DNA of 64,000 nucleotides, taken from positions 1,845,001 to 1,909,000 of the forward strand of contig CP054184.1 in NCBI GenBank assembly GCA_015709715.1, written 5' to 3'. Positions 1 through 64,000 of the stretch are shown piece by piece (within the stretch, counting starts at the first letter, position 1; every line of letters begins with the position of its first letter). This stretch comes from Nitrospira sp. GTDB lineage: Bacteria; Nitrospirota; Nitrospiria; Nitrospirales; Nitrospiraceae. The notes under the pieces were generated by a model. The model ran no database searches. It was not told the origin of the DNA and saw nothing but the letters and a program-made list of their open reading frames with translations. The position numbers were made by a program, and so were the translations under genes.

Positions 1-351
1 TTCTCCATAATGGAGCTTGAAGACCGGCGTTCGTTTGCCCAATCGCGCATACAGCATCAACAGGAGCGCCAAAATGGGCAGCACGAGCGTGCTCAACATG
101 AAGGGCGCTCCAAGGATCGCGCCCAAACCGACTTCCACCTGCTCGCGGCTCGCCCCGAAAAAGATCGCGATGATCGGGATCGACGTCTCCGGCAGGGTTG
201 TCCCCACCGCAGCAAAAATGCTCCCGACCGCGCCCTCTGAAATGTGTAGACGTTTCCCCAGCCACTCGATGCCGTTGGTGAAGAGGTGACAGCCCGCGAG
301 GGTAATGACCACCGAGGCCACGAACATGCCCAGATACAGCAGGATCGTCAC
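1..351 (-). CDS. Sodium/calcium exchanger family protein, N-terminal part
   Basis: Only the first 117 codons are in the window; the gene runs off the left edge. The product is an inner-membrane cation antiporter of the CaCA type. The visible part has two hydrophobic segments and the first alpha-repeat signature, GSIFAAVGTTLPETS, where the conserved acidic residue of the family normally binds cation. The GTG start at 351 overlaps the larC stop as GTGA, which suggests translational coupling; an in-frame ATG at 327 is the alternative start. The family is clear, but the ion (Ca2+, Na+ or K+) cannot be told from this fragment. Confidence 0.75.
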   Translation of the reverse strand, partial: MTILLYLGMFVASVVITLAGCHLFTNGIEWLGKRLHISEGAVGSIFAAVGTTLPETSIPIIAIFFGASREQVEVGLGAILGAPFMLSTLVLPILALLLMLYARLGKRTPVFKLHYGE

Positions 352-1559
352 GGTTTCGAGAATCCCTTTCGCCGCTTGTCCTGCGTCCGGCCGTAGGCCG
401 ACAGGGCCGCTTCCCAGATGTCCTTCACCGGTCGGCCGACCTGCTCGGCCACCCGCCTGCAGTCGTCATATTCCGGCGCGGCCTTGCTGTAACCTGGCCG
501 AACGTCGGCGACCTTGATGCGAATGTCCTGTCCATTCACCTGCACCGCGGCGAACCGGCGGGGCAAGACCCGCCGCTGCATCTCGACGACCCGCACACCG
601 AGCGCGGTGGTCTCGGCGAACAGCACCGCCAGCACCGCCCCCGACTTTTCCCGCGGAACCAGCACGGACAACACGTGGCCGGGGCGGCTCTTCTTCATCA
701 TGACCGGCGTGAGTGTCGCATCCACCGCACCGGCGGCAAACACCCGCTCGAAGACCATCTCGTAACATTGGGGGTTCAGGTCGTCGAGATTGGTCTGCAG
801 TTCGACAATCGTCTCCACCGACCCGACGGTGGAATCGGCGCCCTCGCCGAGAAAGACGCGCAGCACATTCGGCCATTGCGGCGGGTCGGCCGTCCCGGCT
901 CCATACCCCACTTGTTTCATCTGCATGGCCGGAAGCGGACCGAACTCCGCCGCCAGGGTCCGCAGCAAGGCCACACCCGTCGGGGTGGCCAATTCACGCG
1001 CCGGTCCCTGCACATAGACCGGCAGACCGCAGGCGAGCGCCGCCACGGCAGGACCAGGCACGGGCAACGCTCCGTGAGCCGACATCACCGTACCGGAGCC
1101 GACATTGATCGCCGACGCCGTCACCCGTTCCACGGCGAGCAGATGCAGCCCCAACACACTCCCCACGACATCAACGAAGGAATCGATGACACCGACCTCG
1201 TGAAAATGCACCTTCGCCGGTTCGACGCCATGCGCCTTCCCTTCGGCTTCGGCCAAGGTGTCGAATACCGCCAGACTCCGTTCCTTGACCACAGGCGGCA
1301 ATCCGCTCTTGGTCAGAATCCGCCGGATCTGCGCCAGGGTCAGCGGGCGCTCGAAGCCCTTCTCGATGTGCACGTCGACTTTCGTCGCCGTGAGCGCGCC
1401 TCGGTCCACCGTCCGCTGCTGAAGGCGGAATCCGTCGATCCGCAAGTGTGACAACCCGCGAATCAATTCCTTGAGCGGCAAGCCGACATCCACCAACGCT
1501 CCAAGCGTCATGTCGCCGCTGATGCCGGAGAAACAATCGAAATGAAGATGGTGCGTCAT
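348..1559 (-). CDS. larC: LarC, nickel insertion protein for the nickel-pincer cofactor
   Basis: LarC is the CTP-dependent cyclometallase that inserts nickel into the pyridinium-3,5-bisthiocarboxylate mononucleotide made by LarB and LarE. The 403-residue product starts with the family hallmark FDCFSGISGDM (residues 8-18). It has the HFHEVGVIDSFVDVVG block near residue 120 and the C-terminal PEYDDCRR segment near residue 375. The full protein is in one frame, unlike Lactobacillus larC, which needs a programmed frameshift. A GAGGAA ribosome site precedes the ATG. larB lies about 750 bp upstream, with an opposite-strand gene between them. No larE or larA is visible in the window. Confidence 0.92.
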   Translation of the reverse strand: MTHHLHFDCFSGISGDMTLGALVDVGLPLKELIRGLSHLRIDGFRLQQRTVDRGALTATKVDVHIEKGFERPLTLAQIRRILTKSGLPPVVKERSLAVFDTLAEAEGKAHGVEPAKVHFHEVGVIDSFVDVVGSVLGLHLLAVERVTASAINVGSGTVMSAHGALPVPGPAVAALACGLPVYVQGPARELATPTGVALLRTLAAEFGPLPAMQMKQVGYGAGTADPPQWPNVLRVFLGEGADSTVGSVETIVELQTNLDDLNPQCYEMVFERVFAAGAVDATLTPVMMKKSRPGHVLSVLVPREKSGAVLAVLFAETTALGVRVVEMQRRVLPRRFAAVQVNGQDIRIKVADVRPGYSKAAPEYDDCRRVAEQVGRPVKDIWEAALSAYGRTQDKRRKGFSKP

Positions 1560-1723
1560 AACGTTCCTCGCATCACCTGACGCGATGCGAGCGGCATCTT
1601 ACCGGAGCCGCATCCGGACGGCAATCATTGCACTCGTTCGTTGACAGCCCACCGACGCTGTGTTATCCCCACAACAAGATTGAATCCGGATCACTCGGCC
1701 AGCCGGCCGCAGCATAGGGACCC

Positions 1724-2293
1724 ATGCGTGCGCTGACTCCAACTCCCGACGCCACCGCTCTTCCCCGTCCGCAATGGAAAGGATTCGCATGGCTGATGCT
1801 AGTCAGCCTCGTCGTGATCCTGATGGGACAGAGCACGGAGGGCTTCGCGAAACAGAAGGGGAAAGGTGTTCCGCGCCCCGAGCCGGAACTCAAGATCGTC
1901 GAGTTCTCGGCCTCCCCGATCCCCTACCATCCGCAAGAAGGACCGTTTCAGTTCGTCGCGACGGTACAATTGCCCAAGGAAGTCGACGAGCAATGGATGC
2001 TGGAAGTGTCCGCCCTCGTCACCTCGCCCTCGATGACCTCTTTGCGGTTTCTGTCCATCAGGCAACCGGTCAACGAACATGTGCAAACGAACGAGGCTAC
2101 AAACGGTGATGCAGCGCCCAAACGTGTGCGGGTCGACCTCACCTGGGACGGACTGGACCACAACAAGCAGCAGGCTCCGGCCGGTTCTTACGAATATGAG
2201 GTGCGGGTGAAGTTGCTCAGCAATGGGGAAAAGGGGCAGCGCACGCAGATGCTCTCGTGGCCGAAACGCGGCAAGTTTGCCGTGAAGGAGTAA
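1724..2293 (+). CDS. Exported protein with FlgD-like Ig-type segment, unknown function
   Basis: The 189-residue product has one hydrophobic segment at about residues 22-40, fitting a signal sequence or membrane anchor. A basic linker follows, then a soluble domain. Residues 137-170 contain LTWDGLDHN...APAGSYEYEVRV, the WDG-x-D-N-x(n)-GxYxY pattern of FlgD-type Ig-like beta-sandwich domains. It sits on the plus strand between larC and larB, which are both on the minus strand, so it is probably not part of the Lar pathway. The exact role is unknown. Confidence 0.7.
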   Translation: MRALTPTPDATALPRPQWKGFAWLMLVSLVVILMGQSTEGFAKQKGKGVPRPEPELKIVEFSASPIPYHPQEGPFQFVATVQLPKEVDEQWMLEVSALVTSPSMTSLRFLSIRQPVNEHVQTNEATNGDAAPKRVRVDLTWDGLDHNKQQAPAGSYEYEVRVKLLSNGEKGQRTQMLSWPKRGKFAVKE

Positions 2294-2308
2294 CGAGAGC
2301 CCGGCTCC

Positions 2309-3070
2309 TCACTCGACCGTTTCCTCTCCCACCATGTTGATCCGATGGGCCAGGCAACCGGCGCCGAAGCCGTTGTCGATGTTCATCACCCCCACACCGG
2401 CCGCGCAAGAATTCAACATCGTCAACAGCGCTGCCAGCCCCCCGAAATGCGCGCCGTACCCTCGGCTTGTCGGGACGGCAATCACCGGCTGTCGCACGAG
2501 CCCTCCCACGACGCTCGGCAAGACACCGTCCATGCCGGCGGCAACCACCACGACACGCGCGCCATGGAGCCGATCCTGTTGACCCAACAGGCGGTGAAGC
2601 CCTGCCACGCCCACGTCATACAGCGTCTCGGTCCGACTGCCCATGATGTCGGCCGTCACGCGCGCTTCCTCCGCCACGGGAATGTCGGCGGTCCCGGCCG
2701 TGACGATCAGCACCGACCCGCGGCGAGCCAACTTCAGCGGAGCAATCGCCACAACCCGCGCCTCTTCATGGTATTCGGCCCGTTTGCTCATCTTGAGCAG
2801 CGCTCGCGCCACCGGCGGATCGACTCGTGTCGCCAGCAGCGAATTATTTTTCCGCAGGAGCGTCTTGGCAATGGCCACCACTTGACGCTCCGTCTTCCCT
2901 TCGCAAAAGATGACCTCGGGAAACCCCTGCCGGATCGCGCGATGGTGATCGAGCGACGCAAACCCCAAATTTTCGTAGGGCAGGGTGCGGAGCTGACGAA
3001 GCGCATCGGGCACGTCGATGACGCCTCGCTGCACCTGCGTCAGCAATGCCTGCAAGGATGCTTGATTCAT
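2309..3070 (-). CDS. larB: LarB, nickel-pincer cofactor biosynthesis carboxylase
   Basis: LarB carboxylates and hydrolyses nicotinic acid adenine dinucleotide to pyridinium-3,5-biscarboxylic acid mononucleotide, the first step of nickel-pincer cofactor synthesis. The 253-residue product has the LarB N-terminal part (GFASLDHHRAIRQGFPEVIF at residues 36-55). Its C-terminal domain is PurE-like and includes GTADIPVAEEA, DVGVAGLHRLL, VVVAAGMDGVLPSVVGGL and VPTSRGYGAHFGG. The ATG overlaps the gpsA stop as ATGA, so the two genes are co-transcribed and probably translationally coupled. Confidence 0.93.
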   Translation of the reverse strand: MNQASLQALLTQVQRGVIDVPDALRQLRTLPYENLGFASLDHHRAIRQGFPEVIFCEGKTERQVVAIAKTLLRKNNSLLATRVDPPVARALLKMSKRAEYHEEARVVAIAPLKLARRGSVLIVTAGTADIPVAEEARVTADIMGSRTETLYDVGVAGLHRLLGQQDRLHGARVVVVAAGMDGVLPSVVGGLVRQPVIAVPTSRGYGAHFGGLAALLTMLNSCAAGVGVMNIDNGFGAGCLAHRINMVGEETVE

Positions 3071-4092
3071 GACAGGGCTTTCTCTCCCTTGGCCTCTCGC
3101 TCCATGAGGTCGCCCACCGCCTGCCGACAGGATTTCTCGGCAAACAACACCGCGTTGACCTCCTGGACGATCGGCATGTCCACGTCATAGCGCCGAGCCA
3201 AGCCCAGCGCCGCTTTGGCGGTTCGCACTCCTTCGGCCACGGCCTGCATGCTCCCGAGAATGGCCGCAAGCCCTTCACCACGACCTAACCGCATACCCAC
3301 GGAGTGGTTGCGACTGAGCGGCCCGGTGCAGGTCAGGATGAGGTCGCCCACCCCGGACAGGCCGTAAAACGTCCTGGGGTCAGCCCCCATGGCGGCACCC
3401 AACCGAATCATCTCGGCCAACCCTCTGGTGATCAGTGCAGCGCGGGCATTGTGTCCGAGTTCCAAGCCGTCCACCACCCCGGCGGCTAGGGCCATGACGT
3501 TTTTCAGCGCGCCGCCGAGTTGCACACCGATCACATCGTCATCCGCATAGACACGAAAACTCGGTGTCATGAACAACGACTGCGTCTGCTTGACCAAATC
3601 GGCATGCAACCCGGCGAGGGAAATAGCCGTCGGTTGCCCCTGGCTGACTTCGGCGGCGAAACTCGGGCCCGACAGGACCAGCAAGAAGTCCTGCATGGCG
3701 GCCGGCAACTCCTCCTGCATGACCTGGGTCATGAGCTGCAGCGTCTCTTCTTCAATACCTTTGGTCGCACTGATCAAGGGAAGGGGCAAGGAAAGCAGCG
3801 GCGCCATGCGGCGCAAGACTGCTCTTGCCACATGGGAGGGAACGGCAAAAACCAGATAATCCGCCTCGGCCAGCGCCTCCTCCAAGCTGGTGGTGGCGGA
3901 GAGGCCTGACGGCAGCGCCACACCCGGCAGATAACGATGATTTTCCCGCCGCTGCTCGATGGACTCGACCACATCGGATTCATACGCCCAAAGGCATACC
4001 GGCAGCTGCTTCTCGGCCACATGCCGAGCGAGGGCCGTTCCCCAGGCTCCGGCACCGATCACCGAGACACGCTGCTTGGCCGGTTGAGTCAT
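3067..4092 (-). CDS. gpsA: Glycerol-3-phosphate dehydrogenase [NAD(P)+]
   Basis: This cytoplasmic enzyme reduces dihydroxyacetone phosphate to sn-glycerol 3-phosphate for phospholipid synthesis. The 341-residue product is normal length. It has the Rossmann motif VIGAGAWGTALA near residue 11, the catalytic-lysine region GALKNVMALAAGVVDGL near 200, and the substrate-binding GVGDLILTCTGPLSRNHSVG near 255. The ATG at 4092 is the first plausible start. Its stop overlaps larB (ATGA). Confidence 0.95.
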   Translation of the reverse strand: MTQPAKQRVSVIGAGAWGTALARHVAEKQLPVCLWAYESDVVESIEQRRENHRYLPGVALPSGLSATTSLEEALAEADYLVFAVPSHVARAVLRRMAPLLSLPLPLISATKGIEEETLQLMTQVMQEELPAAMQDFLLVLSGPSFAAEVSQGQPTAISLAGLHADLVKQTQSLFMTPSFRVYADDDVIGVQLGGALKNVMALAAGVVDGLELGHNARAALITRGLAEMIRLGAAMGADPRTFYGLSGVGDLILTCTGPLSRNHSVGMRLGRGEGLAAILGSMQAVAEGVRTAKAALGLARRYDVDMPIVQEVNAVLFAEKSCRQAVGDLMEREAKGEKALS

Positions 4093-4209
4093 CGCCGCGG
4101 ATTATAGGAAGGGGCTTCAAAGACTGTCAACGAAGCGGCCCGCTCCCGTGAGACTGGAATTCCTCAGCGCCCCACGCTACCCTGTGGAAGCCATTCGTGA
4201 ACGGAAACG

Positions 4210-4566
4210 ATGAAAGCCTGTCCATCCTGTGGGCGCGCCCTGCCTGAAATCAGCCGGTACTGCACCTTTTGCGGCGCTGGAGTGGCGAACGACGCCCCCG
4301 CCACGCCGCACCCCTCGGCAACGAACCAGAACAAGGAACAGCTCAATCTGCGCATTCTCTATGGGATGGTGACGGTCCTGCTCCTCGAACTCCTCATGCC
4401 GCCTTGGGAAACACCACCGGCACAACCGGCTGCGTTCCTCGGCTTTCATTTCATTCTGTCCCCGCCCCAGGCCGATGCCCTCGTCAGCCGCCTCTTGCTG
4501 ACAATCGAACTCACCACCACAGCCATCGCCGGCCTGTACCTGTCGTTTCTTTTTCGATCGCGCTAG
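4210..4566 (+). CDS. Small zinc-ribbon membrane protein
   Basis: The 118-residue product begins with a zinc ribbon, CPSCGR...YCTFCGAG (cysteines near residues 4, 7, 18 and 21). A Ser/Thr/Asn-rich linker follows, then two hydrophobic segments at about residues 48-64 and 92-115. The architecture matches many small 'zinc-ribbon domain-containing' membrane proteins of unknown function. It is convergent with the arginine dihydrolase gene. A second, larger zinc-ribbon membrane protein lies at 46286. Confidence 0.7.
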   Translation: MKACPSCGRALPEISRYCTFCGAGVANDAPATPHPSATNQNKEQLNLRILYGMVTVLLLELLMPPWETPPAQPAAFLGFHFILSPPQADALVSRLLLTIELTTTAIAGLYLSFLFRSR

Positions 4567-4585
4567 GCGGGATCGGCGGAAGGGG

Positions 4586-5386
4586 TCAATCGAGAGCCAG
4601 GGTCAGGCACTTGGCGGCACCGCCCGATTTGATGAATTCATCCAACGGCACGGGATGGGTGCGATACCCTCGTGCCTCCAGCAGTCGCATGGTGCGAGGG
4701 CAGCCGGATGGAATCACCACCGCGTCGCCGACACAGACGGCATTGCAGGCGAACCGGAGCGCATCCTCCTCCGGGACCTCCACACGGCGATCCTCCGGGA
4801 TCAACCGCGCAATGGCGGCGCGGCCATAGGAGTCGAAGGCCGCTGGGTAATAGAGGAGTTCCCCGCCGCTCAGCGGGCAGAAGCAGGTATCCAGGTGATA
4901 GAACCGGCCGTCGATCAACTCGAGCGGAATGATCTCACGCTGGAAGATCTCGCTCAGCCGTGGAAAGGCTCGAATGTCCGATCGCTGCCGGTACCCGCCG
5001 AACCAGGTCTCTGGAAATCCGAGGAGATCGCCGGCTCCTTCGAAATACAAGTCCTGGTCGAACGGCACCACTTCATACCCGTGCTCGTGAAACCACTGAG
5101 CGAAATACTTCTCCTCCCGTTGTCGCTCCGGATGGCGGAAGCGGCTCACTAACGCGCGCCGGCCGGCCACCACCCCGGCGTTGGCGGTGAACACCAAGTC
5201 CGGCAACCCTCGGACCGGCTCCATCCGCTCAAGTTTCGCGCCGACATCCCGCTCCAAGACCTGCATCAACTCCTGCCACTGGGTGACGGCACGCGCCGGA
5301 TCCACAGCATTCGCCCGCCGCATCCAGGGATTGATTTCATAATCGATCTGAAAATAGTCCGGAGGACAGACCAACAAACGACTCAT
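4586..5386 (-). CDS. Arginine dihydrolase-type amidinotransferase-fold enzyme (AgrE/ArgZ N-domain-like)
   Basis: The 266-residue guanidino-group-modifying enzyme has the arginine deiminase / DDAH fold. Visible residues are N19, FTANAG with N69, FEGAGD at 115-120, YHLD with H164, and the C-terminal catalytic cysteine C260 in SGGAAKC. As I recall, this layout (Asn near 70, His near 168, Cys near 264) is that of cyanobacterial ArgZ/AgrE, which converts arginine to ornithine, CO2 and two ammonia. The ATG at 5386 overlaps the stop of the upstream LOR/SDH gene as ATGA. Dimethylarginine dimethylaminohydrolase is the main alternative. The partner gene favours arginine dihydrolase. Confidence 0.75.
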   Translation of the reverse strand: MSRLLVCPPDYFQIDYEINPWMRRANAVDPARAVTQWQELMQVLERDVGAKLERMEPVRGLPDLVFTANAGVVAGRRALVSRFRHPERQREEKYFAQWFHEHGYEVVPFDQDLYFEGAGDLLGFPETWFGGYRQRSDIRAFPRLSEIFQREIIPLELIDGRFYHLDTCFCPLSGGELLYYPAAFDSYGRAAIARLIPEDRRVEVPEEDALRFACNAVCVGDAVVIPSGCPRTMRLLEARGYRTHPVPLDEFIKSGGAAKCLTLALD

Positions 5387-6627
5387 GGGCGCCACCCGAG
5401 TGCGCGGGCCAACTCCGACAGAAATGAGGCGGCGTCCATGACCAGCCCCACGGCTTGGAAACTGCCGCGATCAGCCAGCTTCGTCGGCACCGCTGGATTC
5501 ACATCGACACAGACGGTCGGGATCGTCGCCGGCAATAAATTGCCGGTGGCAATGGAGTGGAGCGTGGAGGCCACCAAAAGCGCAAGGCCGACGCCGGGAA
5601 TGTGTGCGCGCATGGCCTGCTGGGCCGCCATCGAGTCGGTCAGCACGCCCGGGAGCGGGCCGTCGTCTCGGATAGTTCCCGCCATCACCAGGGTGACATG
5701 TTGCCGCACACAGGCCGCCATGATGCCGTCCCGAACCAGCCCAGAACACACAGCCTCTTCGATGCTGCCCAACGCCCGCACCCGATTGATGGTGCGCAAG
5801 TGGTGCTCATGGCCATGGGGCACCGACCGCCCAGCCGACAATTCGTACCCGAGTGACGTGCCGTACAGAGCCGCTTCCATGTCATGGGCAGCTAACGCAT
5901 TCCCGCAGAACAACACCTGCACATACCCTTCCTCAACCAACCAGGCCAACGCCTCCCGCCCTCCGGCATGGATGATGGCCGGGCCTCCGGCGAAGAGAAT
6001 CTTCGCATCGGCCTCGCCCGCCCTGTGACGCGCACGCAGACGCTGCATGCGGGCGGCGATATCGGCGAGGACCGGCTGATGTGGGCGCTCCGACGACACG
6101 ACGGATTCCATGAACCCAAACACATCACGTTCCGTCGGGCGGGCTAGGGGCGTCACCCTGATGCCGTCCCGCCCGATCACGATCAAATCTCCTTCCTTCA
6201 CCGCGGCCATCGGTACCGTCCTCGCGCGGGCCTTGGCCGGATCCACGCAGATCCCCACATCCATTTCGATGCCCTCGACCGTCACCCATTCGCCGTCCAG
6301 GCGAATCTCCGTGGACAAGTGGGTCGTCGCGTAAAACTGCTCGGGGAACACGCCGGCGGCCGGAGCCGGTTCAAACCGGCAATCCTCTTCCCGCTCCACG
6401 GTAGCCCCATGCGGCTGAATCGCTCGAAGGATTTCGGCCAATTGTCGGCCGGAGGAGGCACGAACGACGATTCGCGCGTGAGAGGGCGCATCCCTCGTCG
6501 CTCCGATGCGCACATCCTGCAGGTCGAAGGTGCCGCCCATCATCAAAATGGTATCCAGCACCTTCGCCAGGATCAGCGAGTCGATGATGTGGCCCTGCAG
6601 CAACACGGTTTCTTCCGGCGCCGTCAT
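5383..6627 (-). CDS. LOR/SDH-type (TIGR00300) ornithine cyclodeaminase-like protein
   Basis: The 414-residue product resembles the TIGR00300 / LOR-SDH family. In archaea and as the C-terminal part of cyanobacterial AgrE, this family deaminates ornithine to proline using NAD. An N-terminal LOR domain (about residues 1-110) is followed by a Rossmann-like part with ILFAGGPAIIHAGG, VLFCGNALAAHD and a conserved GHEHHLRTINRVRALGSIEE-type region. The ATG at 6627 is chosen because AGGAGGAG lies 6 nt upstream; a longer reading frame to 6663 lacks such a site. Its stop overlaps the dihydrolase start (ATGA). Together the pair could convert arginine to proline. Confidence 0.78.
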   Translation of the reverse strand: MTAPEETVLLQGHIIDSLILAKVLDTILMMGGTFDLQDVRIGATRDAPSHARIVVRASSGRQLAEILRAIQPHGATVEREEDCRFEPAPAAGVFPEQFYATTHLSTEIRLDGEWVTVEGIEMDVGICVDPAKARARTVPMAAVKEGDLIVIGRDGIRVTPLARPTERDVFGFMESVVSSERPHQPVLADIAARMQRLRARHRAGEADAKILFAGGPAIIHAGGREALAWLVEEGYVQVLFCGNALAAHDMEAALYGTSLGYELSAGRSVPHGHEHHLRTINRVRALGSIEEAVCSGLVRDGIMAACVRQHVTLVMAGTIRDDGPLPGVLTDSMAAQQAMRAHIPGVGLALLVASTLHSIATGNLLPATIPTVCVDVNPAVPTKLADRGSFQAVGLVMDAASFLSELARALGWRP

Positions 6628-6695
6628 CGGCAGCTCCTCCTGTATATGTGGTGGTCTTGCCAAATTTTACCATGCGCCAGGCGACGAGCAGGCGG

Positions 6696-7748
6696 TCACG
6701 CAGCCGTTTTGATGATCTCCCGCAGCACGCTCGTCGCGTAGGAGCCGGGAGGCAGCCAGAAGGAGAGGGTGAGGGCGGAGCCTTCGAGGGACCAATTCAG
6801 GTCATTGAGACGCACCCGAAGCGCCCGGCGTTCCCCGCGGAATCCGCACTCGGCGCCCGCCTTCGATAGTGCCTCGGGCGTGGTGCCCAACTCGGCCACG
6901 ACCGACCGTTCGAGCTCGCCGGGTGTTCCCGTCGACCAAGGCGCACGCGATCCGAAGAGCGGTCCCGTGGGGCTGATCTCGAATCGATCGACGCGAGGCT
7001 GTTCCACCTCGGGCAGCTCGACGACAAAACAGGCGCCATTGTCCGTCTTCATGGCCCAGTCTCCGGCGAAAACCCGGTCGAGGCTGTCGATTCGCTTCGC
7101 CACGATCCGGTTGAACAGATGCGACTGGTAGGCATTCATGAACCAGAGTCGCTTGGCGCGGCTCATCTTGTTTCGGCGGGCGGCGTCCCGCAGCAACTCA
7201 GCCCCAACCGCAAAATTATTTCCCGCCCGTCCCTGACGCTGCGGCCCGAAATAATTCGGCACCCCTCGGCGTTGCAGCTGCTCGAAGATCTGCTCTACAT
7301 CGGCATCACATCCCTCGCGAACGTCCCGCACCACCAGACGAAACTGATTCCCGGCATGGTGCCCCTTGCGTAAGCGGTTGCGGTGCCGGCCCAGGACTTC
7401 CACCTTCAGGAGACGGTCGTCGGTGGCTAAGGCTGCCACCGTCTCCGGCTTCACTCCCTGCAGCGACACCATTTGAGTCGTGACCGCCTGGGCATCTTTC
7501 AGCCCGGCAATTCCGATGGACATCGCCTTGACGTGAAGGTGGGACGACAACCTCAACACCAGATCCGGCGTGGAAAGGCCGCGTTTCGTCACGCGGATAT
7601 AGAGGTGCTCCCCTTCGCCGCAGGGCAGGTAGAGGGGCCGTTCTTCGACTTGAAAATCTTCCGGCGAGCTGCGAATGCGTCCTCCGAGCGCCGGAACTGC
7701 TGCGGTCAGATAGGGTAACGTCTCATCGAGTGCGGAGGAGGTGGTCAT
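6696..7748 (-). CDS. truD: tRNA pseudouridine(13) synthase TruD
   Basis: TruD makes pseudouridine at position 13 of tRNA-Glu and others. The 350-residue product shows the catalytic-aspartate motif IAGLKDAQAVTTQ near residues 79-91, the HAGNQF block, and NYFGPQRQGR. The reading frame is open for another 163 codons upstream, but homology begins at the ATG at 7748 (MTTSSALDE), so the short form is annotated. It is divergent from the gene at 7869. The shared upstream region carries a palindromic promoter element. Confidence 0.93.
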   Translation of the reverse strand: MTTSSALDETLPYLTAAVPALGGRIRSSPEDFQVEERPLYLPCGEGEHLYIRVTKRGLSTPDLVLRLSSHLHVKAMSIGIAGLKDAQAVTTQMVSLQGVKPETVAALATDDRLLKVEVLGRHRNRLRKGHHAGNQFRLVVRDVREGCDADVEQIFEQLQRRGVPNYFGPQRQGRAGNNFAVGAELLRDAARRNKMSRAKRLWFMNAYQSHLFNRIVAKRIDSLDRVFAGDWAMKTDNGACFVVELPEVEQPRVDRFEISPTGPLFGSRAPWSTGTPGELERSVVAELGTTPEALSKAGAECGFRGERRALRVRLNDLNWSLEGSALTLSFWLPPGSYATSVLREIIKTAA

Positions 7749-7792
7749 ACGGTGTCCTTCTTCTCGCTTGCTCCAATTTGAGGCAATACAGT

Positions 7793-7820
7793 GGGTCCCA
7801 GCGGGACCCCATGTTATACT
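7793..7820 (+). promoter_or_regulatory. Perfect palindrome next to a TATACT -10 box
   Basis: GGGTCCC-AGC-GGGACCC (7793-7809) is a perfect 7-bp inverted repeat. Six bases later comes TATACT (7815-7820), a good -10 box for the plus-strand gene at 7869. The palindrome fills the -35/spacer region, as expected for a repressor or activator operator. There is no T-run, so it is not a terminator. It also lies upstream of the divergent truD. Confidence 0.5.
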
Positions 7821-7868
7821 CCGGTCGAGTTGTACCACGCCTCCGCGTCCGTTCCCGAAAGAACTCAA

Positions 7869-8528
7869 ATGCCCTTCCCGATTACGCACATCACCCTTGG
7901 GGCCTGGATATTCTGTTGGACTCTCGCGCCGGGCCTCGTCCCATCGGCCCTGACGGCAACCAGAATGAACGGGGTGGATGTCTTCGCCCGGTTCACTCAG
8001 CATATCGAGCGGCAAACTGAGATCGACAAACGGGCCTTTGCGGTCGCCAGCAAATGCATGACCTGGTTCTACAAGCAGCTGCGGGAACGGCCGGCTCCGC
8101 CGGCGATGCAACGCATCGCTTGGAGCGATGCTCCCATCATTCACGCCGCGGACCAACCACAGGACGAGTCCGCCGAATGTCGCGCCCTCTATCCCGGCGG
8201 CCTCGAAGCCGTGCGTACCGACTTTCAGCGGACGCAATCGTTCCTCTCCCTCTCGCTCACGTTTTATGAGTTCGCCCTGGTCGGGGACGGAGACGACAAT
8301 TCTCTCTACAGCACTCGTGAGCTTCAGGATCTATTGTTGGCCCTGAGCCTGTCCGTCGAACCCTCGCTGGATTCCGAGACTCACCTTCGGCTGCTCACCT
8401 CGCGATTCGACATGCTGCACGAGGCGCGCGGCATGGAAGCGCTGATGGCCGGAATGAACAAGCTGTATGACCAGGGCTATCGCGTCACTCCCGCGGACAA
8501 GGCGCATCTCAACCGAGTGATGGAATGA
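7869..8528 (+). CDS. Conserved protein of unknown function, upstream of metallophosphoesterase
   Basis: The 219-residue product has a hydrophobic N-terminus (about residues 3-25, ITHITLGAWIFCWTLAPGLV) fitting a membrane anchor or signal. A mainly helical soluble part follows. I do not recognise a domain. The ATG at 7869 is chosen because the TATACT promoter box at 7815-7820 lies inside a longer upstream reading frame. Its stop overlaps the next start (ATGA), so it is an operon partner of the metallophosphoesterase. Confidence 0.6.
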   Translation: MPFPITHITLGAWIFCWTLAPGLVPSALTATRMNGVDVFARFTQHIERQTEIDKRAFAVASKCMTWFYKQLRERPAPPAMQRIAWSDAPIIHAADQPQDESAECRALYPGGLEAVRTDFQRTQSFLSLSLTFYEFALVGDGDDNSLYSTRELQDLLLALSLSVEPSLDSETHLRLLTSRFDMLHEARGMEALMAGMNKLYDQGYRVTPADKAHLNRVME

Positions 8529-9358
8529 TCGCTCGCCTGATGCGCTGGCAGGAACTGGGACGGGTCTGGATCGGCCACTGGCTCAGCCGCCCCTTTCATC
8601 AGCTCTTCAACCTCATCCCGGGCCTGGAGTTGGGACTCGCCGAAGCGGCGATCACCTCGCTGCCCCTCAGCCACGCCCCGCTGGCCGGTCGGCGTGCGGT
8701 TCACCTCAGCGACCTGCACCTGGATCGGTACCGTCCCAGGCACCACGCCCTCGTCCGGACGGTGGAGGACCTTGGGCCGGACTGGATTTTCATCACCGGT
8801 GATCTCCTCAACGTCCGTGACGGCTTGCCGCACATGGTCCGCTTCCTCTCGGAGCTCCGCCGCCTGGCCCCCGTCTTCGTCACGCTCGGCAATCACGACC
8901 ACTATAGCGGATTGCGTGTGGATGAATTCGCCGAACAGCTCGACCGCATCAAAGTGACGCTCCTGGTCAACCAGGTCACCTTCGTCCCCCTGGAAGACGG
9001 AGAACTCGCCATCGTCGGCCTCGACGATCCTTCCCTCCATCGGGCAGACCTGCGCTGCATTCCGTCATACCGACCCGGACGATTCACGCTCCTGCTGGCC
9101 CATGCGCCCAACATCCTGGAGCAGCTTGAATCACAGCATCACATCGATCTGGGCCTCTGCGGCCATAGCCATGCGGGCCAATGGCGTATTCCGTTCATCC
9201 CGACCTTTTGGCTGCCGCCCGGCTGCCACGGACGCACGAACGGCCTCTACCGGAACGGTGCCCACCGACTCTATGTCAACCGAGGCATCGGCTGGTCGGT
9301 GTTTCCCGTTCGACTCAACTGCTCGCCCGAAATCGTCGTCCTGGACTGGTCATCCTGA
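8525..9358 (+). CDS. Metallophosphoesterase (YkuE/CpdA-type calcineurin-like)
   Basis: The 277-residue binuclear-metal phosphoesterase shows every core motif of the family: HLSDLHLDRY (D-x-H), FITGDLLN (GD), TLGNHDHYSG (GNHD), LLAHAPN (H) and GLCGHSHAGQ (GHxH). An amphipathic N-terminal stretch precedes the domain, as in YkuE-type membrane-associated enzymes. The substrate is not predictable; lipid diphosphates or nucleotides are typical of relatives. It is translationally coupled to the preceding unknown gene by ATGA. Confidence 0.88.
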   Translation: MIARLMRWQELGRVWIGHWLSRPFHQLFNLIPGLELGLAEAAITSLPLSHAPLAGRRAVHLSDLHLDRYRPRHHALVRTVEDLGPDWIFITGDLLNVRDGLPHMVRFLSELRRLAPVFVTLGNHDHYSGLRVDEFAEQLDRIKVTLLVNQVTFVPLEDGELAIVGLDDPSLHRADLRCIPSYRPGRFTLLLAHAPNILEQLESQHHIDLGLCGHSHAGQWRIPFIPTFWLPPGCHGRTNGLYRNGAHRLYVNRGIGWSVFPVRLNCSPEIVVLDWSS

Positions 9359-9372
9359 CGCCTCGGTCTTCA

Positions 9373-10017
9373 TCACGTGATTCGTTCCAGTGCCTCCCGG
9401 GCTCGGCTTCGCACCGTTTGATCCCAATCTTCCTTGCTGGCGTACAGCAACTTCTCCTTCGCGGCGGAGGCTCGAAGCCGACCGAGGCCGAGCGCGGCGC
9501 TGGCCCGCACATAGGCATGGTCGTCTTCCAGCGCCTTCAGCAGAGGCGGCACGACCGATTCGTCTCCGATGACGCCCAAATGGCTCGCCGCCATCCCACG
9601 CACACGGTGCTGCTTGTCTCCCAAGGCACGCTTCAGCGTCGTCAAGAACAATTCCTGGAGCCGGGGGGCAATGGTTTCCAGCCCGGCACGCTGATAGTCG
9701 TTCACTTCGATCAGCGCGAAGGCCACCTCGAGACGTTTATCGTGTGACGATTGGTTCTCGAACAGGGTGATCAACCGCGCTCGCTGCGCAACCCGTCGAC
9801 GCCGCTGCTGAATCTTTCGCACGATGATCCAGGCGGCCACCGCAACGGCACAAACCAGAGCCGCGATAGGAATGGCCTGATCGATCACCACATCCTGCAC
9901 CTCCGGCGAGAGGCGCTTCCAGATCCAGACGCCGGAGATCACCAGGCCCAGCAAGAGAAAGATAGCGGTCAGATTGGCATGGCCCGATTGAGCGTGGCGC
10001 GGCATGGCAGGCGCCAT
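9373..10017 (-). CDS. Membrane-anchored HEAT-repeat protein
   Basis: The 214-residue product has two N-terminal hydrophobic segments (about 15-33 and 47-67) and a basic stop-transfer stretch (IQQRRRR). A helical C-terminal half follows with HEAT/PBS-lyase-like repeats, for example HRVRGMAASHLGVIGDESVV and AYVRASAALGLGRLRA. Such repeats normally form protein-binding scaffolds. It is convergent with the metallophosphoesterase gene. The start could be the Met at codon 5 (10005). Confidence 0.72.
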   Translation of the reverse strand: MAPAMPRHAQSGHANLTAIFLLLGLVISGVWIWKRLSPEVQDVVIDQAIPIAALVCAVAVAAWIIVRKIQQRRRRVAQRARLITLFENQSSHDKRLEVAFALIEVNDYQRAGLETIAPRLQELFLTTLKRALGDKQHRVRGMAASHLGVIGDESVVPPLLKALEDDHAYVRASAALGLGRLRASAAKEKLLYASKEDWDQTVRSRAREALERIT

Positions 10018-10101
10018 GATAGGAGGATGGTCCTCATGGCGTCAACGCGACGCCCACCCGCTCTTGACAGGCACCAGCCATGATGACTAGGCTTCGCATC
10101 C

Positions 10102-10560
10102 GTGGAACTACCGGATTTCCAGAACGATCCGCATTTGAAGGTCCTACGCCCGCTGGTGGAAACGTACCTGGCCTTCTGGCGCATGGATAGCCGACATATC
10201 CGTTCGCTGCGCCTCACACCGTCACAATTCGACGTCATCGCGACCCTCGGCGATACCAGCGGGCTGACCTGTGCGGAACTGTCTACTGCCACCCTGGTGA
10301 CGAAAGGCACGCTGACCGGAGTCCTGGACCGCCTGGAGGAGAAGGGGCTCATTCGACGAACGCCGGTCGAATCCGACCGGAGAAGTACCAGAATCTGCCT
10401 GACCGCCAAGGGCGAGGAGCTCTTCAGAAAGATTTTCGCGGCGCACACGGCCTTCCTCCGTCCCTACTTTGAGCGCGCCCTCACCGCGGCAGAAGCGGAT
10501 CAGCTGCGGCTACTGCTGCTTCGCTTGCGACAGAGCTTCCTGGAGGCCCCCAGTTCATGA
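10102..10560 (+). CDS. MarR-family transcriptional regulator
   Basis: The 152-residue winged-helix regulator has the MarR layout: an N-terminal dimerisation helix, then LTPSQFDVIATLGDTSGLTC, the recognition helix region LVTKGTLTGVLDRLEEKGLI, and the wing RTPVESDRRSTRICLT with the conserved DRR. The start is GTG at 10102. Its stop overlaps the start of the metallo-beta-lactamase gene (ATGA), suggesting it controls its own operon. Confidence 0.88.
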   Translation: MELPDFQNDPHLKVLRPLVETYLAFWRMDSRHIRSLRLTPSQFDVIATLGDTSGLTCAELSTATLVTKGTLTGVLDRLEEKGLIRRTPVESDRRSTRICLTAKGEELFRKIFAAHTAFLRPYFERALTAAEADQLRLLLLRLRQSFLEAPSS

Positions 10561-11315
10561 TCCGAGTCACGGTGCTGGGCTCCGGCACCAACCTCCATCC
10601 GCGCCGCGCCGCCGCGGGGTATGTAGTCCAGACGGACCACATCTTCTTGTTGGACTTCGGGCCCCGCACGCTGACTAACCTCATCAAGAGCGGCGTGGAC
10701 CGACATCGGATCACCCATCTCTTGTTCTCGCATTTTCACGCCGACCACTTTGCCGATTTTATCCCGTTTTTTTTCGACGCGGTCATTTTCTGCAAGTATG
10801 AAGCGGGCACCAGACCGCCGTTGACGATCATCGGCCCCCGCGGCACCAAACGCGTGATGGGAGCGATGTTGTCCACCTTCCCCAGTTTCAACCGCGCGCC
10901 CTTCCGAGTCACCATTCGCGAGGTTGCCGATCGCGCCATCAGGCTCGGTGACACCGTGATCCGTCCTGCGACGGTCACCCACGCTCCCCGACTCCACTGT
11001 CTGGGCTACCGCATCGAATATGGCGGACGGGCTCTCGCCTATTCGGGCGATTCGTTGTATTGCGACGGCCTGATCCGGCTCTGTTACGAGGCGAACCTCG
11101 CCATTTTGGATTGTTCCTTTCCGGAAAATCGCCCGGGATCCGGCCATCTCCACGCGGGCCTCTGCGGTCGCGTGGCGCAGGAAGCCGGAGTCGACCGGTT
11201 GGTCCTCTCCCACTTCTATCCCATTGCCGAGCGGTATGACGTTCGAGCACAGGCCGGGCAATACTTCTCCGGCCGTATTCGTAAGGCGCGGGACCTGCTC
11301 TCCCTACGGGCCTGA
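10557..11315 (+). CDS. MBL-fold (RNase Z-like) metallohydrolase
   Basis: The 252-residue metallo-beta-lactamase-fold hydrolase has the metal motif HFHADH at about residues 60-65. Later ligands are in TVTHAPRLHCLGY, AYSGDSLYC (D) and LSHFYP (H). A GSGTNLHPRRAAAGYV N-terminus is typical of RNase Z / ElaC-like MBL proteins. It is not the canonical RNase Z exosite form, so a phosphodiesterase or small-molecule role is equally possible. It is coupled to the upstream MarR regulator by ATGA. Confidence 0.82.
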   Translation: MIRVTVLGSGTNLHPRRAAAGYVVQTDHIFLLDFGPRTLTNLIKSGVDRHRITHLLFSHFHADHFADFIPFFFDAVIFCKYEAGTRPPLTIIGPRGTKRVMGAMLSTFPSFNRAPFRVTIREVADRAIRLGDTVIRPATVTHAPRLHCLGYRIEYGGRALAYSGDSLYCDGLIRLCYEANLAILDCSFPENRPGSGHLHAGLCGRVAQEAGVDRLVLSHFYPIAERYDVRAQAGQYFSGRIRKARDLLSLRA

Positions 11316-11390
11316 CTTCTGCCCCGACAAATGCGATGGCGCCAACAGCGGCACTCTACCTGACGAGCCGTAGCCGGGTAATGGCCGGCC

Positions 11391-12251
11391 TTAGAGGCCG
11401 CCCTCTCGTTGTTCACAACCGAGAATTTCGACGAACCGAGACAGCCGGTTCTTTTTCAGAGGATCATCGAGCTTGTTGTAGATGGCCAACAGGTTCTTGA
11501 TCATGCGGGTGAGGATGGCACGCGGTGGGCTTGGCTGGAGGAACCGGTCTTCGAAGCCGTATCCGGCCTCCGTGAGGAACCGGGCACAATTCTTTTCTGT
11601 CAGGAGCGCGCCGCCGTTAAAACAGTCGATGAAGATCTTGTACTTGTCGGAATCGTACTTGACGAGGAAATGGCCGGGCATCCCGATACCTTGGACCGGC
11701 AGGTGCAACCGTTTTCCAATCAACAAATACACAGCGGACAGACTGATCGGAATGCCGGTTCGGCGGTCGAGCACGCAATTGAGATAACTGTTCTCAACTT
11801 CATAATAGTTCTTGGTATTGCCCCTGAACCCGGCTTCCGTAAAGAGATACCGATTGAGCGCCTTCACTGTCTCTTCGCCCGAGACCCTGGACCCGATCTG
11901 ATCGCGCACTTCATGCGCCATGTGGTCCAACTGACGACGATACGACGGCACCTCCAGCATCGGATAGGCGTACCGCGCGAGGATGAAGGCGCCCGCTTCC
12001 AGATCGATACGATCGTCCGGCTGCGCCACCAGATCACGCAGTTCGTCCTCCAGCCTCGTCCCGCGGATTTCCTCCAGCACGGTGACGATGCGGTCGGACA
12101 TTTCCGGCTGCTCGATCTCCGCTTCCTGCAGCAGCGGGACCGCGCAGTCCCCGTAGTCGATCAATTTTCCGCTGATAGTCTTGACGATGCGCTCATCCTC
12201 GTCGCCGAGGAGTCGAATCAAGGCGCGGATCTGGCTTTCATTCGCGAACAT
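11391..12251 (-). CDS. SirB1-family transglutaminase-like/TPR protein
   Basis: The 286-residue product resembles the SirB1 / YchA family (transglutaminase-like core followed by a helical part). The core is visible as NRYLFTEAGFRGN, a family-typical stretch, then NSYLNCVLDRRTGIPISLSAVYLLIGKRL with the cysteine, and GMPGHFLVKYD with the histidine. An N-terminal HEAT-like helical region occupies residues 1-100. Function in bacteria is poorly defined. It stands alone downstream of the ABC exporter operon. Confidence 0.8.
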   Translation of the reverse strand: MFANESQIRALIRLLGDEDERIVKTISGKLIDYGDCAVPLLQEAEIEQPEMSDRIVTVLEEIRGTRLEDELRDLVAQPDDRIDLEAGAFILARYAYPMLEVPSYRRQLDHMAHEVRDQIGSRVSGEETVKALNRYLFTEAGFRGNTKNYYEVENSYLNCVLDRRTGIPISLSAVYLLIGKRLHLPVQGIGMPGHFLVKYDSDKYKIFIDCFNGGALLTEKNCARFLTEAGYGFEDRFLQPSPPRAILTRMIKNLLAIYNKLDDPLKKNRLSRFVEILGCEQREGGL

Positions 12252-12276
12252 GGCGCATCCCCTGGATTCGGACGCC

Positions 12277-13056
12277 TCAGCCCATCGCGCGCCGGAAGAC
12301 GCGGGCGCCGCCGTAGAGGCAGAGGGCGTCGAACAGCACCATCACAACGATGACCATCCCGACATGGGGCAGCGCTTCGGCCCACCCTTGTAGGATCAAC
12401 GGGCGGACAGCGTCGATCGCCCAGGTCATGGGGTTGAACTGGGCCAGAAATCCCATCCACCCCGGCATGGCGCTCAACGGCACCAGCGCGGAACTCAAAA
12501 AGATCATCGGCAGCGACAGGAACCCCAATACGGAGAAAAAGTCGCCATGGCTCTTCACCGAGAACGCCATGGCCATGGAAATCGCGGTCAATCCGACCCC
12601 GAACATCATGCCGATCAGCAGGATCGTCGCCACCCCCGCCAGGCCCGTCGCCGGCTGGACGCCGAACAACCAGGCCACGCCTAGAATCACCAGGACCTGC
12701 AGGGAGGTAATGGTCATCACAAAGATGAATCGGCTGAGAATGACCGAGGTCCGATGGATCGGCGTCGACATCAACCGCTCCAGGAACCCGTTTTCCTTGT
12801 CGAAGAGCAGATCGACCCCGCCAGCCAAGCCGTTGTTGAGCACGGTCATGACGACCACGCCCGCCGCCAGGAAGCTGATGTAATTGGGCGCCTGGGTCAC
12901 CTGCATATCGGCGGCGCGTTGGAACAAATTGCCGAAGAAAATGAGCCAGAACAGCATCGGCTGCACCAGCGTGAAGAGCATGCTGAACTTCTCGCGGCTC
13001 AACCGCCGCACCCAGCGCATAGTCAAGGCCCGGATTTCCTGCCAATACTCCTGCAT
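12277..13056 (-). CDS. ABC-2 type transporter permease
   Basis: The 259-residue integral membrane protein has about six hydrophobic segments. It matches the DrrB/ABC-2 permease family, including an N-terminal amphipathic region (EIRALTMRWVRRLSREKFSML) and NPMTWAIDAVRPLILQGW near the C-terminus, a hallmark of this family. It is 27 bp downstream of its ATPase. The substrate is unknown; relatives export drugs or polyketides, or serve in envelope assembly. Confidence 0.9.
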   Translation of the reverse strand: MQEYWQEIRALTMRWVRRLSREKFSMLFTLVQPMLFWLIFFGNLFQRAADMQVTQAPNYISFLAAGVVVMTVLNNGLAGGVDLLFDKENGFLERLMSTPIHRTSVILSRFIFVMTITSLQVLVILGVAWLFGVQPATGLAGVATILLIGMMFGVGLTAISMAMAFSVKSHGDFFSVLGFLSLPMIFLSSALVPLSAMPGWMGFLAQFNPMTWAIDAVRPLILQGWAEALPHVGMVIVVMVLFDALCLYGGARVFRRAMG

Positions 13057-13083
13057 AACGGCTCGTGGGCGAGGTGCGTGTCG

Positions 13084-14055
13084 CTACCTCTCCTCCTCCT
13101 TGGGGGTCTCGTCTTTGATGGATCGCCCGGTATGGGCGATGAATACGTCGTCCAGCCGCGGCCGGTGATAATCGATGAACTCCAGTCGGCAGGCCAGACG
13201 GTTGGCTGCTTCGAGAATGGCCGGCAAGGCCTTCTCCGGAGAGTCGACCCGGATATCCAATCCGTTCGGCTTAACCGCCACGGCCCGGATCGCAGGCAGA
13301 TTCTTGACCGCCGCTTCTAGGCCCGCCACCCGGTCATGCTCATGGATCGTCAGCGACACCAAATCGCCGCCTAATCCAACTTTCAACTCTGTGGGCGATC
13401 CTAGGGCCTTGATCCGTCCGCCGTCGATGATGGCGATGCGGTCGCAGAGCTGATCCGCCTCGTCGAGATAATTGGTCGTCATTACCACGGTGATGCCCCG
13501 TTCCCGCATCGCCCGCACATGGTCCCAAATCCGCAGTCGGCTCTGGACATCCAAGCCCAGCGTCGGTTCGTCCAAAAAGAGGATCTTGGGATCGGGCAAC
13601 AGCCCGCAGGCGATATCCAGTTTCCGCTTCATGCCCCCGGAGTAAGTCTTAGCCGGCCGGTCGGCATGTGGTTCGAGTTCGACCAGTTTAAGCAGGTGGG
13701 CGATACGGGTGTTTGCTTCGTCCGTGGCCAGGTGATAGAGATCCGCGAGTAGTTCCAGATGTTCACGCCCCGTAAGGAACCGATCAATGGCCCGCTCCTG
13801 GGGCACGTAGCCGATGGTCTTGCGCACCCGGTCTGCATCCTTCACGGTATCCAAGCCGAGGATGGTGGCTGAGCCGGAAGTGGGCTGGAGCAGCGTAATC
13901 AAGATGCGAAGCGTAGTGCTCTTGCCAGCGCCGTTCGGGCCGAGGAGTCCAAAAATTTCGCCGCCGTAGACTTGAAACGACAGATCATCCACGGCCCGGA
14001 CCTTGTCATAGACCTTACCTAGGTGCGCAACGTCGATGGCGATCGACCGCGACAT
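13084..14055 (-). CDS. ABC transporter ATP-binding protein (DrrA/CcmA type)
   Basis: The 323-residue ATPase has Walker A GPNGAGKST, signature YSGGMKRKLD, Walker B ILFLDEPTLGLD and the TTNYLDEADQLCDRI region typical of DrrA-like exporters. The C-terminal 90 residues form the accessory domain of this subfamily. The ATG at 14055 overlaps the last base of the upstream stop (TGATG); a GTG at 14064 is an alternative start. It forms one operon with the permease and the Lon-N domain protein. Confidence 0.92.
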   Translation of the reverse strand: MSRSIAIDVAHLGKVYDKVRAVDDLSFQVYGGEIFGLLGPNGAGKSTTLRILITLLQPTSGSATILGLDTVKDADRVRKTIGYVPQERAIDRFLTGREHLELLADLYHLATDEANTRIAHLLKLVELEPHADRPAKTYSGGMKRKLDIACGLLPDPKILFLDEPTLGLDVQSRLRIWDHVRAMRERGITVVMTTNYLDEADQLCDRIAIIDGGRIKALGSPTELKVGLGGDLVSLTIHEHDRVAGLEAAVKNLPAIRAVAVKPNGLDIRVDSPEKALPAILEAANRLACRLEFIDYHRPRLDDVFIAHTGRSIKDETPKEEER

Positions 14056-14744
14056 CAACTCCACCCGCCGGAGCCGCGCCGCTCGGCCACTTTGAATTGG
14101 ATCAAATCACTGAGCCGCCGGGCCTGCTGCGGCAGATGTTCGGCCTCCAATAGGAATTGTTTCTCCAACGGCGTACAGTCCAGGTAGGTCGAGAGGGAGT
14201 TCACGAACACTTCGTCGCTCACGTCAGGGCGAACCAAGCTGTGGAGCGGTGACGCTTCTTCGTCCGCCTGGAGATATTCGTCGAGCACCTCCGTCAAATA
14301 TCGGCGCAGCGCCGGATCCAACGGCAGGGATGGTTCGTGCGGTTTCAGGACGATGCGGGCCTCCCGATAACTTTTTTCATAGAACTCTTCGCGCACTTCG
14401 TATCGATCCAGGCCCTGCAGCAGAATATTGGATCGGCCGTCCGGCAGCATCTGCACGCTGGCCAAACGCCCGACACAGCCCATCGAAAAGATAGGTGGAT
14501 TCCCATCGTACTGCTCTTCCCAGCCCTCCTTGAGCAGAGCCATGCCGATACATTGCCCTCTCGCCGCCGCATCCGCTACCATTTGACGGTACCGCGGCTC
14601 GAAAATGTGGAGCGGCAAATAGGTCTTGGGGAAGAACACGACATTGGGGAGGGGAAACACCGGAATGCGGGACGGAACGGGAAACGGCTGAGGTTTTCCC
14701 GATGTCTCGCGGGTCGGTTGCTCGCGCTCCGGTTCAAGAAACAT
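14055..14744 (-). CDS. Lon protease substrate-binding-domain (LonN) protein
   Basis: The 229-residue protein consists of a Lon N-terminal (substrate-binding) domain without ATPase or protease parts. The motif IPVFPLPNVVFFPKTYLPLH, then IFEPRYRQMV, MGCVGRLASVQMLPDGRSNILLQGLDRY, is diagnostic. Such stand-alone domains are common in bacteria and have no firm function. It leads the operon with the ABC exporter, overlapping the ATPase start by one base. Confidence 0.88.
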   Translation of the reverse strand: MFLEPEREQPTRETSGKPQPFPVPSRIPVFPLPNVVFFPKTYLPLHIFEPRYRQMVADAAARGQCIGMALLKEGWEEQYDGNPPIFSMGCVGRLASVQMLPDGRSNILLQGLDRYEVREEFYEKSYREARIVLKPHEPSLPLDPALRRYLTEVLDEYLQADEEASPLHSLVRPDVSDEVFVNSLSTYLDCTPLEKQFLLEAEHLPQQARRLSDLIQFKVAERRGSGGWS

Positions 14745-14911
14745 GGCCCACGATAGCCGATGCTTTGCAAAATTGTCAACGCCACGAACGTGCCTTCCGG
14801 TCGCGACGATCGGTCGAAAACCCTTATGAATACTGGCGTTCTCTCCTCTCGCCCTCCGGCGAGAAAGGGCGCATTCGCAGATGGATTCCCTGGCACGGCA
14901 GGGCGGCTGAT

Positions 14912-16069
14912 ATGAATCCGATCGTCGTTCGAACGATGCGGCTGTTTCCTCTTTTGGCCCTCCTGCTGTCCTGTTCCGCCGTCTCTTCCGTCGACGTGGG
15001 GGCGGCCGACGGTGGGCCGGCGGAGTCGCCCATCTCCTTCCAACGTGCCTTGCCCGGCTATCAGTACCACTTTCCGTACGACCATGGCGCGCATGAAGCC
15101 TTCCGCACGGAGTGGTGGTACTACACCGGCCACCTCACCGACGCCAGCGGACGACGCTTCGGCTTTCAGCTGACCTTTTTCCGGCGCGGCATTCCGCCGG
15201 AACAGGTCAAGACCCTGCCCTCAGCCTGGTCCATCCAGCAATTGTACCTGGCCCATGTCGCGGTGACGGACCTCTCGAGCGGTCGATTCCATTACGCCGA
15301 CAAACTCAGTCGTGGCGGTCTGGGCAAAGCAGGCGCGGACAGCGGGCGTCTCCATGTGTGGATCGATCGGTGGTCGCTCTCCATGGACGATCAACACCGG
15401 CAACTGCTTCAGGCCGACACCGAGGACTTCGGCCTCGACCTGCAAGTCACACCGCTCAAGCCCCCGGTTGTGCACGGCAACCAAGGGATCAGCCGCAAAG
15501 GGGGCGACCCGTCGGAAGCCTCTCACTATTATTCATTCACTCGGTTGCGGACGGAAGGTCGGTTGCGCCAAGGCAGCGAGACCGTGACCGTGACCGGCAT
15601 CGGTTGGATGGACCACGAGTTCGGCTCCGCCGACCTGGGGCGAGACATCGTCGGGTGGGATTGGTTCAGCCTTCACTTCAACGACGACCGTGAACTCATG
15701 TGGTATGCGTTGCGCCGCGCCGATGGCTCCACCGATCCCGCATCGAGCGGCACGTTGGTGTTTCCGGACGGCCGCACCCAGCCGATCAACGCGGGCGACC
15801 TCTTGATCACCCCCGAAGCCTATTGGACCAGTCCTCGGTCGAAGGCGCGCTACCCCCAACGGTGGCGCCTCAGGGCTCCGTCGCTGGATCTGGATTTGGA
15901 GGTGCGTTCGCTGCTCGACGATCAGGAGTTGGACACCGCCCGCAGCACACGCGTGACTTATTGGGAGGGAGCCGTCTCGGCGGCAGGCCAGGCAGGGGGC
16001 AGAGCCGTGACGGGTCAGGGCTATGTCGAGTTAACCGGCTACGCCAAGCGATTTACACAACGACTCTGA
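14912..16069 (+). CDS. CrtC/AttH-type lipocalin-like lipoprotein
   Basis: The 385-residue product belongs to the carotenoid 1,2-hydratase / AttH superfamily of two lipocalin-like barrels. Typical blocks are AFRTEWWYYTGHLTDASGRR near residue 60, FGFQLTFFRR, and GIGWMDHEFGSADLGRDIVG near residue 230. The N-terminus has a hydrophobic stretch ending LLLSC, a plausible lipobox, so it is probably a lipoprotein. The reading frame is open further upstream to 14702, but the signal peptide fixes the start near 14912 (or ATG 14936). No carotenoid genes are nearby, so the hydratase role is doubtful. Confidence 0.82.
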   Translation: MNPIVVRTMRLFPLLALLLSCSAVSSVDVGAADGGPAESPISFQRALPGYQYHFPYDHGAHEAFRTEWWYYTGHLTDASGRRFGFQLTFFRRGIPPEQVKTLPSAWSIQQLYLAHVAVTDLSSGRFHYADKLSRGGLGKAGADSGRLHVWIDRWSLSMDDQHRQLLQADTEDFGLDLQVTPLKPPVVHGNQGISRKGGDPSEASHYYSFTRLRTEGRLRQGSETVTVTGIGWMDHEFGSADLGRDIVGWDWFSLHFNDDRELMWYALRRADGSTDPASSGTLVFPDGRTQPINAGDLLITPEAYWTSPRSKARYPQRWRLRAPSLDLDLEVRSLLDDQELDTARSTRVTYWEGAVSAAGQAGGRAVTGQGYVELTGYAKRFTQRL

Positions 16070-16115
16070 GGCCTCCCGCTCGACTCGATTGTCACCTTGA
16101 CTCGGCTATCTTCCT

Positions 16116-17189
16116 ATGGTTAGGTCTCCGGCCATCGTGATATGCCGCGTCCCTCAATGGCTCGGACTGCCCCGTTGCACGCTCCTTGTGCTCGGGCTCC
16201 TTCTGCTCGCCTGCGGGAAGCAGGAGGCCGCGGTCGTCTCGATCGCGCTCCATCCCTCCAACCCCAATATCCTCTACATCGCCACAAATGAGGCCGTCCA
16301 CAAGAGCCGAGACGGCGGACAGACGTGGGAACAATTCCCGAACTTCAGTGCACGCCGCGTGACGACCCTCGCCATCGATCCGAAACTCCCCGCCACCGTT
16401 TACGCCGGCACGATGGGCGACGCGGTCTACAAGAGCCCCGACGGTGGGCAACACTGGCTGCCGCACAACGTCGGGCTGAAGGAACACGTGTCGTTCGTGA
16501 ACGAGATCATCTTCCATCCGGAGAATACCGAGTTGATCTATCTCGCCACCACGGTCGGCGCGTTCGTCTCGAAGAATGGCGGGCGCGAATGGGAAGAGCG
16601 CATGGCGGGAATGAAGGAAGTCCACATCGTCACCTGCATCGCGTTGGATCCTGCCCATCCCCGCCTCCTCTATGCCGGGACGACCGGTGGAACCTATCGC
16701 AGCGACGACGGCGGGAATTCGTGGCAAAAGGTGAACCGCGGGCTCATCCCCGAGGATGTACTCAACGCCGCCATGGCCCTCGGCGTGAACGTGTTGGTCG
16801 TCGATCCGACGAATCCCGACGTCATCTATGCGGGAACGACCAAAGGCCTGTTCCGCACCGGCAATCGCGCGGAGTCCTGGGAGACGATCGGGCAAGGACT
16901 CGCAGATCAATTTGTCAGCACGTTGATTCTCCATCCGTCGATCCCCGGCACCATGTATGTCGGCGGCCCCGCCGGGGTCTATGAGACGACGGACGGCGGC
17001 AAGACGTGGCACGCGCAGAACGAAGGGTTGGCCAGCCTGAACGTCCGCACCCTGGCGATCAGTCCGCTCGATCCACACGTGCTCTATGCGGGCACGAACG
17101 GCAGCGGTCTCTATCGATCCACCGACGGGGGGGCGCACTGGGTCCCCGTTCCGCTCACCGCTCGGCCTGCAGCCCATCGGGATCCCTAA
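16116..17189 (+). CDS. Asp-box (BNR) beta-propeller lipoprotein
   Basis: The 357-residue exported lipoprotein has a signal ending LLLLAC-GK (lipobox at about residue 29). At least seven repeats of the type S-x-D-G-G-x-x-W follow: SRDGGQTWEQF, SPDGGQHWLPH, SKNGGREWEER, SDDGGNSWQKV, TGNRAESWETI, TTDGGKTWHAQ and STDGGAHWVPV. They alternate with P-x-x-P-x-x-hYAGT segments, giving a seven-bladed propeller like Ycf48/sortilin-type proteins. The fifth repeat is degenerate. It is probably a binding or assembly scaffold rather than a sialidase. Confidence 0.85.
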   Translation: MVRSPAIVICRVPQWLGLPRCTLLVLGLLLLACGKQEAAVVSIALHPSNPNILYIATNEAVHKSRDGGQTWEQFPNFSARRVTTLAIDPKLPATVYAGTMGDAVYKSPDGGQHWLPHNVGLKEHVSFVNEIIFHPENTELIYLATTVGAFVSKNGGREWEERMAGMKEVHIVTCIALDPAHPRLLYAGTTGGTYRSDDGGNSWQKVNRGLIPEDVLNAAMALGVNVLVVDPTNPDVIYAGTTKGLFRTGNRAESWETIGQGLADQFVSTLILHPSIPGTMYVGGPAGVYETTDGGKTWHAQNEGLASLNVRTLAISPLDPHVLYAGTNGSGLYRSTDGGAHWVPVPLTARPAAHRDP

Positions 17190-17207
17190 CCGCCGCATAG
17201 GTCCGCG

Positions 17208-17816
17208 ATGCCAAAAATCCTGCTCGTTCGCCATGGAGAGACCGATTGGAACCGCAGCGGTCGCGTCATGGGCAACCAGCCGATTCCGCTGAATCCCGTC
17301 GGTGAACGGCAAGCTCGAGCCTGCGCCGAGGCGCTGGCGCACACGCCGATCGCGGCGATCTTCACCAGCCCAGTCTTGCGGGCCGTACAGACCGCGGAGA
17401 TCGTCGGAGGCCCGCATGGGCTACCGTTACGACCGTTGTCCGGGCTGAGTGAAATCGGCGTGGGGGAATGGATCAATCGCTATTGGCAGGACTTTGCCGA
17501 CGACCCGGCCAAGCGTGATTGGTACAGCCATCCGGATCGCGCGCGCCCCGCTGGTGGGGAAACTTTACGGGAGGTACAGGCGCGGGCGGTGGCGGCAGTG
17601 CAGCAGGCGCTCGAATCCGTCAAGGACGGCGCTTGTCTCTTCGTCTCGCACGGCGACGTCATCCGAGCGATCCTCTCCTACTACCTTGAGCTTGAGTTGG
17701 CATTCGTCCGACGGGCGCTGATCGACCACGCGTCGGTGAGCGGCTTGGAGGTCGCCGGGGAGTCGGCCCAACTCCTGTTCTTGAACCATCGAGCAGGGTT
17801 GGACCGACTGGTATAA
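17208..17816 (+). CDS. Histidine phosphatase family protein (CobC/GpmB-like)
   Basis: The 202-residue phosphatase has the catalytic LVRHGETDWN at residues 6-15, with the phospho-accepting His8. It also has SPVLRAVQTAEIV with the conserved arginine, and LFVSHGDVIRAIL with the second catalytic histidine. The family includes alpha-ribazole phosphatase and GpmB-like enzymes. No cobalamin genes surround it, so the substrate is left open. It lies 18 bp downstream of the propeller lipoprotein and may be co-transcribed. It is distinct from the true GpmA at 47962. Confidence 0.85.
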   Translation: MPKILLVRHGETDWNRSGRVMGNQPIPLNPVGERQARACAEALAHTPIAAIFTSPVLRAVQTAEIVGGPHGLPLRPLSGLSEIGVGEWINRYWQDFADDPAKRDWYSHPDRARPAGGETLREVQARAVAAVQQALESVKDGACLFVSHGDVIRAILSYYLELELAFVRRALIDHASVSGLEVAGESAQLLFLNHRAGLDRLV

Positions 17817-17837
17817 CCCGCCTCGCAACAGCTTCCC

Positions 17838-18323
17838 TCAGTGAGGGGCGGGAGCGGTTGTCTCGGCACCTTTGCCGTAGTACCGGCTTCCATACTCCTT
17901 CATCTCTCCCGACAAAGCGGCCCATTCCTCAGCCGTCATCAGGCCCTTCATCTTGAAGCGGAGTCCCAAAATCTTCCCTGCCGACCGCATCCGGCTGTTG
18001 TTCAATTCGTCGAGGATCTTGGTGAAGTCTTCCGGTGGAGCCGCATAATTCGCATTCAATTCATAAAGCGCACGGTGATACTGCCGATGCTGTTCACGCG
18101 CGGATTTCAACTCGGTGATGATCTCGCCCAGGACCTCGTTCACCTGCTTGACCTTCTCGGGATCCTTGACATGTTTTTCGATCAGGCCGCTCATGTCCTT
18201 GCCGGCCTTGCTCCAGTAATAATCGCCCTTTCCATACCCGTAACTGCCGTGGTGATGCGACGAACAACCCACCATGCCGGTCAGCATCAATCCGATAACG
18301 AGAACGAGAATTCGACGGCTCAT
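17838..18323 (-). CDS. Lipoprotein with Spy/CpxP-like helical body
   Basis: The 161-residue product has a signal peptide ending LTGMVGC (lipobox), then a His/Gly/Tyr-rich linker SSHHHGSYGYGKGDYY. The body is charged and all-helical, including VKQVNEVLGEIITELKSAREQHRQYH and MKGLMTAEEWAALSGEMKEY in two stretches. That body resembles periplasmic Spy/CpxP or 'heavy-metal sensor' proteins. The ATG at 18323 is preceded by AGGGAGG, which decides the start. The histidine cluster may bind metal; that is inference. Confidence 0.72.
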   Translation of the reverse strand: MSRRILVLVIGLMLTGMVGCSSHHHGSYGYGKGDYYWSKAGKDMSGLIEKHVKDPEKVKQVNEVLGEIITELKSAREQHRQYHRALYELNANYAAPPEDFTKILDELNNSRMRSAGKILGLRFKMKGLMTAEEWAALSGEMKEYGSRYYGKGAETTAPAPH

Positions 18324-18436
18324 CAGTCCCTCCCTAAGAATAAGATAAAGAATTCCTTGCCTCATTGGAAACGCATTGCGCCAGGCCTCACTCCTGCCGT
18401 AAGCTGCGGTGGGTTTGCGAACCGACCGAATACGCC

Positions 18437-18790
18437 ATGGACCATTCTCCCGCTCAATCCCAGGTCAACCCCGTCGACCTGCTCCGCCAAGAGTTCCGAG
18501 AACACCTGGACCTGTTCTACAACCGACTTAAGCTGGCCGCCCCCTACCACAGCGTGGAAAAGGCCCTGAACACCCTCGCTCAATCGCTCAAAGGCTTGCC
18601 GCCTGCGGAACTCGAGCGGTTGACCACCGATCAGACTCTGCGTTGGATTCGTTTTCGACAAGCCTTCGTAGACTCCGGGTTGCATCTGAAACACCGAGGC
18701 ATCATTGCAGGTCTGGTTCGCTCCAGGCAGTCACTGAATCTGCCGCCGGAGTTTGACCACCTCCTCAATCTCTACATCTCCCCATCCTAA
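18437..18790 (+). CDS. Hypothetical protein, 117 residues
   Basis: A small soluble, largely helical protein. I recognise no family. The sequence is coherent and hydrophilic, with regular hydrophobic spacing (VDLLRQEFREHLDLFYNRL, then AEKALNTLAQSLKGL-like helices). The ATG at 18437 is used; the frame is open upstream but not coding-like. It is divergent from the Spy-like lipoprotein and convergent, with a 4-bp overlap, with the membrane protein at 18787. Confidence 0.6.
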   Translation: MDHSPAQSQVNPVDLLRQEFREHLDLFYNRLKLAAPYHSVEKALNTLAQSLKGLPPAELERLTTDQTLRWIRFRQAFVDSGLHLKHRGIIAGLVRSRQSLNLPPEFDHLLNLYISPS

Positions 18791-19407
18791 ACGCCTCGCT
18801 TGCCGTCCGTCAGGACCGTTCGAAGTTCCTCATAGACCTGCATCAACCTGGTGTTTTCGATGCGATAGGCCACGGTGATGGTCAAGAGACCAAACGCCAC
18901 CACGATCAGCCCCACACCTGTCACCCCGACACCCAGCAACAGTCCTCCCAGTGAGGCCAGGCCACCCTCCATGGCATAACTGATTAGAAACCCGAGGGTG
19001 CCCAACCCGACGAGCGCAAACCAGAGGAAGGTGAGAATGGAGGAGGACCACGGCACCCGTTTGGTGCAGGTGAGCTGAAGGCCATCCTGCTCCGATGCCC
19101 ATTCGATTGAGCCCTTCACAGGCCAGGCCGTACGAAACCCCATGGAAAACAATCGATAGGTCGGTCGGATTACCATGCGATTCCGCTCGGGAAAGATTCG
19201 CGCAACGCCGTGCGGCAAGGCAAGAAATCCGTTTGGGTCACAGCGTCGCACAAGGGTCTCCGCGGTGAGGGCCGCGAAATGGTCCCGGACCTGTCCGATG
19301 CCATATCCATAACGGCTGGCGTCGGAGGACAGCCGGGTGAAATACATCCAGTCACCGACGAGCAGTCCCACGAACAACACGACGGCAAAGGTTCCGGCCA
19401 AAAGCAT
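18787..19407 (-). CDS. Membrane protein of unknown function
   Basis: The 206-residue product has one N-terminal hydrophobic segment (about 1-20). Residues 105-165 hold two or three further ones with a Gly-rich stretch (LASLGGLLLGVGVTGVGLIVV). The segment between about 25 and 100 is soluble, including RNRMVIRPTYRLFSMGF and SEQDGLQLTCTKRVPWSS. No known domain is evident to me. The ATG at 19407 is preferred over an in-frame TTG at 19416. Confidence 0.6.
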   Translation of the reverse strand: MLLAGTFAVVLFVGLLVGDWMYFTRLSSDASRYGYGIGQVRDHFAALTAETLVRRCDPNGFLALPHGVARIFPERNRMVIRPTYRLFSMGFRTAWPVKGSIEWASEQDGLQLTCTKRVPWSSSILTFLWFALVGLGTLGFLISYAMEGGLASLGGLLLGVGVTGVGLIVVAFGLLTITVAYRIENTRLMQVYEELRTVLTDGKRGV

Positions 19408-19484
19408 AGCGGGCAACTTCCCACAGGCCTAGACGGAGAATCAAGCCTGCTCCTCCCAGGCTCTCGATCAGGTGGAGGAATTTG

Positions 19485-19514
19485 TTGACTCATCCGCAAG
19501 GCTTTGGCTACATT
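19485..19514 (+). promoter_or_regulatory. Sigma-70-type promoter for the methyltransferase gene
   Basis: TTGACT (19485-19490) and TACATT (19509-19514) are separated by 18 bp and point toward the methyltransferase start at 19659. This predicts a leader of about 140 nt that contains the hairpin at 19531-19567. The call is by eye from consensus likeness. Confidence 0.45.
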
Positions 19515-19530
19515 AGGCCCGGTTTATCCC

Positions 19531-19567
19531 GGCGGGTACGAAGGGGTTCGTCTGGTAGGGTCCCGCC
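19531..19567 (+). promoter_or_regulatory. Nested hairpin in methyltransferase 5' leader
   Basis: The inner hairpin is ACGAA-GGGG-TTCGT (19538-19551). It is enclosed by GGCGGG (19531-19536) pairing with CCCGCC (19562-19567). The structure sits in the long predicted leader, about 90 nt before the start codon, and has no T-run. It could be an RNA regulatory element or only a stabilising stem. Confidence 0.35.
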
Positions 19568-19658
19568 TTCATAGATTTTTCCACGCCACACGTTTCGGTT
19601 CCCGGCACGTTCCGCGGAGGAATGTGAGAACGGAATGCTGTGATCTTGCGGAGGGACG

Positions 19659-20318
19659 ATGGATATCGCCAAAATCGAGCGGGTGTACACAAGTTATTCC
19701 GGCATCTACGATCACATCTTCGGCAAGATTTTTCACGAGTCGCGCGAATCGGCCGTGCGTAATCTGCGCATTCGACCCGAGGAGAAGATCTTGGAAGTCG
19801 GGGTGGGAACGGGCATTGCCCTGGAGTACTATCCGAAGAACTGCGAGATCATCGGTATCGACCTTTCCTCCGGCATGCTGGCCAAGGCCCGTCAGCGCCA
19901 GTCTCACTACCACCTTGATCATGTGCGGCTGATGTTGATGGATGCAGGACAGATGGACTTTGCCGACAACACGTTCGACACCGTGATGGCCGCTTACGTC
20001 GTGACTGCCGTGCCGGACTACCGTAAAGTCGTGAACGAAATGATCCGCGTGTGCAAGCCGGGCGGCCGCATCATCATGCTCAACCACTTCAGCAACGGCA
20101 ACAAGTTGATCGCGGCCGTGGAAAAAGTCATCTCTCCCCTCTGTAAACACATCGGTTTCCGGACCGACTTGTCACTGAGTCACGTCCTCGAAGGCACCAA
20201 TCTCCACGTCGCTAGAAAAGAGAAGGTCAATCCCATGAAATTCTGGCATCTGGTGGAATGCGTGAACCAAAAGAACGGCAGCATCAACGGAACCGGCAGG
20301 AACGGTCACCACAGCTGA
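19659..20318 (+). CDS. Class I SAM methyltransferase (PmtA-like)
   Basis: The 219-residue Rossmann-fold methyltransferase has motif I ILEVGVGTGIALEYYPKNC, acidic loop IIGIDLSSGML, motif II FDTVMAAYVV and post-II VCKPGGRIIMLNHF. Overall it resembles PmtA-type phosphatidylethanolamine N-methyltransferases (start DIAKIERVYTSYSGIYD-like, with KARQRQ). UbiE-like quinone methylation is the alternative. A GGAGGGACG site precedes the ATG. The gene has its own predicted promoter and a structured leader. Confidence 0.82.
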   Translation: MDIAKIERVYTSYSGIYDHIFGKIFHESRESAVRNLRIRPEEKILEVGVGTGIALEYYPKNCEIIGIDLSSGMLAKARQRQSHYHLDHVRLMLMDAGQMDFADNTFDTVMAAYVVTAVPDYRKVVNEMIRVCKPGGRIIMLNHFSNGNKLIAAVEKVISPLCKHIGFRTDLSLSHVLEGTNLHVARKEKVNPMKFWHLVECVNQKNGSINGTGRNGHHS

Positions 20319-20358
20319 ATCATTCCGACGCACTACGGGGTGAGAGGCGCGAAAGCAC

Positions 20359-20787
20359 TTAGCGCTTCCGGCCCATCCCTCGCGGCAGGGTCCCACGCTG
20401 CTCACCGGGCGCACAGGCGTGCTCCTCAATCCACACGTCCTCGCAGACCACGTAAAAGACCCCCTGCGGATCGAACCAGAACCGGAATCGCCCATCACAC
20501 AACTCCACCTGAACCGTACTGAGCGCAGACCAGTCCGCGCCATCCTGTTCGAGGAGAGACAGGTCGGAAACGCCTTGCATCGTAAGGGTCGCAAGGCGCG
20601 GCACCCCATGCGTCTCGTACCATACGACGACTGAGACCGCACTCCCAGCCGGCACTTGACGCATGGACTCTTCATCGAAGACCCAGCGCTTGGACAGGTG
20701 CACCTCCAACACGTGCCCGCCGGAAAATCCTTGCGTGTGAGTAAGAAACCACCGCAGATCGTCCGCTGTCTTAATGGAATATCCCAT
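20359..20787 (-). CDS. Hypothetical protein, 142 residues
   Basis: A soluble alpha/beta-looking protein with alternating hydrophobic strands (SAVSVVVWYETHGVPRLATL, then VQVELCDGRFRFWFDP and GVFYVVCEDVWI). No signal peptide or known motif is seen. The C-terminus is basic. No clear ribosome site precedes the ATG. It is convergent with the methyltransferase. Coding is supported by codon usage like its neighbours. Confidence 0.6.
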   Translation of the reverse strand: MGYSIKTADDLRWFLTHTQGFSGGHVLEVHLSKRWVFDEESMRQVPAGSAVSVVVWYETHGVPRLATLTMQGVSDLSLLEQDGADWSALSTVQVELCDGRFRFWFDPQGVFYVVCEDVWIEEHACAPGEQRGTLPRGMGRKR

Positions 20788-20905
20788 GGAGGAGAGAGGT
20801 CCAACAGACCTGTGAATGTAAGCCTACCCGCCCACCTTATCACGCCATGAGATAAGAGAATATGGGGAAAAGAACGTGCGGCGGGGGAACAGGGCGCTGC
20901 GGCGA

Positions 20906-21109
20906 CTAGAAGAGGAGGTGCTGCTGTTTGAGTTCCGCCACTTGGCGTTCGAGATCACCTACCCGTTCCTGGAGTCGTTGGTTCTCCAAGCGAAGCAGAT
21001 CCAGGCGATCCAACAGCTGTTCGCGCTGGATTCTCGTCCATTCCAGCGTACGCCGCAAACCGGCCAACTCCAGTTGCGCCTGTTGTCCGTCCTCAGTCCG
21101 TACACCCAT
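20906..21109 (-). CDS. Short coiled-coil protein (SlyX-like in appearance)
   Basis: The 67-residue product is almost entirely one coiled coil, with Leu/Ile heptads (LDRLDLLRLENQRLQERVGD followed by LERQVAELKQQ). It resembles SlyX/ZapB-type small proteins but is not clearly either. The ATG at 21109 has GAGG 7 nt upstream; a longer form to 21133 is possible. It sits alone between unrelated genes. Confidence 0.55.
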   Translation of the reverse strand: MGVRTEDGQQAQLELAGLRRTLEWTRIQREQLLDRLDLLRLENQRLQERVGDLERQVAELKQQHLLF

Positions 21110-21246
21110 AGTCACGCCTCGCGCGAAGATCACCGGCCACAGCTAGGCGGAATGGTAACGCAGTCTGATTCCGTTGCGGAGCGATTAGTGAATTATGGAC
21201 GGCGGCAGAAAAAAACGGAAAGAGGCAGGGGGCCGGCGAAGCGGCC

Positions 21247-22548
21247 TCAGTGAGACTGAGCGGCGCGCCTCATCCTGCGCTGGTCTTGCTCACAGGATGG
21301 TTCCCACCGGTATCGAAGCAGCACCCCGTTGGCTTCCCAACCGGGAGGACAGAGTTTTCCAGTGCCATAATAGTCGGCATCCAACACGGAAAACGGCGCG
21401 ACATTCTTGATCCAATCTTGCGCGTGGCCATTGGATTCAATATAGGACTGAAAAAAGTAAGCTCCCCCGGTCAAGGGTAGTTCCGGAATCACAAAATCCA
21501 CGTACCCTTCTTCCTGTAGCGTAAGCGGCATCGGATCTACGACATCGGTCGAAAGGATGAACAGGTCCTGGCCCTTCCGCCCGTTGACGGAGATGCTGAG
21601 ATGACAATTGCGGAACTCTTTCCCCGCCGCACAACGGTAATGCATGCGAATGACGATCTCCCGGCCGGTGATGGCCGCCGTGACAGGGTGTCGCTCGCTG
21701 TCCAGGAGTTCGATCTTGGTGAGTCGAATCTCTCCCAGACCGACTCGATCGTGGCGGGCCTCGATGGCCGTGCCCGCCGACTCGCGAATAGCATCGGCAT
21801 ACCCCTGCACCACCTCCTGCGTCGCCCCGATTCGAGCCACCCGTCCCTTCTCCAGCAGGATGGCCCGCTCGCAGAGGCCCTCGATGACCGTCATATTGTG
21901 ACTCACGATGAGCACGGTCCGTCCGCTCCGACTGACCTCTTCCATCTTGCCGAGACATTTCTGTTGAAAGCTGGCATCTCCGACGGCCAGTACCTCGTCG
22001 ACGATCAGGATCTCAGGCTCAAGATGGGCCGCCACGGCAAAGGCCAAGCGGACATACATGCCGCTGGAATACCGTTTGACCGGCGTATCGATGAATTGTT
22101 CCACTCCGGAAAAGGCGACGATCTCATCGAACTTGCGCTGCACCTCTTGTCGGCGCATGCCCAGCATCGCGGCATTGAGGTAGATATTCTCTCGCCCGGT
22201 CAGTTCCGAGTGAAACCCCGTCCCCACTTCCAAGAGGGAACTGACACGTCCGTAAAGATCCGCCGTTCCGCTGGTGGGCTGGGTAATCCGTGACAAGATC
22301 TTGAGCAACGTGCTCTTGCCGGCCCCATTGTGTCCGACGATCCCCAGCACCTCGCCGTGCTTCACCTCGAAGGACACATCGCGCAAGGCCCAAAACGCAT
22401 GGTCTTCGGCCCCCCACCCTGCCCTCCACCGCACCAATGCTGTCAACCCGTGCATGACCTGATCACGCAGGGTGTTGTGCCGAACGGTCGCGGCCCCCAG
22501 CTTGTATTGCTTCGACAGACCCTGGGCGGAAATAGCCAGATTCCCCAT
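21247..22548 (-). CDS. wzt: Polysaccharide ABC exporter ATPase (Wzt-like)
   Basis: The 433-residue ATPase of a lipid-linked polysaccharide exporter. Walker A GHNGAGKSTLLKIL, the signature-region YSSGMYVRLAFAVAAHLEP, and Walker B ILIVDEVLAVGD with SHNMTVIEGLC are typical of Wzt/TagH proteins. Residues about 270-430 form the extra C-terminal beta-sandwich that in Wzt binds the capped O-antigen. It directly follows the permease gene without a gap. No glycosyltransferases are near, so the exported polymer is unknown. Confidence 0.9.
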   Translation of the reverse strand: MGNLAISAQGLSKQYKLGAATVRHNTLRDQVMHGLTALVRWRAGWGAEDHAFWALRDVSFEVKHGEVLGIVGHNGAGKSTLLKILSRITQPTSGTADLYGRVSSLLEVGTGFHSELTGRENIYLNAAMLGMRRQEVQRKFDEIVAFSGVEQFIDTPVKRYSSGMYVRLAFAVAAHLEPEILIVDEVLAVGDASFQQKCLGKMEEVSRSGRTVLIVSHNMTVIEGLCERAILLEKGRVARIGATQEVVQGYADAIRESAGTAIEARHDRVGLGEIRLTKIELLDSERHPVTAAITGREIVIRMHYRCAAGKEFRNCHLSISVNGRKGQDLFILSTDVVDPMPLTLQEEGYVDFVIPELPLTGGAYFFQSYIESNGHAQDWIKNVAPFSVLDADYYGTGKLCPPGWEANGVLLRYRWEPSCEQDQRRMRRAAQSH

Positions 22549-23406
22549 TCAGATCACATCCGCAAAGACGCGCTCCATCGAGCGGAAGTACAAGAGGCCG
22601 CCCACGAAAATAACGAGCACGATGGCCAGGCTGGGCATGAACAGGGCGAAATCCACTTGGAACCCTGGAATGAGGGCCCACCGAAAGCCCTGTACCACGC
22701 TGACCACCGGATTCAAGGAATAGAGAAATCGCCAAGCCTCCGGCACCTTGCTTGCCGGGTACAGAATCGGCGAGACGAACATCCATAGTTGAATGAAGAG
22801 CGGCAGCACGTGCCCCACATCCCGGTATTTCACATACAGAGCCGAGACCCAAAGCCCGCAGGCCAGGGTAATCACGCAGGCCAGCAGGGCAAACAGCGGC
22901 AGCAGCAACACCCGCCAGGTCGGCATCACTCCAAACCACGCCATCAATCCCATGAACGCGACGAAGGCCAGGAACAAATCGACCAAGGGCGCAAGCGTAG
23001 CGGACAGGGGAAGGATCAGCCTGGGGAAATATACCTTGCTGATCAGGGGCGCCTCGCCCACTAAACTGGTCCCCCCCCGGCTCAATGCTTGGGAAATGTA
23101 GAGCCAAGGCAGCAGCCCGGCGTAGAGGAAGAGAGGGTACGAAAACCCATCCGATGGAATTTTCCCCATGATACTGAATACGGCGGTGAACACCAACATG
23201 GTCGCAACCGGCTGAAACATGGCCCAGACGATGCCTAGCAGAGTCTGTTTATACCGTACCATGACATCGCGCCACACGAGGATGTAGACGAGTTCCCGGT
23301 ATTGCCAAAGCCCAGCCCAATCAAGGTCCAGCAAGCCTTTGGCGGGGCGAATTTGAATGTGAGGGAGCACGGCCGGGCTGCTGGATTGAAGGTTCACCGC
23401 AGACAT
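22549..23406 (-). CDS. wzm: Polysaccharide ABC exporter permease (Wzm-like)
   Basis: The 285-residue integral membrane protein of the ABC-2 polysaccharide export type. The N-terminal YRELVYILVWRDVMVRYKQT and LLGIVWAMFQPVATMLVF are diagnostic of Wzm/KpsM-like permeases; SALYVKYRDVGHVLPLFIQL also fits. It has six membrane segments. The ATG at 23406 is preferred to an upstream in-frame start at 23451. Its stop abuts the start of wzt. Confidence 0.9.
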   Translation of the reverse strand: MSAVNLQSSSPAVLPHIQIRPAKGLLDLDWAGLWQYRELVYILVWRDVMVRYKQTLLGIVWAMFQPVATMLVFTAVFSIMGKIPSDGFSYPLFLYAGLLPWLYISQALSRGGTSLVGEAPLISKVYFPRLILPLSATLAPLVDLFLAFVAFMGLMAWFGVMPTWRVLLLPLFALLACVITLACGLWVSALYVKYRDVGHVLPLFIQLWMFVSPILYPASKVPEAWRFLYSLNPVVSVVQGFRWALIPGFQVDFALFMPSLAIVLVIFVGGLLYFRSMERVFADVI

Positions 23407-23724
23407 CGTATTCAGTTCACTCGCTTGCGATTTGCAGCCACTCGATCGCACTATCAGTGGTTGTGTGAGCGGGAAAGGCGGACGGGCTTAGCTCGCCCAA
23501 ACAGGAAGTCATCCTAACTGGAACATCCGCGAAGGTACAGACTTAATTCATTCCCTGATGCAACTGTAGCAGATGACCCGGCCAGGCGGCCTCAATTCAT
23601 GACAAGGCCTGCATGGGGTGCCCCTGTTTCTGCAAGGTCTTGATGGAAGGCGCCCGATGGAGCCTCGGACGGAACAACTCAGGGAGCGCCTGCCTTTCAG
23701 CGGCGAGGAGCATCAGGTGCGGGA
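23407..23724 (-). other. Intergenic region upstream of wzm, no gene seen
   Basis: About 318 bp between wzm and the lipoprotein gene, both read leftward. I see no convincing coding frame and no clear -35/-10 pair. One short stem, GGGC-TTAGCTC-GCCC near 23484-23498, resembles a hairpin at 37729-37744. The wzm promoter presumably lies here. Confidence 0.4.
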
Positions 23725-24246
23725 TCAGGGCGTAGAGGAGGATTTCGTATCGAGCGCACGACGCTCGTCTTCCGATACGTATCGAATGGCCAGACCCGAC
23801 ATATGCAACATCCAGCTCTGGCCGCCTCCAGCTCCCTGTGAGAAGCTCCAGGCATCCATCCGGAAAGGATTCCAATAACCACTCCGATAGGATGTGGCGG
23901 CATTGGCACCGGAGACAGCGGACCCCATGGTGGATTGGAACACCGGCCCTCGATCCGCAACGCGCCGGACGTCCGCTTCCCCTAGAACTACCGCATCGGC
24001 CCCCAACTCCTTCGCTTGTGACAGAATTCGATCCCGCAACGTATCCTCACTGGCATATTCGCTCGTGGCTACGATTCGGGCAATCTGCACATACCCGTGA
24101 TTCGGTTCTCGAGCCAGGGTCTTCACATCCTCTCCCCCCCTGCGCGGCTCGAAAGAAGCGCTGGTCAGGGGATCGACCTGTACCGACACACAGGCGCTGG
24201 AGGACATGAGGAGTGCGAGAGAAAGAAGGCGGAGCAGCGGTCTCAT
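23725..24246 (-). CDS. Small lipoprotein of unknown function
   Basis: The 173-residue product has a lipoprotein signal, LLMSSSAC at residues 12-19. Residues 60-105 (HGYVQIARIVATSEYASEDT ... KELGADAVVLGEADV) look like the YbjQ/DUF4156-type fold, in which 'GADAVV' is typical. A Ser/Gly-rich C-terminal region follows. It is likely outer-membrane anchored. No neighbouring gene suggests a role. Confidence 0.68.
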   Translation of the reverse strand: MRPLLRLLSLALLMSSSACVSVQVDPLTSASFEPRRGGEDVKTLAREPNHGYVQIARIVATSEYASEDTLRDRILSQAKELGADAVVLGEADVRRVADRGPVFQSTMGSAVSGANAATSYRSGYWNPFRMDAWSFSQGAGGGQSWMLHMSGLAIRYVSEDERRALDTKSSSTP

Positions 24247-24354
24247 AAGAATATCCTTCGACGGTTGCTATGAAGCCCCATCCTGAAGATACGCCGACTC
24301 CGGTTATACTGACGGAGAATCAGCCGCTAATTCAAGAGGAACTTCCCCCATTCC

Positions 24355-24717
24355 CTACAGGTGGCCTTCAAGCAGGCCGCGGACCTGCTCCATCCGTCGG
24401 CGGTTCACCCCTAAATCGCCATAACCAACCCGCGAAGCCGATCGAAACTGGATCAGCTTGTGGTCATCGTCGAACAGAAATTCGACATCGTCGGCAAAGC
24501 GCAACAGGAAGCTCGTGCATTCGTAATGTTGATAATGGTCGTCCTCGTCCACGAGGACCGTCCGCGGCAAAGACAGCATGGCACGCTTGACCTCCGCTTT
24601 CGCCAGAGCCAGTTCGACCCGATAGGGCCACGGCGCCATTCCATGCCGCGAATCTTGCGCCTGCGTCGACACGCAATTGGGGCTGGAGGGACAAGGGGGC
24701 AGCTGTCTCACGACCAC
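24355..24717 (-). CDS. DUF1499-family protein
   Basis: The 120-residue protein has the DUF1499 pattern: PPCPSSPNCVSTQAQD at the N-terminus, central YECTSFLLRFADDVEFLFDD, and the ending SASRVGYGDLGVNRRRMEQV, the best-conserved part of the family. Function is unknown. The start is probably GTG at 24717 (or GTG at 24711). Confidence 0.82.
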   Translation of the reverse strand: MVVRQLPPCPSSPNCVSTQAQDSRHGMAPWPYRVELALAKAEVKRAMLSLPRTVLVDEDDHYQHYECTSFLLRFADDVEFLFDDDHKLIQFRSASRVGYGDLGVNRRRMEQVRGLLEGHL

Positions 24718-24917
24718 CTCATCCCCACCATATACCGCACCGCAGCGAGCCGGAACAAGGTAGGGCTCATGCTCCTCCGGGCGATGGGCTCGTTGATTGC
24801 GGCAGCGGTCCTGAGGTACGCTACCCCCTTGCCGAGTCCATGGTGACGGCTTGTCGCCGTTTATACTTCCTACACAGCTGAGCGTCTCGGCTCAGGTCAA
24901 CAAAGGAGTCCTTGCGC

Positions 24918-26093
24918 ATGTCCGGTTTTCCGATCGAGTATGCCACCCGTATCAAGACGCTGCCTCCCTACCTCTTTGCCGCCATCGACAAGATGAAGCA
25001 AGATGCGATTGCCCGCGGCGTCGATATCATCAACCTCGGCATCGGCGATCCGGACCTCCCGACACCTGATCCCATCATCGAGAGCCTGCGCCAGGCCGCC
25101 GGCAATCCGAAACACCATCAATATCCATCCTATGAAGGCATGCTCTCCTTCCGAAGGGCCGTCGCCGATTGGTACCAACGGCGGTTTCACGTGACGCTCG
25201 ATCCGGCCAGCGAAGTGCTGACCTTGATCGGCTCCAAGGAAGGCATCGGCCATGTCCCGTTGGCCTTCATTGATCCGGGTGATGTGGTGTTGGTCCCCAG
25301 CCCGGGGTATCCCGTGTATCCGGTGGGAACCGCCTTTGCCGGCGGGGTGTCTCACCTGATGCCGTTGACGAAGGCCAATGGATTTCTTCCAGACCTGAAC
25401 GCGATTCCCGCGGACGTCGCGAAAAAGGCTAAGCTCATGTGGCTGAATTCCCCGAACAACCCGACCTCGGTCGTCATGACCAAGGACTATTTCAAGCGCG
25501 TCGTCGAATTCGCCAACGCGAACCGGATCATCGTGTGCCATGATGCCGCCTACTCGGAAATTTTTTACGATGGCCGCCCGCCCGCCAGTTTCATGGAGGT
25601 GGACGGAGCCAAGGATGTGGGCGTGGAGTTTCACTCCCTCTCGAAGACCTACAACATGACGGGGTGGCGGCTCGGCTTTGTCGTGGGAAATGCCCAGGTG
25701 CTCGCCGGATTGGGCAAGGTGAAGAGCAACCTGGACTCCGGTGCATTTCAAGCCATCCAGGAAGCCGGAATCACGGCGCTGAACCTCGACGACACCGTCA
25801 CCGACAGCTTGCGCCAGATTTACCAGGAGCGGCGAGATGTGCTGGTGCCCGGCCTGAAGAAGCTCGGCCTCGAGGTCGATCCCCCGCCCGCAGCCTTCTA
25901 CATCTGGGTCACCGTTCCGAAGGGCTACACCTCCACCTCTTTCACCGCACACCTGCTGGAGAAGGCCGGCATCGTCACCACGCCAGGGAACGGCTTCGGC
26001 GCTCCGGGTGAAGGCTATATCCGCATGACCGTCACCACCCCCAAGGATCGCTTGGCGGAGGCGGTTGAACGCATCCGAAAGATTGGGTTCTAG
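24918..26093 (+). CDS. dapL: LL-diaminopimelate aminotransferase
   Basis: The 391-residue PLP-dependent class I/II aminotransferase converts tetrahydrodipicolinate directly to LL-diaminopimelate, bypassing the acylated dapD/dapC/dapE route. Diagnostic are INLGIGDPDLPTPDPIIESL, YPSYEGMLSFRRAVADWY, LNSPNNPTSVV and the PLP-lysine region SLSKTYNMTGWRLGFVVG. ATG at 24918 has AAAGGAG 9 nt upstream; an in-frame TTG at 24912 sits too close to it. It complements dapA, dapB and lysA in the same window. Confusion with other aminotransferases is possible but less likely given this gene set. Confidence 0.88.
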   Translation: MSGFPIEYATRIKTLPPYLFAAIDKMKQDAIARGVDIINLGIGDPDLPTPDPIIESLRQAAGNPKHHQYPSYEGMLSFRRAVADWYQRRFHVTLDPASEVLTLIGSKEGIGHVPLAFIDPGDVVLVPSPGYPVYPVGTAFAGGVSHLMPLTKANGFLPDLNAIPADVAKKAKLMWLNSPNNPTSVVMTKDYFKRVVEFANANRIIVCHDAAYSEIFYDGRPPASFMEVDGAKDVGVEFHSLSKTYNMTGWRLGFVVGNAQVLAGLGKVKSNLDSGAFQAIQEAGITALNLDDTVTDSLRQIYQERRDVLVPGLKKLGLEVDPPPAAFYIWVTVPKGYTSTSFTAHLLEKAGIVTTPGNGFGAPGEGYIRMTVTTPKDRLAEAVERIRKIGF

Positions 26094-26104
26094 AACGGGC
26101 AACG

Positions 26105-26668
26105 ATGGCCACGGCATTCATCGGGTTTGGTTCCAACTTGGGTAACCGGGTTGATTTCTGCGATCGCGCCGTGACCCTGCTCAGCCTCCTCCCCCATTCA
26201 CGGCTCCACGCCGTCTCCTCGCTCTACGAGACGGAACCGGTCGACGACGGCGCCGCCCCGGGGCCCGAGTGGTTTCTGAATGGTGTAGTGCAGATCGAAA
26301 CCGATATCGCTCCCAAGAGTCTATTAGAAGTCTGCCGTGAGATCGAGCGCGCCTTGGGGCGAGACCCTGAATACCGTAGAGGCCCCAGGACACTCGATCT
26401 TGACCTGCTGCTCTATGACGATGCGGTGCTCGACGAACCGGACCTGATCCTCCCTCACCCACGTCTCCACCAGCGGCGATTCGTTCTCACTCCGCTGGCA
26501 GAACTGGACCCGGACCGACGGCACCCGGTCATCGGCCTCCCCCTGCGCGCTCTACTGGAGGATCTCCTAGATCCATCGGTGGTCCGCCGCCTCTCGCCTC
26601 AACCCAACAGCCGCTATGCCTCGCGCCCCTCCTGCAGCCCTCCATCTGTCGGAACCCCACCATCGTGA
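26105..26668 (+). CDS. folK: 2-amino-4-hydroxy-6-hydroxymethyldihydropteridine pyrophosphokinase
   Basis: HPPK transfers pyrophosphate from ATP to 6-hydroxymethyl-7,8-dihydropterin in folate synthesis. The 187-residue product has the N-terminal FIGFGSNLGNR, substrate block VVQIETDIAP, and the signature RRGPRTLDLDLLLYDD with catalytic aspartates. It also has LPHPRLHQRRFVLTPLAEL. It is 11 bp after dapL and overlaps panC (GTGA), forming a cofactor/amino-acid operon. The last 25 residues are a low-complexity Ser/Pro tail. Confidence 0.93.
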   Translation: MATAFIGFGSNLGNRVDFCDRAVTLLSLLPHSRLHAVSSLYETEPVDDGAAPGPEWFLNGVVQIETDIAPKSLLEVCREIERALGRDPEYRRGPRTLDLDLLLYDDAVLDEPDLILPHPRLHQRRFVLTPLAELDPDRRHPVIGLPLRALLEDLLDPSVVRRLSPQPNSRYASRPSCSPPSVGTPPS

Positions 26669-27555
26669 AGACGATTCGCTCGACCGCCGCCATGGCCGCC
26701 TGGAGCAAGCGCCTCCATCGGGAAGGTGTCACAATCGGTTTCGTTCCGACTATGGGCGCGCTCCATGCGGGACATCGAGCCTTGATCCGCGCCGCGCGCC
26801 TGGCTTGTGACGCCGTGGTGGTGAGTATCTTCGTCAACCCAACACAATTCGGACCGACGGAAGATCTCTCGAAATACCCGAGGCGGCTCGGCCTCGACCG
26901 ATCACTCTGCCGAGCGGAGGGAGTGGATGTGGTGTTCGCACCGGACCGGGACGCCATGTATCCGCCCGGCAGCCAGACCATCGTGACGGTGCCGGCTCTT
27001 TCTCGGCGTTGGGAAGGAGAAGCACGGCCCCATCATTTCCAGGGCGTGGCCACGATCGTGACGAAGTTGTTGTCGCTCGTCCAGCCTGATACCTCGTGGT
27101 TCGGTCAAAAGGACTACCAACAAGCGGCGCTCGTCCGGCAGCTGGCTGCCGATCTCAATTTGTCGGGACGCATCATCGTCCACCCCACGGTGCGTGAGGC
27201 GGATGGGCTGGCCCTCAGTTCACGAAACGTCTACCTCTCGGCGCAGCAGCGGCAGGCCGCTCCCGTCCTTTTCCGAGCGCTGCAGGCCGGTGCCGCCGCG
27301 CTTCGCTCCGGTGCCAGAAAAGGTCCGCAGATCCGACGCCACATGGTCCGCCTCGTCGCACAGGAACCGATAGCCACGATCGATTACTTGGCCGTGTGTG
27401 ATCCACGCAGCCTGGAACCCCTAGCCACGGTCCAGTCGCAAGCCGTTCTGCTGGGAGCGATTCGTATCGGAGGTGTCCGGCTGCTCGATAACCTGCTGGT
27501 GACCGTGCGCACATCATCGCGTCGACCACGTACGGCACTCCACGAGAGCCGATGA
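26665..27555 (+). CDS. panC: Pantothenate synthetase
   Basis: PanC joins pantoate and beta-alanine with ATP to form pantothenate. The 296-residue product shows FVPTMGALHAGH (HIGH-type motif), VVVSIFVNPTQFGPTEDL, the lysine region FGQKDYQQAALVRQL and LALSSRNVYLS. The start is GTG at 26665, overlapping the folK stop as GTGA. Confidence 0.95.
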   Translation: MKTIRSTAAMAAWSKRLHREGVTIGFVPTMGALHAGHRALIRAARLACDAVVVSIFVNPTQFGPTEDLSKYPRRLGLDRSLCRAEGVDVVFAPDRDAMYPPGSQTIVTVPALSRRWEGEARPHHFQGVATIVTKLLSLVQPDTSWFGQKDYQQAALVRQLAADLNLSGRIIVHPTVREADGLALSSRNVYLSAQQRQAAPVLFRALQAGAAALRSGARKGPQIRRHMVRLVAQEPIATIDYLAVCDPRSLEPLATVQSQAVLLGAIRIGGVRLLDNLLVTVRTSSRRPRTALHESR

Positions 27556-27556
27556 C

Positions 27557-28060
27557 TCAGCCGCCCGGATGGGTCTGTTGATAGGCGAGCAGATCGAGCA
27601 CCAATTGCCCCATCCGCGGCTTATCCTCTGGATGGAACTCGAGAAACTTGACCCCGATGGAGAGGGGCTGGATGGAAGAGATCATCGCCGATTCGATCTT
27701 GATATCCGGCTGACCGCCGGGCACCCGCACCAACACCTTCACGAAGGTACCCCGGGGGAGGGGGGTCGTCGCCTGCAGGGTACAGCCGCCCATCGAAATA
27801 TCGCTGACCAGCGCATCCATCGTCGGCTGGTCCCAGACCAACGAGGCCACCAGGTTGGCGCGCAACCGCCGATATTCCCGGCGATCGAACTCTTGGGACG
27901 TGAGGCGCTTTCCCGGCCGCCGCGCACGAAAGCTGGCCGTGCAGAGCTGGCAACGAAAACGGAAGACGTGCAGCCGGGTTAAGGCCTTTTCAAGGAGGCT
28001 GGTCCCTGAGGTCACGCGCACAAAGGGCGTCCCGCAGGAAGGACAATGCAGTTCTTTCAT
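27557..28060 (-). CDS. PilZ-domain protein with N-terminal CxxC zinc-finger-like region
   Basis: The 167-residue product has four cysteines as two CxxC pairs (CPSCGTPF at residues 6-13 and CQLCTASF near 38-45). A PilZ domain from about residue 58 follows. The c-di-GMP motifs are intact: RREYRRLR (RxxxR) and VSDISMGGC (DxSxxG). It should bind c-di-GMP in the cytoplasm. It is the downstream neighbour of the mazG-like/rmuC pair with a 1-bp gap and may be co-transcribed. Confidence 0.82.
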   Translation of the reverse strand: MKELHCPSCGTPFVRVTSGTSLLEKALTRLHVFRFRCQLCTASFRARRPGKRLTSQEFDRREYRRLRANLVASLVWDQPTMDALVSDISMGGCTLQATTPLPRGTFVKVLVRVPGGQPDIKIESAMISSIQPLSIGVKFLEFHPEDKPRMGQLVLDLLAYQQTHPGG

Positions 28061-28061
28061 A

Positions 28062-28490
28062 TCAGGGCTCTGCCTTCGGCATCTCCGTCACCACCTCCGA
28101 GGAGGCACGGCCACGACCGACAACCTGAGCAGCCACGATGGGCTCAACCTGCGCGGGGGAATAGGTCGGTGGCTTCACCCACTTGCCGTCGGCGCGCTTG
28201 TAGCCTCCCACCTTGCTGAGGTTCGACCGATGGACCTCGCGAAAGATCGGCTCCATATCCATACCGTAGGAGACCGCCGTTCCGTAGACGACATACAGCA
28301 GGTCGGCCAGTTCCTTGGCAATTGCGGAGAGATCCTTGCCGTCCAAGGCCTCCTTGAGTTCGTCGAATTCCTCCTGAATGAGACGCACCCTCAGTCGGCG
28401 CGTCTCATCCGCCGGGATCGTCGGACGCTCATGGATGGCAATCTCAAATTTGCGGTGGAATTCCTCCACCATCGCTTGGGGATCGATCAT
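28062..28490 (-). CDS. MazG-like nucleotide pyrophosphohydrolase
   Basis: The 142-residue all-alpha NTP pyrophosphohydrolase (PRA-PH/MazG-like) has the metal-binding acidic clusters RLIQEEFDELKEAL (ExxE) and AKELADLLYVVYGTAV (ExxD). A C-terminal extension (about residues 95-142) is low in complexity. The family cleans up non-canonical nucleotides or dCTP-type substrates. Its ATG overlaps the rmuC stop (ATGA), linking it to DNA maintenance. Confidence 0.82.
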   Translation of the reverse strand: MIDPQAMVEEFHRKFEIAIHERPTIPADETRRLRVRLIQEEFDELKEALDGKDLSAIAKELADLLYVVYGTAVSYGMDMEPIFREVHRSNLSKVGGYKRADGKWVKPPTYSPAQVEPIVAAQVVGRGRASSEVVTEMPKAEP

Positions 28491-29902
28491 CCCAATGTCC
28501 TGAGGTCGTCCACGGAAAGCGAAAGGCTCACCCTGGGTGCGACATCCGAGGTCTCCAGCATCCCGATCTCTTTGTCCGATGAGATGCCCAACTCTTTGAA
28601 CTTTCTCGCCGCAGGCAAGACCCTGGATTCCAGCGATCCCACCGCCTTGTTGTAGGCCCCCACGCTCTTGCTCAACGCATGACCGATGTCGTTGAGGTGG
28701 CCGACCAACAACGCCATCCGTTCATAAAGCTCCTTCCCGAGACGGCCGGCCCGTTCCGCATGCTGCGTCAATTGCTCCTGCTTCCAACCATAGGCCACCG
28801 CGCGCAACAGCGCCATCAGCGTGGCGGGAGTCGCAACGACCACCCCCTGAGCGAATCCATCTTCGATCAAGGTGGAGTCCTGCTCCAAGGCCGCGCCGAG
28901 AAACTGCTCACCCGGCAGGAAGAGCACGACGAACTCCGGCGCCTGCGCAAACTGATTCCAATAAGCCTTGAGGCTCAATGCCTCCATCCTCGCCCGTACC
29001 TGATCGGCGTGTCGACGCAAGTGTGCCTGGCGCTGTCGATCGTCCTGGGCTTCATAGGCATCGAGATAGGCCGACAACACCGTTTTGGCATCCACGACTA
29101 CCTGGCGTCCGCCCGGCAGATACACGACCATGTCGGGTCGCAGAAGACCTTCCATGGTGCCGACCGTATCCTGCTCGATGAAATCGCAATGCACCACCAT
29201 CCCGGCCAGCTCCGCCACGCGACGCAAGGTCATCTCACCCCACCGTCCTCGGACCGACGGAGCCCGGAGCGCCTTCACCAAGTTCCCGGTTTCCTGCTGC
29301 AGCCGCTGATGGGATTCGGCCATGAACTTCAACTGCTGGTCCAGACCGCCGTACTCCCGCTGCCTCATCTGCTCGGCCTGCCGCAACTGCTCTTCGTATC
29401 GGCGGAGCGACTCCTCCAATGGCCTTACCAATTCACCGATCGCCTGCTGGCGTTGCGACAACTCTCCCTTAGCCTCAGCCTGGAGCGCCGCAAACGACGT
29501 TCGTGCCAAATTCAGGAAGGCTTCGTTGTTCTGCTTGAGGGCCTGGCCGGACAGGGCTTCGAAGGATGCCTGCAATTCCTGCCGCGCTTGCGCCAGCAGC
29601 GATTGCTGCTCCTCGAGATTGCGGACCAGCGCCTCCATTCTCGTGTCGGTCTTGGCTCGCGCCAACTGCGACTCCGCCACTTCCTGCCGGAGTTGCTCGA
29701 CCTGCCGTTGATGTTCGTCCGACTGTTGTTGCCACAGGACGGCCGACGCTTCGGCGCGTTGTGCATGTTCCCCGCTCTCGATCAGCTGGGCATGAAACCT
29801 GGCGTGGAGGCGAGACGACACCCACCAACCGGCCAGCAACAGGCCCACCATCAGCCCGAGGACGAGACCGATTCCAAATGTCGCGGAGGTAAAGTCGATC
29901 AT
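28487..29902 (-). CDS. rmuC: DNA recombination protein RmuC homologue
   Basis: The 471-residue product has an N-terminal membrane anchor (about residues 8-28), a long coiled coil (about 30-190), then the RmuC domain. The domain contains LRAPSVRGRWGEMTLRRVAE, VVDAKTVLSAYLDAYE and FVVLFLPGEQFLGAAL. RmuC restricts certain DNA rearrangements; its biochemistry is poorly known. It is coupled by ATGA to the MazG-like gene. Confidence 0.92.
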   Translation of the reverse strand: MIDFTSATFGIGLVLGLMVGLLLAGWWVSSRLHARFHAQLIESGEHAQRAEASAVLWQQQSDEHQRQVEQLRQEVAESQLARAKTDTRMEALVRNLEEQQSLLAQARQELQASFEALSGQALKQNNEAFLNLARTSFAALQAEAKGELSQRQQAIGELVRPLEESLRRYEEQLRQAEQMRQREYGGLDQQLKFMAESHQRLQQETGNLVKALRAPSVRGRWGEMTLRRVAELAGMVVHCDFIEQDTVGTMEGLLRPDMVVYLPGGRQVVVDAKTVLSAYLDAYEAQDDRQRQAHLRRHADQVRARMEALSLKAYWNQFAQAPEFVVLFLPGEQFLGAALEQDSTLIEDGFAQGVVVATPATLMALLRAVAYGWKQEQLTQHAERAGRLGKELYERMALLVGHLNDIGHALSKSVGAYNKAVGSLESRVLPAARKFKELGISSDKEIGMLETSDVAPRVSLSLSVDDLRTLG

Positions 29903-29995
29903 GGCAGTTTCCCTACAGGCTTCACCAGGAAGCCGGCATCCCGATCACCTATTGTAGGGAAATCCCGTAGAGACTACGAAAAACAGATCTAAAGG

Positions 29996-32623
29996 TCAAG
30001 CGGCCGATCGCCGAACGATCCCTTCCGTACAGTCAATTTTCACCTGTTCGTTTTCGGACAACCGCTGCGTGACATGGGGCACATTGACCAGAACTGGCAG
30101 GCCATACTCACGAGCCATGATGGCTCCGTGCGACAAGGTACCGCCCATCTCGGCGACCAATCCGGCCGCCACGCTGAAGAGCGGCGCCAACCCGGGATCG
30201 ATGACCGGAACGACGAGGATATCACCCTGCCGCACCCGTCCCCAATCGGTCGGCGATCGCACAATTCGAACAGGCCCCTCGGCCTGGCCGGCACTGATGG
30301 CGACGCCGCGCAGCTGCCTCCCCTCGCCCTGGCTACCTCCAGCTTCTTCCCCCTCAATCGGCTCCTGCCAATCTCGAATCGTATCCGGCACCTGAACCAA
30401 CCCGTAGCGGGAGTGCTCCTCACGACGCGCACGGGCCAAGTCCTTCCAATTTCTCTGCTCACCCGCACACAACGCCTCAAACTCCTCCAGCGCGAGGTAA
30501 AAGAGATCTTCCCGCAGAGCCAGGAGGCCCTGTTCGACCAGATGGTCTCCGAACCGTAGCAAGAGATGCCGGACAGCGGTCGAGTAATACATCAAATGGT
30601 GCCGGTTCGCTTCCCGAAGCGCGGAGAACCGATTGAGCCGCCGATACCACCACTGAAACCACCACCAACGCAGCGGCCAGTGCCCCACTCGTCGTTTGAT
30701 TTCCTCCAGAGCCTCCTCACGGCGAGCCGCCTGGCGCCGCAACACCTCGTCGGCAGAATCGGTTGCGTCACCCCGCACCTGCGCCCGCACGACTGCCAGA
30801 ACGCTGGCCGGCTGCTCCGCAATGCGCGGCGACATGATGTCCGATTCGCCGACCGCTCGATGGCCATAGTCCTCCAGATACCGGTCGAAGACCGTGAGAA
30901 ACTGCGAATGAGACAGGGCATCGCGATATTCGCCGGCATCCCACTGTGGCGACAGAAACCATTCTCGAACCTGCCGTTCGGTACGCGCGAGGTCGGCGAG
31001 CTCGGCTACGCGAAGGATGTGTTGGGCGCTGACCACGACGCCCTGGCCTTGCATCGAGGCATTCAACAAGACTCGCCAATCTGGACCGAGCCAGCCGGGC
31101 AGGCTCGCGCTGAGCGCCTGGAGACTTTGAGCCACTCCCCCGACAATCCCGAAGGTCATCTCGTGACGATCGAGCCAGCGACGCATCTCAGCAAGCGCGT
31201 CGAGAAGGTCCTGCGGCGACCGATCGCGAAGACGGTCCGGACGAGAAACCTCGGCCATCTTTTTCATCTCCGCAAAATGGCCACCGTTCCACCTTGCCAC
31301 CCGCCGCCACTCACGCAACATGGCATACCCAGCCCGTAGGAGGTGGAACCATCCCAAGGGTTTCACAGGCGGCATGAAAGACAACGACTCTCCTCCTGCC
31401 TGCTCGGTGAAGAGGAGGGGATTTCCCCGCAACTGAACGGTAAACGAGTAAAACAGGGTCAGGTTCAAGTAGGGGCGACCATGTCGCACACGGACGGACG
31501 TCACCCCCTCGTCGATGTTGCACCCCAAGCAACGATAATGCGCAATGAGATGGTCTTCCATAAACCGTTCTAAGAATGAGAGCCCCAAAGGGCTGGGAAG
31601 TTCTGGCAGCGTCTCTTTGAGGTTAGCCCTCGTCCATTCACAGTCATCGTTGGTCAGGGCATCAGACGGGTGCACGCCGGTGATCGGCCGAACCTGCATC
31701 ACCCAGAGCCGCTCTGCATCCCACACCCACTCGAGATCGACGGGGTGCCGGCAGGTCTGCTCGATCTGCTTGCAGAAACTTGCAAGCTCCAGGAGTTGCG
31801 AGTCAGACAGCGAGGACCGACATTGGTCGGGTTCCGGTATTGCTTCCGTCCGGAGGCCTCCTGTGTCCTGCACTAACTGCTGAACTTTTTTCGCCAGCAG
31901 TTTCCGACGAATGATCGGTGGGCGAACACCGTCCTGTATCTCGACCATATAGTAGTCCGGCGAGGCTTCCCCACTGACCAACGGCGCCGCAAGACCCGGC
32001 ACCGCATTGACGACGACTTGAGAGCGACGCCCCGTCGACGGATGGATCGAATAGGCCACACCCGCGGCCTTTGCCTGCAGCATCGGTTGAATCACCACGG
32101 CCATGTCCGGGCCGATCATATTTACCCCAAACCGTTGGAGGTACTGGCACACGTGGGGCGCCCAGAGCGATATCCAGCAGTCCCGGGTAGCCTGTGCGAC
32201 GTCTTCCGATGCGCAGCCCAGGGTCGTGCGGTACAGGCCTGCCGCACTGGCTGTCGCCGCATCTTCATTGGTTGCGGAAGAACGTACAGCCCATCGGACT
32301 CCCGGCGCAGGCTCGAGCGATTTCAGGCGGCCGGCCAGCTCGGCCGTAAACCCCGGCGGCCATGGTTGCTCCGCCAACAACCGCTGAACACGCAGACGCA
32401 CCACCGCTTGCTCCACATCGCTCGCATGAAACAACTCCTGCCAAGCCGCCGCCACATCACAACCGGCGGCTTCAAGGATTCGTCGGTAGACAACCGTCGT
32501 GATGCACAGACCGCGCGGGACCGCGCAACCGGCCGTCCACAGCTTCGCAAGACCGGCAGCTTTTCCACCGACCAGACGCAGATCACAACTTGCCTCCAAA
32601 GGAAGCAGCAGCGGTTCAGCCAT
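29996..32623 (-). CDS. PEP-synthase-like phosphotransferase, rifampicin phosphotransferase (Rph)-like architecture
   Basis: The 875-residue product has the three-domain order of Rph. An N-terminal ATP-grasp (about 1-320) shows LVGGKAAGLAKLW, RWAVRSSATNEDAATASAAG and the Mg site LEWVWDAERLWVMQVRPITG. A long variable middle domain (about 330-760) follows. The C-terminal swivelling His domain has GGTLSHGAIMAREYGLPVLV with the phospho-carrier His at about 832. The PEP/pyruvate TIM barrel of true PEP synthase is absent. Length and His position match Listeria Rph (His825). It follows glycerate kinase by 14 bp. The substrate need not be rifampicin; the middle domain decides it. Confidence 0.75.
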   Translation of the reverse strand: MAEPLLLPLEASCDLRLVGGKAAGLAKLWTAGCAVPRGLCITTVVYRRILEAAGCDVAAAWQELFHASDVEQAVVRLRVQRLLAEQPWPPGFTAELAGRLKSLEPAPGVRWAVRSSATNEDAATASAAGLYRTTLGCASEDVAQATRDCWISLWAPHVCQYLQRFGVNMIGPDMAVVIQPMLQAKAAGVAYSIHPSTGRRSQVVVNAVPGLAAPLVSGEASPDYYMVEIQDGVRPPIIRRKLLAKKVQQLVQDTGGLRTEAIPEPDQCRSSLSDSQLLELASFCKQIEQTCRHPVDLEWVWDAERLWVMQVRPITGVHPSDALTNDDCEWTRANLKETLPELPSPLGLSFLERFMEDHLIAHYRCLGCNIDEGVTSVRVRHGRPYLNLTLFYSFTVQLRGNPLLFTEQAGGESLSFMPPVKPLGWFHLLRAGYAMLREWRRVARWNGGHFAEMKKMAEVSRPDRLRDRSPQDLLDALAEMRRWLDRHEMTFGIVGGVAQSLQALSASLPGWLGPDWRVLLNASMQGQGVVVSAQHILRVAELADLARTERQVREWFLSPQWDAGEYRDALSHSQFLTVFDRYLEDYGHRAVGESDIMSPRIAEQPASVLAVVRAQVRGDATDSADEVLRRQAARREEALEEIKRRVGHWPLRWWWFQWWYRRLNRFSALREANRHHLMYYSTAVRHLLLRFGDHLVEQGLLALREDLFYLALEEFEALCAGEQRNWKDLARARREEHSRYGLVQVPDTIRDWQEPIEGEEAGGSQGEGRQLRGVAISAGQAEGPVRIVRSPTDWGRVRQGDILVVPVIDPGLAPLFSVAAGLVAEMGGTLSHGAIMAREYGLPVLVNVPHVTQRLSENEQVKIDCTEGIVRRSAA

Positions 32624-32637
32624 GGGAGGGATAGTAG

Positions 32638-33975
32638 CTAAAGGACGAGGAGGAGATAAAGGTCGTTGACGTTGGTCCCGGTCGGGCCGGTGATAATGTG
32701 ACCGTCGAGGGTTTCAAAAAAGGGGTAGGCGTCATTGTTGAGGAGCGCGCGGATGGGATCTTCGCCTTTCCGATGGGCCCGCGACACGGTGTCACCGCTC
32801 ACGATCGCACCGGCTCCCGGAGTGGGTCCGTCCGTGCCATCGGTCGCAAACCCCACCACCCAGACGTTCGGCAGACCGGCAATCTCCAGAGCTGCCGCCA
32901 GGGCAAACTCCTGCGCCCGACCGCCCTTGCCCACGCCTCGCATGGTCACCGTCGTCTCCCCACCCGCGATCACGCAACAAGGTGACGGGACGGGACGGCC
33001 GCGCACGACGATTTCCCGTGCGATGGCTCCGAACACCTTGGCGACCTCCCGTGCTTCTCCGGTCACCGTGGTGGACAGGACCAGGGAGTGAAGTCTTTGC
33101 GCCCTCGCAGCCTTTCGCGCCGCCTCGACTGCGGCCTCGTTATTTCCAATCAAGCAGTTGTGGACCCGACGGAAGAGGGCGGCTCCCGGTTTGGGCGTTT
33201 CCGTGATGGTACGTTCCATGCCGCTTTGTAGTCTTTTCCGTACCGCGGCCGGCACCTGCGTCGCCACTCCATACCGTTCCAGAATCCTCCAAGCTTCCAA
33301 GAACGTCGTGGCGTCGGGGGCGGTCGGCCCGGAGCCGATAGTGCTCAGATCGTTGCCAATCACATCGGAGAGAATAATGCTCGTCACCCGCGCCCGTGTT
33401 GCCGCCGCTAATTGTCCCCCTTTCACCAGAGAGAGATGCTTTCGAACGGCATTCATCTCTTGGATAGTGGCACCCGATCGCAGCAGCAATTTCGTGGTCT
33501 GCTGTTTGTCTTCGAGGGTCAGACCTGCCGCGGGAGCCGGTAACAGGCTGGACGCCCCGCCCGACAAGAGGACGATCAACAGATCGTCACGGTTCAGCGT
33601 TCGAACCAGCTCCAACACCTGCCGAGCGGCTTCTTGCCCCCGCGCATCAGGTACCGGATGCCCTGCCTCTACGATGCGGATTCTTTCAGTGGGGGCACCA
33701 TGTCCATCCTTCACCACCACAAGGCCGGCTTCGATTCTCCTTCCCACTCGACCTTCGAGGGCTTGGGCCATTCGCGCCGAGGCCTTGCCGGCACCGACGA
33801 CTACCACCCGCCGGTCTGCGCCGATCCGATAGTGCCGGTCGCCGATGGTCAGTGAGCCAGGCCTCCAGCGAACCTGTCGGCGAACAGCCTCGTAAGGATC
33901 AACCGCCCGCAAGGAGGCCTGTAACAGACCGGTCAACAGCCTTCGCGTAGAGGGATGGGAGACGCCGACATGCAT
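32638..33975 (-). CDS. Glycerate 2-kinase (GckA/TtuD/MOFRL family)
   Basis: The 445-residue enzyme phosphorylates D-glycerate to 2-phosphoglycerate. Visible blocks are VVGAGKASARMAQAL, VKDGHGAP, LLSGGASSLLPAPAAGLTLE and MNAVRKHLSLVKGGQLA. The C-terminal MOFRL domain has CVIAGGETTVTM, GGRAQEFALAAALE and GFATDGTDGPTPGAGAI. It lies between the lytic transglycosylase (6-bp gap) and the Rph-like enzyme in one operon. Confidence 0.92.
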   Translation of the reverse strand: MHVGVSHPSTRRLLTGLLQASLRAVDPYEAVRRQVRWRPGSLTIGDRHYRIGADRRVVVVGAGKASARMAQALEGRVGRRIEAGLVVVKDGHGAPTERIRIVEAGHPVPDARGQEAARQVLELVRTLNRDDLLIVLLSGGASSLLPAPAAGLTLEDKQQTTKLLLRSGATIQEMNAVRKHLSLVKGGQLAAATRARVTSIILSDVIGNDLSTIGSGPTAPDATTFLEAWRILERYGVATQVPAAVRKRLQSGMERTITETPKPGAALFRRVHNCLIGNNEAAVEAARKAARAQRLHSLVLSTTVTGEAREVAKVFGAIAREIVVRGRPVPSPCCVIAGGETTVTMRGVGKGGRAQEFALAAALEIAGLPNVWVVGFATDGTDGPTPGAGAIVSGDTVSRAHRKGEDPIRALLNNDAYPFFETLDGHIITGPTGTNVNDLYLLLVL

Positions 33976-33981
33976 GGCGGC

Positions 33982-35067
33982 TTACGGAAGCTTGTCCTGC
34001 TTGAAGCACCGATTCGGGCAGGTCTGTCGAGGCACCTTCACCTGGTAGCTTCCCTTGGGCAGGTAATCTTTGGTGAATTCCGGATTGAGCATCTTGAGCT
34101 CAAGAAAGTAGGTCCCATACTCCTCTGCAATGGAGGTGAGTCGCCGCTGAGGCTCCTTGATCGTCACCGTCACCGTCTCCGTCTCCAGCGGTGAATAGAG
34201 GTCCTTTTTGGTCAAACCCAGATACTTTTCCGGCTGGGAATAGATCTCTTTGGCCGCGATGATACGCGGCACGTAGCGCATGGTTTCCCGTGGGCCGTGC
34301 ATACGCCAATAATCGGGCACCTTTTGTTCTTTCAGCAGTTTCCGCACCCGATCTTCTCCGGCATTGTAGGAGGCCATAGCCAGAAACCAATCTCCCTGCT
34401 GCAGGTCCCGAAGATAGCGCAGATACTTGATCGCCGCCTCGGTGGACATTTCTAGATTCCGCCGCTCATCGAGCCAACGATCACTGTGTAGTTTGTATCG
34501 CTTGCCCGTTGAGTTGATGAATTGCCAGGGACCTGAGGCCTTGGCCCGAGAGTAGGCCGCGGCAATGCACTTGCTCTCGACCAACAACATATATTTTAGG
34601 TCGTCGGGCAACCCAGCTTCAGCAAGCTGCTTTTCGGCCGGCGCAAAACAACGACCCGTGCGCTTGGCTAGGATGATACTCTCTCCTTGATCTTCCAAGA
34701 ATTGATAGAACTCATATTCGATGCGCTCGCGCACCTGCCAATTGTCCAGAGGAACCGATTGGCCGGCAAAGGTCAGTTTATCCGGCAGCTTGAAGGAGCT
34801 CAGGAAAAACCGTTCTCCTTCCCGCTTGATTTCCGGAAGAATCACCAGACGATCTTCCACTTCGGCAGCCTGATCGAGCTCGCCCGCAGACCCTGCAGCT
34901 GCTCGGTCGGATTCCGATCCGTTCTGGCCGTGATCAGGCGGAATCGCCGGAGCCGGCTCGACACCCTGGAGGTTCGACGGCGCCTCCGCGCGCAGGGGCA
35001 TGGCCGGCGTCAGAGAGAAAGACAACAACACCAGGAACCAGAACATTCGTTGCCGCATGTAGTTCAT
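33982..35067 (-). CDS. MltD-like lytic transglycosylase
   Basis: The 361-residue exported peptidoglycan lyase has a signal peptide at residues 1-27 and a Pro/Asp/Glu-rich linker. The SLT domain contains the catalytic glutamate in MLLVESKC, then SRAKASGPWQFINSTGKRY and LAMASYNAGEDRVRKLL. The C-terminal 70 residues (VTVTIKEPQRRLTSIAEEYG ... GSYQVKVP) look like a weak LysM-type module. A single cysteine pair closes the protein. It heads the operon with glycerate kinase and the Rph-like enzyme, and is divergent from the uracil-DNA glycosylase gene. Confidence 0.85.
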   Translation of the reverse strand: MNYMRQRMFWFLVLLSFSLTPAMPLRAEAPSNLQGVEPAPAIPPDHGQNGSESDRAAAGSAGELDQAAEVEDRLVILPEIKREGERFFLSSFKLPDKLTFAGQSVPLDNWQVRERIEYEFYQFLEDQGESIILAKRTGRCFAPAEKQLAEAGLPDDLKYMLLVESKCIAAAYSRAKASGPWQFINSTGKRYKLHSDRWLDERRNLEMSTEAAIKYLRYLRDLQQGDWFLAMASYNAGEDRVRKLLKEQKVPDYWRMHGPRETMRYVPRIIAAKEIYSQPEKYLGLTKKDLYSPLETETVTVTIKEPQRRLTSIAEEYGTYFLELKMLNPEFTKDYLPKGSYQVKVPRQTCPNRCFKQDKLP

Positions 35068-35154
35068 GATCCTTTCGTCCGTGCGAGAGCCCCCATGCTA
35101 CCAACAAGGTCGGCGAGGGACAAGCACCCTCACGCTTTGCTACACTCTTCCACG

Positions 35155-35853
35155 ATGTCCTCGCTGGCCTCTCTGCATGCCGAGATTGTCTCCTGTCGAC
35201 GCTGCCCGCGACTGGTTGCCTATCGGGAAGCGGTTGCCAGAAACAAACGGCGCCAATTCCAACACTGGACCTATTGGGGGAAACCGATATCCGGCTTTGG
35301 GGACCCCCACGCGCGCCTCTACGTGCTAGGCCTAGCACCGGCGGCCCATGGGGGCAATCGAACCGGGCGGATCTTCACAGGAGATCGAAGCGGAGACTGG
35401 TTGTATGAGGCCTTGCATCGATTCGGGTTCGCCAATCAAGCCTCTTCCACCCACGTCGATGATGGCCTCAAACTCACCGACTGTTATATCGCCGCAGCCG
35501 TACGTTGCGCCCCGCCGGACAATAAGCCCAGCCCGGGTGAATTCACAGCCTGTCGGCCCTACATTCTGAGTGAGTTGCTCTACCTGTCGCGGGTGCAGGT
35601 CGTTGTCGCATTAGGGAAGATCGCCTTCGACCAGTATCTTCGGGCCTGGCGCGAGCGAGGGCACACCGTCCCCTCTCCCGCCCCCAAATTTGGTCACGGG
35701 AAGGCCTATGCCTTGCCAGGAGGCATCACATTGATCGGCTCTTACCATCCAAGCCAGCAGAACACGTTCACCGGCAAGCTGACCAGACCGATGTTCCACC
35801 GCATCTTTGCTGCGGTTCGCCGCCACCTTGGCGTAATTCCTTTCAGCGGCTAA
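35155..35853 (+). CDS. Uracil-DNA glycosylase, family 5 (UDGb)-like
   Basis: The 232-residue DNA-repair enzyme has motif A GLAPAAHGGNRTGRIFTGDRS, shortened here to GLAPAAHGGNRTGR, of family-5 UDG. It also has the cysteine set MSSLASLHAEIVSCRRCPRL for a 4Fe-4S cluster and the C-terminal motif SYHPSQQNTFTGKLT (HPS). TDCYIAAAVRCAPPDNKPSP also fits. Family 5 lacks the usual catalytic Asp in motif A, as here. The ATG at 35155 starts at the homologous N-terminus; the open frame further upstream is antisense to the transglycosylase. Confidence 0.88.
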   Translation: MSSLASLHAEIVSCRRCPRLVAYREAVARNKRRQFQHWTYWGKPISGFGDPHARLYVLGLAPAAHGGNRTGRIFTGDRSGDWLYEALHRFGFANQASSTHVDDGLKLTDCYIAAAVRCAPPDNKPSPGEFTACRPYILSELLYLSRVQVVVALGKIAFDQYLRAWRERGHTVPSPAPKFGHGKAYALPGGITLIGSYHPSQQNTFTGKLTRPMFHRIFAAVRRHLGVIPFSG

Positions 35854-35863
35854 ATTTAGTGCC

Positions 35864-36511
35864 TTATTTCTTGGCCAGGCCTTCCCAATCGGCAAGGAAC
35901 TTCTTGAGACCGTTGTCCGTAAGAGGATGTTTCACCAGTTGCTGGAAAACGGGATACGGCATCGTGCAAATGTCTCCCCCGGCCAGCGCCGCTTCCACGA
36001 CATGCTGGGGATGCCGCACACTCGCCACCAGCACCTTGGTCTTGAATTCGTAATTCTTATAAATGGTGACGATTTGTCTGATCAAAGCCATGCCGTCGGA
36101 ACTCACGTCGTCAAGGCGACCAATAAAGGGTGAGACGCACCACGCCCCGGCTTTCGCTGCAAGCAAGGCCTGTGTGGGGGAGAAACACAAGGTCACGTTG
36201 ACTCGGATCCCTTCCGATGCCAGCTTCTTGGTAGCGCGCAAGCCTTCAGGAATCAATGGGACCTTGACCACGATGTTCTTGTGAATCTTCGCGAGGTCCC
36301 GGCCTTCCTTGACCATCGCCTCGGCTTCGAGCGCCACGACCTCAGCGCTGATCGGGCCATCGACCATCTGGCAAATCTCCGCCAGCATCTCTTTGAAACT
36401 CCGCCCCTCTTTGGCGACGAGAGACGGATTGGTGGTGACCCCGTCGATCAGACCAAGGCTCGCGCCCTCTTGAATTTCCTTCACATTGGCTGTGTCCAGA
36501 TACAGGTGCAT
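35864..36511 (-). CDS. Transaldolase / fructose-6-phosphate aldolase (TalC/FSA type)
   Basis: The 215-residue class I aldolase has [26 protein letters not shown] and the Schiff-base lysine K83 in NIVVKVPL. It also has [20 protein letters not shown] and SPFIGRLDD. The short form is typical of bacterial TalC, usually with transaldolase activity. It likely serves the pentose phosphate pathway, matching zwf at 54620. It is convergent with the UDG gene. Confidence 0.9.
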
Positions 36512-36614
36512 GGTGATGTCCTTTCCGCGCTAAATGGCCGTCTCCTACCGAAATTCCATTGTAAAAAGGATGCCAGGTACAAGGCAATCCGTCAGCGGAC
36601 GCCGGTCTGATTCG

Positions 36615-36644
36615 TTGACAGGATCAAACCATGCCCGCTAGACT
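36615..36644 (+). promoter_or_regulatory. Sigma-70-type promoter for small lipoprotein
   Basis: TTGACA (36615-36620) is a perfect -35 box. TAGACT (36639-36644) follows after 18 bp and is followed by a T-run. It directs transcription to the lipoprotein gene at 36698, with a leader of about 47 nt. Confidence 0.55.
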
Positions 36645-36697
36645 TTTTTGGGTGCTATTGGTGTCCGCAACATCCCCGTCGCGTAAAGGAGAGGCCT

Positions 36698-37003
36698 ATG
36701 CGCATCCCTGCAGTCAGTCTCGCCTTCTGGTTTTTCGTGCTCACCGGCTGTAGCCACAATCCTTATCTCGACGCCTCATTGACGCGTTATCAAGGGAAAG
36801 ACAAACGATGGATCGAAAAGGAACTGGGCGCTCCCGACGCCAAAACCTCACGATTTTTCGGAGGCGAAAAGTGGATGTACAATCGAATTGCGGGCGGAAA
36901 AACGAGTCCACCGTTGTTTAACTTCAAAGCGAATGAATGTCAGACGATTTTGTATTTCAATAAAGAGGACATCGTCACCGACACCTCATATTCCGGCTGT
37001 TAG
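36698..37003 (+). CDS. Small lipoprotein
   Basis: The 101-residue product has a signal ending VLTGC (lipobox). A short domain follows (KWIEKELGAPDAKTSRFFGG-like and EKWMYNRIAG), recalling SmpA/BamE-type 'GxP...' segments in which a glycine-proline turn precedes a strand. A BamE relation is only suggestive. AAAGGAG lies 6 nt before the ATG, and a clear promoter is present. It overlaps the tail of the opposite-strand YHS gene by 4 bp. Confidence 0.7.
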   Translation: MRIPAVSLAFWFFVLTGCSHNPYLDASLTRYQGKDKRWIEKELGAPDAKTSRFFGGEKWMYNRIAGGKTSPPLFNFKANECQTILYFNKEDIVTDTSYSGC

Positions 37004-37260
37004 CCGGAGAGTTGCTTCTGAAAGGCTTGCGCGCAATCCCGGCTGCAGAAAAAATACGTCTGCCCACCGATTTCCTCCCGAATCGCGTTTCCTCGCGGAA
37101 TAAAAACTCGGCAAACCGGGTCTTGAATCATCTGGTCGGCCGTTCCTTCCCTTCGTTGGTTGTTCGCAACACCCACGCTCCCCCTAATCTCCCGAAAGGC
37201 CCTTCGGACCAAGTAATAGAAAAGAAGCACCAAGCCTGCTATCAGAAGAAGCCTATACAT
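37000..37260 (-). CDS. Membrane-anchored YHS/TRASH-like domain protein
   Basis: The 86-residue product has an N-terminal transmembrane helix (about 4-18). A metal-binding YHS-type module follows: IQDPVCRVFIPRGNAI, then GQTYFFCSRDCAQAFQKQ. Its cysteines are arranged C...CxxxC (FCSRDC). Such modules may bind copper or other soft metals. It is tail-to-tail with the small lipoprotein gene. Confidence 0.75.
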   Translation of the reverse strand: MYRLLLIAGLVLLFYYLVRRAFREIRGSVGVANNQRREGTADQMIQDPVCRVFIPRGNAIREEIGGQTYFFCSRDCAQAFQKQLSG

Positions 37261-37485
37261 GGTGGCGTCTTTCTAAACTCACCACTAAGGACGGGATGTC
37301 CAGATTATTGGAACGGTAAAGGAGTTAGTAACAACCCGTTGTCTTACTAGTCAACCTGCATTCCCTACGGGGCATTCTTAGGACCAAACGGCCCAGATAC
37401 TTTCACCCTGATCAGGACCTTTTCCCACTCGTGACAGTACTTCAGATGGATGGTTTGTCCTACAAGGCGGTGCTATAACGCCTCT

Positions 37486-37638
37486 ATGCATAAATGTGAC
37501 AAATGCCGCGGAACGATGTTGCCGGAACGGGCGGTTGATCTGAACGCTGGTCTGGCGATCACAGTGTTGGCCTGCCTCAACTGTGGTCGTCGCAAGTCAG
37601 CGGATGCTGAACCACGCCCCATCACCTCGCGACACTGA
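37486..37638 (+). CDS. Small double-CxxC zinc-ribbon protein
   Basis: The 50-residue product has two knuckles, CDKCRG (residues 3-8) and CLNCGR, separated by about 27 residues. This is a minimal zinc ribbon. It lies in a gap between other genes and no ribosome site is obvious. The ATG at 37486 is chosen because the first CxxC follows directly. Confidence 0.55.
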   Translation: MHKCDKCRGTMLPERAVDLNAGLAITVLACLNCGRRKSADAEPRPITSRH

Positions 37639-37702
37639 GCCGCTGAATAACGAATTACAGCATAATCTTCCTGCATTCTGCCGGGATTGGCCTCAGACGT
37701 TT

Positions 37703-37745
37703 AATCCATAGTCGTCATGGATTGAACAGGGCGTTAGCTCGCCCT
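37703..37745. terminator. Two adjacent perfect hairpins between convergent genes
   Basis: AATCCAT-AGTCGTC-ATGGATT (37703-37723) and AGGGCG-TTAGCT-CGCCCT (37728-37745) lie between the small zinc-ribbon gene (+) and dapB (-). Both stems are perfect. There is no T-run of length, so a bidirectional, possibly Rho-assisted terminator is only inferred. Confidence 0.35.
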
Positions 37746-37808
37746 CAAGCCCTTTCGCTGATAAGCCCTACCTGGAAGACTGTGCCGACAGCGATGGTCG
37801 CCTGCCGA

Positions 37809-38621
37809 TCAACCAGACGATTTTAAACTCAAAACATCGAGCATATCGTAGAGACCAGGCGGCTGTTTCACGACCCAGCGTGCGGCACGCAGTGCCCCTC
37901 TGGCGAAGGTATCCCGGCTGCTGGCCCTGTGAGTCAATTCGATGCGCTCCCCCATTCCACCGAACATGACGGTATGGTCCCCAACGATATCTCCAGCCCT
38001 GATGGTTTGGATTCCGATTTCGCCCCGCTTCCGCTCCCCGATCAATCCCTTGCGGGCATAGACCCCGACTTGCCCCAAATCTCGATTAACCGCACGCGCC
38101 AGGACATCCGCCATTTTCAAGGCCGTCCCGCTCGGCGCATCCTTCTTGAGGCGATGGTGCGCTTCAATCACCTCGATGTCATAGTCCTCCCCAAGAGTTT
38201 TTGCCATCTCTGCGATCACTTTGTAGATCACATTCACGCCCACACTCATATTGGGAGAAAACACACAGGGGACCTGGCGCGCAAACATCCGCAGTTCGTC
38301 CAACTCCGATGGAGCAAATCCGGTTGTCCCTACCACAATGGCCCGGCGCTGCTGTGCCACGACTCCCAAATGCCCCAAACTGGCAGCAGGAGTGGTGAAA
38401 TCGATCACGACTTCGCCACGGTCCATCACCCCGGCGAGGTCATCCGTGATGGGGACGCCAGTCCGTCCGCAACCGGCAATCTCTCCGGAGTCCTCACCGA
38501 CCGCGTGGTGCCCCTTGCTTTCGACCGCACCGGCTAAGGTAAGGAATGCCGAGTCCTTGACGAGCGACACAAGACGCGCCCCCATTCGTCCCGCAGCCCC
38601 TGTAATCACAACCCTTATCAT
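37809..38621 (-). CDS. dapB: 4-hydroxy-tetrahydrodipicolinate reductase
   Basis: DapB reduces hydroxy-tetrahydrodipicolinate with NAD(P)H in the lysine/diaminopimelate pathway. The 270-residue product has VVITGAAGRMG, the catalytic EAHHRLKKDAPSGTALKMA and GERKRGEIGIQTIRAGDIVG. The ATG at 38621 is chosen because AAGGG lies 8 nt upstream; GTG at 38627 is too close to it. It is the last gene of the arg/lys operon, about 30 bp after dapA. Confidence 0.95.
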   Translation of the reverse strand: MIRVVITGAAGRMGARLVSLVKDSAFLTLAGAVESKGHHAVGEDSGEIAGCGRTGVPITDDLAGVMDRGEVVIDFTTPAASLGHLGVVAQQRRAIVVGTTGFAPSELDELRMFARQVPCVFSPNMSVGVNVIYKVIAEMAKTLGEDYDIEVIEAHHRLKKDAPSGTALKMADVLARAVNRDLGQVGVYARKGLIGERKRGEIGIQTIRAGDIVGDHTVMFGGMGERIELTHRASSRDTFARGALRAARWVVKQPPGLYDMLDVLSLKSSG

Positions 38622-38651
38622 GGTCACAACCCTTGACGATCAATGGCCCAA

Positions 38652-39524
38652 TTAGACGAGTCCGGCTTCCTTCATGACACGCAACAGCTTGTCCCGATTG
38701 TCGCTGCCCATGGGACAGAGTGGCAAGCGTAGCTCGCGCTCGATCTTACCCATCATATGCAAGGCTTCCTTCACGGGAATGGGATTCGTCTCATAGAAGA
38801 GTGCCGTGAAGAGCGGATACAATTGATAATGTTTTACCCGAGCCTCTTCTATCCGACCGGCTAGAAATAGGTTCACCAGTTCGGCCATCTCCTTCGGCAG
38901 CAGATTGGCCGTCACGGTGATGACACCCTTTCCGCCCACCGCCATCATCGGTAGAGTTAAGGCGTCGTCACCCGCCAACACAGTGATTCGGTCTCCACAC
39001 AGCTGGATGATTTCAGAAGCTTGCTGAACCGAACCGCTGCCTTCCTTCACGGCCACGATGGTCCGGCACGTCATGAGCCGGGCAATCGTACTCGGCATCA
39101 TGTTCACCCCGGTCCGCCCCGGGATGTTATAGAGCACGAGCGGAAGATCCACTGCCTCCGCGACGGCCTTGTAGTGCAGATACAAACCCTCTTGCGTGGG
39201 CTTGTTGTAATACGGCGTGATCAGCAGGGCTCCGTCCACACCGGCAGCCTTCGCATGTTTCGTCAGCGCAATGGCTTCTTCGGTGCTGTTCGAGCCGGTC
39301 CCCGCCACCACCGGGACACGACCGCGGACCACTTCGACAGTAAAGGCAACGACCCGGTCATGCTCGGCGTGGGTCAGAGTAGCCGACTCACCAGTTGTGC
39401 CACAGGGCACGATCCCGTGCGTCCCACTGGCAATCTGCCATTCGATCAGATCACCGAAAGCCCGCTCGTCTAATTTTCCATTCTTAAACGGCGTAACAAT
39501 CGCGACCAGGGATCCGGTAAACAT
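38652..39524 (-). CDS. dapA: 4-hydroxy-tetrahydrodipicolinate synthase
   Basis: DapA condenses pyruvate and aspartate semialdehyde. The 290-residue product has VPCGTTGESATLTHAEH, LLITPYYNKPTQEGLYLHY with the catalytic tyrosine, PLVLYNIPGRTGVNM, and VAVKEGSGSV with the Schiff-base lysine near residue 161. It sits between lysA and dapB in the operon. Confidence 0.96.
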   Translation of the reverse strand: MFTGSLVAIVTPFKNGKLDERAFGDLIEWQIASGTHGIVPCGTTGESATLTHAEHDRVVAFTVEVVRGRVPVVAGTGSNSTEEAIALTKHAKAAGVDGALLITPYYNKPTQEGLYLHYKAVAEAVDLPLVLYNIPGRTGVNMMPSTIARLMTCRTIVAVKEGSGSVQQASEIIQLCGDRITVLAGDDALTLPMMAVGGKGVITVTANLLPKEMAELVNLFLAGRIEEARVKHYQLYPLFTALFYETNPIPVKEALHMMGKIERELRLPLCPMGSDNRDKLLRVMKEAGLV

Positions 39525-39560
39525 GGAAGACTCCCTCCCCTATACAATAAGGCCGCTCGT

Positions 39561-40823
39561 CTATGCCAAGAAGGCCGGTATGTCCTCGCCCCGCACAAGA
39601 TCTTCGTACCGTTCGCGCGAACGGATGACATGGAACTGTCCTCCCTGCACCAGGACCTCCGGCACTCGCGGCCGAGAATTGTAGTTCGACGACATCACAA
39701 ACCCATAGGCGCCGGCGCTCATGACAGCCATGAGGTCGCCCTCGCTCATCTCGGGCAACGCTCGATCCTTGGCCAGGAAGTCGCCGGATTCGCAGACCGG
39801 GCCGACCACGTCGACGGTTTGCTTCTGCGCCTGAGCCACACGCTCGCTTAACGGTCGGATATCGTGATAGGCGTCGTAGAGGCTGGGGCGAATCAAATCA
39901 TTCATCGCCGCATCCACGATCAAAAAGCGCTTGGTTTCACCGGTCTTTGTGTACAGAACTTTGGTCACCAAGACCCCGGCATTCCCGACGATGACGCGAC
40001 CAGGCTCCATGATCAGGACGCACTTCAAATCGCGAACCAGCGGAGAAATTGCTGCCGCCAGATCCTTGGGATGAGGTGGCGTTTCATCCAAATAGGTAAT
40101 CCCCAACCCCCCACCGATGTTGAGATAGCGGATGGGAATGCCTTGCTCAGCCAAGGCTTGCACCATTCCCAGCACCTTCTTCAAGGCTTCGACGAACGGC
40201 GTCACCTGTGTCAGTTGCGAACCGATGTGGGCATGCAAACCGACCACCTCGATGTAACTGAAAGAGGCGGCCAGCTTAAATTCCTCGATGGCACGATCCG
40301 CCGCGATTCCAAATTTGCTCTTCTTGAGACCGGTGGAAATGTAAGGATGCGTTTTCGGATCGATGTCCGGATTGATCCGGAGTGCGACCCGTGCCCTCAC
40401 GCCCAGCGACGCCGCGACCTCGTTGATGGCCTGGAGTTCCGCGGACGACTCCACATTGAACATCAAGATATTTGCCTTGAGCGCATCACGAATTTCCTCG
40501 GGGCTCTTTCCGACACCGGCAAACACAATCTTCTCGGCCGGCACCCCCGCCTTCAAGGCGCGAAACAGCTCTCCTCCCGACACGATATCGACCCCGCTAC
40601 CTTCCTTCGCCATGAGACGCAGGACCGCAAGGTTCGAGTTCGACTTCATGGCGAAGGCCACAATGTGCGGGATGTCCTTGAACGCGCCATCGTACGTGCG
40701 AAAATGCTGCACCAATGTATTGTGGCTGTACACATAACAGGGAGTCCCGACTTCTTTGGCAACACGGGAGAGCGGCACCTCCTCGCAGTACAGTTCGCCT
40801 TGTTTGTATTGGAAATCATGCAT
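39561..40823 (-). CDS. lysA: Diaminopimelate decarboxylase
   Basis: LysA decarboxylates meso-diaminopimelate to L-lysine with PLP. The 420-residue product is full length. It has FAMKSNSNLAVLRLMAKEGS with the PLP lysine near residue 60, VSGGELFRAL, HIGSQ, GGGLGITY and the C-terminal VVGPVCESGDFLAKDR. It follows the LptM-like lipoprotein gene by about 110 bp. Confidence 0.96.
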   Translation of the reverse strand: MHDFQYKQGELYCEEVPLSRVAKEVGTPCYVYSHNTLVQHFRTYDGAFKDIPHIVAFAMKSNSNLAVLRLMAKEGSGVDIVSGGELFRALKAGVPAEKIVFAGVGKSPEEIRDALKANILMFNVESSAELQAINEVAASLGVRARVALRINPDIDPKTHPYISTGLKKSKFGIAADRAIEEFKLAASFSYIEVVGLHAHIGSQLTQVTPFVEALKKVLGMVQALAEQGIPIRYLNIGGGLGITYLDETPPHPKDLAAAISPLVRDLKCVLIMEPGRVIVGNAGVLVTKVLYTKTGETKRFLIVDAAMNDLIRPSLYDAYHDIRPLSERVAQAQKQTVDVVGPVCESGDFLAKDRALPEMSEGDLMAVMSAGAYGFVMSSNYNSRPRVPEVLVQGGQFHVIRSRERYEDLVRGEDIPAFLA

Positions 40824-40931
40824 GGTGGTTATCCTCGATCAATAATTATACTTCGTCGCGCATCATCGGACCTCTCTCGGCGAGGCCCAAGGCGATCGGG
40901 CTGCTGCCCGCTGCCGTTCGGCGGGTGGGGA

Positions 40932-41213
40932 CTACCTGGTTCCCATCTGCCGTAGCGGAGGATCCGGGAGGGGATCAGGTTCCGGCGCGGACAGCACGTC
41001 CTCGATCCTCACGGCAGTGGGTGGCATGGGTCGCGAGGCCGATCCCCACACGCTCGCACCAGGCGCCAACAATCCTTCGCGCCTCAACTGCCGCTCCACA
41101 ATGGGGCTCACGCCGACATCTTCAGGCGGGATCGGCGCACCCAAGACGCCGCATCCTCCCATATTCACGAAAAGCAGCACAACCCACGCGCCGAAACGGT
41201 AGGACGGCCTCAT
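40932..41213 (-). CDS. Small LptM/YifL-like lipoprotein
   Basis: The 93-residue product has a hydrophobic signal and the lipobox NMGGC-G, followed by VLGAPIPPEDVGV. That resembles LptM (YifL), the small lipoprotein that helps LptD/LptE maturation and is often encoded beside lysA or dapF. The Pro-rich C-terminus is longer than in E. coli LptM. Its ATG overlaps the argH stop (ATGA). Identification rests on the short motif and position. Confidence 0.6.
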   Translation of the reverse strand: MRPSYRFGAWVVLLFVNMGGCGVLGAPIPPEDVGVSPIVERQLRREGLLAPGASVWGSASRPMPPTAVRIEDVLSAPEPDPLPDPPLRQMGTR

Positions 41214-42661
41214 GCCAGAGCCTTCTCGAGCTCCTTGATCCGCGCCTCCACGCGCTGCCCGGCAGTTCCACCGAGTTGTCGTTTGCGCGCAATGGCCCCC
41301 TGCACTGTGAGGCAGGTCAGGGCATCACGTTCGAAACGGGTCGAAAAGGTCCGCAACTCCGCCAAGGTCATTTGTTGGAGCGGCCGCTGTCGTTCCAGCG
41401 AGGATCGCACAATCTGTCCGGTAATGGAATGGGCCTCCCGGAAAGGAACCCCCTTGGTCACGAGATAATCGGCCAGCTCCGTGGCCAACATCCCCCCCCC
41501 TTCTGCGGCTTCAGCTAACACCGCCCGGTTGACAACCAAGCGCCGCATAAGTTCTGTGCAGAGGACCAGCGACGACTCCGTCGTATCGACCGCATCGAAC
41601 AGCGCTTCCTTGTCTTCCTGTAAGTCCCGGTTATAACTAAGGGGCAGCCCCTTGAGCAGCGTCAGAGTCCCCATCAAGTGGCCATACACCCGACCGGTTT
41701 TTCCCCTCACCAGTTCCGGCACATCCGGGTTCTTTTTCTGCGGCATCATGCTGCTACCGGTGCAGAAGCTGTCCGGCAAATCCACGTATCTGAATTCCTG
41801 GGAGGCCCAAAGAATCAGCTCCTCACTTAAGCGGGAGAGGTGCATCATGATCAGAGACAGGGCACCGAGCACTTCCACCACCCCGTCTCGGTCGGACACC
41901 GCATCCAAGCTGTTCTGAGTCAGGGCAGGAAAATCCAACAGCGAGGCGGTATAGCGCCGATCGACCGGATAGTTCGACCCCGCCAACGCCCCGGACCCCA
42001 GGGGCATCACATTGAGCCGTTTACGGCAATCCTGCAATCGCCCGTAATCGCGATCAAGCATTTCGACGTAGGCCAGAAAATGGTGCGCCAGCAAGACCGG
42101 TTGCGCCCGTTGCAGATGGGTGTATCCGGGCATCACGACATCCACATATGCCCGCGCCTGCCGCACCAACACCCGCTGAAACGCGCGAGCCTGCCCCATC
42201 AGCCGCGACAACACATCCCGCAAGAACAGGCGAAGGTCCAACGCCACCTGATCGTTCCTGCTGCGTCCCGTGTGGAGTTTGCCCCCCAAGGGGCCGATCA
42301 CCTCCGTCAGCCGGCGCTCGATCGCCATGTGGATGTCTTCGTCCTGTGGCAAAAAGAGGAACGCCCCTTGATCCAATTCTCGCTTCACCGCTTGCAATCC
42401 CTTGACGAGTCGGGCGGCCTCTGTACGGGTGAAGACCCCTGCCCGCTCCAACGTGCGGCAATGGGCGATGCTGCCTTGGATATCGTAGGGATACAGTCGT
42501 CGATCGAAGGACAAGGACGAGGTGAACTGTTCCACCAGTCGATCGGTCTGTTCAGCGAACCGGCCCCCCCAAGCCTTGCCTTTGGGAAGGGCACGACCCA
42601 CGCCCGACGTCGACTCACCGGACTTGCGCGCGCGCGGCGCAGCCTGCTTGGACCTGGCCAT
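41210..42661 (-). CDS. argH: Argininosuccinate lyase
   Basis: ArgH splits argininosuccinate to arginine and fumarate. The 483-residue product has AWGGRFAEQTDRLVEQFTSS, TGRSRNDQVALDLRLFLRD, HLQRAQPVLLAHH and the family signature GSSMMPQKKNPDVPELVRG. About 25 basic, Ser/Gly-rich residues precede the usual start (KAWGGRF). The ATG at 42661 shares one base with the argG stop (TAATG), which supports this longer start. Confidence 0.95.
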   Translation of the reverse strand: MARSKQAAPRARKSGESTSGVGRALPKGKAWGGRFAEQTDRLVEQFTSSLSFDRRLYPYDIQGSIAHCRTLERAGVFTRTEAARLVKGLQAVKRELDQGAFLFLPQDEDIHMAIERRLTEVIGPLGGKLHTGRSRNDQVALDLRLFLRDVLSRLMGQARAFQRVLVRQARAYVDVVMPGYTHLQRAQPVLLAHHFLAYVEMLDRDYGRLQDCRKRLNVMPLGSGALAGSNYPVDRRYTASLLDFPALTQNSLDAVSDRDGVVEVLGALSLIMMHLSRLSEELILWASQEFRYVDLPDSFCTGSSMMPQKKNPDVPELVRGKTGRVYGHLMGTLTLLKGLPLSYNRDLQEDKEALFDAVDTTESSLVLCTELMRRLVVNRAVLAEAAEGGGMLATELADYLVTKGVPFREAHSITGQIVRSSLERQRPLQQMTLAELRTFSTRFERDALTCLTVQGAIARKRQLGGTAGQRVEARIKELEKALA

Positions 42662-43881
42662 TACTTGCCCGATCGCTTCTTGTTACGTTGTGCCCGAATG
42701 GCCAGCCTGAGCGCATTGAGTCGGATAAAACCCTCCGCATCCTTCTGCCGATAGACCTCGTCTTCTTCGAATGTGGCCATGTCCAACCGGTAGAGCGACC
42801 GGGGGGACTTGCGGCCGACCACGGTACAGGTGCCTTTATAGAGCTTCACACGAACGGTGCCGGTCACGTCCCGCTGGGCCTCGTCAAGGGCCGCTTGGAT
42901 CATTTCCCGCTCCGGCGCATACCAATAGCCGTAGTAGATCAGTTCGGCATACCGAGGGATGAGGCTGTCTCGCAGGTGCAACACTTCGCGATCCATCGTC
43001 AACGATTCAAGCCCGCGATGGGCCGCATGAAGGATCGTGCCGCCCGGGGTCTCGTACACCCCACGAGACTTCATGCCGACGTAGCGATTCTCCACCAAGT
43101 CCACTCGTCCCACACCGTGTTCGCCTCCCAAGGTATTGAGGTGGGCCAGGAGCTTGGCGGGACTCATCTTCTTACCGTCCACCGCCACAGGGTCGCCCGC
43201 GACATAGTCGATCTCCACCTCGCGTGCCTTGTCGGGCGCCCGCTCCGGAGACACGGACATCACAAAAATTTCCGCGGGGGGCGCGGCCCAGGGATCTTCC
43301 AAAATCCCGCCTTCATAACTGGTATGAAACAGGTTCATGTCCATGCTGTAGGGCTTTGCCTTTGTCGCAGTCACCGGAATGCCGTGTTTCTCCGCATACT
43401 CGATCAACTCCCGCCGCGACCGCATGGTCCATTCCCGCCAAGGCGCGATGATCTTGATCTGCGGATGCAGGGCCATGTAGGTCAACTCGAACCGGACTTG
43501 ATCGTTTCCCTTGCCGGTCGCCCCATGGCAGACCGCTTCCGCTCCTTCCTTGGCGGCAATCTCGATCTGTCGACGCGCAATCAGGGGCCTGGCGATGGAC
43601 GTGCCGAGAAGATAACTCCCTTCGTAGATGGCGTTCCCGCGTAACATAGGGAAGACATGGTCCTTGACGAAGACCTCGCGCAGATCTTCGACATACACCT
43701 TCTTCACCCCCAGGGACTGCGCCTTCTTCTTGATAGCCTTCAGGTCTTCCCCTTGCCCGAGATCGGCGCAAAAGGCCACCACCTCGCAGCCGTACACCTC
43801 TTCCAGCCACTTCAGAATGACCGACGTATCCAGCCCGCCGGAATAAGCCAATACGACTTTCTTATAGGATGACCGACTCAT
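42661..43881 (-). CDS. argG: Argininosuccinate synthase
   Basis: ArgG joins citrulline and aspartate using ATP. The 406-residue product has the PP-loop [33 protein letters not shown] and [18 protein letters not shown] at 43881 (MSRSSYKK) is chosen as the family-typical start. It lies in the arg operon between argF and argH. Confidence 0.96.
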
Positions 43882-43906
43882 GCGACTCCTCACCAAGATC
43901 TACGGG

Positions 43907-44890
43907 TTACGGCGTCCTGCTTCGCGTATGCTTCCCTAACAGGCGCACCAGAATAGCCTTCTGCATATGCAGGCGGTTTTCCGCCTGATCGAACACGACC
44001 GACTGCGGCCCATCCAAGACCTCGGCACTGATTTCCTCTCCCCGATGGGCGGGGAGGCAGTGCATGACCAGAGCATCTGGCTTGGCCCGCTTGAGCAGCC
44101 GCTCGTTGAGCTGGTAGGGCGCCAAGGTCTTGAGGCGCCGCGCCTGCTCGCGTTCGCGGCCCATGCTGATCCACACATCCGTGTAGAGGACATCGGCATC
44201 CTTCACGGCCACGAGCGGGTCTGTGCCGATTTCAATCACCGCGCCCGTCTGCTGGGCCTCTAGCCGAGCACGATCGACGATGTGCTGATCGGGTTGATAC
44301 CCGGCCGGGCACCCGACGGCGATGGTCATGCCCATCTTCGCCGCGGCCTCGATCAGCGAATTGGTCACGTTGTTGCCATCGCCCACATAGGCAACTTTGA
44401 CGCCTTTGAGCCGCCGCTTCTTCTCCTGAATCGTCAGGAGGTCCGACAAGGCCTGGCAGGGATGGCTGAGATCCGTGAGGCCGTTGATCACGGGGATGGT
44501 CGCCTCACGTGCCCACTCTTCCACAATGGCGTGGTCGAAGGTCCGTACGACGATGGCGTCCAGATACCGCGAGAGCACCCGCGCCGTATCGGCCACGCTT
44601 TCACCGCGCGACAGCTGAATGTCCCCCATCGGCAGCACCATGGCCTGCCCACCGAGCTGATTCATGCCGGCTTCGAATGACACTCGCGTCCGGGTGGAGG
44701 GTTTCTGAAAGAGGAGGCCGAGCATCCGCCCCGGCAACAAGGGATGGGGCAGCCCGCGGCGCTGCTTGGCCTTGAGTTGAGCGGCCAGCCGCAGCAGGGC
44801 CGTGAGTTCTTCACTGGGGATCGAGAGCAGTTCCAGGAAGTCTTTGTCGAGTCCGATCTTCCTGGTTGAGCGACGAGGACGCTGCGACAT
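43907..44890 (-). CDS. argF: Ornithine carbamoyltransferase
   Basis: ArgF makes citrulline from ornithine and carbamoyl phosphate. The 327-residue product has the carbamoyl-phosphate motif KPSTRTRVSFEAG, HPCQALSDLLTI, VAYVGDGNNVTNSLIEAAAK and the ornithine-site HCLPAHRGEEIS. A short basic leader precedes the typical FLELL start. It is 8 bp after argD in the operon. Confidence 0.96.
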   Translation of the reverse strand: MSQRPRRSTRKIGLDKDFLELLSIPSEELTALLRLAAQLKAKQRRGLPHPLLPGRMLGLLFQKPSTRTRVSFEAGMNQLGGQAMVLPMGDIQLSRGESVADTARVLSRYLDAIVVRTFDHAIVEEWAREATIPVINGLTDLSHPCQALSDLLTIQEKKRRLKGVKVAYVGDGNNVTNSLIEAAAKMGMTIAVGCPAGYQPDQHIVDRARLEAQQTGAVIEIGTDPLVAVKDADVLYTDVWISMGREREQARRLKTLAPYQLNERLLKRAKPDALVMHCLPAHRGEEISAEVLDGPQSVVFDQAENRLHMQKAILVRLLGKHTRSRTP

Positions 44891-44898
44891 ACGCGCCC

Positions 44899-46116
44899 CT
44901 AGTGTGAATGGGTGGACGAAACGGCGGTCCGTCGCCCCAGGCTCTGCGCCAATGCGTCGAGCAACCGATCGATGTCGCGTTGCGTGATGATGAGTGGTGG
45001 CACGAACCGTAGCACCCGGTCGCCCGTGCAGTTGATCAAGAGGCCGCGCGCGAGGCAGTCGGCGACCACGGTCTTCGCATCGAAGTCCAGTTCGAGGCCC
45101 TGGAGCAGCCCCAGACCGCGGACTTCCTTGATGCAGCGAAACCGTTCCTTCAAGTCAGCCAAACCCTTCGACAAACTTTCCCCCATACGCCGCCCTTGCT
45201 CGAGGATCTTTCCATCCAACAAGACCCGCAGCACCGCTAGGGCGGCCGCGCAGGCCAACGGATTCCCGCCGAAGGTTGAGGCATGGGTGCCGGGGACGAA
45301 GGCGCGGGCCACGGCATCCGTCGCCAGACAGGCGCCGATCGGCACGCCGCCGCCGAGCCCCTTTGCGAGTGTCATGATGTCGGGCTGCATCCCATACTGC
45401 TCGTAACAGAAGAGCGTCCCGGTCCGTCCCATGCCGGTTTGGACCTCATCGAAAATCAGCAGCACGTCGCGCTCCCGGCACAACTCGCGCAGTCCCTGTA
45501 GGTACCCCCGTTCAGCGACGTGGACGCCCCCTTCGGCTTGGATGGGTTCCAGCATGATAGCCGCGGTTTTCGACGTGATCGCCCGTTCAACCTCCGACAG
45601 GTCGTTGAAGGCCACGTACGAGAATCCTGGCATCAGCGGCGCAAACCCCTTCTGAACCTTCTCCTGCCCCGTCGCCGTCACAGTGGCCAGGGTCCGACCA
45701 TGGAAGGAATTCTTCATCGTGATGATTTCGTACCGGTCGGAGCCGTATTTATCGTAGGAGTATTTGCGGGCCAGCTTGATGGCCGCTTCGTTCGCCTCTG
45801 CCCCGCTGTTGCAGAAAAACACCTTCTGGGCAAACGAATGCTCCACCAGCGTCTGCGCCAACCGCACCTGCGGCTCGGTATAATAGAGATTCGAGGTGTG
45901 AATGAGGTGCTGCACCTGTTTCTGAATCGCCAACACCAGATCCGGATGCCCATGCCCCAGCAAATTCACCGCAATGCCCGCCACAAAATCGATGTACTCC
46001 CGTCCCTCCAGGTCGTAGACCCTGGTCCCGCGCCCGCGCACGATGGAAATCGGCTGGCGCATATAGGTGTTCATCAAGTACTGTTCGGCGTTCTGACGCA
46101 ACTCTCCCGTCGGCAT
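44899..46116 (-). CDS. argD: Acetylornithine aminotransferase
   Basis: ArgD is the PLP enzyme of N-acetylornithine synthesis and may also act in diaminopimelate synthesis in some bacteria. The 405-residue product has FCNSGAEANEAAIKLARKYS, FHGRTLATVTATGQEK, LLIFDEVQTGMGRTG and the lysine region IMTLAKGLGGGVPIGACLA. ATG at 46116 has GGGAGAGG just upstream and is preferred to an in-frame ATG at 46173. It appears to lead the arg/lys operon. Confidence 0.94.
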   Translation of the reverse strand: MPTGELRQNAEQYLMNTYMRQPISIVRGRGTRVYDLEGREYIDFVAGIAVNLLGHGHPDLVLAIQKQVQHLIHTSNLYYTEPQVRLAQTLVEHSFAQKVFFCNSGAEANEAAIKLARKYSYDKYGSDRYEIITMKNSFHGRTLATVTATGQEKVQKGFAPLMPGFSYVAFNDLSEVERAITSKTAAIMLEPIQAEGGVHVAERGYLQGLRELCRERDVLLIFDEVQTGMGRTGTLFCYEQYGMQPDIMTLAKGLGGGVPIGACLATDAVARAFVPGTHASTFGGNPLACAAALAVLRVLLDGKILEQGRRMGESLSKGLADLKERFRCIKEVRGLGLLQGLELDFDAKTVVADCLARGLLINCTGDRVLRFVPPLIITQRDIDRLLDALAQSLGRRTAVSSTHSH

Positions 46117-46285
46117 GGCACACCTCTCCCCGCGTGAGTCGGCGAAGCTACCATAGGGAAAACGTGAAAGCAACCGAACGAGTGTCGTTCCGAGGCCGAG
46201 GACGCTGCGGACCGGGCGTCGGCCCAGGGGACCGGGCGCAGCCTCCCTTGACGGGGACAGACGGCGGATGGGATAAGGTGTCGCT

Positions 46286-46930
46286 ATGAAGACCTGCGTC
46301 CGATGTCAGCAGCAGAACCAGGACGAATCCCGCTTCTGTCACCAGTGCGGGGGAGCCTTTGCCGTGGAGGCCGAGCCGGCCGAACCGCCCTTCGCGCAGC
46401 CCTCTCCACCCCAAACCGATGTCGAATTGTGGAAGGCCTTCATCGGTCCGAATGCCGACCACTACTTGGCGACTTTCAAGAAGTTCACCGACCCGGCCGG
46501 ACCTCGCTTCGCTTTGACGTGGCATTGGCCGGCCTTCGTGTTTGAGCCGTTCCTCTGGTTCCTCTACCGTAAGATGTACGTCTACGCTCTGATCTATGCA
46601 ATCGGTCCGGCGATCGCCTTCTACATCACCCAAGACCTGTCCGCCGACATTGTCTGGCGAGTCATGGCCGGGGCCAGCGCCAACTACATCTATTTCTGGC
46701 ACATCAAGGAACAACTCGCGAAGATCAAGGGCGAACGAGGGGCCGGCGGCGAATCAAGGCAACAGCTGTTGGGCGAATTGGGCGGAGTCCAACCTTATGT
46801 GGTGTGGGTCGGTGTCGGCCTGCTCGTGCTCAAGATCGGCCTGGTGGTCGCCATGTTTAAAGAGGGACCGCCGGACGGGCCAAAGGGTACTCCCGGCAAG
46901 TCCCGCCCCGCCGGGATGACGAGTGTATAG
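46286..46930 (+). CDS. Zinc-ribbon DUF2628-like membrane protein
   Basis: The 214-residue product has an N-terminal zinc ribbon (CVRCQQQ...FCHQCGG). A DUF2628-like part follows, with HWPAFVFEPFLWFLYRKMY, hydrophobic helices and a NYIYFWHIKEQL segment, where a conserved 'N-x-x-Y' precedes the loop. A final transmembrane helix lies at about 175-195. Function is unknown. AAGGTG precedes the ATG at short distance. Confidence 0.75.
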   Translation: MKTCVRCQQQNQDESRFCHQCGGAFAVEAEPAEPPFAQPSPPQTDVELWKAFIGPNADHYLATFKKFTDPAGPRFALTWHWPAFVFEPFLWFLYRKMYVYALIYAIGPAIAFYITQDLSADIVWRVMAGASANYIYFWHIKEQLAKIKGERGAGGESRQQLLGELGGVQPYVVWVGVGLLVLKIGLVVAMFKEGPPDGPKGTPGKSRPAGMTSV

Positions 46931-46955
46931 CGGCGCCTGAGGCCCGAACGGGCTC

Positions 46956-47780
46956 CTACAGCACTCGATTCCGCTGCCACGCAATCCACGAGACGAACCA
47001 GTCAAAATCCTGCTGGTAGGCGGCGCCGCTCAGGTCCGGCGTGGTTTGCGTCTGCTCCAACTGCGTGTACGTGCGCGGCCAATTCTTCTGCCACCACGAC
47101 TTGAGTTCGTCGGGGCCGTAAGGCTGGCCGTTAGGATTGGTGATGCCGGCTGCGGCGCACAGCCCGGCCACGAGCGGCCAGTAGCGGTCCTTGCCGAGTC
47201 CCAAGCTGCGGAAATGTTCCCGCAGTAGGAACACCACCCAGAGTTCGGCGCTGTTCTTCTTGTTGTGCTTGAAGGGCTGGGTCTGCCGGAGCGGGACGGG
47301 ATCGAACATCTTGATGACCGACGTGTAATCCGGCCCCCCATAGGTACCAGCAGCTTCCGCAATTCCTTGCAGCATGTTCGCCAACTCGACCTCAACGACC
47401 GGCGCGGCAGGGGCAGCCTGATCCGGGACGGCGGCCAAGGGATTCACCGATGTCAGAAGTTCGATCAAGGGTTTGAGTTCGCGGAGACGGCCTGCGGCCG
47501 CTTTCAAGATCTGCTCGGATTCCAGCCAGTAGTCGGGATCTCCCTTCGTGAGGCGCTCTCGTCCCGCCGGCGGCAAGACCACGGGGATCCAATACCGCAC
47601 GAGCACGAACAGCACATACTCGACCTGCCCGCCCACCTGAGTCACGCCGACCAACGCCTGACCAGGCCCCAGCGCCCGCTTGAAGAAGGCCTCCACTCGA
47701 TCCTCGACCTGCAGGCGACGGCCCATGGCCTGCCACCACTGTTGGAGAGGCAGCCAATCTGAGAGTGGGGCATCGCTCAT
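46956..47780 (-). CDS. Hypothetical protein, 274 residues
   Basis: A large soluble protein without signal or membrane segments that I do not recognise. It is rich in Trp (for example [15 protein letters not shown] and [14 protein letters not shown]). The N-terminal half is alpha/beta. The C-terminal 150 residues are helical with an Ala/Pro linker near 135-150. It is convergent with the zinc-ribbon membrane gene. The region upstream carries the gpmA promoter on the other strand. Confidence 0.62.
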
Positions 47781-47887
47781 CGTCGAGAATTCCGCAGGAG
47801 CCGAGAAGTCGGCGGCATGGTACTGGCTGCGTCCCTCGATTGCAACCGGTGTGGGCGCCCGGCGGACGACGCCGCCCAGCCTCCGGC

Positions 47888-47916
47888 TTGACAGGGCGAC
47901 CGCGAATCCGCATAAC
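47888..47916 (+). promoter_or_regulatory. Sigma-70-type promoter for gpmA
   Basis: TTGACA (47888-47893) is a perfect -35 box. CATAAC (47911-47916) follows with 17-bp spacing. The gpmA start is 46 bp further on, with a purine-rich ribosome site (GGAGAAGGAGACAAGG). Confidence 0.5.
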
Positions 47917-47961
47917 CTGTCTCACAGCGTGGCATCCTCTCGGAGAAGGAGACAAGGTCCC

Positions 47962-48567
47962 ATGAGCAAACTGGTGTTGATCCGTCACGGCGAGTCGCAA
48001 TGGAACCTGGAGAATCGTTTCACCGGCTGGGTGGATGTCCCGCTCTCGCCGAAGGGAATCGAAGAAGCCAAGGCAGCAGGCAAAAAATTGACCGGGTACA
48101 CCTTCGATCGCGCGTTTTCATCCGTCCTGGCCCGAGCCAACGAAACGCTGCGCCTCATTCTGGAAACGATCGGGCAGACGGCCATTCCGGTGGAAAAGGA
48201 CAAGGCCTTGAACGAACGCATGTACGGCGAGCTACAGGGCTTGAACAAGGCCGAGACGGCCAAGAAGTACGGTGATGATCAAGTGAAGATCTGGCGGCGC
48301 AGCTACGATGTACGCCCTCCGGGAGGTGAAAGCCTACAAGACACGGCGGAGCGGGTCTTGCCGTACTACGAAAGCCGCATCAAGCCCCATGTGCTCAAGG
48401 GCGAGACCATCTTGATCGCCGCCCACGGCAACAGCCTGCGGGCTCTCGTGATGCAACTCGACCAGTTGACGAAGGAGCAGGTGCTGGAACTGAACATTCC
48501 CACCGGCGCCCCGCTGCTCTACGAACTCGACGACAACGGGAAGGTCCTCTCGCACCGCTATCTCTGA
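47962..48567 (+). CDS. gpmA: 2,3-bisphosphoglycerate-dependent phosphoglycerate mutase (short form)
   Basis: This glycolytic/gluconeogenic enzyme interconverts 3- and 2-phosphoglycerate. The 201-residue product has [20 protein letters not shown] with the phospho-histidine (His at residue 9), [14 protein letters not shown], the family-typical [14 protein letters not shown], and [12 protein letters not shown] with the second histidine. It is shorter than E. coli GpmA (about 250). ATG at 47962 is the homologous start. Confidence 0.93.
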
Positions 48568-48604
48568 CGGATCGGCTGAGACGTCAAAGCAGCTCCGCCC
48601 TGCA

Positions 48605-49099
48605 TCAAGCGCATTCACTCAGGAGCGCTTGGTATCTGTCCAGCGGCACTAGGTCGGGCAACAACACGAGCAATTTCGACCGATCCGCTGGTTGGATCAG
48701 GCCCTCGTCTTCGAGAAGATCGGAAATGGCCTCCGAAGCGGCAATCGCCCCACCTTCACAATCGCCCACCGGCGCATAGAGGGTTCGGCGTTCTTCCATC
48801 TCGGCCAAGTAAGTCTCCCAGGGCACTGCGCCCAAGCCGAATGCGCTCTCCCAGTCGGTCCTGATCAGTTCGAGAACCCGTTGCCACAGCACCTCGCGGT
48901 ACTGTTTGGGAATGTGGGCATTCACGGCCGCCGAAACCCAGTACAGGGCGAAGGACAGCACCTCACGCGTGATCTGAATGGCTTGATCCTCGCTGCCCTC
49001 GATGCCATAGTCACTGAGCATCTCGGTGGTGATCCGTCGTGGGATCAGCTTGTACAGCGCCGCTGCAACCTCAGCCGGGGTCATTGATGATTGAGCCAT
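48605..49099 (-). CDS. Hypothetical protein, 164 residues
   Basis: A soluble acidic protein, mostly helical, without recognisable domain. Features are an N-terminal segment AEVAAALYKLIPRRITTEML and a Trp/Glu-rich middle (WESAFGLGAVPWETYLAEME). The ATG at 49099 has AGGAGG upstream. It is convergent with gpmA and divergent from the barrel protein. Confidence 0.65.
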   Translation of the reverse strand: MAQSSMTPAEVAAALYKLIPRRITTEMLSDYGIEGSEDQAIQITREVLSFALYWVSAAVNAHIPKQYREVLWQRVLELIRTDWESAFGLGAVPWETYLAEMEERRTLYAPVGDCEGGAIAASEAISDLLEDEGLIQPADRSKLLVLLPDLVPLDRYQALLSECA

Positions 49100-49214
49100 C
49101 CTGTTCCTCCTGCGAAGGACCTAAGATACTCAAAGCCCGCCGGCCCTGACAACTGTGGGCGGGCGAGGCCTTCGAGATCCTTCCCTCCTTGTCCCATGCC
49201 ATCGCCTATGGTAC

Positions 49215-49235
49215 AGTCCGCCGCCTGCGCGGACT
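49215..49235 (+). promoter_or_regulatory. Hairpin just before the barrel-protein start codon
   Basis: AGTCCGC-CGCCTGC-GCGGACT is a perfect 7-bp stem with a 7-nt loop ending 7 nt before the ATG at 49243. It covers the position where a ribosome site would lie; no good Shine-Dalgarno is otherwise seen. Translational control is an inference. Confidence 0.35.
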
Positions 49236-49242
49236 CCGGACC

Positions 49243-49809
49243 ATGACAGCTCGACTCTTCATTCGCCCACTTTTCATCACCCTCACTTGGCTCTGCCTCT
49301 GGTGGCCGGTCGCGGTCGACGCCGCCCCTACCCAGTCGGTTGACGGGGGTTCGAACCGTTGGGGCTTTGCGACCGATGTGGGGCTCTGGAGCGGCACGAC
49401 CAACGACACGACCTTCGCACTCGGATTCGGACTCGACTATTACATGGACCGAAATTTTTCCTTCGGCGGCATGGCCCTCTTCACACCGGTGGGAGACCTG
49501 ACGCAAATCGGCGTCGCCGGTGTGGCGAAGTACCACCTTCGCCTCGACCACGGGATGAACATCGTCCCATTCGCCGGGATAGGTCTCTTGCACGCGGATC
49601 TGAACCGTGGGAGCGGTCCCTCGAAGGTGGATCGAAACGACACCAGCCACTTCATTCCGCTGGGACTGTCGCTGGAGTACCAGGTGGGCCCGAACATCGC
49701 CTTTTCCACGACCCTCATGGTGAACCTGCACCACATCACGCTCTCGTCCCCGGTCTCCGACGACAACAGCAGCGTCGCTCTGCTCTTCGGTATTCGTTGG
49801 GGGCCGTAA
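49243..49809 (+). CDS. Outer-membrane beta-barrel protein
   Basis: The 188-residue product has a signal peptide (residues 1-28, ending VDAAP). Amphipathic strands with alternating hydrophobics follow, for example NRWGFATDVGLWSG and TTFALGFGLDYYMDR. The final strand SSVALLFGIRWGP ends without the canonical aromatic. This fits an eight-stranded OmpW/OmpA-like small barrel. The substrate or partner is unknown. Confidence 0.75.
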   Translation: MTARLFIRPLFITLTWLCLWWPVAVDAAPTQSVDGGSNRWGFATDVGLWSGTTNDTTFALGFGLDYYMDRNFSFGGMALFTPVGDLTQIGVAGVAKYHLRLDHGMNIVPFAGIGLLHADLNRGSGPSKVDRNDTSHFIPLGLSLEYQVGPNIAFSTTLMVNLHHITLSSPVSDDNSSVALLFGIRWGP

Positions 49810-49821
49810 CTCAGCGATTGC

Positions 49822-50844
49822 TCAAGCGGCTTGAGCCGGACGCCAGCGCAAGCCGACTTGCAGCAATTCCTGGATCAAATCCATGTAAGGGAGGTTGGCT
49901 TTTTCCGCTGAATCGGCGAAGTCTTCGCCGCAGGCGATGTGAGGGTTGGGGTTGGCTTCGAGCACATAGACCTTGCCGTCGCAGTCCATCCGCATGTCGA
50001 TCCGCGCATACCCGCTCAGGCCAAGTGCACGATAGACCCGCTTGGCGAGATGCTGGATCTCTTCCACGCGTTCGATCGGGAGCTGTCGGGCCTCGCAAGA
50101 GCGGATCCCATACTTCTCCTGATACTTACGGCTCCATTTTACCCGCTGCGTCGCAATGCGCCTGGCTTCGTCCGGCATCTTGTCCATCACCAATTCCCAA
50201 ATGGGAAAGACCTGCAGGTGGGCATTGCCCATGACGCCGACATACAATTCCCGACCTTCGATGTAGCGTTCGACCAACGCGCCCGTACCGACGTGAGCAT
50301 GAATGAAGGCGACGCGCTCGCGCAGCTTATCGTCGTCCTCCACGATCGAAGCCTGAGAGATTCCCAGCGACGCCTCCTCCGTCACCGACTTCACGATCAA
50401 CGGAAAGGTCAAGGACTTCGGCCGCCGCACCATCCGATGCCGCGGCACCACCATAAATTCGGGATACGGAATCCGATGGTAAGACATGACCTGCTTTGCC
50501 AAGGCTTTGTCTCTGGCCAACATGAGACCTCGCGGATTGCAGCCGGTGTACGGGATGTGCATCAACTCCAGATAAGACACGACGTTCTGATCGTAGACCG
50601 CGACGCCGTCGAATTCCTCCAATAGATTGAAAGCAATGTGCGGCCTCCACCCCTCGACCGCCGCGCGGATGACCTCGAGATCACTCTTCACACCCAACGC
50701 CCGCACGTCGTGCCCAAGCGTATGGAGCGCGGACAGCACATCGTACTCCGTCTTCCAGTCCGCATTGTCCGGAACTGGGCCGGTCAACCGCTCCGGCGGC
50801 ACCAAGTCCTGATGCATCAACACGAGAATACGCAGTCGCCTCAT
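49822..50844 (-). CDS. ATP-grasp ligase (D-Ala-D-Ala ligase-like)
   Basis: The 340-residue product has the DdlA-like order. The N-terminal domain shows WKTEYDVLSALHTLGHDVRA and HIAFNLLEEFDG. The ATP-binding lysine region is PLIVKSVTEEASLGISQ, followed by VERYIEGRELYVGVMGN, and the metal site is RIDMRMDCDGKVYVLEANPNP (EANPNP). It probably ligates a carboxylate to an amine or amino acid. Its ATG overlaps the stop of the metallopeptidase (ATGA). This is not a housekeeping Ddl, since it lacks peptidoglycan neighbours and has a modified core. Confidence 0.8.
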   Translation of the reverse strand: MRRLRILVLMHQDLVPPERLTGPVPDNADWKTEYDVLSALHTLGHDVRALGVKSDLEVIRAAVEGWRPHIAFNLLEEFDGVAVYDQNVVSYLELMHIPYTGCNPRGLMLARDKALAKQVMSYHRIPYPEFMVVPRHRMVRRPKSLTFPLIVKSVTEEASLGISQASIVEDDDKLRERVAFIHAHVGTGALVERYIEGRELYVGVMGNAHLQVFPIWELVMDKMPDEARRIATQRVKWSRKYQEKYGIRSCEARQLPIERVEEIQHLAKRVYRALGLSGYARIDMRMDCDGKVYVLEANPNPHIACGEDFADSAEKANLPYMDLIQELLQVGLRWRPAQAA

Positions 50845-51911
50845 AAGGCGACCTTATGCCGGCCATGATGCAGATAGTTCATCGTCTGCACCGTGAGGAG
50901 AATCGCGAAGTCGAGTTTGGTCTGTTCTTTCTGGAGCGTCAGATGCAACTTCAGCGCGCGTGACCGTTCGATCATGCCGGAGAGAACTTGATCGATGATA
51001 TATTGATACTCGCCCGTCCAGCCGGCCACCTTGCGGCACAGTTCCTTCCGAGCGCGACGCAGGAATCCGGCCGCCACAGGATTCCCCCCATAGGCCGGAG
51101 CATCGGAGAATAACTTCCGCAGATCGCTGTCATACGATGCCGTCTGGCCGAACCCATAATGCGCACGCTTCTCGTCATAATGGTCTCGGAGCGTCTTATA
51201 GAGCCGAGGGAGCGGATCGACCTGCTGTCGCTCCGTCACCAGGGGCTTTTCACCCACCAGCTCCCCCATCAATCGATCCATAAATTCGAGCTTCCTCATC
51301 GCCGGCCATCCGCGATAGCGCTCGCGCCAATCGGAGTCCGGATCCAGCCATACGGCGAAGGTTTCGGCGAAATCCTCATCGGGGTGACTTTGGGCGTACC
51401 ACACCTCTAGATGACGGACAAAACTTCGGCTGTAGGGGCGCGGGGTGTAGTACTCGGGATAGGGGTCCGACGAACGGCCGAACAGGCGTTGACGTCGACG
51501 GCGGCGACGCAATAGGTAGGCGTTCTCGATGGCATGGCCGGTCTCATGCCGCAGAATCCGCATGCACCACTCTTTCGTGCCGCCCTCCACCTCCAACACC
51601 TGATTCGCTTCCAGTCGTGTCAGTCGGGGGTGCGCCAGATAAAACGGAACGGCGATCCCCGGCACACCATCCGGGCTGAACCATTCGTCCGAGAGCCAGA
51701 CATGGGGGCGGAAGCAAAGGCCTCGCAAATTCAGCTCGCGGTACAGCTGTGCGATCGGCGCCTCATAGAAACTGCCGTCCAGGTCGAGACGTAGATCACA
51801 GAAGCGCAGGTCAAGCAGCTGTTCGTCGCTCCATAAACTCCAGGCCGGGCGGACGTTTTTCCGCCGCCGCGCTTTCCTCATATGCTCATGTCGTCTAGGC
51901 TGCCGCATCAT
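50841..51911 (-). CDS. Putative zinc metallopeptidase (HETGH motif)
   Basis: The 356-residue product has the zinc motif RHETGHAIEN (HExxH) near residue 127. A downstream acidic site follows in SHPDEDFAETFAVWLDPDSDW, as in gluzincins of the 'putative zinc-binding metallopeptidase' type. The N-terminus is strongly basic (HEHMRKARRRKN). An Arg cluster (LLRRRRRRQRLFGRS) follows the active site. No signal peptide is present, so it acts in the cytoplasm. It is translationally coupled to the ATP-grasp ligase. Confidence 0.75.
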   Translation of the reverse strand: MMRQPRRHEHMRKARRRKNVRPAWSLWSDEQLLDLRFCDLRLDLDGSFYEAPIAQLYRELNLRGLCFRPHVWLSDEWFSPDGVPGIAVPFYLAHPRLTRLEANQVLEVEGGTKEWCMRILRHETGHAIENAYLLRRRRRRQRLFGRSSDPYPEYYTPRPYSRSFVRHLEVWYAQSHPDEDFAETFAVWLDPDSDWRERYRGWPAMRKLEFMDRLMGELVGEKPLVTERQQVDPLPRLYKTLRDHYDEKRAHYGFGQTASYDSDLRKLFSDAPAYGGNPVAAGFLRRARKELCRKVAGWTGEYQYIIDQVLSGMIERSRALKLHLTLQKEQTKLDFAILLTVQTMNYLHHGRHKVAL

Positions 51912-52029
51912 CTATTCGCCAAAAAGTCTCGTCAGGCGTCGATTTGCTCTTCTCCCACTATAGCATCCTGTGGAAAACCCGCCGGTCCGATCACTCCCCC
52001 ATCCCATTCCACCTATTCCTTGGGCTACA

Positions 52030-52914
52030 ATGCCGACCATGTCGCAACACACCCTTGGTCCCATCACCACCGATCGAACATCCCCCGACTCCGCCGCCGA
52101 GCGCGAAAAACTCGAAACGCGCCTCTGCCGATTGGTCGGACAGGCCATCGCCGATTACCGCATGATTGAAGAGGGCGACAAGATCATGGTGTGTCTTTCT
52201 GGGGGCAAGGACAGTTATGGCCTCCTGGAGATCCTGCTGTCGTTGCGCAGTCGAGCGCCGATCCATTTCGACCTCATCGCAGTGAACCTCGATCAGAAAC
52301 AACCGGGCTTCCCCGCCCATGTGCTCCCGGAATACCTGGCGCGTCGCAGCGTCCCCTTTCACATCGAAGAGCGCGACACCTACTCCGTCGTCAAACGTCT
52401 CATCCCCGAAGGGCAAACGACCTGTTCGCTCTGCTCACGCCTGCGTCGAGGACATTTGTATCGGCTGGCCGCCGAGTTGGGGGCTACCAAACTCGCGCTG
52501 GGACACCATCGCGACGACATCCTCGAAACATTGCTGCTCAATCTCTTGTTTACGGGGAAGATGAAGGCCATGCCGCCCAAGTTGCGATCCAAAGACGGAC
52601 GCCACTTGGTGATCCGGCCCTTAGCCTATGTGAAGGAAGTCGACTTGGCCCGCTATGCTGCGCTCATGGAGTTTCCCATCATTCCCTGCGACCTCTGCGG
52701 CTCGCAGGAAGATCTGAAGCGCAAGCAGGTCAAGGCGCTGCTCCAAGACTGGAACGAACGGTATCCTGGCTCAAACGACAGTATGTTCGCCGCCCTATCC
52801 AATATAGCCCCTTCATTGTTGTTGGATCGACGGCTGTTCGATTTCGCCGGCCTTCGGAGCGAGAGAGACCAAACCATGGTCGAGGAGTCCGAATCGGACG
52901 ACGACTTGTCATAA
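52030..52914 (+). CDS. ttcA: tRNA 2-thiocytidine biosynthesis protein TtcA
   Basis: TtcA thiolates C32 of tRNA using ATP and an Fe-S cluster. The 294-residue product has the PP-loop [26 protein letters not shown] (CxxC) with [12 protein letters not shown] later, and [20 protein letters not shown]. The ATG at 52030 or 52039 both fit; a GTG at 51970 would add a Pro-rich leader. It is divergent from the metallopeptidase. Confidence 0.93.
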
Positions 52915-52978
52915 CCCCCGATTACGGGGAGACAGGCACGTCGGTCTTGCCGAAGACGGTCGGAGCGGAAAGTAGACG

Positions 52979-53122
52979 TCAGGCGCGCTGACGCTGGTGT
53001 GTTCGACGGCCGCAACGCATGCAGCGATAGGGGAAATAGCCGATCAGGAAGAAGAGGAAATCGAGAATCCCCTGACGACGAGAACGTTTTGTATACCCGG
53101 AGCACTTGCCACAAAACAACAT
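52979..53122 (-). CDS. 47-residue double-CxxC protein, copy 1
   Basis: A tiny protein with N-terminal CGKC (residues 4-7) and C-terminal CMRC (residues 34-37). Between them lie a basic stretch and a hydrophobic segment (LDFLFFLIGYFPY). The C-terminus is Arg-rich. It is a zinc-ribbon or knuckle protein, perhaps membrane-associated. The copy at 53345-53488 has the same length and the same layout, which supports both being real genes. It is convergent with ttcA. Function is unknown. Confidence 0.65.
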   Translation of the reverse strand: MLFCGKCSGYTKRSRRQGILDFLFFLIGYFPYRCMRCGRRTHQRQRA

Positions 53123-53344
53123 GACGCAGGCTCACCCTTCTCGTTCTGCAGGATATATGTAGAACCGGCTGTTCGGAATAGAGGAGGTTATCCTACGCAA
53201 CTCTCGCAGGCGGTTGCAAGCCTGGTTGGCTCGATCTCGATGTGGCGCGTAATAGACGGGGCGTTGTCCTCGTCGACACGTCGCATCCCGTCGAAAATGG
53301 ACGGTGTTTGCTCCTTTGACCTTGCCGCGAAACCTTCTTCCTCG

Positions 53345-53488
53345 TTATGTTCGACGCCGAAGCCGGAAGCGGTAGTGACAGATCGTACATCGGAACGGAT
53401 AAAACCCGATCAAATGCAGGAAGAAGTCCCGCCACCCATGGCGGGCCACCCGCTTGGCACCGGCTGAACACATCGGGCAATAGACCAT
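53345..53488 (-). CDS. 47-residue double-CxxC protein, copy 2
   Basis: A paralogue of the gene 222 bp downstream, with identical length. It has CPMC (residues 4-7), a DFFLHLIGFYPFRC core and a second knuckle CTIC (residues 34-37), then an Arg-rich tail. Shared residues include the cysteines, the Gly before the D-F pair, the LIG, the P-x-RC and basic ends. Stop is TAA. Both copies are read leftward. Confidence 0.65.
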   Translation of the reverse strand: MVYCPMCSAGAKRVARHGWRDFFLHLIGFYPFRCTICHYRFRLRRRT

Positions 53489-53611
53489 GGGACCGTCAAC
53501 ACGCCCCCTTCTCCGCAATCGAGGAGGTCTTCCCCCCCTCTCGCGGGGATGGGAGTGTGCAGGAGTTCCGCGGCGGACGCAAGTCCCTCACGTGGGAAGA
53601 TGGCCTGCGGC

Positions 53612-54046
53612 ATGAACAACTTCGACCCTCCAACTCGACGAGGCGCCGCCCCCCCCTTCTGGTCCATCGCGCTGGCCGCCGCCGTCATTATCCTCACCCC
53701 CATGATCCTGTATTCGGTCGCACCCGAGGGTCCGATTCGTGAGGGTGATACGGTGTTTTCCAACGGCGCCCATAAGGTGCCGCTCTACCAGTCGGATCGG
53801 TATCAAGAGGCAGGGTATGCGTCCACTTGCCTGCTGGACCCCAAGGACCCCCTGATCGTGACCCATTCTCCCGAGAACGGCGCCGATGACACCCTCATTG
53901 CTCAAGTCCAGGGCAAAAGCACCATCGAATGGCCCTTCTGTCCGCCGCAAGCCGAACTCCTCCTCAAACGCCACCATGTCACCCAACAGCCGAGCCTCCT
54001 CCAAGACATGAAGGACGGCCTTCAACGGTTGTTGAGACGCTCCTGA
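53612..54046 (+). CDS. Membrane-anchored hypothetical protein
   Basis: The 144-residue product has a short Pro/Arg-rich cytoplasmic N-terminus and one transmembrane helix (about 17-37, IALAAAVIILTPMILYSVA). The rest is a soluble periplasmic part. It contains two cysteines (TCLLDP and PFCPPQ), perhaps a disulfide. No known domain is evident. The start is uncertain: ATG 53612 has GGGAAG 12 nt upstream, while ATG 53600 has none at usable distance. Confidence 0.6.
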   Translation: MNNFDPPTRRGAAPPFWSIALAAAVIILTPMILYSVAPEGPIREGDTVFSNGAHKVPLYQSDRYQEAGYASTCLLDPKDPLIVTHSPENGADDTLIAQVQGKSTIEWPFCPPQAELLLKRHHVTQQPSLLQDMKDGLQRLLRRS

Positions 54047-54070
54047 CCTAGGAAAAAAATTCCTGCTGCC

Positions 54071-54616
54071 TCACCCCTTGAGGAAGGACGCACAGTGCTG
54101 GCGAAACTTGGCGACCTTGGGGCCCACGACATAAGCGCAGTAGCCTTGGAGGGGATTCCGCACGAAGTATTCCTGGTGATAGGGCTCCGCCTCATACCAC
54201 TGCGTGGCCGGCACCACTTCGGTGACGATCGGATTCGGATACAGCCCCTCGTCAGTGACGGCGGCGATCACTTCCTTGGCGATCCGCTGTTGCTCGGGCG
54301 AATGGTAAAAAATCCCTGATCGGTATTGCGTCCCGATGTCGTTTCCCTGCCGATTCAGCGTGGTGGGATCGTGGATCGCGAAGAAGATCTTCAAGAGGTC
54401 GCCAAAACCGACGACCTGCGGATCGAACGTAATGCGAACCGCCTCCGCATGCCCCGTTCGCCCGCTACAGACCTGCTCATAGGTCGGCATCTCCACCTGC
54501 CCGCCGATGTATCCCGACTCGACGGATTGCACACCCTTGACCTGGTCGAAGACCGCCTCAAGACACCAGAAACATCCACCCGCCAGCGTCGCGACCTCAG
54601 TTGTTGCCTGCTCCAT
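54071..54616 (-). CDS. msrA: Peptide methionine sulfoxide reductase MsrA
   Basis: MsrA reduces methionine-S-sulfoxide in proteins. The 181-residue product has the catalytic LAGGCFWCLEAVFDQVKGV (Cys near residue 16), YIGG, GHAEAVRITFDP and HQEYFVRNP. It starts 3 bp after zwf ends, so the NADPH source and the thioredoxin-dependent repair enzyme share a transcript. Confidence 0.95.
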   Translation of the reverse strand: MEQATTEVATLAGGCFWCLEAVFDQVKGVQSVESGYIGGQVEMPTYEQVCSGRTGHAEAVRITFDPQVVGFGDLLKIFFAIHDPTTLNRQGNDIGTQYRSGIFYHSPEQQRIAKEVIAAVTDEGLYPNPIVTEVVPATQWYEAEPYHQEYFVRNPLQGYCAYVVGPKVAKFRQHCASFLKG

Positions 54617-54619
54617 TCC

Positions 54620-56188
54620 TCACCTCTCTCCCCTCCGGCTACCCCCCACCCCCGCCGACTCACTCAGTCCACCGTTCCACCATTCCCGCCCCTCGCGTGT
54701 GAGCAAGGCATCCGCCTCGGATGGTCCCCAGGTTCCGCTGTCGTAATTGGGAAAAGCCGCCTCTTCGGGAAGCGATTTCCAGACATCTAGAATCATCTGC
54801 ACGACCGCCCAGCCCAACTCGATATTGTCGGCGCGCTGGAACAACGTGGCATCGCCGGCCATGACATCGTGGAGCAGCGTCTCATAGCCGGTCTGGGGAG
54901 CGTTCCCGAAATAGTCGGCATACTGGAAATCCATGTCGACGGTCCCGATTTGAACGGCGGGACCCGGGACCTTGGCGTCGAAGCGCAAGGAAATCCCCTC
55001 ATCCGGCTGAATGCGGATCACCAGGACGTTGGGCGCCAGCCGGTCGACCTTGGTCTTACGAAACAACATGAACGGCGCGCACTTGAACTGCACGACGATC
55101 TCCGTCAGACGACGCGTCATCCGCTTGCCCGTCCGCAGATAAAACGGCACGCCGGCCCAGCGCCAATTGTCGATGAATAGTTTCATCGCCACGAAGGTTT
55201 CGGTCATCGAGGTCGGCGACACGTGCGGCTCCTCCCGATAGCCCACCACCGACCTCTCGCCCACGGTACCGGGTCCGTATTGGCCGAACACGACAAACCG
55301 CAATACATCGAGTGAACTCATGGGCATCACGCCGCGCAGCACCTTGGCCTTCTCGTCCCGCACGGCATCGGCTGCGAAAGAGTTCGGCGGCTCCATCGCC
55401 AGAAAACACAGGAGCTGGAGCAGATGATTCGACACCATGTCCCGCAACGCCCCGGCCTGTTCGTAGTAACGCCCTCGATGTTCAATCCCCAAACTTTCGG
55501 CCACCGTAATTTGGACATGGTCGATATACCGTCGATTCCACACCGGCTCGAAAATCCCGTTGGCAAAACGGAAGACCAGAATGTTCTGGACGGTCTCTTT
55601 GCCGAGATAGTGGTCGATGCGATAGATCTGGCGTTCCTGCAACACCCGTTGCAGGTCGTGATTCAACTCACGGGCCGACTGCAGATCATGGCCGAAGGGT
55701 TTCTCGATCACCACACGGCGCCAAGTTCCGTTGCGTTCGACCGTGAGGCCGTATTCTCCCAGGTGCGTGACGATTCGACAGAACAAGGCAGGAATGGTCG
55801 CCAAATAGAACACGTAGTTGCCGCGGGTGTCGTGCGCGGTATCGACTTCCTGCAACCGCTCGTTCAGTCGACGGTACACGGCCCCCTCCTGAAAATCGCC
55901 CGCCACGTAATGGAGTCGCTTCAGCAGGGCACGCCACACCGTGCGGTCAACGGGGTGGGGCATGTAGTCATCGATAACCCGGTCGAGCTTGTCTCGCAAT
56001 TCGTCCGCCGTCATTTCCGGACGATCCAGACCCACCACGGCAAACCCTTCAGGGAGAAACTGACCGGCCATGAGGTTATAAAGGGCCGGGATCAACTTGC
56101 GCTTCGCGAGGTCCCCGTCGATCCCGAAGATGACCATGACGCAGGGCGTGGGTGCAGGGGGCTGGTCTGCAGTCGTTTGAGCTGCCAT
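54620..56188 (-). CDS. zwf: Glucose-6-phosphate 1-dehydrogenase
   Basis: Zwf oxidises glucose 6-phosphate to 6-phosphogluconolactone with NADP+. The 522-residue product has [20 protein letters not shown] (GxxGDLA), the catalytic [15 protein letters not shown], and [15 protein letters not shown]. Normally position 3 of the fingerprint is Ala or Thr; here it is Ile-Asp ('GIDGDLA'). This may affect cofactor choice. It leads the zwf-msrA operon. Confidence 0.94.
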
Positions 56189-56315
56189 CCCGAACTCCTT
56201 TCGTCGGACTGGGTCATCCTGCCTGATCGCTTATGGAACCGCAACCTCACCCGCCGCGTACGGCGATTTACGCATTTGGTTAGGCCGGCCGCCCACCCCA
56301 TGATACTGATGAACC

Positions 56316-57287
56316 ATGGGCGTACCATACAAACGCTTCTCACGAATCATCGACGACCGGAACATTTCGCAACCGGCACTGAGAATGCCTGCACGATTCC
56401 GGGCCGCTGCAATCGGATGGTGGATGGGGGTCATCGCTTGCGTCTTGTTGGCAACCGTTCCGGGGCAGATCGAATGGGTCGAGGGTGCTGCGCCGCGCCT
56501 GGCGCCACGCGACATCCACATCGAGATGCCGTCCGATAGTCTGTTCGGCTCACTTCCGAGCAACCGACGGCTCACCCTGTCCGTCTCCGTTCCGCAACAG
56601 CCCTCGCCCCACGGAGAACCCGACGTGGCCATTTTTCAAAGTCCCGCCGCGGCTCCGTTTATCGCACCCCTAGAGATCGACCCAGATCGGCATCGTCAGG
56701 TAGCCACCGTAGATCTCGGTCATTTGTCCTCGACGCTTGGAGACCCACCCAAAGCGACGCCGCTAGAAATCGTGATCGCCCGCCGACAGGGGCTCCATTG
56801 GGAGGAACTCGTCCGCCGCCGAGTAGTCGTCACCATCGCCATCCCCGGTTACACCGATCGCAGTACGGCCGCTGCCGTGAGAAACCTCTCAGCGCACCTG
56901 TCCGACGCCTCCCGGCAAGCCTCCGACCACCACGAAGTGGCGCTGCTGGACGGCCCCCTGGAAGAACAGGATCTCCTGGGGTCGAGAAGACCCTTTTCGG
57001 AGGATGGTTATTGGAAAATGCTGCAAGGCTTGATTCGGCAACGGGTCCAGCGGGACACCCCTGTCCGGTCTGGGAATGTACCCGGCAAGATGCCGAGCAT
57101 CGGGTTCCGCCTCTATGCGAACGGTGAAGCGCAGTTGATCGAAGTCGAGCGCAGCTCAGGAGACCACAACCTGGATCAAGCCACCCTCCTGGCCGTCGTG
57201 AACGCCCATCCGTTTCCCCCCTTCCCGCCCGGCAGTCGGACCTCGCACGTCGACGTCCATGTGGACCTTGCCTCGTCCTTTCCCTAG
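56316..57287 (+). CDS. TonB C-terminal-domain protein
   Basis: The 323-residue product has an N-terminal cytoplasmic stretch and one transmembrane helix (about 30-52). A mixed soluble region follows. The C-terminal TonB-like domain (residues 245-320) shows IGFRLYANGEAQLIEVERSS, DQATLLAVVNAHPFPPFPP and a final VDVHVDL strand. The overall order is that of TonB-family energy transducers, but it lacks the typical long Pro-rich spacer, and no exbB/exbD is near. The start might be at ATG 56385. Confidence 0.72.
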   Translation: MGVPYKRFSRIIDDRNISQPALRMPARFRAAAIGWWMGVIACVLLATVPGQIEWVEGAAPRLAPRDIHIEMPSDSLFGSLPSNRRLTLSVSVPQQPSPHGEPDVAIFQSPAAAPFIAPLEIDPDRHRQVATVDLGHLSSTLGDPPKATPLEIVIARRQGLHWEELVRRRVVVTIAIPGYTDRSTAAAVRNLSAHLSDASRQASDHHEVALLDGPLEEQDLLGSRRPFSEDGYWKMLQGLIRQRVQRDTPVRSGNVPGKMPSIGFRLYANGEAQLIEVERSSGDHNLDQATLLAVVNAHPFPPFPPGSRTSHVDVHVDLASSFP

Positions 57288-57314
57288 CCCCAGACTTCGG
57301 CCACAATCCCGGCT

Positions 57315-57635
57315 CTAGTTGTTTTGAGCGCGTTTGAGCCAGTCGATGAAACGCTGGAGCCGGGCATGCTCCTGGGCATGGACATGGACGAAAGCCAGAC
57401 CAAATCCGGCACTGTCCTTCCAACGCACTTCGGCCACCTCGACGGTGCAGGGCTCATGGGGGGCCGGAAGCTCGACCTGGAGAGCAACACAGGCCTTGAC
57501 GGGAACCGAGTCATCGCTGCGGACGTGGCAGCCCTCGCTGGACAGGCTGGTGACAACTCCTTGCCCGACGATGGCCTGGCCTGAAAAGGTGAGCGGCACG
57601 TTGATTTCATACCGCGGACTATCGCGTCGTTCCAT
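57315..57635 (-). CDS. PilZ-domain protein with degenerate c-di-GMP motif
   Basis: The 106-residue single-domain PilZ protein. The first motif is intact (RRDSPR, RxxxR). The second reads SLSSEGC, where the usual Asp/Asn of DxSxxG is replaced by Ser, so binding may be weak. VEVAEVRWKDSAGFGLAFV matches the paralogue at 58411. ATG at 57635 has AAGG upstream; a longer frame to 57686 is less likely. Confidence 0.75.
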   Translation of the reverse strand: MERRDSPRYEINVPLTFSGQAIVGQGVVTSLSSEGCHVRSDDSVPVKACVALQVELPAPHEPCTVEVAEVRWKDSAGFGLAFVHVHAQEHARLQRFIDWLKRAQNN

Positions 57636-58009
57636 AGTTACCTTCTTAGATCCTGAGCATGCAGGGGGACCGTCATGCCGGTGCATGGATACGCCGTTCC
57701 GCGATCGAAATCAATCTGCCTGCCTATGCAGTCGACCAAACAGGCAGAGAACGTCATCTGACCATGCGCGCCGGCGCCAGACTCACATTATCGAGAAAGA
57801 TACAGTGCCGTATCCTTTTGAATGAGCACAACCCCCTGCCCTGCCTTCTCCTCACGCCCCGCGCCCGCGAGAAACCGGCCCAAACCACCGAATAAGGTTC
57901 GCAATTACACTCACCTTACCGAACCAAACCTGGCACGTCCGTTGCTCTACCTCAAGATAGAGTCGCCAACAAGACGGCTCACGGCTAGGCGGCATGAAAG
58001 GAGACACCC
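57636..58009. other. Gap between PilZ gene and small ORF, weak coding frame only
   Basis: About 374 bp. One plus-strand frame (57659-57895, 78 codons) is open from an ATG, but it has no ribosome site and no recognisable features; I do not annotate it as a gene. No clear promoter was found. The last bases carry the strong ribosome site of the small ORF at 58010. Confidence 0.35.
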
Positions 58010-58120
58010 ATGGACCAGGCAGCAGGTTTACTTATTACGCTGGTGGTGTTCACGGCACTGATCGGCCGGTGGGTCACAGAGTTGACGGAGACCACGCGGC
58101 AGGACCCTCCTGAATCCTGA
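58010..58120 (+). CDS. 36-residue single-helix membrane protein
   Basis: A small ORF with an excellent ribosome site, AAAGGAGACACCC-ATG. Residues 6-19 are hydrophobic (GLLITLVVFTALIG). A charged, acidic C-terminal tail follows (ELTETTRQDPPES). It is a typical small membrane protein. It lies between two PilZ genes, and a second short hydrophobic ORF follows at 58181. Confidence 0.5.
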   Translation: MDQAAGLLITLVVFTALIGRWVTELTETTRQDPPES

Positions 58121-58180
58121 CGAGGCCTCTGTCGGCCGCCACCAGGCCAAGCACGCACCCACGACGAAAGAGGCGCCATC

Positions 58181-58450
58181 ATGGTCTCCACAGGTCATTG
58201 GCAACGGATGCTGGCATTAGCCCTCCTGCCTCTCCCGCTTGCGCTCCCCCTGGTGTTGTGGCTCTCTCGCCGCGAACAGCCGAATGCGTGGGCAGGAAGT
58301 GGCTGGGGGCAGGGGGCTGAAGGCTCGCTGGGTTCTCAAGTTTGGAACAGGCCTTGCCGAGAAGACCAGCAGCCCCCAAGAAGTGGGGTATCGGCAGGGA
58401 GGCCTCGGCAATGGAAATGGATCTTCGTTCCTCCACACGCGTGGCCGTGA
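58181..58450 (+). CDS. Possible small membrane protein overlapping the PilZ start
   Basis: An 89-codon frame whose first 30 residues are hydrophobic (MLALALLPLPLALPLVLWLS) with a basic flank. The remainder is low-complexity and overlaps the next PilZ gene by 40 bp in another frame. GAAAGAGG lies before the ATG at suboptimal distance. Real or not is unclear. Confidence 0.3.
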   Translation: MVSTGHWQRMLALALLPLPLALPLVLWLSRREQPNAWAGSGWGQGAEGSLGSQVWNRPCREDQQPPRSGVSAGRPRQWKWIFVPPHAWP

Positions 58451-58770
58451 CCTATCCCGTGCGCGTCTCGGGCGATTCGACCAGCGGCCGCGGCACCCTC
58501 ATTAACCTGTCCGTCCCCGGTTGCGCGATCGAAACCGACCTTCCCGTTCGAGCGGGCGACTACCTCCAATTGCAGGTGATGATGCCGGACCAGGCGACGC
58601 CCCTCACAGTCGGTCTGGCGAAGGTACGCTGGGCCACGGAACGGAAGGCGGGGGTTGAATTTATTCGCGTACGCCGAGACGATCAAAGCAGGATTCAACG
58701 GCTGATCGGACAACTATCGGACACCACCGATGGAGTCAAGCACGGCAGTTGCGACCTGGCCATGGTCTGA
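58411..58770 (+). CDS. PilZ-domain protein
   Basis: The 119-residue single-domain PilZ protein has intact c-di-GMP motifs: LRSSTRVAV (RxxxR) and LINLSVPGC (NxSxxG). VGLAKVRWATERKAGVEFI shows it to be a paralogue of the minus-strand protein at 57315. ATG at 58411 has GGGAGG 8 nt upstream. It probably transmits c-di-GMP levels to surface or motility functions; the partner is unknown. Confidence 0.82.
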   Translation: MEMDLRSSTRVAVTYPVRVSGDSTSGRGTLINLSVPGCAIETDLPVRAGDYLQLQVMMPDQATPLTVGLAKVRWATERKAGVEFIRVRRDDQSRIQRLIGQLSDTTDGVKHGSCDLAMV

Positions 58771-58790
58771 CCTTTGCCCCCGCAGGAAGA

Positions 58791-60176
58791 TCAATGGCCT
58801 TCGTGGGTGGGATTCGCCATCCGCTTGATGATGATTTTCCGCCCCACCGTCATGAGCGTGAAGGACGTGGCAAAGGCGATCGGCACAAAGATAGCGGTCG
58901 CAACATTGGCATTCTTCACCCACCCCAATTCGTAGCAGGCCTTCAGGACATAACTTCCCAGCCCCGTCAGGTAGTAGGTGATGACGATCACGGACAGGCT
59001 TTCGACCGTGCGTTGCAGAATGGCTTGCGCGCGGGTGGTGGAATCCACGCTGGCGAGCAGTTTCATATTCTGGTCTTGCAGGCCGATATTCTGCTCCTGC
59101 AGCCGCAGTTCGATATGGGTGCGCAGAACCGCCACGGTCGCCTCGAAGTCTTTTTCCATCGCATCGATGCGCCGAAGGAGCTGTTGATAGCCCTCCGTCA
59201 CCCCCGTGATTTTCCAAATCACATATTCTGAGAGCTGCCGAAGCGACGCATAGGGCCGTTCCTTCAGAGAGGCCATGTTGCTGTGCACGATCCGGTCATA
59301 GGGCACCGACGCAGAGAGACGGTAGCGCATGGATTCCGCCAATCGACTCACCTGCAGTAGATCCTGAGTCAGCACCGTGAGCCACTTTTGCATGGTCTGG
59401 GGCGTGGTACCCCCCAGCTGTTCGATTAACACTGCTCGCTGGTAGAGGTGGCGCTGCTCATAGTCGTGGATTTGATCCACCGCGCGTGAAAACGCCTTCA
59501 TCGGCAGCATGACCAAGTGGTAATAGTTTTCGATCGCGACGATCGTGTCCACCATCTTGGCCACCTGCTGCCGAAGCGCCGATTCAGAAACGGCGCAGAT
59601 CAAATACCGCTCTCGATCATGCTCATCGGGCGTAAAACTGGTGACCGCCACGATCTCGTCCCCCAGGATGCGGCTGCCATACACCATGGCGCCGGGCAAA
59701 CGGGCGGGCAAGTCCTCCACGCTCGGCGGCTCCTGCGGCAGACACAGAATGTCGAGCGCATTGATCCGGAGACCCAGCGGCGACAAGGGCATCGCGTAAT
59801 CGGGAAAGGTGATCGGGCCGAAGTCGAGTCGGGTCGACGTGTCCTGCACGACATGCCACACCTGATAGCTGTAGTACTCCGTGTGGGCTTCCCATACGAC
59901 CACCAGCCGGTCACCGTTGGAGGCCGTCTTGAAACCATACCCGAATTTTTCCTCGATGGCGCCTTCCGAAATGTCGAGGGCCTGCAGCAAATGCTGAAAT
60001 TCTCGGCGGCTATTGGGGCGTTCAACCGGCGGGTTCGCCATGCGATAGGCAACATGGTGAATGTGGGCCGGCACCCCAAGCCACTGCGGGAGGTACTGCT
60101 TATTGGACTGATGAATCCGGTTCAGAAAGCCTGGAGGACGACTCTCCTTCCCGGCTGTGCTGACAGAATCGGTCAT
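58791..60176 (-). CDS. DUF3422-family membrane protein
   Basis: The 461-residue product resembles DUF3422 proteins. The N-terminal soluble domain has AHTEYYSYQVWHV and FGPITFPDYAMPLSPLG. The middle contains coiled coil (about 200-385). Two transmembrane helices end the protein (about 388-408 and 427-446, VATAIFVPIAFATSFTLMTV). Function is unknown; relatives are widespread in proteobacteria. The architecture is that of a large soluble domain anchored at the C-terminus. The 54-residue ORF at 60229 lies just upstream on the same strand. Confidence 0.8.
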   Translation of the reverse strand: MTDSVSTAGKESRPPGFLNRIHQSNKQYLPQWLGVPAHIHHVAYRMANPPVERPNSRREFQHLLQALDISEGAIEEKFGYGFKTASNGDRLVVVWEAHTEYYSYQVWHVVQDTSTRLDFGPITFPDYAMPLSPLGLRINALDILCLPQEPPSVEDLPARLPGAMVYGSRILGDEIVAVTSFTPDEHDRERYLICAVSESALRQQVAKMVDTIVAIENYYHLVMLPMKAFSRAVDQIHDYEQRHLYQRAVLIEQLGGTTPQTMQKWLTVLTQDLLQVSRLAESMRYRLSASVPYDRIVHSNMASLKERPYASLRQLSEYVIWKITGVTEGYQQLLRRIDAMEKDFEATVAVLRTHIELRLQEQNIGLQDQNMKLLASVDSTTRAQAILQRTVESLSVIVITYYLTGLGSYVLKACYELGWVKNANVATAIFVPIAFATSFTLMTVGRKIIIKRMANPTHEGH

Positions 60177-60228
60177 GCCGTTCGCCCTTCACTGGTCTCC
60201 ATGCGCCACCACTAGAGTCAGGCCGCCT

Positions 60229-60393
60229 TTACTCGTCTTCTTCCTCGATATCTTCGATGCCCTCATAGCTGACATCCCCTTCGTGCAGGGACGAGGCCAT
60301 CTTTTCACAAGCAGACTCGATGATTTCTTCAGCCTCTTCCGGAGAGTCGGCTGAGATCATGAATTTCACGGTAATGCCAAAGCGCTGATTCAC
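60229..60393 (-). CDS. 54-residue acidic protein
   Basis: A small ORF starting GTG at 60393 with a textbook AAGGAG site 7 nt upstream. The product is acidic: RFGITVKFMISADSPEEAEE is the first strand-helix part, and a Glu/Asp tail (EGIEDIEEEDE) ends it. It looks like a small alpha/beta protein. It lies 52 bp upstream of the DUF3422 gene on the same strand. Function is unknown. Confidence 0.55.
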   Translation of the reverse strand: MNQRFGITVKFMISADSPEEAEEIIESACEKMASSLHEGDVSYEGIEDIEEEDE

Positions 60394-60624
60394 AATCGTA
60401 CTCCTTTATGGACAAGAGGGCGGAACGCTGATCGCATGCTGTGGCTCAGATACCATAAGCTCCCGCACCTTGTCACCATACGGACAAGCCGTGAGGAGTT
60501 CAGGAGAGTCTACGAGAGCGATGGATGGATGTTGCGGAGAGATGGGATGGGACGATTCACTGACCGGGTTTGAGGAGCGCCCTTGTCCCCGACCCCGCTC
60601 ACGGGAGGGGACCGGGGTTCTCGC

Positions 60625-61371
60625 CTACTTGCGCAAGAGCATGTGGCCACGCCGATTTTGCTGGTGGCAGGCCTCATCATGTTCATTACAGAAGGGACGG
60701 TCCTTGCCGTAAGAGACGATCGCTACCTGCTGTGGATTCACCCCAAGATCGACCAGGACATTCTTCGCCGCCTTGGCCCGTTTCTCCCCAAGGACGAGGT
60801 TGTAGTCGTGTGTCCCTCGCTCGTCACAGTGGCCGGATATCTTGAGTAGGGCCTTGGGATTATCTTTCAGCCAGTCGGCGTTGTCCGTCAGGGCGCTCAT
60901 CCCCTCCTCGGGAACCAAGTAGCGGTCATACCCGTAGAACACATCCCTCATGCCGGCTTCCATGGCGGCGGCTTCCTCGCGCAGCAGCTCGGCGCGCCAC
61001 TTTTCATGGCGATCGACTGGCATCAACATAGTGCCCATAGGGCTGCGGCTCAACCGCTCTTCTCCTGCCACCTGTCCGTTCACGAGCGGGAAGAACCCTC
61101 GCAGCCGGCCCCCTTCGTTCTCTGCCATCTCCTCCTGGGAACCCGGGAACGGCTGCCGCCCGCTCCGCCCCTCTTTTCCCATAGCCGACGCCCCCGGATA
61201 ATCCTGATAATCCTGCGCCGCCCCGACCGGCGAAGAGTCGGAGCTACGATTCGATGCCAGACGATCTTCCGTTCCCGACTGCAGACCACCCATGCTGCTA
61301 CAGCCGGACGCCGCAACCAACACGACCGCCATTCCGCCCAACATGAGTTGCGATGCACCACGGTACTTCAT
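60625..61371 (-). CDS. pal: Peptidoglycan-associated lipoprotein (OmpA-like, Pal)
   Basis: The 248-residue outer-membrane lipoprotein has a signal ending VAASGC (lipobox near residue 24) and a long Ser/Gly/Asp-rich linker. An OmpA_C domain (about 140-248) follows, with LKISGHCDERGTHDYNLVLG and EKRAKAAKNVLVDLGV. It binds peptidoglycan non-covalently. AAGGAG lies 8 nt before the ATG. Two extra cysteines in CNEHDEAC may form a disulfide. No tol genes are adjacent. Confidence 0.88.
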   Translation of the reverse strand: MKYRGASQLMLGGMAVVLVAASGCSSMGGLQSGTEDRLASNRSSDSSPVGAAQDYQDYPGASAMGKEGRSGRQPFPGSQEEMAENEGGRLRGFFPLVNGQVAGEERLSRSPMGTMLMPVDRHEKWRAELLREEAAAMEAGMRDVFYGYDRYLVPEEGMSALTDNADWLKDNPKALLKISGHCDERGTHDYNLVLGEKRAKAAKNVLVDLGVNPQQVAIVSYGKDRPFCNEHDEACHQQNRRGHMLLRK

Positions 61372-61395
61372 GAACCTTGCTCCTTCGCGCTGGGG

Positions 61396-61423
61396 TGTAA
61401 CCGTTACCGACGTTACAACTATA
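61396..61423 (-). promoter_or_regulatory. pal promoter -10 box with three GTTAC half-sites
   Basis: On the minus strand TATAGT (61418-61423) is a plausible -10 box for pal; no consensus -35 was found. Immediately downstream lie GTAAC-C-GTTAC (61397-61407), a perfect palindrome, and another GTTAC (61412-61416). The half-sites overlap the predicted transcription start, as an operator would. Confidence 0.35.
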
Positions 61424-61610
61424 GCACCGAGGTACTAGAGCCCTACCCCCTACGCTCTGCCGCGTGGGTTCCCCAGCATGCGCCGACAGATCCAGCCCCA
61501 AGCCTGTCCAGAAAATGCCTTTACATTTCAATGTTTAGCCAACCAACTGCGCTGGATTAAGAACGGGGAAGAAATGAGACCGGAAGGGAAATGAGAGTGA
61601 GGCAGGAACC

Positions 61611-61655
61611 TGGTGCGCCCGGAGGGACTTGAACCCCCAACCCTCGGATCCGAAG
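61611..61655 (-). other. tRNA-Arg 3'-end fragment, putative attachment site
   Basis: Read on the minus strand, this holds an anticodon loop (CTTCGGA), 3' anticodon stem TCCGA, variable loop, T-arm GGGGG-TTCAAGT-CCCTC, acceptor 3' strand CGGGCGC, discriminator A and CCA. The acceptor strand and CCA match tRNA-Arg. Pairing of the 5' anticodon stem fails at 61656 and no 5' half follows. It is therefore a fragment: the usual junction left by an integrase that uses tRNA 3' ends. Confidence 0.75.
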
Positions 61656-62004
61656 GCGGACAAAGTACCTTAGAGACAGACAGCGATCAAAGAGGACAGT
61701 TGGATATGTTCTCTTTATAGATCAACGGTTTTAGCATCAATCCATGAAGAACAGTGACGATTGAGACATACCCGCATTCGTGGCTAAAACCGTGACCGAA
61801 CCGTGACCAGAACCGTGACCAGAAGTTTTTCTTAAAATGCACCGCGTGTGACATACGCCCCCCGGAGCATGTGGAGAGTGGAATGGACCGCCATTAAAGA
61901 AGGGATCAGAAGTTATCCAGTTAGATTGAGACTGCAAAGGGGTAAGCAACCAGAGAGGGAAGAGGCGAAAGGGCAAGAATGTTGCTACATATCTCTCGAT
62001 CACT
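61656..62004. other. Island end without a clear gene
   Basis: About 349 bp. It holds the three spaced direct repeats near 61788-61820. A plus-strand frame (61848-62075) and a minus-strand frame (61737-62021) are open, but neither has a ribosome site or recognisable features. I treat this as an integration or regulatory region. Confidence 0.4.
61788..61820 (+). repeat. Three direct repeats AACCGTGACC, helically spaced
   Basis: AACCGTGACC occurs at 61788-61797, 61799-61808 and 61811-61820, so the repeats are 11 and 12 bp apart, close to one helical turn. A weaker relative (AACAGTGACG) lies near 61750. The position beside the attachment site suits integrase or excisionase arm-type binding; that is inference. 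Confidence 0.5.
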
Positions 62005-62943
62005 CTAAGCTGCTGGCCCAACTATCTCAAGAAGTGTATCGATTTGCCTTCGAGGACGATTCAAAGGAGCTATAACCCGACGTCGAACCTTGAAAGTCCA
62101 TTTTTTCCCAACAGCAGTTTCTCCCTGAGACAAAATTGAGGTAAATTGCTCAGCCCCCTCTTTTGAAACCGAGCCATATACTGTTTGGCCATCTTCTAAT
62201 TTGATTTCAAACTTCCTACGGGCCGGAAGGACGCCATCCAAAGTCCCCACCAATAAAATATCCTCCTCTTGTATTTCGGTGGCTTCAGTGCGCCGTCTAC
62301 CTCTGCTGATTGCTGCCGCATCAAGAGTATAGTCTGCAATGTCCTCAACCACGCGTAGCGTGGCACCATTTGAATCTAGAGTAACGAAAAAGTTTTTCAA
62401 GGCGGTCAGGGTCCTTGAATCCAACATATCTGCCGCCTCTTCGAAGTCGAGCTCATTCGGCGATGCTGTTCTTTGTAAAAGTGTAGCGACCTCTTCCACT
62501 TGCACCTTAAGCGCAGTATCTGCAATTTCTATCTGGTCAGATAGTTCTTTCAAAACAAATCCAAATGACCCTCGAGCAACCTCCGTAACCATTAAATGGG
62601 ATGAATTCTTTAAAGGGACAGGCCCCCTTTCGCCTAAAGAGCCCCATTCAGTTTTGGCGAAGGTCTTAGACACCAAGTCCTGAAACTTATCTAGGGCGTC
62701 CCCAGCAAAATCAGCTGATATTCCGCGTGAACCAACTACCGGTGACCCACCAAACAACAATGCAACGCTCGCGCCATTTTCAGGAGCACTGTCAATAGCA
62801 CTAATCTCAGTTTGCAGCGCTAGCTTACGCTTAGCCCATTGGAACTTGCCCACGAAGTCACCTGACTCCGTAGCGGCCTTTAACAACGCACCCACCGCTG
62901 ACAATTCAGCATATAAGCCATCTAGTTTTATCTTACGTACCAT
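62005..62943 (-). CDS. Unknown island protein, partner of NTase-like gene
   Basis: The 312-residue product I cannot assign. The N-terminal half is helical (about 1-60, then 85-180). The middle region has an acidic patch (SPNELDFEEAADMLDSRTLT). The C-terminal 110 residues are beta-rich with EDILLVGTLDGVLPARRKFE and KLEDGQTVYGSVSKEGAEQF, resembling a small beta-barrel. It starts 6 bp after the NTase-like gene ends, so the pair is an operon. No signal or membrane segment is present. Confidence 0.62.
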   Translation of the reverse strand: MVRKIKLDGLYAELSAVGALLKAATESGDFVGKFQWAKRKLALQTEISAIDSAPENGASVALLFGGSPVVGSRGISADFAGDALDKFQDLVSKTFAKTEWGSLGERGPVPLKNSSHLMVTEVARGSFGFVLKELSDQIEIADTALKVQVEEVATLLQRTASPNELDFEEAADMLDSRTLTALKNFFVTLDSNGATLRVVEDIADYTLDAAAISRGRRRTEATEIQEEDILLVGTLDGVLPARRKFEIKLEDGQTVYGSVSKEGAEQFTSILSQGETAVGKKWTFKVRRRVIAPLNRPRRQIDTLLEIVGPAA

Positions 62944-62949
62944 AGGGGC

Positions 62950-63510
62950 TTAGGCGCTCAAGAGTGCAGCGACATCGGAGTCATCATTGGTTAACGGAAT
63001 TTCCAGCATTCCTTTCCACACAGAAGAGACTCTTTGGTGCGAGAACAGCCCGAACCAGTACTTCGTTTGATCAATCAAGTATCCGGGCATCCCGAGGGAC
63101 AAATCAACGAAGTACGCATCACAGTGGAATTTATCTCGGGCTACTTCCGGATCGAATAAATCGGGCCTCGATTCAATCAATCCAACCCACTGGCCCTCAT
63201 CTTTATATTGCTCAGGACGATAGGAAAAAGTGACGATATCGATGTCAGCGGGTGGACGGCATTGTGTTACTTCGACATTTTCAACAAAGCTACCATCCAA
63301 CCACTGAAAACCGTTCAAAAACCCAACCTTTCTCAATTCGTCCCTGTACGCTATGAAGCCTGAAAGAATTTTTATCCGTTCAGGAGTTGTACCAAATCTA
63401 CTTACAACCTCAAGCAATGATACACGGTACGGAGCCATGGCTGCTTGAGCCGCGGGGTTATTCCCGAGAAATGGTGGCAACACCCCTGACTCGTTATGCG
63501 ACGGAATCAC
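62950..63510 (-). CDS. DUF6932-like minimal nucleotidyltransferase-fold protein
   Basis: The 186-residue product shows the NTase pattern: GFQWLDGSFVENVEV (G73-S74), then after 14 residues PADIDIVTF (D89, D91). The N-terminus SGVLPPFLG and the ending YWFGLFSHQRVSSVWKGMLE (here cut short) resemble DUF6932 proteins as I remember them. Its product could add a nucleotide to protein or RNA, as in toxin systems. GTG 63510 is preferred as start; TTG 63519 is possible. It overlaps no other gene and precedes the unknown partner. Confidence 0.62.
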   Translation of the reverse strand: MIPSHNESGVLPPFLGNNPAAQAAMAPYRVSLLEVVSRFGTTPERIKILSGFIAYRDELRKVGFLNGFQWLDGSFVENVEVTQCRPPADIDIVTFSYRPEQYKDEGQWVGLIESRPDLFDPEVARDKFHCDAYFVDLSLGMPGYLIDQTKYWFGLFSHQRVSSVWKGMLEIPLTNDDSDVAALLSA

Positions 63511-63579
63511 CGAGAACAACTTTCGTCAAGAAGCCTCTTGGACTCCAGATTGATATATGCATTTGTATAGCATGCCTTC

Positions 63580-63598
63580 CTCATAAGTTGACTATGAG
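63580..63598. promoter_or_regulatory. Inverted repeat upstream of the NTase-like operon
   Basis: CTCATA-AGTTGAC-TATGAG is a perfect 6-bp inverted repeat with a 7-nt centre. A TATACA box (63564-63569, minus strand) lies just downstream toward the NTase gene. This could be an operator for the two-gene unit. Confidence 0.35.
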
Positions 63599-63722
63599 AA
63601 CGGATTCTATTTATTTGATCTAACTAGCATTCGTGTTGCCCTTACATATTGCCCCAAACATACGCTCACGCTAAAACTCAAGATCCAAGCGATACTTGGG
63701 AATCGAATAATGAATTGTTGTA

Positions 63723-64000
63723 TCAGTCGCGGGAGCCCAGTCTAGACGAATCTAACCTGTAAAGGGGACTCTCATACAGGCCAAAACCTCGTCCGAAAAT
63801 AATCGGAAGTTTTTCTCTTGCCTTCGAACACTTCAGTCGCAAATCTTCGATGCTCTTAGCCGACAATGGCCGGAGCAGCTGTAGAGCGTATTTTTTTCGA
63901 CTTGCCTCTAAAAGGAACTGGGGCATCTCGTCAGCCAAAAAAACAACAGACCAGGGCAACCAATCAAGTTTCTGGTCGGGACGTTCTTTCTCAAATTCGC
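63723..64000 (-). CDS. Unknown island gene, 3' part only
   Basis: Open from the right edge; at least 91 codons. The visible C-terminus has a Trp/Val-rich strand (WLPWSVVFLADEM), a helical middle (FLLEASRKKYALQLL) and a Tyr/Arg-rich end. I recognise no domain. Start and full length lie outside the window. Confidence 0.5.
   Translation of the reverse strand, partial: EFEKERPDQKLDWLPWSVVFLADEMPQFLLEASRKKYALQLLRPLSAKSIEDLRLKCSKAREKLPIIFGRGFGLYESPLYRLDSSRLGSRD

Follow-up and report, generated by a model that had tools for sequence, protein, structure and literature searches.

A split ornithine cyclodeaminase-arginine dihydrolase gene pair in Nitrospira, its probable role in arginine breakdown and a candidate link to the nickel-pincer nucleotide

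Our analysis suggests that two overlapping genes on a Nitrospira chromosome quite probably form a translationally coupled catabolic unit, which would take arginine through ornithine to proline with release of ammonia. The pair can be seen as a known cyanobacterial enzyme divided between two genes, with an ordinary pathway in a less known genetic arrangement, and it points to a likely ammonia-yielding use of arginine for Nitrospira-type nitrifiers.

The gene pair and the identity of its products

The window, the whole 64-kb stretch of DNA that we analyzed, is C1:1845001-1909000 of a closed, 4.16-Mb source genome, and a close named relative among the sampled loci is Candidatus Nitrospira defluvii (L044). 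Two frames are open on its minus strand exactly at the coordinates in Table 1, an ornithine cyclodeaminase (OCD) and an ArgZ-like arginine dihydrolase (ADH), and an AGGAGG motif lies at 6636-6641, upstream of the OCD start ATG at 6627. Of about 75 OCD-ADH pairs sampled, 44 share the 4-nt overlap between the genes, which is therefore a conserved coupling rather than a chance arrangement. A preliminary description of this DNA had taken the genes to be adjacent, translationally coupled and in the opposite order from the cyanobacterial AgrE/ArgZ fusion, and all of this holds, as OCD comes first and ADH second. The bifunctional AgrE/ArgZ model NF052231 has both domains in a single chain, where this DNA has two frames joined by an ATGA overlap, and no OCD-ADH fusion was present among 80 loci; a reverse-order natural fusion that a script suggested in L087 was rejected because translation revealed a stop between the frames. 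No Rfam elements were detected in positions 1-10000 of the window.

Table 1. Features of the OCD-ADH locus and its neighborhood (window coordinates)
Feature	Position	Strand	Basis
larC (LarC1+LarC2), nickel insertion for pincer cofactor	348..1559	-	TIGR00299 200 bits and NF052512 135.7 bits, both over cut-off
Small protein (X189) between larC and larB	1724..2293	+	
larB, nickel-pincer nucleotide biosynthesis	2309..3070	-	NF033503 289.7 bits, cut-off 175
gpsA, glycerol-3-phosphate dehydrogenase, between the pair and larB	3067..4092	-	NF000942 435.7 bits; synteny
Promoter-like TTGACA-18-TATAAT before gpsA	4101..4130	-	12/12 consensus match
Zinc-ribbon-like small protein, convergent with ADH gene, separating ADH from gpsA-larB	4210..4566	+	Synteny; no NCBIfam match
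ArgZ-like arginine dihydrolase (ADH), P0001, 266 aa	4586..5386	-	PDB matches, conserved residues, tree
ATGA stop/start overlap, 4 nt, OCD stop and ADH start	5383..5386	-	Sequence; overlap conserved in sampled pairs
Ornithine cyclodeaminase (OCD), stand-alone LOR/SDH (TIGR00300), P0002, 414 aa	5383..6627	-	TIGR00300, Pfam, PDB matches

Family and PDB matches bear out the enzyme identities proposed earlier for both genes. OCD matches TIGR00300 over residues 8-409 with 462 bits (curated cut-off, 410.8) and carries the Pfam domains Saccharop_dh_N, ArgZ-like_C_1st, and ArgZ-like_C_2nd, with an E value of 4e-95 for the ArgZ-like C-terminal domain. It is about 40-44% identical to the AgrE/ArgZ C-domain and to archaeal MMP1218 (PDB 3c2q; 44%), which is also a stand-alone TIGR00300 protein. 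PMC10809761, citing Burnat 2019, reports that MMP1218 makes proline from ornithine in methanogens, so that a stand-alone member of the OCD family is active; its role there differs in being proline synthesis, and PMC10809761 mentions no dihydrolase partner. Searches for mobile or variant cyclodeaminases gave no match in phage records, a sole plasmid match that proved to be an Acetoanaerobium replicon of chromosome size, and a frame in L152, suspected to be an NF052526 variant, that looks deoxyhypusine-synthase-like by eye.

The best PDB matches of ADH are the ArgZ/AgrE N-domains (E values of 5e-80 to 9e-74), with 48% identity to its ArgZ/AgrE counterpart. Every tested catalytic residue is kept (N19, N69, E116, D120, H164, and C260), and N19, N69, H164, and C260 correspond by alignment position to AgrE residues 22, 71, 168, and 264. 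ADH thus has the ArgZ-type Asn71, His168, and Cys264 together with the surrounding acidic residues, a set that is not exclusive to ArgZ. Among the ArgZ chains aligned, 6juz has Ser for the Asn and 6jv1 has Ser for the Cys, and PDB entry 6lrh is titled as a C264A mutant.

It might be argued that the dihydrolase is instead a dimethylargininase (DDAH) or a citrulline-producing deiminase, since Pfam places it in DDAH_eukar, over the cut-off, and it matches the Mtb-type dimethylargininase model NF045659 at 243 bits (below the cut-off of 300). Moreover, the letters at N19, N69, H164, and C260 are common to ADH and the annotated actinobacterial (Mtb-type) dimethylargininases, so the active-site residues do not decide its substrate, and the alignment with ArgZ that the preliminary description put forward as a check gives agreement at all four positions but fails to separate ArgZ from Mtb-type "DDAH." The NCBIfam arginine dihydrolase model NF052232 has a cut-off of 450 bits, reached neither by ADH (296 bits) nor by any of 128 Nitrospirota genomes, and for this reason we do not claim membership in that model. 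We nevertheless regard a DDAH or deiminase as highly improbable, because the nearest solved relatives by far are ArgZ and AgrE, because ornithine is the substrate of the partner gene's enzyme, and because the classical DDAH of Sinorhizobium has Asp in the N69 column, where ADH and ArgZ have Asn. In our tree, the annotated actinobacterial DDAHs form their own branch with support of 100/100, with ADH outside it, so the grouping of the first enzyme with DDAH, which had been named as grounds for rejecting an arginine dihydrolase, did not occur; the cyanobacterial fused domains are interspersed with split ADHs in an unresolved comb. The actinobacterial proteins share the superfamily and about 40% identity with ADH, but the three sampled all lack an adjoining cyclodeaminase. 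Even in that group, Rv2323c is required by Mycobacterium tuberculosis for growth on arginine (PMC4569260), and the actinobacterial branch may therefore consist of dihydrolases as well.

The predicted route from arginine to proline

We infer both enzyme activities and the direction of flow. Hydrolysis of arginine by the dihydrolase would yield ornithine together with CO2 and two molecules of ammonia. The cyclodeaminase would then turn ornithine into proline by internal hydride transfer, releasing one further ammonia, and PutA, encoded elsewhere in the genome, would oxidize the proline to glutamate. The cyanobacterial bifunctional AgrE/ArgZ (PDB 6lrf, 6lrg, 6lrh, and 6juy) has both domains, the catalytic residues, and the presumed reactions in common with the Nitrospira proteins, and its cyclodeaminase part is about 40% identical to OCD. 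In contrast to AgrE/ArgZ, the Nitrospira pair consists of two separate, untethered polypeptides, and passage of substrate between their sites would need an assembled complex.

A catabolic role is supported by loci from other phyla in which PutA stands beside the pair, as PutA divergently adjoins OCD in six of them (L078, L080, L094, L097, L098, and L100). These six come from Omnitrophota, a Deltaproteobacteria metagenome-assembled genome (MAG), and a Thermodesulfovibrionia MAG. The pair could alternatively make proline chiefly for biosynthesis, as its archaeal stand-alone relative is reported to do, but the source genome encodes ProB and two ProC proteins in addition to PutA, so that proline synthesis is probably independent of the OCD-ADH pair, and together with the position of PutA elsewhere this leaves us little inclined to accept a mainly biosynthetic function. 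We also consider it unlikely that the dihydrolase chiefly recycles ornithine into arginine synthesis with the cyclodeaminase as a side branch, the ornithine-ammonia cycle that has been described for Synechocystis ArgZ (PMC8262935), as OCD and ADH are strictly coupled and are lost jointly, and Flores argues that the cycle is itself a side activity. Gene content and gene neighborhood thus favor the arginine-ornithine-proline route that was originally suggested. The accompanying idea of nitrogen storage finds no support, as a survey detected cphA in no nitrite-oxidizer genome, nor in one comammox Nitrospira (PMC10687191).

The split pair is also not specific to nitrifiers, since the OCD-ADH order recurs across Nitrospirota and in loci of Planctomycetota, Omnitrophota, Myxococcota, and Thermodesulfovibrionia. 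Both genes are co-present in all 40 OCD-positive genomes among the 128 Nitrospirota genomes sampled. From two reduced Nitrospira genomes, G123 and G127 (loci L158 and L159), exactly this pair is missing as a unit, with the lar cluster intact and synteny otherwise preserved; in these loci the TruD-to-zinc-ribbon interval (L158:7040-8568 and L159:6931-8345) is without the pair and has intact flanks. Dihydrolase-like genes without a cyclodeaminase occur in L153, L154, L155, and L156 (G095, G008, G017, and G025), with unrelated neighbors. Around cyclodeaminases without a dihydrolase, the Pfam assignments of 48 neighboring frames showed no metabolic family that recurs.

Neighboring lar genes and the hydride carrier of the cyclodeaminase

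Both larB and larC are found no more than 5 kb from the pair and larE is located elsewhere in the genome (C1:2899330-2900094), so that the LarB, LarC, and LarE proteins of a nickel-pincer system are all encoded, while the client LarA (PF09861) is absent from the source genome (G000). The locus resembles the lar operon of the lactate racemase system in its larB and larC genes but differs in lacking LarA, and the client is presumed to come from another family. The order TruD-OCD-ADH-zinc ribbon (opposite strand)-GpsA-LarB-X189 (opposite strand)-LarC is kept from N. defluvii to N. moscoviensis, and outside the Nitrospiraceae we found no linkage of larB or larE to the pair and one distant larC only (L118). 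In nearly every long Nitrospira locus, the genes of the two small plus-strand proteins, neither of which has an NCBIfam match, hold the same positions, one between larC and larB and the other between gpsA and ADH, and run counter to these genes. Just past the left edge of the window, a gene for a protein that looks membrane-exchanger-like by eye (L003:9338-10351, minus strand) shares 4 nt with the end of larC.

An overlap of 4 nt also joins gpsA and larB; we regard gpsA as a conserved neighbor and do not claim a functional link to the pair. A gap of 9 nt separates the end of the promoter-like site from the gpsA start codon, so that a transcript starting from this site would have little or no leader. 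We treat the site as a lead only, as a consensus match is not proof and shuffled sequences average 0.6 sites under a looser rule. Given this site and the intervening opposite-strand genes, OCD-ADH and the lar genes do not make up a single operon, and gpsA-larB is probably transcribed apart from the pair.

With regard to the hydride carrier of OCD, we lean toward the nickel-pincer nucleotide produced by LarB, LarE, and LarC, for which the genomic neighborhood is weak evidence, given the separate promoter-like site, the intervening genes, the lar cluster kept without the pair, and the AgrE structure with NAD+. Better evidence comes from three genomes (G045, G048, and G055) that keep OCD, LarB, and LarE and have neither LarA nor a protein of the GSU2086 family, so that OCD is the sole recognized client in all three; G055 is a one-contig genome. 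LarB is over the cut-off in 40/40 OCD-positive Nitrospirota genomes, 29 of which are without LarA (co-occurrence Fisher p of 1e-4, with related genomes treated as independent). Among OCD-positive genomes of other taxa, LarB is present in 45/48 and LarA in 33/48, and in those 33 LarA by itself might account for LarB; LarB is also encoded in 13 of the 15 genomes that lack LarA. Among the papers searched, none joins the nickel-pincer nucleotide and ornithine cyclodeaminase, but a role for OCD as a client would fit a gap noted in the literature, as about 15% of genomes, including many cyanobacteria, have larBCE without larA, and the 2024 paper reporting this left open what uses the cofactor in such genomes, the cyanobacterial ones included (PMC11796402).

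The same pathway may, however, run with NAD+ as the carrier, with larB and larC as neighbors by inherited synteny that serve, for example, a GSU2086-family protein, and we consider this possible, if doubtful. PDB entry 6lrg is titled as AgrE with ornithine and NAD+, the fold is like that of NAD-dependent deoxyhypusine synthase (as seen with the GSU2086 model), lar genes remain without the pair in L158 and L159, and a GSU2086-family protein is encoded in the source genome. Against this reading stand the present NCBIfam name of TIGR00300, in which the curators call it "nickel-pincer nucleotide-dependent," the three genomes that retain LarB and LarE and in which no client other than OCD is recognized, and the finding that none of the 40 OCD-positive Nitrospirota genomes is without LarB. 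NAD binding, which the preliminary description had taken as a test of the LOR/SDH protein, is thus an unsafe test, since the family is named for the nickel-pincer nucleotide although AgrE was solved with NAD+.

A second candidate client

The GSU2086-family (NF052581) protein of the source genome (C1:2375703-2376617; L120:4980-5930, minus strand) scores 448.8 bits, and the family is over the cut-off in 102 of the 128 Nitrospirota genomes. At least one of OCD, GSU2086, or LarA is present in 104/105 LarB-positive genomes, with two fragmentary GSU2086 matches counted as present, and in 4/23 LarB-negative genomes, the remaining 19 having none of the three; the four exceptions carry LarE and are fragmented assemblies, and every genome, related or not, is counted as independent. 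This association of the three families with larB may be the better lead. The GSU2086 profile matches OCD over the conserved NGA/GNA-HD-E stretch (hhalign, E value of 6e-5), and a confident predicted model of the protein (pLDDT of 88.6) matches the AgrE/ArgZ C-domains and deoxyhypusine synthase with Z scores of about 20, as also found with Foldseek. In Geobacter, the GSU2086 gene is flanked by hldE and gmhA and has been listed among genes that affect growth on electrodes (PMC5585712).

The GSU2086 family is thus a second candidate nickel-pincer client, as a lead rather than a demonstration, and we tentatively speculate that the deoxyhypusine-synthase-like fold could be a second nickel-pincer scaffold, with OCD and GSU2086 both as clients that would jointly explain cofactor-making genomes without LarA. 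A few genomes have either OCD alone (G055) or the GSU2086 family alone as a recognized candidate client, which makes the cofactor question directly testable.

Follow-up and report, generated by a model that had tools for sequence, protein, structure and literature searches.

The window, the 64,000-nt stretch of Nitrospira DNA analysed here, very probably contains one end of a mobile element whose integrase gene is split by its own attachment site. The tRNA fragment at positions 61611–61655 is the attL of a 7,482-bp (7.5-kb) integrative element in tRNA-Arg(TCG). Beyond what a first, sequence-only reading of this DNA had recognised, the fragment also forms an inner part of the integrase frame, and the severed C-terminal codons of the gene lie directly after it.

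Attachment sites and the tRNA-Arg(TCG) target

Positions 61611–61655 form a maximal exact 45-nt repeat of positions 10093–10137 of the 16-kb locus L004, which correspond to G000:C1:1914093–1914137 in the host genome (G000). The repeat holds the 3′ part of tRNA-Arg(TCG), comprising CCA, acceptor strand, T-arm and anticodon loop, and the tRNA sense of the attL copy lies on the minus strand. The intact tRNA-Arg(TCG) gene is found on the minus strand at L004 10093–10169, 7,482 bp to the right of the attL copy, and an integrase gene adjoins it. The sequence-only reading had taken the 45 nt for a tRNA-Arg 3′ fragment without its 5′ half, left behind by integrase insertion at a tRNA 3′ end, and had placed an intact tRNA-Arg to the right, where identity of its last 45 nt and an integrase gene were to be looked for. 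All of this is now found: the fragment reproduces the 3′ part of the intact gene exactly, and the repeat pair together with the neighbouring integrase gene bears out the proposed insertion. A complete tRNA at the fragment, which that reading had named as an observation against it, is absent; ARAGORN detects no tRNA within the window. The change in base composition is likewise real and consists of a GC drop to 0.42–0.49 in the element's cargo region, compared to about 0.55–0.62 in the flanks and 0.53–0.61 in the integrase half.

The host chromosome is a single contig of 4,156,062 bp, and in a genome of 4.16 Mb an exact 45-nt match does not arise by chance. We reject a chance tRNA fragment because the exact 45-nt pair delimits complete elements in each of 8 species. 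The 45-nt repeats of these complete elements are identical, and the elements measure 6,232–9,133 bp.

Occupied and empty sites in the genus

The survey covered 29 genomes of the genus, 3 of them (G003, G016, G028) lacking a good match to tRNA-Arg(TCG). Among the 26 genomes with a usable match, the site is occupied in 16 and apparently empty in 10, where the empty-site call for G027 rests on a 15-nt flank. In relatives without the island, a comparison that the sequence-only reading had proposed, pal, tRNA-Arg and aroK are neighbours: Pal and AroK are both located beside the tRNA in 8/10 empty sites, with Pal 299–353 bp away (1,238 bp in G008). The Pal-like OmpA lipoprotein that adjoins tRNA-Arg in these relatives is the chromosomal left neighbour of the element in the window (60625–61371, minus strand). 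Of the features of Islander-type islands, a displaced 3′ fragment and an intact tDNA, a tyrosine integrase between them and apparently empty sites in relatives are present.

Earlier insertions at this tRNA may be reflected in two further loci. In G013 a second att-like copy (L044 775–819, 82%) is located 1.3 kb to the left of attL, and in G025 (L038 3191–7917) 4.7 kb of GC-typical DNA separates pal from attL.

The integrase frame across the attachment site

The integrase (PF00589, E 4.4e-27) is encoded between the tDNA and the displaced 3′ fragment. Its residues contain TGLRRGE at 206, KGGKTRH at 234, HSLRH at 299, LGH at 323 and RYAHL at 333, which we take to be tyrosine-recombinase-like motifs. 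The frame has no stop before the att. In the integrated state it continues across the 45 nt and the remainder of the tRNA gene and terminates 10–12 nt beyond the gene, and the integrated integrase would end in the host-encoded residues VRPEGLEPPTLGSEVRCSIQLSYGRTAV. When the element ends are joined on paper, the frame crosses the 45 nt into 21 codons that lie just inward of attL. In this computed circular form the plus strand of attL (61611–61655) is mid-integrase frame, VRPEGLEPPTLGSE, and the severed 3′ end of the gene follows as the 21 codons GGQSTLETDSDQRGQLDMFSL and a stop (61655–61720, plus strand). Only in a circular element do positions 61655–61720 adjoin the rest of the integrase gene.

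The frame is open through attR and the computed attP junction in 8/8 complete elements. The tail keeps the same frame and stops at the same codon in 12/12 cases, with TAG in 11 and TAA in 1. These 12 tails were obtained from the 16 occupied sites; G023 was left out for an indel in attL, and G017, G002 and G011 gave no tail (attL not found, or contig end). G014 and G020 are drafts in which the two att sites fall on different contigs. An in-frame GTG at the CCA end of the att could suggest that the tail is a separate small ORF of about 36 residues and not integrase. We regard this as scarcely credible, as the upstream flank in the chromosome consists of host DNA and varies from genome to genome, and in the circle the GTG is in frame with the integrase.

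A pattern for the attP junction that fits 8/8 computed junctions occurs in 0/29 genus genomes and in 0 viral contigs. A minority circle is rarely visible in assemblies, and the absence of the junction therefore neither supports nor refutes activity. A tail pattern fitting 9/12 tails, that of the window not among them, matches no viral contig. The integrase search of viral contigs returned just one relative (36%), and plasmid and phage collections gave 44 and 47 records, every one below 60% identity.

Selection on the tail codons

For the 12 tails, mean pairwise differences at codon positions 1, 2 and 3 are.110,.121 and.252. In the integrase frame the pN/pS of the tail is.27 versus 1.00 and 1.08 in the other two frames (0/300 column shuffles), and it amounts to 0.10 for the last 12 codons (0/1000 shuffles). 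Column shuffles leave the columns whole and therefore keep the relatedness of the sequences. For the 9 elements with an intact integrase, a set that omits G022, G014 and G021 with their deleted or broken integrases, we obtain.102 for the last 12 codons (0/2000) and.270 for all 22 codons (1/2000). Constraint is weak over the first 10 codons of the tail (.49), and codon-phase selection is absent from the 7 codons immediately preceding attR (pS.008, pN.192). The codon pattern shows purifying selection on the tail residues as protein, above all on the last 12 codons. Since the selected frame crosses the att, integration would sever a selected C-terminus.

A frame that runs through an att could also be accidental, being tRNA antisense, and the tail of an otherwise ordinary tRNA-targeting element would then have no role as protein. 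Such frames do exist: Arg-TCT integrases read through the att with a pN/pS of.80 in their 7 tails, and those of Cys elements with.67 over 14 codons in 4 tails, in both cases without the selection signature. The nearest outgroup G275, in tRNA-Arg(ACG), has a frame through the att and a tail without the motif described below. A tRNA/att is annotated in 2/3 related phage records; their integrases terminate 18 and 14 nt short of it, which again favours an accident. We nevertheless consider this explanation unlikely, given the codon-phase selection, the stop fixed in 12/12 tails and the disappearance of the signal where the tail is cut off. The latter is seen in a natural control of four tRNA-Gln(TTG) elements, whose integrases are about 70–72% identical and which contain the homologous stretch ungapped at equal distance from the att. 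The Gln-TTG integrases stop at or just before the att edge and cut this stretch off. Differences in its last 12 codons are.306,.347 and.458 at the three positions, pN/pS is.71, and internal stops are present in 3/4. By these comparisons, the selection signature on the tail is confined to Arg-TCG elements.

The same control bears on the explanation that conservation of the stretch to the right of attL acts on the DNA, as it would for an integrase, Xis or IHF site, and not on the protein. Neither Arg-TCG nor Gln-TTG elements have gaps in the spacing from att to arm, and they largely share GAGACnGACAGCGAT. Tail codons 7–11 are also conserved in the Gln elements, which therefore points to some DNA-level constraint. 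DNA-level constraint alone, however, does not explain the tail, because the homologous DNA of the Gln-TTG elements lost its codon phase. The differences in the last 12 codons of the 12 tails fall at the third position (.254 vs.042 and.028 at the first and second), and swaps within the tail are synonymous (TTA/TTG/CTA, TTC/TTT, TCT/TCC, TAG/TAA). Conservation as DNA in place of protein is thus very unlikely, and the two levels of constraint probably coexist in the tail stretch.

Arm-type repeats

Three copies of ACCGTGACC at 61789, 61800 and 61812 (61789–61820, plus strand) are putative arm-type integrase sites. The plus strand of L004 contains 5 copies, 3 of them to the right of attL. The other two are located in the 3′ coding end of the integrase (GTVTKTVT), at G000:C1:1914026 and 1914038. 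Repeats of the ACCGGGAG type take their place on both sides in 5 Arg-TCT and 3/4 Cys elements tested, and the fourth Cys element (G030) has GTGACC-type repeats. Repeats flank the att in 24/25 elements, where the shared 9-mer count was matched by 0/200 interior control windows; G277 is the sole miss, with 62/200 control windows. Judged by their position, the repeats either side of the att have the expected layout of arm-type integrase sites and are putatively assigned as such.

The C-terminus of the tail

The tail ends in G-Q-[MLI]-D-[MI]-F-S-L-stop in 12/12 tails. According to PMC11139829, the consensus for β-clamp binding is QL(S/D)LF, often C-terminal, tolerant at position 2 and commonly with acidic flanks, and the clamp motif of E. 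coli DnaE is QADMF. The tail motif Q[MLI]D[MI]F matches the clamp consensus in 12/12 tails. In DnaE of G000, QTSIF stands 239 residues before the end and is one of two loose matches among the last 400 residues. This is roughly the location of the internal motif in the E. coli protein. Within the last 8 residues, Q..[LMI]F occurs in 0/871 distinct ORF C-termini (ORFs of at least 150 codons in the DNA fetched for the analysis), and the looser Q..[LMI][FL] in 4/871. It is plausible from this motif that the integrase tail binds the β-sliding clamp. Our literature search found neither an evident clamp-binding tyrosine integrase nor evident work on these Nitrospira elements, which is no proof of absence.

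The swap of tails could be real with MDMFSL serving as a degron, or as a contact with integrase, Xis or another protein, and not as a clamp motif. C-terminal tails often act as degrons, the tRNA-encoded tail itself has the partial motif QLSY, and the clamp reading draws on a single short motif. Evidence in favour of the clamp comes from the residues themselves: Q, D and F are invariant in 12/12 tails, M/L/I swaps are limited to motif positions 2 and 4, and the motif is C-terminal and preceded by acidic residues. We give a role other than clamp binding an even chance.

Gene content of the elements

From attL to attR the element encodes, on the minus strand, a protein of 312 aa followed by the DUF6932 and SIR2_2 proteins, and then an 82-aa protein, Rep237, an excisionase-like HTH protein, a 221-aa protein and the integrase. 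Three cargo genes reach into the window, all on the minus strand. The 312-aa protein (62005–62943) has no Pfam family and matches phrog_18731. The DUF6932 protein (62950–63519) and the SIR2_2 protein (589 aa) match the PADLOC candidate defence families PDC-M63A (5e-12) and PDC-S65 (7.2e-54), respectively. The window holds the 3′ part of the SIR2_2 gene (63723–64000), which runs past its edge to G000:C1:1910492. The 312-aa and DUF6932 pair (62005–63519) also occurs in the G001 element (L039) without SIR2, and therefore appears to be an independent unit of two genes. The excisionase-like protein matches TIGR01764 (E 7.4e-9), and the 221-aa core protein has a sub-threshold match to a CGNR-type zinc finger. 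A prophage was rejected, as none of the 8 element proteins has a structural PHROG match; relaxase or conjugation genes are likewise not found among them by Pfam.

A five-gene core consisting of integrase, excisionase-like protein and three others is present in 8/8 complete elements, and the cargo varies. A YafQ/RelB toxin-antitoxin pair adjoins attL in 4/8 (families checked for the G001 pair), and the G010 element has restriction-like nuclease domains in its cargo; the family searches of cargo outside G000 took in 10 of 63 ORFs of at least 70 residues. The G021 element (L106 522–1457) is a 935-bp remnant with both att sites, the integrase tail, the YafQ/RelB pair and an integrase stub, so decayed that hardly more than its addiction module survives. 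In G022 (L099) and G014 (L103) att sites and tail persist, and of the integrase, whose body is deleted or replaced, only a 3′ stub is left. These two loci are possible non-autonomous elements.

Rep237 (237 aa; L004 7205–7918, minus strand) is the most conserved core protein and has no Pfam family. Its fold model is weak (pLDDT 60.8), with the best PDB match at E 0.053 and the HUH transposase ISDra2 at E 0.11. The strand order in this weak model is ferredoxin-like, and the motifs GHGVLHIFW and RYVISQYV seem to us reminiscent of HUH replication proteins. An assignment of Rep237 as HUH initiator from this model is unproven.

Integrase family and modularity

In a tree of 41 integrase rows the main groups track the tRNA target. 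The Arg-TCG clade contains 11 rows (support 99/100), and the other target-tracking groups are nine Arg-TCT rows, the Cys elements and four Gln-TTG rows. Exceptions are Arg-ACG targets, found in three places, and one Arg-TCT row that stands elsewhere. At 18/30 further loci the same core, with Rep237 94.9–99.1% identical, is located beside integrases only about 51–71% like that of G000. The elements therefore look modular, with exchangeable integrase/att units. G000 itself has four Rep237 copies at 99–100%. Its sibling elements at G000:C1 520917–530470 and 1537501–1546835, in tRNA-Arg(TCT) and tRNA-Cys(GCA), have nearly identical Rep237 and quite different integrases, and a 99% and an 86% copy of Rep237 are located further at 3915767 and 1429284.

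Proposed switch

We propose that the circular form would make the full-length integrase (IntP), which would be competent for integration. Recombination at the tRNA would remove the tail, and the chromosomal form (IntR) would carry a tail encoded by the tRNA; excision would restore the removed tail. By analogy with phage Mx8, the integrase may be described as a self-switching enzyme. A weaker step of the proposal is that the last residues of the tail, as clamp-binding motif, would couple integration with replication of the entering circle. The integrase would then have a sliding-clamp-binding tail only while circular, be replication-tethered at entry, and be untethered by its own integration swapping in the tail read from the host tRNA. 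This part we put forward tentatively, as possible rather than probable.

Such a split integrase would be a simple way for a mobile element in nitrifying bacteria to tell the integrated from the circular state. It is easy to take integrase tails read from a tRNA (VRPEGLEPPT...) for annotation noise. In the present case the other half of the gene lies at the opposite end of the element and is under selection, and annotation of the integrated state would therefore give the wrong protein end. This suggests that a search for similar split 3′ ends at other attL sites is worthwhile.

Comparison with known systems

The best comparison is phage Mx8, for which a review (PMC6070905) describes an attP within the integrase coding sequence and a new int 3′ end created by integration. 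The Islander authors (PMC4383910) state that the Mx8 and SSV integrases extend across attP. As in Mx8, the attP here lies inside the int coding frame, as indicated by the computed junctions (8/8) and by codon selection. In contrast to Mx8, it belongs to a small Nitrospira element without phage structural genes. This element targets tRNA-Arg(TCG), and the tRNA gene therefore supplies the tail of the integrated integrase. The tail encoded by the element is also short (21 residues) and has a clamp-like end, unlike that of Mx8.

The arrangement with an intact tDNA at one end, a 3′ fragment at the other and an integrase between them is shared with Islander-type islands (PMC4383910), from which the Nitrospira element differs in that the integrase gene itself is split by integration. 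The short C-terminal motif follows the same QLxLF pattern as the C-terminal clamp motifs of IS transposases, as reported in PMC4549789. Unlike these transposases, the Nitrospira protein is a tyrosine integrase, and its putative clamp motif is joined to it only in the circular form. Against this background, what is new here is a non-phage, tRNA-encoded version of an att-crossing integrase, with selection evidence and a clamp-like end.
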